Origin: a virus
Length of the DNA: 22,072 nucleotides
Virus record (IMG/VR): IMGVR_UViG_3300024262_000283
Span: 1-22,072 of that record
Strand: one strand, 5' to 3'
Both the position numbers and the translations under genes were made by a program. Below, piece by piece: positions 1-22,072 of the stretch. Under the pieces are notes generated by a model, which did not search any database, was not told where the DNA came from, and saw nothing but the letters and a program-made list of their open reading frames with translations. Positions within the stretch are counted from its first letter, which is position 1. Each line of letters begins with the position of its first letter.

Positions 1-656
1 ACCCATTCCTCGGCAATCTCCTTTGCATCTGATAAGACCTTGAGTTGTTCAGGACTTACCTCACGTTTGGTCTTGGTTTCCATTTCTTCGTCAGGCTTGT
101 ACTTGCAGATAACACGTTCACCGTTGTTAGTACGCATTTCAACCAATGGTCTACATACAATACCTTCACGTTTTTGTGGTTCTGTAATGCCATTACGGAC
201 TGCTTGGACTGAGGGTTCATCCCGATACTTATTTAAATTATCGAGAGTGACTTCAATTTTGTCGTAATGCACGAATTCTATATTGAAATTTTTGCATACA
301 TCATCGGCATTTGGTACGTTAAGCCAGACATGACCCACCTTCACATCGAACCCAACGAACTTGGATTGCTTACCGTACCTATGTGACATCCCCTGACACT
401 TCCCGGCATAGTGTTCACCAAAGATAGTTACATCTTGGTCAGGAAAGATTTCCTCAAACTTTTTAATTAAAAAGTCTTCATCAAATAAACTCACAAATAA
501 TTTGTGGTTTTCACCAGTGAAGTAATTAATTTTTTTGGTCTCGAATTTCCATCCAATATGTGCGGAGGTCCCGTGGATTTTTTCGAGACAAAATGCCTCT
601 TTAAAAAGCATTATTGTTTGGTCCTTGTAAAGGTTACTAATATGCATATACGCCAT
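1..656 (-). CDS. RNA ligase, Rnl2-like (partial, C-terminus outside window)
   Basis: This reading frame is open from an ATG at 656 to the window edge, giving 218 codons without a stop. It carries the nucleotidyltransferase motifs of ATP-dependent RNA ligases in order. Motif I is EKIHGTSA, with the predicted adenylated lysine at residue 26. Motif III is IFGE (78-81), motif IV is EGIVCRP (164-170) and motif V is ICKYKPD (183-189). The KxHG form of motif I and the EGIV motif fit the Rnl2 / RNA_ligase family rather than DNA ligases. Enzymes of this family seal nicked RNA, for example cleaved tRNA during infection. The gene starts 39 nt downstream of the terminator of the non-coding RNA locus. No Shine-Dalgarno is visible, only an A-rich leader. 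The C-terminal domain cannot be judged. The family is fairly certain; the substrate is unknown. Confidence 0.85.
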   Translation of the reverse strand, partial: MAYMHISNLYKDQTIMLFKEAFCLEKIHGTSAHIGWKFETKKINYFTGENHKLFVSLFDEDFLIKKFEEIFPDQDVTIFGEHYAGKCQGMSHRYGKQSKFVGFDVKVGHVWLNVPNADDVCKNFNIEFVHYDKIEVTLDNLNKYRDEPSVQAVRNGITEPQKREGIVCRPLVEMRTNNGERVICKYKPDEEMETKTKREVSPEQLKVLSDAKEIAEEW

Positions 657-694
657 TTCACTTTATTTTATGTTTGTCAATATAATTTTTAATT

Positions 695-742
695 AAAAAA
701 GGGTCTCCCTTGTGGTCAGAATGCCTCCCACTTAGGAGACCC
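695..742 (-). terminator. Rho-independent terminator of the non-coding RNA locus
   Basis: On the minus strand GGGTCTCC (742-735) pairs perfectly with GGAGACCC (708-701), and a run of six T follows. The loop is long (26 nt). It ends the non-coding unit just before the RNA ligase gene. Confidence 0.75.
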
Positions 743-898
743 TCAATCGGTTGCTGATTACATCTTCATCAAATCAGCGAATCTTAGGTTTGCGAAACCT
801 TTCCTGCTTGCTGCACCTTCTTTTTGTCTGGCATTCAGACCTACATCCCGTAGGCACGTTATACAGCATTGAACACGTAGCCACCGTGTTAGGCTTCG

Positions 899-1023
899 TG
901 GTCGGAGCAGGATTCGAACCTGCGAAACATAAGATTAAGCTCATCCTTTTGTTTACCTCAGTACTCTGGTAAGTGCACTGGCTCACTTTCGCTTTCATCT
1001 TTGCAACACCGTATTATCCAACC
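899..1023 (-). tRNA. tRNA-like module 1, non-canonical (about 125 nt)
   Basis: The minus strand shows a tRNA T-arm, GCAGG-TTCGAAT-CCTGC (923-907). It is followed by TCCGACC and a discriminator A, with no encoded CCA. The 5' partner GGTTGGA (1023-1017) pairs over all seven positions with one G-T wobble, and the next two bases are T and A as at tRNA positions 8 and 9. The span between acceptor strands is much longer than in any ordinary tRNA, and I could not find a normal D-arm or an anticodon loop with U33. An inner hairpin TTACC/GGTAA is present. It may be a divergent tRNA with an insertion or a tRNA-mimicking domain of a larger RNA; no anticodon can be assigned. Confidence 0.45.
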
Positions 1024-1027
1024 TTCG

Positions 1028-1156
1028 AGCGAGAAGAGGGATTCGAACCCCCCAGCTAAATGTTACCTATAATCATTCCGTGCACGTCTGATTACAGTTT
1101 ACCATATACCATCACCCTGACACTGAGTACTATTCGTCAGATACAGAATTTCTCGC
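1028..1156 (-). tRNA. tRNA-like module 2, non-canonical (129 nt), tmRNA-like 5' end
   Basis: On the minus strand GCGAGAA (1156-1150) pairs perfectly with TTCTCGC (1035-1029). That 3' strand directly follows a T-arm GGGGG-TTCGAAT-CCCTC (1052-1036). As in module 1 the interior is far too long for a normal tRNA and no anticodon arm is evident. After the acceptor strand comes ATTCTGTATCTGACG, which closely resembles the conserved ATTCTGGATTCGACG after the acceptor strand of bacterial tmRNA. No tag reading frame is seen, so a complete tmRNA is unlikely. A 9-bp stem, CTGTAATCA/TGATTATAG, fills part of the interior. Module 1 begins only four bases after the discriminator. Confidence 0.45.
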
Positions 1157-1397
1157 AAAAAATCAAAGTCTTTCTGTCCGTTTCCAAGCGGAATACTAAT
1201 TGGAATTTTACCAATCATGGAATGGCTACCTGCGGGACTTTTTCATGTCCCATAGTATCTTAACACAAACAACATCCTCTTGGTAGGATTGTAGGTGAAC
1301 CTCTGTTTGCATAAACTGGACTCTTACGGACACTTCCAGAATTCTAACGCAGAACCCACTGTTTGCTTTCAGCAGAAAGACTTCAAAGAACTTTCAA

Positions 1398-1428
1398 CAA
1401 ATATATATATATTAAAGCAATTTTGCAA
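1398..1428 (-). promoter_or_regulatory. Bacteroidetes-type promoter of the non-coding RNA
   Basis: The minus strand reads TTG (1428-1426), 20 nt, then TATATTTG (1405-1398), matching the Bacteroidetes primary sigma consensus TTTG/TAnnTTTG. It overlaps the end of the upstream gene. The predicted start is near 1392, directly ahead of the structured region. Confidence 0.65.
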
Positions 1429-1810
1429 GATACTCGACAGAAACTTTTGTTTCTGCCATCTCTTTTTTAATAAAATCCAGCAATACCTTCTCATCTTCTT
1501 CCTCATTACCGGAAAAATATTCTTCAAGTAATGCCACCAGATTCATTGGTGGACTGAGTTTGTTTCGAATGTCTGCACCGACTTCTCCGGCTTCAATTAG
1601 GTCGTATTCCACGAGTTCGAAGTTATTGAAGTGATTGTAGTCACCATCAATAACTCTCTCCTTGGGGTACATTTCCTTCACCAACTCCATTGTTGCACTT
1701 AGTGGGTGTACACTTGGTATGTCACCCGTGCAGACCATAATCTTATCACCCAATGGGTAGAGATGAATGAATTCCTTAGTGTCTTTGTCTCTTAAAATCT
1801 TGACTTTCAT
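1412..1810 (-). CDS. Hypothetical protein, 132 aa
   Basis: This is an acidic soluble protein with no family I recognise. The N-terminal half looks like a small beta-rich domain (residues 1-35), and the C-terminus is helical and strongly acidic (GNEEEDEKV at about 101-109). There is no signal peptide or membrane segment. Its first 35 nt overlap the end of the gene before it, which suggests translational coupling in a minus-strand operon. The host-type promoter of the non-coding RNA lies at its stop codon. The start is not certain. Confidence 0.7.
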   Translation of the reverse strand: MKVKILRDKDTKEFIHLYPLGDKIMVCTGDIPSVHPLSATMELVKEMYPKERVIDGDYNHFNNFELVEYDLIEAGEVGADIRNKLSPPMNLVALLEEYFSGNEEEDEKVLLDFIKKEMAETKVSVEYLAKLL

Positions 1811-2093
1811 TATTTTTTATATTATATTCATTACCCCTCGCATCGATTTTAATTGTGTCAAAATCGAAAGCATATTCTTCATGAGTTAATTCGCCTTCAT
1901 AATATGTGGAAACACATATAATCATCCCCGTTCCAGTATCACGTCCATGCCGACACTCGATTGAGGACGTACCGTCATCCCACAATAATAGTTTGACGGT
2001 ATAATGACAACCCGGATATCGAGACTTCATGTCATTAACGACCATTGCAATTTCTTCTTGCACCTTATCGAAATCTGTTCTGGTTTTCGTCAT
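1776..2093 (-). CDS. Hypothetical protein, 105 aa
   Basis: Unrecognised small protein. The predicted pattern is an N-terminal helix (DFDKVQEEIAMVVNDM) followed by beta strands, including a segment YTVKLLLWDDGTSSIECRHG. That could form an alpha/beta nucleic-acid-binding or enzyme-accessory fold, but nothing is diagnostic. It starts with an ATGA overlap on the stop of the preceding gene, so the two are probably coupled. The C-terminus overlaps the next gene by 35 nt. Confidence 0.7.
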   Translation of the reverse strand: MTKTRTDFDKVQEEIAMVVNDMKSRYPGCHYTVKLLLWDDGTSSIECRHGRDTGTGMIICVSTYYEGELTHEEYAFDFDTIKIDARGNEYNIKNNESQDFKRQRH

Positions 2094-2371
2094 TTTCTTT
2101 TTAATCTAAAACTATTTCCTAATTTCTTGGCTCGGATTTTCCACACCTGAAGAATTTCCAATGCAATTGTTTCTGCCATGTATTCGGCATTGACGCAATA
2201 TGGTAAATCCTTGTGCTTAATAACCTTATTATTGGCAGTTGCCACCCCATACCAGATGTTCTGACCGGGTTTCTGAAGACCGTCTCTCTGCATCAATTCG
2301 ACCTCAACAACCAATTCCTTGTTTACTCGGTCAACGGTGTACTTCTGACTATATCTTCCTTTGAGTTTCAT
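2090..2371 (-). CDS. Hypothetical basic protein, 93 aa
   Basis: Small lysine-rich protein of unknown role. The N-terminal two-thirds looks like beta strands (YTVDRVNKELVVEVELM, then IWYGVATANNKVI) and the C-terminal third like a basic helix ending in FRLKRK. It follows the DNA ligase gene by two bases and overlaps the next start by four bases (ATGA), so it belongs to the ligase operon. The charge would suit nucleic-acid contact, which is inference. Confidence 0.7.
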   Translation of the reverse strand: MKLKGRYSQKYTVDRVNKELVVEVELMQRDGLQKPGQNIWYGVATANNKVIKHKDLPYCVNAEYMAETIALEILQVWKIRAKKLGNSFRLKRK

Positions 2372-2373
2372 TA

Positions 2374-3756
2374 TTAGAGAATTACTGATTCGTCTATCTC
2401 AATACATTCCTCAAGGGTGTTGGCAACGTCTTTATCGTCCCTGAATGCCTTGAAGGTGGGGTGAAGGGTCGAATAGTTCCCCTTTTCATCCTGAGATACA
2501 CCACAGCACTTGATTTCGATGATGCTACCCATCAGTTCTTCTTGGTGGGAAGTGACGTAGTCCATTGTGTCTTCATCCATATTGCCGGGAGAAGTCAATA
2601 ATAATCCGTCTTCTGATTTGACATCGAAAGTTGATATTACGTTTTCATTTTTGGTCCCGACTGTGCCGTAATTAAAACCAATCACTCTGAGGTCCAGATT
2701 AATCTCCTTCTTGACCTTGATTTGGTAACTAGGTTTGGTATCTGCCCAGACCCCATCCATAGATTTAACCACAGTGCCTTCGCCTTTGCGTTTTAGGACT
2801 TCTATGAAATGCGCCATCACCTCTTCTCTAGTGCTTACTATCTTGGTCTCAACAACCGAAAGCCTCTCACCACCAAGGAAAGTAATTTCGAGGTCATCGA
2901 GTCTTTCATGATATGGTCTGGTACATTTCCTTGTATAGTACTCGTCAATGGTCAGGATGTCCCATGCCGTAACCCTGACAGCATCAAGTGCCTTACGGTA
3001 TGGCATATGCTTGGCTTCGAACTTCTTAAGTTCTTTAGTTACATCTTTACCATCACCTTTCTTGGTGGCAATACTTATAAGTGAGGCGATGATTCCGTTA
3101 CTCTGGTATCGCTCAACACCATCCATAGTAAGTTCGCCATTAATCACACAGTCTTTGAGTTTGGTGAGTTCCGACATGAATGCCGGGTCTTCCAATAACG
3201 TGGGTTCACCCTGTCGGCTCTCGTTCGCTACTTCACCACCCTGTATGATGATGTTTACGAACCTACCATCCATCTTCTCTTGACTGTAACATAGACCAGT
3301 TTCCAGTAGTTTATCTATGGCTTTTCGGCTATAGGGTTTGCAACCCATGTAACCCGTCTTTTCGATGAGACCGGGAATCACCTTATTTATGTTCCGGGTT
3401 CCCATGCCGATTTTGCAGTCCTTCTCAATGATACGCTCAATAATATAAGCATCATCGGCATCAAGATACCCAAGGATTTCTTGAAGGTGAGCGATTGCTG
3501 CATGTCCAGTTAATTCCCTGTTACTGAGTTTTGAGAGTTCATCCAATGCATATTCCAAAGACTTGTGTTGAAGATATAATTCATTAGTGGTATGGTACTC
3601 AGGAATCTGTTTGATATAGAACTTCACTCGCTTGGAGTTGGCGAGGTACAAGACCTTCACCAAAAGTTCGTTATCCTTATACCTCTTAAGGATTTCCATC
3701 TTCATGTTTGTGCCGGACTCGTTGCCAATCTCGTCAAAAATTTGCTTAATTGTCAT
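2374..3756 (-). CDS. ATP-dependent DNA ligase
   Basis: This 460-residue protein seals nicks in DNA through an enzyme-adenylate, and in a phage it probably serves replication and repair. All core motifs are visible. Motif I is EKMDGR, with the nucleotidyl lysine at residue 161. ESRQG lies at 179-183, and motif III (NGEL, 206-209) includes the conserved Glu. Motif IV is EGTVVK (326-331) and motif V is IKVKK (346-350). A C-terminal OB-fold segment ends in LHPTFKAFRDDK (431-442), as in motif VI regions. An N-terminal helical domain (about 1-140) matches the architecture of T4 gp30-like enzymes, and the length is close to theirs. No NAD-type Ia domain is present. It lies four bases from the lipoprotein gene in the ParB operon. 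Confidence 0.95.
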   Translation of the reverse strand: MTIKQIFDEIGNESGTNMKMEILKRYKDNELLVKVLYLANSKRVKFYIKQIPEYHTTNELYLQHKSLEYALDELSKLSNRELTGHAAIAHLQEILGYLDADDAYIIERIIEKDCKIGMGTRNINKVIPGLIEKTGYMGCKPYSRKAIDKLLETGLCYSQEKMDGRFVNIIIQGGEVANESRQGEPTLLEDPAFMSELTKLKDCVINGELTMDGVERYQSNGIIASLISIATKKGDGKDVTKELKKFEAKHMPYRKALDAVRVTAWDILTIDEYYTRKCTRPYHERLDDLEITFLGGERLSVVETKIVSTREEVMAHFIEVLKRKGEGTVVKSMDGVWADTKPSYQIKVKKEINLDLRVIGFNYGTVGTKNENVISTFDVKSEDGLLLTSPGNMDEDTMDYVTSHQEELMGSIIEIKCCGVSQDEKGNYSTLHPTFKAFRDDKDVANTLEECIEIDESVIL

Positions 3757-3759
3757 ATC

Positions 3760-4020
3760 TTAATGTTTATGTATTGGATTTTTACAATTACCTTTATGTG
3801 CCATGAATCCATAACCAGCATAGCCATGCATTTCGCTGTAAACAATATATTCACAACCATCGATTTCAATCACATCATAGTTGTTCTCAATGTTGTCGGG
3901 GTCAACTTGGTTCGCCTCATATAAAAAACGTGATTCGCCTTTTTCCATATCATCACTACCCTTGCAGCCTGATAAAAGTGCTATGAGCATTAGTGCTCCA
4001 AATAATTTCAATGTTTTCAT
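3760..4020 (-). CDS. Small lipoprotein with conserved phage C-terminal motif
   Basis: The protein has 86 residues. It begins with a short basic start, a hydrophobic stretch (LFGALMLIALL) and a lipobox LLSGC, predicting cleavage before Cys19 and lipid attachment. The acidic linker (DDMEKGES) after the cysteine resembles export signals of Bacteroidetes surface lipoproteins. The C-terminal half, DGCEYIVYSE...HKGNCKNPIHKH, resembles a short domain I associate with small phage proteins of unknown function. It contains two further cysteines and many histidines, so metal binding is conceivable. It sits between the ParB-like gene and DNA ligase. Confidence 0.8.
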   Translation of the reverse strand: MKTLKLFGALMLIALLSGCKGSDDMEKGESRFLYEANQVDPDNIENNYDVIEIDGCEYIVYSEMHGYAGYGFMAHKGNCKNPIHKH

Positions 4021-4030
4021 CTCGTTTTAT

Positions 4031-5416
4031 TTATGAATAGATTATGTATTTTTCTTGTGGGGCTTCAGAGTATTTCCTGATTTTCACAAACTTGACCCTG
4101 CTCCTGAATTGAGCGATTACCTCATCAAAGGTTTCCGCACCAGCATATACCGTCAATCTCTCTTTTAGAATGGCTTTTGCATAGGCTTGACTTCTACCAA
4201 AAAACAAATCAAGAACAACCATAGCTACCACTGACTTCGGATACTTCTTTTTCAGGTAGTTCATGAATTCCGGGCGTTGTGCGAAAAACGATGCGCCATT
4301 CACGTATATCAATCCCTTCCTGTCATCGGTTTCCAAATCATTCTCACAGGCATCCAATACGTCTTCATTGTGAAGGGTAATAGTTTTGCCCACGGAGAGA
4401 GCATAGTCTTCGATTTCAGATAACTTCTCCAGTTCGTTTCCCACGACAATAACTTCATCCACACCATCAATAATGCGCTTGGTTTCGGACTCCACACTGT
4501 TACCTTCGTCATCAATCCTATAGAGTCCCTCGGCAAATAGAAGGACGGCAAAATCATACTTGGTCTTCAGCAGGGTCGTAGTGATTTTATATTTTTCACT
4601 GCTATTTTGTGGGAGTTTATCGCCACTGGTTCCGTTTGAATTTGAATTTAAGACTTCTTTTGCTGCACTCTTAATAATGGTGTCAACATCATATTTCTTA
4701 ACCAGAGCAGTGTTTTTCATAAGACTTGCAGTTTTCTCCACTACTTTGGGAAATTGAATTCGCTTCTCGTCACGTTTCAATTCAGATTTCTCAGACTCTT
4801 TCCCTAATTTCTTCAGGGTATTCATATTGGGTTTAACACCCATTTGTTCGAATTTCCGAATCACTTTTCCAAGTTCCTCGACCTTAACTGAACCACGTCC
4901 ATGACCCTCACTTTTAGGTGTCCATGCCTCAAGAACTTTTGCTGTAACTTTTGTTGTGGCTTCGTAGTTCTTAAACATTTCCATGCCCAACCCAAGTGCC
5001 TTCGCCATGTCTTCCATAGGAAGCTCATGTCTATGTTTGATAATGAAATCTCGCTTCTCATCGGGAAGCAAGGGGTTTTGACCTACGTTGATTTGGGCAT
5101 TGAGATAATTCTGCTCCAATACAGTCAGGTCTTCATAGACCTCGATAGCAGCAGTAGCAAAATGTTCCGGCAATGCGGTCATTCCCAGATAGCGAGTCCT
5201 ACCATTCACGATGGTATAGACATTTCCATTCTTTGATACGGTTAAGGGTTGAAGTTGACCGTCACGAAGAAGGTCTTCCTTCATCTTCTCAGTATTACGA
5301 GTTTTCCTGATGTCGTAGGGTGAAAGACGGAGTGCTGATATTAAAAAATTCTGCTCATCTAAACTCTCATTTCTTTTGGAACGGATGCTTTCGCTAATTT
5401 CTGATAATTTTTTCAT
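4031..5416 (-). CDS. ParB-like N-terminal domain protein with unknown C-terminal domain
   Basis: The start is placed at ATG 5416 (461 residues). The frame is open up to 5497, but a phage-type promoter lies at 5433-5462 inside that extension. The N-terminus has a ParB/Srx-like domain: SPYDIRKT, then LLRDGQLQPLTV, then IVNGRTRYLGM. The GRTR corresponds to the GERR-type box of ParB proteins. A likely helix-turn-helix follows (MEDMAKALGLGMEMFKNYE). The middle is lysine-rich and low in complexity. The last 180 residues alternate strands and helices like a Rossmann fold (VDEVIVVGNELEKL, GLIYVNGASFF). No methyltransferase catalytic motif is seen there. The role could be DNA binding, nuclease or modification control; ParB-methyltransferase fusions exist in phages. 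Confidence 0.8.
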   Translation of the reverse strand: MKKLSEISESIRSKRNESLDEQNFLISALRLSPYDIRKTRNTEKMKEDLLRDGQLQPLTVSKNGNVYTIVNGRTRYLGMTALPEHFATAAIEVYEDLTVLEQNYLNAQINVGQNPLLPDEKRDFIIKHRHELPMEDMAKALGLGMEMFKNYEATTKVTAKVLEAWTPKSEGHGRGSVKVEELGKVIRKFEQMGVKPNMNTLKKLGKESEKSELKRDEKRIQFPKVVEKTASLMKNTALVKKYDVDTIIKSAAKEVLNSNSNGTSGDKLPQNSSEKYKITTTLLKTKYDFAVLLFAEGLYRIDDEGNSVESETKRIIDGVDEVIVVGNELEKLSEIEDYALSVGKTITLHNEDVLDACENDLETDDRKGLIYVNGASFFAQRPEFMNYLKKKYPKSVVAMVVLDLFFGRSQAYAKAILKERLTVYAGAETFDEVIAQFRSRVKFVKIRKYSEAPQEKYIIYS

Positions 5417-5432
5417 AAATGCTTTTTGATTT

Positions 5433-5462
5433 GTTATACGAAATTTATTAGTTATTGTTACA
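5433..5462 (-). promoter_or_regulatory. Phage-type promoter for the ParB-like gene
   Basis: The minus strand reads TGTAACA, 13 nt, TTCGTATAAC, one base from the window consensus. The TAA inside TGTAACA is the stop codon of the upstream ATP-grasp gene. The ATG at 5416 lies 16 nt after the -10 element. Confidence 0.75.
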
Positions 5463-6219
5463 ATTTTTTTACTTTCTTCAGGTATTCGTGAAACCACCTA
5501 TACAACATGTACGGATATATTTTATGTTCTGCAAACCCATAGAGTCCACAACTAAAGAAATCATGACATTCAATAATGAAAGTATCATTGAATCCATACC
5601 GTACCCCAACATCCAACGTATACGCAATTGGTGCTGATTTATATGCGTTAATCATCCCCTCAATTGTAGGAATATTCGGAAATAACGTGAAATCTCCACT
5701 GTAATTCTGGAGTCCCACAAGTCTTCCATTATAAACAAAACAACGCCATTCTGATTTGATGTCAATATATTCCGACATTTGATATTCACCGATTGGGATG
5801 CTCCAAGAATGATTATCATCAATTGTTAGCATTTCAGTCATTCCTTTAATAATGTCGTTACTTTTCACAAACCATTTACCATGTGCAAGATTATCGATGT
5901 CTTCATGAGTACCGTTAATGACAGGTCGCTTGGTGAAATAGGGTTGATTAAGTTCATCAGGAATATTGATGGGTTTGGGTTCGTGATTATGAAATCTTTG
6001 AAACCAAGAACTCACAAATTCCACGCTCCCAACAGGCACGTAATGCTCATGAAATGGTTTAAAAAACCAGACTTTATCATTGGCTTTGCAGTTGACATAT
6101 TTCACCTGCACCTCGGCATCATCGCCTTGCAGCCATTTGTGATACCTAATGCTCTCCAGCAATGTAAAACTGAAATCGTGTCTGATTTCATTATCAATCT
6201 TTTGGATTAAGAATTTCAT
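5458..6219 (-). CDS. ATP-grasp domain protein (R2K-type)
   Basis: This 253-residue protein resembles phage ATP-grasp proteins of the R2K group. The most telling segment is YIDIKSEWRCFVYNGRLVGLQNY (split across the ATP-binding core), followed by DVGV and FIIECHDFFSCGLYGF near the C-terminus, where the metal-binding acidic residues of ATP-grasp enzymes lie. The central KWFVKSNDIIKGMTEML matches the strand-helix region before the ATP site. Members ligate a carboxylate to an amine or similar nucleophile, often a peptide or tRNA-linked substrate. The substrate here cannot be told. It is coupled to the small membrane protein gene by an ATGA overlap, and its stop codon is shared with a promoter element. 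Confidence 0.7.
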   Translation of the reverse strand: MKFLIQKIDNEIRHDFSFTLLESIRYHKWLQGDDAEVQVKYVNCKANDKVWFFKPFHEHYVPVGSVEFVSSWFQRFHNHEPKPINIPDELNQPYFTKRPVINGTHEDIDNLAHGKWFVKSNDIIKGMTEMLTIDDNHSWSIPIGEYQMSEYIDIKSEWRCFVYNGRLVGLQNYSGDFTLFPNIPTIEGMINAYKSAPIAYTLDVGVRYGFNDTFIIECHDFFSCGLYGFAEHKIYPYMLYRWFHEYLKKVKKL

Positions 6220-6374
6220 AATTTCTTTAGGATTTTATCCAATACATAAATTATTTGGAATAATCCAAGACCAATAAGAACAGCCAACGGATTACCAAAA
6301 CCTGTAATCATCTCAGCAACTATTGCTATCATGCAAAGTATTGCGTAGAAATATGCGGGATTCATTTTTTCCAT
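6216..6374 (-). CDS. Small membrane protein, 52 aa
   Basis: A short frame encodes 52 residues with a hydrophobic N-terminal helix (YFYAILCMIAIVAEMI), a GFGNP turn and a second hydrophobic helix (LAVLIGLGLFQIIYVL), then a basic tail DKILKKL. This is a two-helix hairpin membrane protein. The stop overlaps the ATP-grasp start by four bases (ATGA), which supports real translation. A second ATG three codons in is an alternative start. The function is unknown; small two-helix proteins in phages can be holins or superinfection factors, but nothing here decides. Confidence 0.65.
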   Translation of the reverse strand: MEKMNPAYFYAILCMIAIVAEMITGFGNPLAVLIGLGLFQIIYVLDKILKKL

Positions 6375-6380
6375 AACTAA

Positions 6381-6569
6381 TTATAAAATAGTTGTTCCAT
6401 CAAATTCATGTTCATTGATTTCGGAATTCATGATAATGTCATGAAAAATATCAGTTAGGTTTTGTTTGATTTCTTCGGTGGTTTCTGTTTGAGTAATCAC
6501 TGAGGGGAAGTCTGCATGGTATGCAGTATAACCACCACTTTTACTGTCTTTAATTGCAATTATTTTCAT
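6381..6569 (-). CDS. HicB-like small protein without HicA partner
   Basis: The 62-residue protein has the compact RNase-H-like pattern of HicB antitoxins: a first strand MKIIAIKDSKSGGYTAYHADFP (read across the start), then a TQTETTEEIKQNL helix. HicB proteins neutralise the HicA mRNA interferase. No HicA-like gene is next to it and there is no C-terminal DNA-binding domain. It may therefore be an orphan, for example an anti-toxin acting on a host system, or merely share the fold. It follows the unknown 185-residue gene by 22 bases, in the same minus-strand operon. Confidence 0.6.
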   Translation of the reverse strand: MKIIAIKDSKSGGYTAYHADFPSVITQTETTEEIKQNLTDIFHDIIMNSEINEHEFDGTTIL

Positions 6570-6591
6570 TCTTAAAATATTTTATCTGAAA

Positions 6592-7149
6592 TTATTTCCC
6601 GTAGTTAAGTTCTTGTTTGATAAGGGCTAGGTTCCGCTTGGCATTCCTCAGACTATATTCTTCATTTATGATTTGCTTCTCAAGCCGACCTGCTGCCTTA
6701 AGTAGGATTTCTTGGAACTCCGGGTCGCTGGACTTAATCACATCATCTACCCCCTCTTTAATATAATGTGGTAACTCCACGTGAATAGCGTCTCCAACAG
6801 CACTACCATATACTCCGGTTCTTCCGGCTTGCATATAACAGTCACCGTAATCCCTTATAAGATATCGTACCGGATATGATTCGTACCTCTGACGTTCTTC
6901 GGCTTCGATTTGAGTCTGCCTTTCATTGAAGGTCTCGATACTTACTTCTCCACAATAATTTTCGAATACTCTTTTCAGACCTTCCTTAAACGCATTGAGT
7001 TCGTCTTGATTATCGAAGTAAAATTTTTCCGATACTTTCCACTCCGCATCAAAAATGCCCACACTTGGGTCTCCATGTGATGTGACATGAAACCCATCGA
7101 TTTCGATGATGCTCATGATTCTCTCCATTGCTTTTTCTGTAATTTCCAT
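6592..7149 (-). CDS. Hypothetical protein, 185 aa
   Basis: No recognised family. The start is taken at ATG 7149 because the frame's upstream ATG (7167) lies inside the -10 element of the phage-type promoter at 7166-7196. The resulting N-terminus is MEITEKAMERIMSI. The protein has an alpha/beta N-terminal half and a central Tyr/Arg-rich stretch (RQRYESYPVRYLIRDYGDCYM). It ends in a charged helix likely to be a coiled coil (EKQIINEEYSLRNAKRNLALIKQEL). It is the first gene of a predicted operon running through the HicB-like, membrane and ATP-grasp genes. Confidence 0.7.
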   Translation of the reverse strand: MEITEKAMERIMSIIEIDGFHVTSHGDPSVGIFDAEWKVSEKFYFDNQDELNAFKEGLKRVFENYCGEVSIETFNERQTQIEAEERQRYESYPVRYLIRDYGDCYMQAGRTGVYGSAVGDAIHVELPHYIKEGVDDVIKSSDPEFQEILLKAAGRLEKQIINEEYSLRNAKRNLALIKQELNYGK

Positions 7150-7165
7150 AGTTTTAAATTTACTC

Positions 7166-7196
7166 ATTATACGAAGAACAACTTAAAATTGTTACA
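7166..7196 (-). promoter_or_regulatory. Phage-type promoter for the 185-aa gene operon
   Basis: The minus strand reads TGTAACA, 14 nt, TTCGTATAAT. The TAA of TGTAACA is the stop codon of the upstream gene (7192-7194). An in-frame ATG formed by TATAATG cannot be used from this promoter, which moves the start to 7149. Confidence 0.75.
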
Positions 7197-7461
7197 GTTT
7201 TTTCTTATTTTCAATCAGGGACATCCCCGCAGTTATCCTCAGAGCATTAACAATAAGTTTCCATTCTTCATCAGATAATCCGAGTATAATCGGGTCAAGA
7301 TGCCTAAGTGCTTTCTTATAATTTTTCTTATTTTTGTTAAGAACATACTGAGCACCTTCCACATAACAAGCGATGGGAACGTCTTGAGTCAGGGGTTCAC
7401 CTTCGACCCATTCCTTATAGAAACTTACGGCTTCATATTTGATTTCTTTCTTTGTTATCAT
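7192..7461 (-). CDS. Hypothetical protein, 89 aa
   Basis: This is a mostly helical, lysine-rich protein without a known family. Its layout is a helix (KKEIKYEAVSFYKEWV), a loop with EGEPLTQDVP, a basic stretch (LNKNKKNYKKALRHL) and a final helical region (SDEEWKLIVNALRITAGMSLIE). The start is firm: a host-type promoter places its TTTG only four bases before the ATG, so the message is probably leaderless. The gene diverges from the exported protein gene at 7568. Confidence 0.75.
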   Translation of the reverse strand: MITKKEIKYEAVSFYKEWVEGEPLTQDVPIACYVEGAQYVLNKNKKNYKKALRHLDPIILGLSDEEWKLIVNALRITAGMSLIENKKKL

Positions 7462-7465
7462 GACG

Positions 7466-7496
7466 CAAATATATGGAAAAGTTTTTAAATTCCAAA
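7466..7496 (-). promoter_or_regulatory. Bacteroidetes-type promoter, leaderless configuration
   Basis: The minus strand reads TTTG (7496-7493), 19 nt, TATATTTG (7473-7466), a perfect match to the Bacteroidetes consensus. The ATG at 7461 follows after four bases, so transcription should begin at or next to it. Confidence 0.8.
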
Positions 7497-7526
7497 CCCC
7501 ACGTATTTATTTTTCTTATGCAAAGT

Positions 7527-7556
7527 TGTAACATTTTAAAAATTTATTCGTATAAT
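7527..7556 (+). promoter_or_regulatory. Phage-type promoter for the exported protein gene
   Basis: TGTAACA (7527-7533), 13 nt, TTCGTATAAT (7547-7556). The ATG at 7568 lies 11 nt after the -10 element. It diverges from the host-type promoter at 7466-7496, so this short gap holds both promoter classes. Confidence 0.8.
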
Positions 7557-7567
7557 TGCAGAATATT

Positions 7568-8164
7568 ATGAAAAGAACCCTTACATATTTATTAGTCGGT
7601 ATCGTGTTGATGTGCCTATCTGCGCTTACCACATTCTTGTCATTCAGGACTGTAACAAGTGCCTCGGTAATAACACGACTTAGTTCATTACCTGTCGATA
7701 CTACACCTAAACCAGTTGTATTGCCGATTTATGACGACATCTGGGGTACGATTTACCATGCCGAAGTCAGGCAGTGTGATGCCACACCTACTATTACTGG
7801 TGATGGTTCCAGAATTAATCCATATAAAGCCAGTGAACATCGCTGGATAGCTATTAGTCAAGAAATGCTTGACTGTGAATACAGGATGCAATTACTTAAT
7901 GACAGCACATCTACTTTATATAAAGGTAGGATTGCATATGGTGATACTGTTTGGATTGATAGTCCATATGAACAAATTAATGGTTGGTGGATAGTTCATG
8001 ACACCAAGAATAGTAGATATAGAGGAACAATTGATTTTCTCCAAACTAAAGGCGATGGAAATTTATACAATAATGACCCAATGTGGAACGGTAAATTCGA
8101 CAGTATTAGAATTTTTACAATGAATGATGCCGAACTTCTGGGATTAACAAATACAATGACATGA
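7568..8164 (+). CDS. Membrane-anchored or exported DPBB/3D-like protein
   Basis: The protein has 198 residues from ATG 7568; an upstream TTG in frame overlaps the -10 element and is discounted. Residues 5-27 form a hydrophobic signal or anchor, so the rest is probably periplasmic. The body has an arrangement recalling double-psi beta-barrel / 3D-type domains: AEVRQCD near 65-71, WIAISQEML (93-101), then GDTVWI, and finally WWIVHDTKNSRYRGTIDFL with Asp145 and Asp156 placed like the paired aspartates of those folds. Such domains occur in RlpA-like lytic transglycosylases and other cell-wall proteins. A role in the envelope during lysis is possible, but the match is weak. Confidence 0.5.
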   Translation: MKRTLTYLLVGIVLMCLSALTTFLSFRTVTSASVITRLSSLPVDTTPKPVVLPIYDDIWGTIYHAEVRQCDATPTITGDGSRINPYKASEHRWIAISQEMLDCEYRMQLLNDSTSTLYKGRIAYGDTVWIDSPYEQINGWWIVHDTKNSRYRGTIDFLQTKGDGNLYNNDPMWNGKFDSIRIFTMNDAELLGLTNTMT

Positions 8165-8289
8165 TACAACTAACAATAGAACCAGCATGGTTGATATTAA
8201 TTGGAATGATAGTCCTTCCAGTTATTGTGTTCAAGATATTATCACTTAAAGCAAATGGATTTTTTGATAAATTTAAAAGAAAGAAATAA
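8161..8289 (+). CDS. Small membrane protein, 42 aa
   Basis: A 42-residue frame starts with an ATGA overlap on the stop of the exported protein gene. It has one membrane helix (AWLILIGMIVLPVIVFKIL) and a basic tail (DKFKRKK), predicting an N-out, C-in single-span protein. The coupling and the clean membrane profile support it being real. With the exported envelope-type protein upstream it could be part of a lysis or envelope pair, which is inference. Confidence 0.6.
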   Translation: MIQLTIEPAWLILIGMIVLPVIVFKILSLKANGFFDKFKRKK

Positions 8290-8341
8290 TATTTTTACAT
8301 GACCTTATTGAAGATTTGAAGTATTTATATTAAAAATAATT

Positions 8342-8977
8342 ATGTATATTTATAAAACAACAAATTTAGTTAATGGAAAAATTTATATAGGAAAACATAA
8401 ATCTAATACCAATAGACGTTATTTGGGTTCGGGTATTAAATTAAAACAAGCAATAAAGAAATATGGTTATTGTAATTTTTCTGTTGAAATTCTTGAGTAT
8501 TGTAAAAATGAGATTGAATTGAATGACCGAGAAAAATATTGGATTGCTGAACATAATTCAAGAAATCGAAATGTTGGGTATAATATTTCTGAGGGGGGTG
8601 ATTCGGGGGATGTGGTTATTAATTATTTTCTCGGTAAAAATTTAACCGAAGAACATAAACAAAATATTTCAATTAACCATGCTGATGTCTCTGGTGAAAA
8701 TAATCCAATGTTTGGTAAAACACATAGTAAAAGAGTTAGAGATAAATTAAGGGATTTACGGCTTAATAAACCATTATCTATGGAGACACGTAAAAAAATG
8801 AGCAAAAAAAAATGTGGTGAAAATAATAATAATTCAAAATTAACACCTGATATTGTAAAGAAAATTAGATGTGAATATGAGAATGGAACAAAAACAATTG
8901 ATTTGGCTAATAAATATAATGTTAAAAAACCTTGTATATGGAAAATTGTAAATTATCGAACATGGAAGAATATTTGA
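8342..8977 (+). CDS. GIY-YIG homing endonuclease, free-standing
   Basis: The protein has 211 residues. The N-terminal GIY-YIG nuclease domain reads MYIYKTTNLVNGKIYIGKHK, with conserved downstream positions such as Arg26 and catalytic Glu64 in REKYWI. A NUMOD3-type linker NPMFGKTHS follows (about 118-126), and then a C-terminal helix-turn-helix-like DNA-binding segment (SKLTPDIVKKI, LANKYNV, WKIV). This is the usual order in mobile phage endonucleases such as the Seg family. The gene is markedly more AT-rich than its neighbours, a sign of recent acquisition. Its last 16 bases overlap the start of the HD-domain gene, showing a very precise insertion. Confidence 0.9.
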   Translation: MYIYKTTNLVNGKIYIGKHKSNTNRRYLGSGIKLKQAIKKYGYCNFSVEILEYCKNEIELNDREKYWIAEHNSRNRNVGYNISEGGDSGDVVINYFLGKNLTEEHKQNISINHADVSGENNPMFGKTHSKRVRDKLRDLRLNKPLSMETRKKMSKKKCGENNNNSKLTPDIVKKIRCEYENGTKTIDLANKYNVKKPCIWKIVNYRTWKNI

Positions 8978-9723
8978 ATGAACACCGAAATAAAGTCAAT
9001 GATTTTCATAATAATGCCAATTGTAAATATGATGGTAAAGATTATGTTTTTCATTTAGATATGGTGGTTGACGGTATTATGAAATATGAAACTGTATTTT
9101 TAAAACATGATGATTATCGTGTTGCTATTATCGGTGGATATTATCATGATACAATTGAAGACGCTCAACTGACATTCAACGATATAATGGAAGCCAGTAA
9201 CAAAGCAGTAGCACGTCTTGTTTTAGATGTTACTGATGTTCATGAAGAAAACCGTTTACTGCGTCATCTCTTCACTATGGGTAAGACCGTGAAGGATTAT
9301 CGTTCGATTATTGTGAAGATGGCTGACATGCGTGCAAATGGTCTTTACAGTAAAACCAACGGAAGTTCGATGTATAAGAAATATGTCGAGGAATATCAAT
9401 ACCGTAAACCCATATTCAAAAAAGCATTGAGTTGGTACGAAGAACGTCTTGACCAAGAAACACTGAAAGATTTCTGGGCAGAACTTGATTGGATTCATGA
9501 TGGAGAAATTCGGCTTGAACCCAAAAGTAAGTTTGATTTGATTTACTTCAAGAATTATGTCAACACCTATACCAAAACCGGACCCGGTGGTGGATGTGAT
9601 AATGACGGTGTGATTGTAAAAGACCTGCTTTACGGTATCGGGGTTGCTTTAGATGGTGAGGAATATAGGTATGCCGATGGTTACGAAAAATTCTTGAAAC
9701 ACATTAAACAAATACATGGATAA
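8962..9723 (+). CDS. HD-domain phosphohydrolase, SpoT/MESH1-like
   Basis: This 253-residue protein starts at ATG 8962 within the end of the endonuclease gene. The metal-binding HD pattern is clear: His31 (VFHLDMVV), His62-Asp63 with Glu66-Asp67 (YYHDTIEDA), and Asp122 in VKMADMRAN. This order is that of (p)ppGpp hydrolases of the SpoT/MESH1 type, where the HDxxED box distinguishes hydrolase activity. A phage enzyme of this kind could remove the starvation alarmone of the host. No synthetase, TGS or ACT domain is present. Residues from about 180 onward form an extra C-terminal region that I do not recognise. The substrate is predicted only. Confidence 0.75.
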   Translation: MEEYLNEHRNKVNDFHNNANCKYDGKDYVFHLDMVVDGIMKYETVFLKHDDYRVAIIGGYYHDTIEDAQLTFNDIMEASNKAVARLVLDVTDVHEENRLLRHLFTMGKTVKDYRSIIVKMADMRANGLYSKTNGSSMYKKYVEEYQYRKPIFKKALSWYEERLDQETLKDFWAELDWIHDGEIRLEPKSKFDLIYFKNYVNTYTKTGPGGGCDNDGVIVKDLLYGIGVALDGEEYRYADGYEKFLKHIKQIHG

Positions 9724-10279
9724 TATGGAATATACAGACGTAATGCTCGATTTGGAAACAATGGGCAACAAAAGTAATGCAGCGATTGTATCAATTGGTG
9801 CTGTTGAATTTAATCTTGAAACAGGTGAAACTGGACGTGAATTTTACAAAGTAGTTGATTTACAATCTTCTCTGGATTATGGGTTAAATGTTAATGGCAG
9901 CACCATTTATTGGTGGTTGCAACAAAGTGAAGCAGCACGAAAAAGAATTTGTGAAAAAGGTGATAATCTTGCTGGTGTGTTAGGTGAGTTTAATCTCTGG
10001 ATGCAAGACTGTGTTGAGAAGGTTAAGATTTGGGGTAATGGTGCTCGTTTCGATATTGGTATTCTTGAGGATGCTTATGTTGCATGTCAACTTGAAACCC
10101 CTTGGTACTTCAGGTCTGAAATGGATGTGAGGACACTGGTCGCACTTAAACCAGAAATAAAAGCCACGTTCCCAAATATTGGGGTTGAACATGACCCTAT
10201 TGACGATTGTAAACATCAGATTGGGTATTGCTGCGCAACGTGGAGGTCATTAAATAAGCCAAAAGAAGTAAAGGGATAA
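9716..10279 (+). CDS. DEDDh 3'-5' exonuclease (DexA/Rv2179c-like)
   Basis: The protein has 187 residues. Catalytic residues of the DnaQ superfamily are in place: Asp12 and Glu14 in MLDLETMG, Asp113 in GNGARFDIGIL, and His159...Asp164 in HDPIDDC, the DEDDh form. The WGNGARFD segment and the length fit the phage DexA / Rv2179c-like exonuclease group, which degrade single-stranded DNA or RNA from the 3' end. The start at 9716 overlaps the HD gene by eight bases; a second ATG at 9725 is possible. It is distinct in sequence from the other DEDDh exonuclease at 15424. Confidence 0.88.
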   Translation: MDNMEYTDVMLDLETMGNKSNAAIVSIGAVEFNLETGETGREFYKVVDLQSSLDYGLNVNGSTIYWWLQQSEAARKRICEKGDNLAGVLGEFNLWMQDCVEKVKIWGNGARFDIGILEDAYVACQLETPWYFRSEMDVRTLVALKPEIKATFPNIGVEHDPIDDCKHQIGYCCATWRSLNKPKEVKG

Positions 10280-10311
10280 AAATAAGAAATAATTTTAAAT
10301 AAAAACTATAT

Positions 10312-10728
10312 ATGGAAAATTTAACAACAGAATCATTTAAAGAAAAAGTGTTTGACTATGAACAAAACAAAGAATGGTCATTTAAGGGCAAGAACCCCGC
10401 AGTGATTGATTTCTATGCCGATTGGTGTGGACCGTGCAAAACCATTGCACCTATCCTCGAAGAACTCGATACTGAATACGAGAACATCGATTTCTATAAG
10501 GTCGATACTGAAGCCGAGATTGAACTGGCTCGTACTTTTGGAATCCAGAGTATTCCAAGCATCCTTTTTATACCAAAAGAAGGTCTACCACAAATGGCAA
10601 TGGGTGCGCTCCCCAAGGAAACCTTCAAGAAAGCAATTGCTGAAATTCTGGTAGGTGTACCGGAAGTGAGCGATGAGAAAGCTCCAGAACCTGAAGAAAA
10701 GCAAGACGAAAAAACCGAAGATAAGTAA
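10312..10728 (+). CDS. Thioredoxin with acidic C-terminal tail
   Basis: The 138-residue protein has the full thioredoxin fold signature: VIDFYADWCGPCK with the redox CxxC at 39-42, the cis-proline loop QSIPSILF (Pro82), and GALPKETF in the last helix. It would be a cytoplasmic disulfide reductase, for instance an electron donor to ribonucleotide reductase or a partner of a phage enzyme. Residues after about 115 form an unusual tail of Glu, Lys, Asp and Pro (EKAPEPEEKQDEKTEDK), which is not part of the fold. A strong terminator follows directly. Confidence 0.95.
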   Translation: MENLTTESFKEKVFDYEQNKEWSFKGKNPAVIDFYADWCGPCKTIAPILEELDTEYENIDFYKVDTEAEIELARTFGIQSIPSILFIPKEGLPQMAMGALPKETFKKAIAEILVGVPEVSDEKAPEPEEKQDEKTEDK

Positions 10729-10760
10729 GATAAGGATAACGAGTCCTTCTTAGTTCAGGA

Positions 10761-10791
10761 AGGGTAGGAACGAAAGTTTCTACCCTTTTTT
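10761..10791 (+). terminator. Rho-independent terminator after thioredoxin
   Basis: GGGTAG...CTACCC with inner AAC/GTT around a GAAA turn is followed by six T. The T run abuts, and by one base enters, the TGTAACA element of the next promoter. Confidence 0.85.
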
Positions 10792-10820
10792 GTAACAATT
10801 TAAAATTATTTTCGTATAAT
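10791..10820 (+). promoter_or_regulatory. Phage-type promoter for the DUF262 gene
   Basis: TGTAACA (10791-10797), 13 nt, TTCGTATAAT (10811-10820). The ATG at 10826 lies only five bases after the -10 element, so the transcript should be leaderless or nearly so. It begins at the T run of the thioredoxin terminator. Confidence 0.8.
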
Positions 10821-10825
10821 TGCAT

Positions 10826-11668
10826 ATGACTAAGAAAAAAATAGACCCCGTAGAACAACAGCAGTCTCTGAATGAGTCAGCTATTCGTGATATTAGAAAG
10901 AAAATCGAACTCGGTATTCTAAGAAAACCGCCTCGCCACAGGAAGTTTAAAATAGGTGAGCGTGTGAGTCTAGGTGCTCATAAAGAATCTTATGTCCGTG
11001 AAAAATATGATGATAGTATGTTCTATCGTGTTGAATGCCTTGGAGTAAAACGTGGTAGGTCAGAAGACCCAAGTAGTTTTGTGAATGAAGAACATATTAT
11101 GGAATGGCATCATCTCTATCCCTTCGAAGTCAAAGACACTAGCTTTCGTAAGGAAGAAAAATATTATATTCGTCACCTCAATTCAAGTCTTAGTTCATTA
11201 CTACATATGATTCACGTTGGTGTTAACTTCGATGTGGAGTACCAACGTGAACACGTTTGGAAACTAGCAGATAAGATTGCACTTATTGATAGTATTTTCA
11301 ATAATATTGACATTGGAAAATTTGTTTTCGTTCAACTCGACTTCAGTCACGACATATATTATGAAGTTCTGGACGGCAAGCAAAGACTATCAGCACTCAG
11401 GGATTTCTACGAAGACCGTTTCAAATACAACGGGTATTATTACTCTGAGTTATCAAGAAGCGATAAAAATAAGTTCGAAAATCACAGTATTTCTTATGGA
11501 TATTTGGAAAATCCAAGTAAAGAAGCTATATTTGAAACCTTTATTAAACTTAATACTTGCGGAAAGCCGATGGCAAGCAAGCATATCAACCACGTGAAAC
11601 ATCTATTAAAGGAACTTAAAGAAATTAAAGGACAAATAAGTGACAAACTCAGTGATGACGGATATTAA
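10826..11668 (+). CDS. DUF262 (ParB/sulfiredoxin-like) domain protein
   Basis: The 280-residue protein has a DUF262 core in its second half: VEYQREHVWKLADKIALID (137-155 region), then VLDGKQRLSALRDFYE around the conserved DGxQR box (183-187), and a later LNTCGKPMASKHI segment typical of the family. DUF262 is the nucleotide-hydrolysing, ParB-like module found in GmrSD-type restriction and other defence or counter-defence proteins. The HNH half (DUF1524) that would cut DNA is absent. The first 100 residues form a basic domain with FKIGERVSLG, perhaps SH3-like. The role in a phage is unknown. The upstream TTG in the frame lies in the promoter and is rejected as start. Confidence 0.75.
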   Translation: MTKKKIDPVEQQQSLNESAIRDIRKKIELGILRKPPRHRKFKIGERVSLGAHKESYVREKYDDSMFYRVECLGVKRGRSEDPSSFVNEEHIMEWHHLYPFEVKDTSFRKEEKYYIRHLNSSLSSLLHMIHVGVNFDVEYQREHVWKLADKIALIDSIFNNIDIGKFVFVQLDFSHDIYYEVLDGKQRLSALRDFYEDRFKYNGYYYSELSRSDKNKFENHSISYGYLENPSKEAIFETFIKLNTCGKPMASKHINHVKHLLKELKEIKGQISDKLSDDGY

Positions 11669-12149
11669 ATCTTACATTTTTCTCGATATTGATGGAGTAT
11701 TAGCAACTACTCACCAATATTATACCAATCGAAAGAAATGGCATGAAATGTATGACTGCTATCGTTTTGACGAGAAGTGTGTGAAAGTTTTTAACAAAAT
11801 TATCGAAAAAACCGACCCCATTATCATATTATCGTCAGATTGGGGAAAGAAATATAGTCTTGAGGTCATGAATGAGATATTCAAATGGAATTCAGTAAAT
11901 GCGGTTGTTTCTGATACCACATCCAATCTTTGGGGGGTTAAATTCAAATCGGTGGCGCAATTACAAGACTGTCGTGCAGATGAAATATTGAAATATGTGC
12001 ATGAACACCAAATTGAAAAATGGGTTGCCATTGACGACCTCGATTTAAGTCCGTGGATTGACGAGAGTCATTTCGTCAGAACACCACGGGCAAATGAAGG
12101 AATTAAACAAAGTGGAGTAAAAGATAAGATTCTAAATATATTAAATTAA
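11655..12149 (+). CDS. HAD-family phosphatase, RNA-repair-associated type
   Basis: Start set at ATG 11655 (164 residues), 14 bases inside the DUF262 gene; an ATG at 11640 would add five residues. HAD motifs are present: motif I FLDIDGVL (nucleophile Asp11, acid/base Asp13), motif II IILSSDWG (Ser60 or Ser61) and motif IV AIDDLDL (Asp127, Asp128). The overall sequence, with W(G) after the motif II serine and a short cap, is like the HAD domain described from Swiss-Army-knife RNA repair proteins. A 5' or 3' end phosphatase acting on nucleic acid is therefore plausible, and the window also encodes an RNA ligase. The substrate is inferred. Confidence 0.75.
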   Translation: MTDIKSYIFLDIDGVLATTHQYYTNRKKWHEMYDCYRFDEKCVKVFNKIIEKTDPIIILSSDWGKKYSLEVMNEIFKWNSVNAVVSDTTSNLWGVKFKSVAQLQDCRADEILKYVHEHQIEKWVAIDDLDLSPWIDESHFVRTPRANEGIKQSGVKDKILNILN

Positions 12150-12154
12150 AAACA

Positions 12155-13564
12155 ATGAAAGACGAAAAATTAAAATTATTGCTGAACAAAGTGGTCGAGT
12201 ACAACGACCCGAAAGCCTATGGTGGTAATGGATGCCATTTCAAAGCATTCCTTTACAAAAACCATAGTGGTTATTACTTCAAAGTTGTTGAGGTCATAGC
12301 AGGAACTGACTTGGCATTTAATGACATTATCCCACTGAAAGACGGAGACGAGGATTACCTCGTTGTTGCCGACAAACCCAAGCTCATGCGGGTCAGTAAG
12401 AACTCATGGCACTACAAATTGTTGAAGTATATCCTTAAGGATAATGCTCCAACACCACAGGATATGCAGAATGGTTGCCCGTATTTCTGGCTGCTGATTT
12501 TCAGTATTCTCGTATTGCCGTTTAAGCTCCTGTATGTCACACTTAAGTGGATTTTACTTCTGGTTCCCAAAGCATTGTTCTTTGTGTTGGAACAAATCGT
12601 CAACAGTTGGATTGCGGGTCTTGATGATGAAGCTGCCTATGACCTGTATTGGGGCGGTGGAGACACTAAGATGCCGAAGACCGCTAAGATATTTTTTAAC
12701 CAGAGCGATGATGGTTTCTTTGAACGTTTCCTTGCGACCAAATATAAGGCTCTGGGTAATGACGACCCCAATTACGAGAAAAAGCGTCAGGAAATCAAGA
12801 CAAGTTGGGAAGTATGGCGTGAAGACGTGGCTAACAGACGTGCTGCACAAAGTGAGGTTGACCGCATTAAACGTATAGAAAGAAACCGAATAAAAGCTGA
12901 ACACGAGAGGAAGCGTGAGCTTGCCAGAGCCAAATGGGATGCACGTATAGACCCAATCCTCAAAGGATTCGATAATATTGGCGTATGGTTTAAGAAGACT
13001 TTCACTGTTCAACGTGGTCGCATAAATATGATTGTGAAACGAACCAAACAATTCATGGGTCTTGTTGTGACTCTTGTGGTTCTTGCTGTAACTTACTTTG
13101 TAGTAAATTATGTCGCACTTGGATTAATGGTTGCTGCGGATTGGTGTATTGCCAATTGGGAGGTTTTTGCTGGTCTCGCACTTGGGGCAGTCGTTATTGG
13201 TGTCTTTTATCTACTTTATGTCCTGATTTCGAGTTGGGGTCAAGCCGTGGTAAACAAATACAGACGAGGTAAAAGGGTCTGGTATATCGAACCATTTATT
13301 TATCTGGTATGGTATCCAGTTAAGTACATAGCAATTGCAATCGCATTTGTGGTGGTCAAGATTATCTGGGCAATTATTAAGTTCATCTTCTATACCGCTA
13401 TTTATAGTTATTTCCTGAAGCCCGTTGGTCTTTTCATCTGGGGGATGCTCCGTGCACTTGTTAAAGGAGTTGGAAGTAGCTCCGGTATATTCGGTGAGTA
13501 TTTCGGGGCGAGTTACAGTGATTACTGTCCCGGTATTGAATGGACCGATTTTGACGAAGATTAA
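12155..13564 (+). CDS. Large multi-spanning membrane protein, 469 aa
   Basis: I do not recognise the family. Residues 1-105 look soluble. Two hydrophobic segments follow (about 108-145). A highly charged, probably coiled-coil stretch of about 65 residues (roughly 208-270) is rich in Arg, Lys and Glu. Then come at least four membrane segments between about 300 and 435. The C-terminus is a short conserved-looking acidic tail (FGEYFGASYSDYCPGIEW) of the kind seen at the end of phage-encoded membrane proteins. It begins a run of three membrane-protein genes. Possible roles include remodelling of the inner membrane or a phage compartment; none is shown. Confidence 0.8.
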   Translation: MKDEKLKLLLNKVVEYNDPKAYGGNGCHFKAFLYKNHSGYYFKVVEVIAGTDLAFNDIIPLKDGDEDYLVVADKPKLMRVSKNSWHYKLLKYILKDNAPTPQDMQNGCPYFWLLIFSILVLPFKLLYVTLKWILLLVPKALFFVLEQIVNSWIAGLDDEAAYDLYWGGGDTKMPKTAKIFFNQSDDGFFERFLATKYKALGNDDPNYEKKRQEIKTSWEVWREDVANRRAAQSEVDRIKRIERNRIKAEHERKRELARAKWDARIDPILKGFDNIGVWFKKTFTVQRGRINMIVKRTKQFMGLVVTLVVLAVTYFVVNYVALGLMVAADWCIANWEVFAGLALGAVVIGVFYLLYVLISSWGQAVVNKYRRGKRVWYIEPFIYLVWYPVKYIAIAIAFVVVKIIWAIIKFIFYTAIYSYFLKPVGLFIWGMLRALVKGVGSSSGIFGEYFGASYSDYCPGIEWTDFDED

Positions 13565-13591
13565 TTAGTTTAACACTTAAAAGCAAAAATC

Positions 13592-14188
13592 ATGTATATT
13601 TTTATAGCAGCAGTAGTTTTAGTTTCTTTCATTGCCTTGTGCTTCTTCAAGAAGAGGTTCTGGGAAAACCGTTACCTTGTATTATTCATTAGTGGGTGTG
13701 TGGCACTTGTTGCCACCCTCACCACTAATTACGCCACACGTGGTAAATTAGATACGAAAGTGACTACGGTCTCGGAAATCCCAATACAGGTAATGAGTCT
13801 CAATACGGCTCTAATGGATTCCACGTTTTTCACAACAGACAATGAACTGGGTCGTGATGACCACCTCATTAGTGCTGATACAACCGGGAAGTCTGTTTAT
13901 AGTCGTCACTTATTCTATTATAATAGTGATGATGAACTTTGTGTTGGATTCGGATATAACTATAAAACAAATGGTAAATTGTGGAAAACAATCTACATCC
14001 TTCCAAGTGAGACAGATACCACAGCATATTTTGCCAAGAAAAGGCTTGACTACAACCCAAAACCTAATAAATGGGTTGCGGACTTCAGTCTACCCAGTAT
14101 TCAAACCATTAAATGTCTTTATCTGCCTCCCACAGAATATGCGTTAATACCGGATTCATTAATCAGGGAACTTCCCTTTAAATTGTAG
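13592..14188 (+). CDS. Membrane-anchored protein with soluble C-terminal domain, 198 aa
   Basis: Two hydrophobic segments (YIFIAAVVLVSFIALCFF at 2-19 and YLVLFISGCVALVATLTT at about 28-45) form a helical hairpin. About 150 polar residues follow, rich in Asp, Thr and Tyr, with a beta-rich pattern. The domain lacks motifs I know. It stands 27 bases after the 469-residue membrane protein gene and two bases before the 81-residue one, so all three are probably expressed together as an envelope module. Confidence 0.75.
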   Translation: MYIFIAAVVLVSFIALCFFKKRFWENRYLVLFISGCVALVATLTTNYATRGKLDTKVTTVSEIPIQVMSLNTALMDSTFFTTDNELGRDDHLISADTTGKSVYSRHLFYYNSDDELCVGFGYNYKTNGKLWKTIYILPSETDTTAYFAKKRLDYNPKPNKWVADFSLPSIQTIKCLYLPPTEYALIPDSLIRELPFKL

Positions 14189-14190
14189 AC

Positions 14191-14436
14191 ATGAAAACAA
14201 ATCTATTTGAGATTCTCTGGAAGAAAGAGATTAAGCATTGGAAACGACTCGTGGAGTTATTTCGAAGAATCAATAATTGGTTCATTAAATTAACCTACGG
14301 CATTCTGTTGGGGATATTATTAACCGCAATTCACTACGCCTTTGTGGTAATGCACACTCTCTATGAGATGGTACTTTTTGTGTTCGCACCAAAAGCCTTC
14401 AAAGCTAATATTCAACGAATGGCATTAACTGTATAA
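14191..14436 (+). CDS. Small membrane protein, 81 aa
   Basis: The N-terminus is an amphipathic basic helix (FEILWKKEIKHWKRLVELFRRI), followed by one long or two short membrane helices (LTYGILLGILLTAIHYAFVVM and LYEMVLFVFA). A basic tail closes the protein. It follows the previous gene by two bases. No family is recognised. Confidence 0.7.
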   Translation: MKTNLFEILWKKEIKHWKRLVELFRRINNWFIKLTYGILLGILLTAIHYAFVVMHTLYEMVLFVFAPKAFKANIQRMALTV

Positions 14437-14438
14437 TC

Positions 14439-14492
14439 ATGAGTTTATTTGTTGTAGACGTAGTTCGTTTTCAATATCACAGTATTTATTGA
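14439..14492 (+). pseudogene. Possible remnant of an exonuclease 5' end, 17 codons
   Basis: A 17-codon frame reads MSLFVVDVVRFQYHSIY and stops. Its beginning resembles the start of the intact exonuclease at 15424 (MSYFICDVES), including the first catalytic Asp and shared DNA GACGTAG. The HNH-type endonuclease gene begins two bases after it. It may be the original 5' end of an exonuclease gene displaced when the endonuclease inserted, or a chance similarity. Confidence 0.35.
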
Positions 14493-14493
14493 T

Positions 14494-15411
14494 ATGGAAA
14501 AACACACACATTTATATTGTAAACTTTGTGATACTCAAACTAATTGTGGGTCAACAACTTTTTGTAGATGGCATTTAAATATATATCATCCAGAATATGA
14601 CACAAAAAAATATTATGATGAATTCATAAAAACCGATAATGAAGGTGTTTGTTATTGTGGTAATATAACAAAATATAAATCATTTAATTCTGGATATAAT
14701 AAATTTTGTTCAAAAAAATGTCAAGCCAATTCTATTGAAATTAAAAATAAAATTAGAAATACAAAATTATGTAAATATGATAATTTAAATAATCATAATA
14801 AACAGAAGAAAACATTAGTTGAAAGATATGGTGTTGAAAATATTTCACAAATACCCGAAGTTAAGAAAAAAAAGAAATTAACGTGTATTAAAAATTATTG
14901 TGTTGAGAATCCATTACAATCAAAATTGATTCAATTAAAACAGAAGAAAACATTAGTTGAAAGATATGGTGTTGAAAATATTTCTAAACATCCAGAAACA
15001 GAAAAAAAAAGAAAAAAGACATCATTTGGTAGATATGGTGTTACACATTATTCAAAAAGTATTGAATATAGAATATATAATGAAGATAAAGGGATTTGGA
15101 TTCCAGATGAATTTAAAACAGAATTTGAATTATATTTTCGAAATGTTTGGAATGAAACAAAAAAACATAAAAAGAAATTATTTGATAGTTGGAATGGGAA
15201 ATGTTATTATTCTGATGAAATATTAAATAAAAAAATAAATTATAATGAACCTAATTATCCGGTAATTGACCATAAAATTAGTGTATATTATGGCTTTAAA
15301 AATAATATTAATTATAAAATAATTGGTGATATTAGTAATTTATGTATTTGTTCAAGAAAAATTAATAATAAGAAAGGTGTTATGTGTGAAAATAAATTTA
15401 TTAATAAATAA
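14494..15411 (+). CDS. HNH-type homing endonuclease with zinc fingers and internal repeats
   Basis: This 305-residue, very basic and AT-rich gene stands alone as a mobile endonuclease. The N-terminus has two possible zinc-binding clusters (CKLC...C..H and CYCG...CSKKC). The middle holds three imperfect copies of a repeat of the KTLVERYGVENIS type, a DNA-binding repeat known from phage homing endonucleases. The C-terminus has an HNH-like core: VIDHKISVYYGFKN, later LCICSRKINNKKG. Two of the repeats are identical at DNA level over 47 bases. Base composition differs sharply from the flanking genes. It lies immediately in front of an exonuclease gene, which is probably the locus it targets. Confidence 0.85.
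   Translation: MEKHTHLYCKLCDTQTNCGSTTFCRWHLNIYHPEYDTKKYYDEFIKTDNEGVCYCGNITKYKSFNSGYNKFCSKKCQANSIEIKNKIRNTKLCKYDNLNNHNKQKKTLVERYGVENISQIPEVKKKKKLTCIKNYCVENPLQSKLIQLKQKKTLVERYGVENISKHPETEKKRKKTSFGRYGVTHYSKSIEYRIYNEDKGIWIPDEFKTEFELYFRNVWNETKKHKKKLFDSWNGKCYYSDEILNKKINYNEPNYPVIDHKISVYYGFKNNINYKIIGDISNLCICSRKINNKKGVMCENKFINK
14800..14984 (+). repeat. Identical 47-bp in-frame direct repeat inside the endonuclease gene
   Basis: Bases 14800-14846 recur exactly at 14938-14984, an offset of 138 bp or 46 codons, so the repeat unit is in frame. It encodes the KQKKTLVERYGVENIS module. Exact identity at synonymous sites indicates a recent duplication or gene conversion. Confidence 0.9.
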
Positions 15412-15423
15412 AAAATTAAAATT

Positions 15424-15942
15424 ATGTCGTATTTTATTTGTGACGTAGAATCAGATGGCGGTTTATTAGGACTTAATAGTATGGTGTGCTTCGGGGTAGT
15501 CAAGTTGACCCCCGAACTCGACACCACTTTCTATGGGCAGACCAAGCCAATATCAGATAAATATGATGAACGAGCACTCAGCGTGAGTGGGTTTAGTAGA
15601 GAAGAACATCTGACATTCGATGACCCAGTAAAGGTTATGTCGGATTTCGCTGATTGGCTTGACGAACATTCCAAAGGCAGACCTATTCTGATTAGCGATA
15701 ATAACGGTTACGATGCCTCTTGGATTAATTATTACTTCCTTAGATATTATGGAGCAAATCCTTTTGGTTGGTCAAGTCGTAGAATCGGTGACCTGTACTG
15801 TGGAATGAAAATGGACATGTGGTCAGGATGGAAAAAATTACGGGTGACTAAACATACCCATCACCCCGTAGATGATGCAATGGGTAATGCAGAAGCATTG
15901 CTCAAAATGAAAGAAATGGGTTTAAAAATTGACACAAAATAA
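15424..15942 (+). CDS. DEDDh 3'-5' exonuclease, second copy type
   Basis: The protein has 172 residues. Catalytic positions are visible: Asp7 and Glu9 in FICDVESDGG, Asp97 in SDNNGYDASWINYYF, and His146...Asp151 in HHPVDDAMGNAEAL, the DEDDh signature. The family is DnaQ/RNase T-like, so 3'-5' degradation of single-stranded nucleic acid is expected. A possible remnant of a similar start lies at 14439 on the far side of the endonuclease gene. The sequence is only distantly like the exonuclease at 9716, so the two are not recent duplicates. Confidence 0.85.
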   Translation: MSYFICDVESDGGLLGLNSMVCFGVVKLTPELDTTFYGQTKPISDKYDERALSVSGFSREEHLTFDDPVKVMSDFADWLDEHSKGRPILISDNNGYDASWINYYFLRYYGANPFGWSSRRIGDLYCGMKMDMWSGWKKLRVTKHTHHPVDDAMGNAEALLKMKEMGLKIDTK

Positions 15943-15948
15943 GAAATT

Positions 15949-16200
15949 ATGATGAAAATATTTGCAAATATAACGTATTTATTCCCGGTAATGGGTTACT
16001 ACTTAATAGAATCCATAATTGTGGGAGGGGTAGTTATGTTGATGTGGAAATTGTTTCTAAGCAATCTCTGGGGAAATATTGGATATGTCCAGATAGTCGT
16101 AGTCTACTGGATTATTAAAATGTTGCTTTTCGACATTTTTAAGCTAATCGGGTCATTCCAACCCAACCCCCAGAATGACAACACAAATAATGAAAACTAA
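15949..16200 (+). CDS. Small membrane protein, 83 aa
   Basis: Two or three hydrophobic segments (ITYLFPVMGYYLIESIIVGGVVMLMW and IGYVQIVVVYWIIKMLLFDIF) are followed by a polar Asn-rich tail (PNPQNDNTNNEN). The start has two consecutive ATG codons. It follows the exonuclease by six bases and precedes the next gene by five. No family is recognised. Confidence 0.7.
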   Translation: MMKIFANITYLFPVMGYYLIESIIVGGVVMLMWKLFLSNLWGNIGYVQIVVVYWIIKMLLFDIFKLIGSFQPNPQNDNTNNEN

Positions 16201-16205
16201 AGATA

Positions 16206-16418
16206 ATGAGATATTCAAAAGCAAGTCCGAGACTAACAGTTAAATTCGTTGACAGTGATACGAATCAGGTTCTTTTCGAAGTAAAGGACCGGACATGGAT
16301 GACTGTAGGCGACCTCCTGAACGATGTTGCCATTGATAGTATAATGAAACATGAGTATAAGAAAGACCATCCAGAAAATCTCATGGTATTGGTTGTGGCT
16401 GAATATGGATTGAAATAA
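16206..16418 (+). CDS. Hypothetical protein, 70 aa
   Basis: This is a small soluble protein with a regular strand pattern (LTVKFVDSDTNQVLFEV, then DRTWMTVGDLL, then NLMVLVVAEYGL). It looks like a compact alpha/beta domain of a sort common among uncharacterised phage proteins. It is the last gene of the unit; the phage-type promoter at 16421 starts two bases after its stop. Confidence 0.65.
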   Translation: MRYSKASPRLTVKFVDSDTNQVLFEVKDRTWMTVGDLLNDVAIDSIMKHEYKKDHPENLMVLVVAEYGLK

Positions 16419-16420
16419 AT

Positions 16421-16450
16421 TGTAACATTTTCATTTAATTTTCGTATAAT
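16421..16450 (+). promoter_or_regulatory. Phage-type promoter for the secreted protein gene
   Basis: TGTAACA (16421-16427), 13 nt, TTCGTATAAT (16441-16450). The ATG at 16473 follows after a 22-nt A-rich leader. Confidence 0.8.
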
Positions 16451-16472
16451 CAAATAAACAAAAAGCGAAGTT

Positions 16473-17036
16473 ATGAAAAATTTAATGAGATTAATTGCGA
16501 TTTTACTGGTTCTATTTCTTGGGGCTGCTGTCTTCGGACAAAAAGCTGGTATGAGTAAATCCTGTTTTGCTGACCCATCAACACTTGAAGCCCAAGTCTT
16601 TAACACCAGTCAAGAATATCTGGACCTTTGCACATATTCATTCTGGTGTGAAGGAAACCTATATGTACTCTCTTATGAATTAGACCCAAGCAAAAGCTAC
16701 CTAGATAACAATATCTTGATAGGGAAGGAGACGAAGAGACGAAACGTTTATCTATATCGTCAGGACGGTGATAATTGGGTGAAAGCATCTGAATTAGTGA
16801 AAACCGATTTCTATTCGTCAACAGGTGGATATGACCACTTTTACCCCTCAAGACGTGAGGCATTACCGGGAATGGGTCGTCACTCCGAAATAGAGGTGTT
16901 AAGTGAAAGAAAAGCAACTATAAAAGTGTTGAGTTTCTATGGAAATCATGATGATGGTATTTATGAATCTCGTTGGGATACGTTCTTATTCACTGATTAT
17001 GATAATGATGGAATGTATTCGGTTACTCTAAAATAA
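16473..17036 (+). CDS. Secreted protein with Sec signal peptide, 187 aa
   Basis: The N-terminus MKNLMRLIAILLVLFLGAAVFGQ is a clear Sec signal peptide, with cleavage probably after Gly22 before Gln, a common form in Bacteroidetes. The mature part has about 165 residues, with three cysteines and aromatic beta-rich segments. It ends in TDYDNDGMYSV, which resembles a short calcium-binding loop (DxDxDG). The function is unknown; the periplasm or cell surface is the likely location. It is driven by its own phage-type promoter and followed after five bases by the next gene. Confidence 0.75.
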   Translation: MKNLMRLIAILLVLFLGAAVFGQKAGMSKSCFADPSTLEAQVFNTSQEYLDLCTYSFWCEGNLYVLSYELDPSKSYLDNNILIGKETKRRNVYLYRQDGDNWVKASELVKTDFYSSTGGYDHFYPSRREALPGMGRHSEIEVLSERKATIKVLSFYGNHDDGIYESRWDTFLFTDYDNDGMYSVTLK

Positions 17037-17041
17037 CAAAT

Positions 17042-17479
17042 ATGATAAAAACTGTTTCATATAGTAAAACAAATAGGAGCGAGAAGTTCAGACAATTTCT
17101 CGCTTCGCCTTTCACAATCGATATGTTATATCCAATTTATAACGATAAGTCTTGCGAGACCCTATTCGATGATTGGCGTGGTAAAGATATGTTAAATGGG
17201 TGGTGTAAGCTCAGAAACGATGATTTCACTCTGGAGTTCTACCCAACCTATTATACTATCAAGAAGAACAAACCAGTAGACAGTACCAAATATATGCTTT
17301 CGATTCCGGTAACCATCGATGATTTCATTACCGATATGGAGAGATTTGATGTTCAGTTGTATTGGAAAAAATGGATTGATGAAAACTTTGAACCCAAAGA
17401 ATATCTTCACAGTGACGAGGTGGAACAATATTTTGTCGAGTTATTGATGAAGATGGGTAAATCACATGAATTATTATAA
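17042..17479 (+). CDS. Hypothetical protein, 145 aa
   Basis: This is a soluble, Tyr/Trp/Asp-rich protein with no family recognised. Features are a basic start (KTNRSEKFRQFL), a central beta region (FTLEFYPTYYTIKKN) and a helical acidic end (SDEVEQYFVELLMKMG). It shares the promoter at 16421 with the secreted protein. Confidence 0.65.
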   Translation: MIKTVSYSKTNRSEKFRQFLASPFTIDMLYPIYNDKSCETLFDDWRGKDMLNGWCKLRNDDFTLEFYPTYYTIKKNKPVDSTKYMLSIPVTIDDFITDMERFDVQLYWKKWIDENFEPKEYLHSDEVEQYFVELLMKMGKSHELL

Positions 17480-17482
17480 TTG

Positions 17483-17513
17483 TTGCATATTAACATAATT
17501 TAATTTATCTTTG
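17483..17513 (+). promoter_or_regulatory. Bacteroidetes-type promoter, leaderless configuration
   Basis: TTG (17483-17485), 20 nt, TATCTTTG (17506-17513), then four bases to the ATG at 17518. Same geometry as the promoters at 7466 and 18891. Confidence 0.75.
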
Positions 17514-17517
17514 CCTC

Positions 17518-17757
17518 ATGTCAAAAAAGAAAAAAATTGTATTGGATGAATATCACTATCACGAAGCACTGGATAGAACTGATATGCTCTTAAGAATCAT
17601 TGAAGACCATCTACGTGAACATCCTGTTGTACAGAAGCACAAACAGTTGAAAATCCGGGTAGAAATTGCTGAAGAAATATTAGCTGAAGTTCATCAACAT
17701 ATTGGTAATCTGGACTATAAGATATTTTCATCTGACCAAGTGTCTGATAGTAAGTAA
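17518..17757 (+). CDS. Hypothetical helical protein, 79 aa
   Basis: A basic start (MSKKKKIV) precedes an almost wholly helical protein rich in His and Glu (YHYHEALDRTDMLLRIIEDHLREHP, then IRVEIAEEILAEVHQHIGNL). It could be a small coiled-coil or four-helix subunit. No family is recognised. Its own host-type promoter suggests expression early in infection without phage factors. Confidence 0.7.
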   Translation: MSKKKKIVLDEYHYHEALDRTDMLLRIIEDHLREHPVVQKHKQLKIRVEIAEEILAEVHQHIGNLDYKIFSSDQVSDSK

Positions 17758-17834
17758 TATAACTTTTTTATAAAAAATTAGTATTTATTACCAAGAATAA
17801 TGAAAATTTATTTAAAAACATTAAAATTTTTAAC

Positions 17835-17975
17835 TAGGGGAATACCCCTAAAACGAAAATCGGTTGGTTTTAACCGCCTGATGCTCACAATACCCAGAAA
17901 ATTCGATTTTTCTGGGCATTTTCATTTAAATACACCACATTTAGGTCAAAAAGAATTAGAGTTAAACGCCTCTAA
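17835..17975 (+). other. Hairpin-rich element ahead of the M23 peptidase gene
   Basis: Four perfect stems lie in 141 bases: TAGGGG/CCCCTA (17835-17850), CGGTT/AACCG (17861-17876), CCCAGAAAA/TTTTCTGGG (17893-17916) and TTAGAG/CTCTAA (17956-17975). The third, followed by GCATTTTCATTT, could terminate transcription weakly. A 59-codon frame (17800-17979, starting MKIYLKTLKFLTRG) overlaps the whole element, so it might instead be a small basic protein. I favour a structured leader or small RNA. Confidence 0.45.
17893..17925 (+). terminator. Possible Rho-independent terminator
   Basis: A 9-bp perfect stem CCCAGAAAA/TTTTCTGGG with a six-base loop is followed by GCATTTTCA, a weak T tract. It could end transcription of the 79-residue gene or attenuate that of the M23 gene. 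Confidence 0.45.
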
Positions 17976-18020
17976 CTAACTGGAAATCAGACCACAAATA
18001 ATCTTATTAAATCCAAAATT

Positions 18021-18905
18021 ATGAAAAGAACAAAATCTGTTATCGCAAAAGTCGCATTTATTATTTTACTGATGTGTGCAATTTTTGGTGTTATTGGTGG
18101 TATGTCAGCACCAATGAACGCAAGTAGTAATGGGATTGGAATTAATTCCAGACTACAAACCGAGAACATGGAGTTGAAGAGTGAAATGGAGAAGATGGAG
18201 AAGAAAATAATTGAGATGGAAGCTATGGCTATGGAGATACGTGATTATAACAACATATTATATTCACAGATGCTTGGTGTCGATTACGATACGACTGACT
18301 TCTATCGATACCGTAACGATAGTGCTGAACATGTTTTTGAATGCTATGACAGCATGTTTATTGAAATTGATGACCGGGCATTATATGCTTCGGAAATGCT
18401 TGCACTTGAACTCGAACGTCTCCAAGAGACCTCACCTCGATTTAAGGATAATAAAAAGGCTATTCTTTACTATCCCACGCTTTCCCCGGTTAAAACTAAG
18501 GATTTCATTTACGTGAGTTCTCCATATGGTTGGAGACAACACCCCATTGAAAAGAAGATGCTTTTCCATGAAGGAATTGATATTAGTGCCAATATTGGGT
18601 CTGAGGTATATGCTACTGCACAGGGGCGAGTTGTAGCAATAATGTATTCAAAATACGGGTATGGGAACCGTGTGGTTATTAAGCATGCCTATGGCTTCGA
18701 AACTCTTTATGCTCACTTAGGTGGTGATATAAAAGTTAAGAAAGGTCAGTGGGTCAATAAAAACCAATTGATTGCAACCGTAGGTAATACTGGAAGAAGT
18801 ACTGGTCCTCACCTCCATTATGAAATTCATAAGAATGGAGAACCCAGAGACCCCTTGGGATATTTCTATACTGATATTACAGATGAACTATTGGCAATGC
18901 AATAA
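18021..18905 (+). CDS. M23 family metallopeptidase, membrane-anchored
   Basis: The 294-residue protein has an N-terminal membrane anchor (VAFIILLMCAIFGVIGG, about 11-27). A coiled coil follows (about 43-75, QTENMELKSEMEKMEKKI), then a linker and a complete M23 domain from about 165. Zinc ligands and catalytic residues are in place: His183 and Asp187 in FHEGID, His232 in YAHL, and His264/His266 in GPHLHYEI. M23 enzymes cut peptide cross-links of peptidoglycan. The layout and wording (SSPYGWRQHP, GNTGRSTGPHLHYEIHKNG) closely follow the cellular M23 peptidases of Bacteroidetes, suggesting capture from a host. It may act in lysis or wall remodelling from the periplasmic side of the inner membrane. 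Confidence 0.92.
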   Translation: MKRTKSVIAKVAFIILLMCAIFGVIGGMSAPMNASSNGIGINSRLQTENMELKSEMEKMEKKIIEMEAMAMEIRDYNNILYSQMLGVDYDTTDFYRYRNDSAEHVFECYDSMFIEIDDRALYASEMLALELERLQETSPRFKDNKKAILYYPTLSPVKTKDFIYVSSPYGWRQHPIEKKMLFHEGIDISANIGSEVYATAQGRVVAIMYSKYGYGNRVVIKHAYGFETLYAHLGGDIKVKKGQWVNKNQLIATVGNTGRSTGPHLHYEIHKNGEPRDPLGYFYTDITDELLAMQ

Positions 18906-18921
18906 ATTTTAACTACATTTG
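18891..18921 (+). promoter_or_regulatory. Bacteroidetes-type promoter, leaderless configuration
   Basis: TTG (18891-18893), 20 nt, TACATTTG (18914-18921), four bases before the ATG at 18926. The -33 element lies inside the end of the M23 gene. Confidence 0.7.
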
Positions 18922-18925
18922 CGAC

Positions 18926-19240
18926 ATGACAACATATATAAGAACCGCACACGAAGAAGAATACTCCAACAAAAGCAATACGTTGGGTGTTCTTCTTAAC
19001 GAGGATGATAAGGGTAATCGTATCGATAGTTTACTTTACATTTATCGTCAAAACCGGAATATGTATATTTTCTTCAACACCATCACCGAGATGAATGAGT
19101 TCTTGCTTTATGGTGATGGTAAGATGCCAAGAGCCTATCTTAGTGAGGAACAATTCGATAATCTCTATGATTTGCCTCATATTGAAGGAAAATTTACTGA
19201 GCATTTGGCTTGGACAAGCAAAAGCACCCCTCAGACTTAA
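18926..19240 (+). CDS. Hypothetical protein, 104 aa
   Basis: A soluble small protein of unknown family. The centre is a strand-rich segment (LLYIYRQNRNMYIFFNT) and the rest is acidic and helical (LSEEQFDNLYDLPHIEG). The start is fixed by the host-type promoter ending four bases upstream. The C-terminal codons lie within the hairpin that follows, at a convergent gene junction. Confidence 0.7.
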   Translation: MTTYIRTAHEEEYSNKSNTLGVLLNEDDKGNRIDSLLYIYRQNRNMYIFFNTITEMNEFLLYGDGKMPRAYLSEEQFDNLYDLPHIEGKFTEHLAWTSKSTPQT

Positions 19241-19252
19241 TCTGGGGGTGCT
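19226..19252. terminator. Strong hairpin between convergent genes
   Basis: AGCACCCC-T-CAGA pairs with TCTGGGGGTGCT around a CTTAA loop, twelve pairs with one bulged T. No T run follows on either strand, so termination would rely on the stem alone. Placement at the convergent junction (19240 plus, 19317 minus) suggests a bidirectional role. A second stem, CCTCG/CGAGG, lies at 19267-19285. Confidence 0.55.
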
Positions 19253-19293
19253 CTGGCGACTATTTACCTCGATTCCCATCCGAGGTTGTAAAA

Positions 19294-19323
19294 GTCTTTA
19301 AGTGTCTTAAATCGTCTTAAAAC
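19294..19323. repeat. Three tandem 10-bp units of GTCTTWAANN type
   Basis: GTCTTTAAGT, GTCTTAAATC and GTCTTAAAAC follow each other with a 10-bp period. The last unit enters the end of the patatin gene. The spacing of one helical turn would suit a protein-binding site, but so few units could be chance. Confidence 0.5.
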
Positions 19324-20255
19324 CGCTTTTTGATGGGGTTGAATATCTCCATTCTTTCTGGGTCCAGAGCCGTTTCATATCCTTCTTCCCACCATTCAGC
19401 CATTTCTTTCTTATTAAACACCATTGGATTCTCACTTAATTTTCGTGGTAGCCAGTAAACGGTTACTTTTATACCCTTCCTATTATATTTTTCAATACTA
19501 TCATAAAAATGTTCGAATTCAACATCATAACGCATTGCACTAAGACTAGCATTAAAATTTTCAATTAAATTATGAATTCTTTCACCCTCAAATTTATCAC
19601 GAACCTTTGTTCGATGCAAGATAATATCAATATCCTTATAACCTCTTTTCACTAACATATCCATACCAACCAACTCACTTATCCCACCATCGCTCCACTG
19701 TCCGATGTGAAACTTACCCTCTTCATCCCGCCAACTCTTTTTAATTAAAGAGGTAATAAATGGATAATTTGCACTACACCACATCCAATCAATGAAATCT
19801 TCATAAGTCTCATCTATCGAACTGAAGTAATGTATTTTTGATGGAATCTGTGCTAGATTCTGAGTTCCAACTAATATTTCTTGTTGTCTGGTTCTGAGCC
19901 TATTAAATTTAGTTTTACTAAATGATGACATGATTGTTTTTCTCAAGGAATTTGAAGTAGAGATACTTTTATCTCCAAGCAACAACGTCATTATTATCGG
20001 AAATTTTCTAAATCTCCCCTTTTTATTAATGACCTTACCCTTATACCAACACTTATCAAATATCTTACTATTATCCACATTCGTATATGCATGTTTTAGC
20101 ACTTCCCATTCCCTCAACGCAGTGAGGGGAGCCATTAGACTCCCCGTTGAAACTCCTACTACAGCATCATATTTCCGATTAATCCTAGCCAGTGTTCCAC
20201 CACCATATGCACCCCATGCACCACCACCCGATATTAAACATCCTTTCTTTGTCAT
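19317..20255 (-). CDS. Patatin-like phospholipase
   Basis: Start set at ATG 20255 (312 residues), because the longer frame runs into the upstream terminator. Patatin hallmarks are complete. The glycine-rich oxyanion loop is SGGGAWGAYGGG (9-20), the nucleophile elbow is GVSTG with Ser36, and the catalytic Asp189 is in SDGG. Patatins hydrolyse acyl chains from phospholipids with a Ser-Asp dyad. There is no signal peptide, so the enzyme acts from the cytoplasm or needs another route out. In a phage it might weaken the host membrane at lysis; patatins also serve as effectors in bacterial defence. The gene stands alone, without CBASS partners. Confidence 0.88.
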   Translation of the reverse strand: MTKKGCLISGGGAWGAYGGGTLARINRKYDAVVGVSTGSLMAPLTALREWEVLKHAYTNVDNSKIFDKCWYKGKVINKKGRFRKFPIIMTLLLGDKSISTSNSLRKTIMSSFSKTKFNRLRTRQQEILVGTQNLAQIPSKIHYFSSIDETYEDFIDWMWCSANYPFITSLIKKSWRDEEGKFHIGQWSDGGISELVGMDMLVKRGYKDIDIILHRTKVRDKFEGERIHNLIENFNASLSAMRYDVEFEHFYDSIEKYNRKGIKVTVYWLPRKLSENPMVFNKKEMAEWWEEGYETALDPERMEIFNPIKKRF

Positions 20256-20267
20256 AAAGATAAATAC

Positions 20268-20298
20268 AAAAAAAAAGGGTGAAACCCACGTCACACCC
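20268..20298 (-). terminator. Rho-independent terminator after the exonuclease-like gene
   Basis: On the minus strand GGGTG (20298-20294) pairs with CACCC (20281-20277) and nine T follow. It separates the 262-residue gene from the patatin gene and excludes the longer patatin start. Confidence 0.8.
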
Positions 20299-20323
20299 AT
20301 AAATTAATTATAACATAATACAT

Positions 20324-21112
20324 TTAAAAATGCCTCAACTCATTCATAATTTGAACCACGAAATTTGTTTGGGTTGCGGACTGCAATGATACGAACTTCA
20401 ATGCTGCTTCTTCATCACCATCCTGTATCAGATTCCAATAGGTTCTTGAAACTTCAGGAAGTGGTAACAAGTCCACGTTTCTTTTTAGATGAAGAAAATC
20501 TGCAATTAACATCAAGGGCGTATTGTCATACCCATTAAACTTCCACACATTCACGGTATCAATTACACCAGACTCCCAAGGTTTGAGGTTAAGGACACGT
20601 TTTAAGATAAAAGGTATCTTATACTCAGCACCTAGTTTATCCCGGTGCAATATAAGTCTTTTAAGAAGTAAGGGAATATCGTGCTTCAGCACATTATGTC
20701 CACAGAGTGTTGGGAAGTATTGTGGGGTTGATTTCACACCCTCACTTGATTTCTGTGCCAGTGCATTCATGAATTCAGCAATAACTACCAATTCATCAGC
20801 ATCCACAATTTTCTTCAAATATCGTTTCAATGTCCCGTCTTCGGCACGAAGTTCGGCATGTGTTATTGCCACAATTTTTGTGAACTCAGGATAATAAACA
20901 GCATGTTCTTCATATACAGTATTGGCTTTTGTATCATCAGAGTATTTCTTATTATATTTGGTTCGAGCCAAATACTCCCAACGATTGAATAAATTTTCAT
21001 TTTCTTTCTCAAGGACTTCAAGATTTGGATATGTAAGAACGGGTTTTACATTAAAGAAAAATGTTTCGTAGATTGCTTGGGGGTCGAAAACCGTTTCGAA
21101 TAATTCTGCCAT
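20324..21112 (-). CDS. PolB-type 3'-5' exonuclease homologue, probably catalytically dead
   Basis: The 262-residue protein follows the layout of the predicted PolB-like exonuclease family. It begins with a first strand and a YPNLEVL segment, followed by EEHAVYYPEFTKIVAIT. Then come LCGHNVLKHDIPLLLKRL, SGVIDTVNVWKFNGYDNTPLMLIADFL and a final LQSATQT helix. The catalytic acids look lost. The first D-x-E is replaced by Asn21-Val-Lys23 (FFFNVKP), and the last Asp by Ser245 (LQSATQT in place of QDATQT). Only Asp145 (KHD) remains. The alignment is from memory of the family, so this needs checking. If right, the protein binds nucleic acid without cutting or has a scaffold role. A host-like promoter and its own terminator make it a single-gene unit. 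Confidence 0.7.
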   Translation of the reverse strand: MAELFETVFDPQAIYETFFFNVKPVLTYPNLEVLEKENENLFNRWEYLARTKYNKKYSDDTKANTVYEEHAVYYPEFTKIVAITHAELRAEDGTLKRYLKKIVDADELVVIAEFMNALAQKSSEGVKSTPQYFPTLCGHNVLKHDIPLLLKRLILHRDKLGAEYKIPFILKRVLNLKPWESGVIDTVNVWKFNGYDNTPLMLIADFLHLKRNVDLLPLPEVSRTYWNLIQDGDEEAALKFVSLQSATQTNFVVQIMNELRHF

Positions 21113-21145
21113 TGCGTGTTTGTTAAATTAAGATTATCAATACGG

Positions 21146-21176
21146 CAAATATAGTTAAAAATTATTCAATATTAAA
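21146..21176 (-). promoter_or_regulatory. Bacteroidetes-type promoter, near consensus
   Basis: The minus strand reads TTTA (21176-21173), 19 nt, TATATTTG (21153-21146). It lies 33 bases before the ATG at 21112, so this message has a short leader, unlike the three leaderless cases. Confidence 0.55.
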
Positions 21177-21491
21177 GAGAAAATGAAAAAACTTTAGGAT
21201 TCCCGGTTTTTTATTTGCCTTAACCTCTTCATAGATATCCTGTACGTCTTCGAGAGTATAGGAATCGAGTTCATCCTTATCGTAGAGATTATTGGTATGT
21301 TTTAAAATGTATGGGATTAATTTTTCTTGGGTAAGTTTCTTACGCTTCTTTTTCTTGTCAATCTCCTGTAGGAATTGTCCACCCAATTGTTCGAACTCAA
21401 TAGCGGTTTTCCTTTTATTCCTCTCAGCATCCTCTTCCAGATACTTATGATAGGCAAGAACACTCATGTCATTGTCTTCATCAATAGGCAT
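21162..21491 (-). CDS. Hypothetical charged protein, 109 aa
   Basis: The start at ATG 21491 lies four bases after the stop of the upstream gene; a longer form from 21512 would overlap it. The protein is very hydrophilic, with a basic patch IDKKKKRKKLTQEKL in the middle and acidic helices on both sides, ending in a short hydrophobic helix (GILKFFHFLFNIE). No family is recognised. It forms an operon with the AT-hook-like protein. Confidence 0.65.
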   Translation of the reverse strand: MPIDEDNDMSVLAYHKYLEEDAERNKRKTAIEFEQLGGQFLQEIDKKKKRKKLTQEKLIPYILKHTNNLYDKDELDSYTLEDVQDIYEEVKANKKPGILKFFHFLFNIE

Positions 21492-21495
21492 AACA

Positions 21496-22011
21496 CTACT
21501 TTTTATCGTCAAGGACTTCGGTCTCTTCTGTTACGGTTTGAGTTTTCTTATTGGTACTGCCTTTGGGTCTACCCCTACTTTTCTTGACTGGTGGAGCATC
21601 ACCATTCTGAGCAGCTAATTCACGTTGTTGTTTCTTGAAGGATTCTTCTCTGAGTTTGTCTAGTTCCTCATAATATGCCTTGGCTTTATTTTCGAGTTCG
21701 CCCTTCATAGCTTCCATTGTTTCAGTAAATTCCCTTTCCTTCTCAGCAATCATCTGATTGGTCTTGATAATTACTTTAACGAATAAAATCAAATCATCAA
21801 TAACTACCCCAGTTTTCTTTGGTGAAACCTTAATTAACTTACCTTCTTCGGCTTCGGCAAGAATTTCACATTCAACATCGTTATTATCATCAAATACCCA
21901 ATTATTTGGGATTCCCACCTGTAGCTCATACCAACCATTCACAGTATCTCGTGTAATTGATATTAAGTATCCACTTATTGGTGCTAATGCTTGGTCGATT
22001 TGTTTCATCAT
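21496..22011 (-). CDS. Coiled-coil protein with AT-hook-like tail
   Basis: The start is at the ATG pair 22011/22008, giving 171 or 170 residues; an upstream ATG would add an odd His/Phe-rich extension. The first 65 residues are a beta-rich domain (GWYELQVGIPNNWVF). A long charged helix, probably a coiled coil, covers about 75-135. The tail has a KKSRGRPKGSTNKK segment, close to the GRP core of AT-hooks that grip AT-rich minor grooves. It is therefore likely a DNA-binding, oligomeric phage protein, perhaps architectural. The segment upstream to the window end shows no further gene. Confidence 0.65.
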   Translation of the reverse strand: MMKQIDQALAPISGYLISITRDTVNGWYELQVGIPNNWVFDDNNDVECEILAEAEEGKLIKVSPKKTGVVIDDLILFVKVIIKTNQMIAEKEREFTETMEAMKGELENKAKAYYEELDKLREESFKKQQRELAAQNGDAPPVKKSRGRPKGSTNKKTQTVTEETEVLDDKK

Positions 22012-22072
22012 GAAAAGATATATGTGAAAAAGGTGGCAATGGAAAACCAAAGCGCAATTTTTTCGAAATTAG

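Follow-up and report, generated by a model that had tools for sequence, protein, structure and literature searches.

A conserved free-standing homologue of PolB-type exonucleases with replaced catalytic acids in uncultured T4-like jumbo phages

Can a phage gene that has kept the fold of a 3′-5′ exonuclease while losing three of its catalytic acids be maintained over time, and, if so, for what? The question is raised by one end of the virus sequence IMGVR_UViG_3300024262_000283 (positions 1 to 22,072 of the IMG/VR record; hereafter the window, meaning the whole 22,072-nucleotide stretch analyzed). An earlier note, made from the letters alone, had described an exonuclease homologue with substituted catalytic acids at one locus, and ORF listing confirmed the reading frame, its strand, and its coordinates (20324..21112, minus strand; 262 aa). 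This gene is referred to below as the pseudo-exonuclease gene, or gene 0 of its cassette.

The proposed exonuclease homology was borne out by profile comparison using hhalign, in which the group carrying the replacements (the dead group) matched active stand-alone PolB-like relatives with an E value of 2.6e−39. AlphaFold, supplied with a 27-sequence alignment, returned a model of the window protein with a pLDDT of 91.3, and VIA-align comparison of this model with PolB exonuclease domains gave Z scores of about 14 to 15 (best, 15.0 for 5mdn; rmsd, 3.1 over 175 residues), indicating that the PolB-type (DnaQ/RNase H-like) exonuclease fold is kept. As a control, the AlphaFold model of an active relative scored a Z of 17.4 against the same top PDB chain. 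Foldseek placed DNA polymerase alpha first in the PDB (E value, 4e−4), and the top match in BFVD was the phi4:1 "exonuclease pol-B" (TM, 0.72). Using the window protein alone, only phrog_25228 ("3′-5′ exonuclease"; E value, 3e−9) was recovered from PHROGs, and no Pfam exonuclease family, including PF10108 (DNA_pol_B_exo2), matched at E values up to 1. Sequence searches of the PDB yielded chance matches only for the protein alone and weak or unrelated ones for the A1 and A4 alignment profiles. Homology and predicted fold together identify the product of gene 0 as a stand-alone relative of the PolB-type (DEDDy) 3′-5′ exonuclease domain.

The layout of the family is preserved as first described, with KHD (residues 143 to 145) and the IDTVNVWKFNGYDNTPL region both found in the protein. 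Active DEDDy enzymes carry D-x-E in Exo I, an Asp in Exo II, and Y-x3-D in Exo III, and of these the window protein has only the Exo II Asp. It lies at the end of the motif CGHNVLKHD (residues 137 to 145; 20678..20704, minus strand), where Asp145 occupies the catalytic position. The former Exo I D-x-E reads N21-V22-K23 (21044..21052, minus strand), and the replacement of D by N21 and of E by K23, already suspected from the letters, was recovered in alignments A3 and A4 and by hhalign. The former Exo III YCxxD corresponds to F240-V-S-L-Q244-S-A-T-Q-T-N250 (20363..20395, minus strand), with MAFFT alignment A4 and hhalign agreeing that Tyr aligns with F240 and Asp with Q244. The earlier note had read this last change as Asp to Ser within LQSATQT, which is incorrect, as Ser245 is the next residue; Ala246 was also considered as the Asp equivalent and dropped on the same two alignments. 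The Exo III register differs in the 7-sequence alignment A1, and a shift of one turn would be compatible with where the structural alignments end. However, residues 236 to 257 contain neither Asp nor Glu, so the loss of the Exo III acid does not depend on register. A further change was seen at residue 188 (20549..20551, minus strand), where Asn converts DTxE to DTxN; of 15 active relatives, 14 carry an acid there. Whether acids lie close to the metal sites of the window protein was judged from the alignment.

To place these replacements, relatives were collected from IMG/VR by pattern-plus-tblastn scans, which also provided the active stand-alone proteins (L058 to L102). Besides the window protein, the dead group comprises 32 distinct full-length proteins, 31 at about 41 to 62% identity and one, L057, at 28 to 29%. 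Across the 33 sequences, the first Exo I acid is replaced by N in 30, S in 2, and K in 1 (L057), and the second by K in 31, V in 1 (L047), and F in 1 (L057). At the Exo III Asp position Q is present in 32 and E in L057, and the Exo II Asp is retained in 33/33. The same four columns read D, E, D, and D in all 15 aligned active relatives. Homologues thus share the N-x-K signature asked about in the earlier note, in the form N/S-x-K for most dead-clade members, with one N-x-V and the deviant L057. The loss of three acids that it described likewise extends to the 32 relatives, in which the Exo I pair and the Exo III Asp are gone, and the identical losses in so many distinct sequences argue that those of the window protein did not arise by chance. 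One further close relative, L024:7995-8747, has an abnormal C terminus after KKQLIYYRIT that is frameshift-like and possibly a sequencing error, and it was excluded from the residue counts. Another relative, L008:2902-3576 from a 735-kb uncultured phage (LR756501.1), carries FDIET in Exo I and CEQDIE near its C terminus, and this megaphage protein is therefore apparently of the active type.

Could the window protein still cut, either by means of other residues or with a single metal held by Asp145? Most of the acids that the dead clade conserves are shared by the whole family, E76, E107, and D185 being retained together with Asp145; moreover, one archaeal PolB2 called inactivated was reported to have very weak activity (PMC4104785). 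Against this, the Exo I and Exo III acids are replaced clade-wide, neither the Exo I strand nor the Exo III helix has gained a conserved acid in alignment A4, and a Lys at the metal site is expected to keep metal out, making residual cutting quite unlikely. As it presumably cannot build the two-metal site, the window protein very probably lacks nuclease activity. Features that distinguish the dead clade include two basic residues, R97 and K101, conserved there and not in active relatives, and a conserved N-terminal LF(D/E) segment missing from the aligned active relatives.

The maximum-likelihood tree united 26 dead sequences in a single clade (support, 95/89), which joined L057 with support of 100/99; L061, which keeps all four catalytic acids, was sister to these (97/78). 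L057 and L061 sit on long branches and their placements are therefore less sure. One change on this tree suffices to account for the acid loss, and as the intact sister L061 occupies much the same T4-like jumbo-phage cassette, activity was probably lost once. L057, whose Exo III position holds E instead of Q, may represent an intermediate. Contigs of the relatives reach 365 kb; Gp23 capsid genes were identified in 9 of 19 records, that of L061 included, and PolB genes in 16 of 19. The dead and L061 lineages are both classed as T4-like from their gene content. We infer that the pseudo-exonuclease descends from a stand-alone PolB-type DEDDy 3′-5′ exonuclease of T4-like jumbo phages. Derivation from the exonuclease domain of the phage's own PolB is disfavored because the active stand-alone profile matched the dead genes far better (E values, 1e−27 to 1e−43) than it did PolB domains (only about 1e−4).

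No copies in prophages or hosts were found by a pattern scan of 84,980 bacterial and archaeal genomes, and the cultured phages searched contained no dead-clade member. The nearest cultured-phage proteins, from Flavobacterium and Cellulophaga phages and annotated as stand-alone "3′-5′ exonuclease / pol-B", reached at most 28.7% identity, and those inspected had intact motifs. The closest PolB type was likewise not found in cultured phages, the best being those of Salinibacter phages at 22 to 25% identity.

A decaying, functionless relic would fit the loss of three catalytic residues and the frameshifted appearance of the L024 C terminus. The frame is open, however, in every other distinct member examined, and one set of replacements is found throughout the clade. 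The former active-site motifs count among the best-conserved segments of the dead clade, and its top-conserved 8-residue stretch, residues 243 to 250, falls within the former Exo III motif (mean conservation, 0.94). Eighteen positions were conserved in both groups but differed in residue type, of which 8 lay within the Exo I to III motif intervals (P = 4e−4), as did 5 of 15 once the catalytic positions were removed (P = 0.015); both values assume independent positions, and the intervals were drawn by the authors. Position 188 is one of the 18; here another acid that active relatives conserve has become an amide in the dead clade. NG86 estimates of dN/dS were 0.07 to 0.23 in most pairs with finite dS (0.47 for L019/L035), with dS close to saturation in most pairs. 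Low dN/dS, the shared replacement set, and the conservation of the altered site together make a relic very improbable. The suggestion that selection acts on something beyond two-metal-ion chemistry therefore found support in the conserved replacements, the single loss on the tree, and, for most pairs, protein divergence far below silent divergence. Given that the disabled site is kept in more than 30 relatives, the protein has probably been retained for a job other than cutting.

That job does not appear to be proofreading. Each of 18 dead or near-dead records searched held one stand-alone family copy, which rules out, for these records, a dead paralogue kept beside an active one. The polymerase of the relatives is a separate gene (open frame of about 1,220 to 1,590 aa), and wherever the N-terminal part of PolB was present it showed a FDIETTGL-type Exo I and an FDF or FDY Exo II. 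Compensation for a non-proofreading PolB could thus be ruled out in those relatives. The window itself encodes an Rv2179c-like exonuclease (9716-10279; E value, 5e−53) and a weaker DnaQ-like ORF (15424-15942). With the PolB exonuclease apparently intact in relatives and other DEDD-type exonucleases in the window, exonuclease chemistry is supplied elsewhere and the pseudo-exonuclease is not needed for proofreading. The L001 homologue of the DnaQ-like ORF (L001:10177-10584) is shorter (135 aa, ending MKMDTWAR) and perhaps interrupted or frameshifted. Two further window ORFs situated between phage genes, 8342-8977 and 14494-15411, looked homing-endonuclease-like by eye (GIY-YIG type and HNH-like, respectively).

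The genomic context offers candidate partners. Gene 2 (21162..21491, minus strand; about 110 aa) is the upstream neighbor of gene 0 and adjoins it in 28/28 loci, and gene 1 (21496..22011, minus strand; about 171 aa), whose product looks coiled-coil-like and has a basic tail, is present in 28/28 loci and in L061. In all 28 of the dead or near-dead loci that were compared, both run in the same orientation as gene 0. Genes 0 to 2 are usually preceded by gene 3 (DUF3008), an amidase or lysin-like gene, and small membrane proteins; at the L061 locus, homologues of genes 1, 3, and 4, the amidase, and cluster 32 are all found, partly rearranged. Pfam and PHROGs searches with genes 1 and 2 gave nothing convincing, gene 1 had no match in cultured phages, and a shared promoter-like motif did not rise above chance. 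Directly downstream of gene 0 and co-oriented with it lies a patatin-like phospholipase gene (19317-20258; Pfam E value, 7e−18), with a homologue in 11 of 28 loci. Cluster 37 ORFs were seen in the late cassettes of L019 (2321-3412), L023, L024, L035, L050, and L053, at varying positions suggestive of a mobile element.

This arrangement bears on what the protein may do. None of the results pointed to the processivity, clamp, or inhibitor function offered as examples in the earlier note. By analogy with T4 gp2, to which it is not homologous, it might act as a DNA-end cap or counter-defense factor that shields phage 3′ ends from host nucleases, or as a decoy competing with an active exonuclease. 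An exonuclease fold could bind ends without cutting, and a late-gene cassette is a consistent location. However, no link to any defense system was seen, and because the intact L061 occupies much the same place, the location did not arise together with the loss of activity; such a role is considered unlikely. Alternatively, the fold may have become purely a protein platform for genes 1 and 2 or for replisome, packaging, or lysis components, its cleft no longer binding nucleic acid. The invariant neighbors and the dead-clade-specific LF(D/E) segment would suit a scaffold, and the gene for a small helical protein has been described in the same operon as an inactivated PolB2 (PMC4104785). Conservation is nevertheless strongest across the former catalytic motifs, the Exo II Asp and HN among them, and this exceeds what a scaffold that ignored the cleft would predict. 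We regard this possibility as nearly as likely as the nucleic-acid-binding role that we tentatively prefer, which itself falls somewhat short of an even chance. In that preferred reading the pseudo-exonuclease would bind nucleic acid without metal in the old active-site cleft while joined to partner proteins in a complex. The cleft, into which the highly conserved Asn21, Lys23, Asp145, and Gln244 would face, would still hold a ligand, most likely single-stranded or 3′-terminal nucleic acid, with Lys23 assuming the charge role of the lost metal. The partners would be the products of the invariant upstream genes 1 and 2, and all components would be expressed from one co-oriented cassette, in which lysis genes are found as well. 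Counting against a binding role is the predicted pI of the dead clade, which is mildly acidic to neutral (5.2 to 7.0; 4.8 to 6.0 in active relatives). It is more doubtful still that every element holds together, namely, a lineage-defining phage protein in which a two-metal site became a metal-free pocket for nucleic acid (or protein), with Lys in place of metal, within an as yet undescribed late complex involving genes 1 and 2.

Among known systems, the PF10108/phrog_25228 exonucleases of Cellulophaga phages phi38:1 and Calle and Flavobacterium phages FPSV-S1 and pippi8-1 have the same domain at about 25% identity and share the Exo II motif and the KPWE...DT..WK region with the window protein. 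They keep D-x-E and YCxxD, in contrast to the N-x-K and Q of the window protein. Family B polymerases, DNA polymerase alpha among them, have an exonuclease domain of the same fold, and in DNA polymerase alpha this domain is also catalytically dead; the window protein, however, is a separate 262-aa, single-domain ORF and is not fused to a polymerase. The C-terminal half of Pol epsilon and archaeal PolB2 are inactivated PolB modules for which an assembly role has been proposed (PMC2669801, PMC4104785). As in the window protein, exonuclease catalytic residues are lost and the protein is conserved, but these modules are polymerase-sized with a dead polymerase domain rather than a stand-alone phage exonuclease domain. 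One comparative survey of jumbo phages mentions a stand-alone exonuclease that might act together with a polymerase; searching its main text for an "inactive" exonuclease returned none (PMC7824862). In the literature searched, no phage was described as carrying a free-standing dead exonuclease that is conserved.

Inactivated exonuclease domains are thus documented within DNA polymerases, and the conserved free-standing phage case appears to be new. With the dead clade, its near relative L057, and the intact sister L061 all at hand, the transition from exonuclease to non-catalytic protein is directly testable. The gene marks a widespread lineage of uncultured T4-like jumbo phages, in which annotation pipelines would otherwise call it an exonuclease or give it no name.
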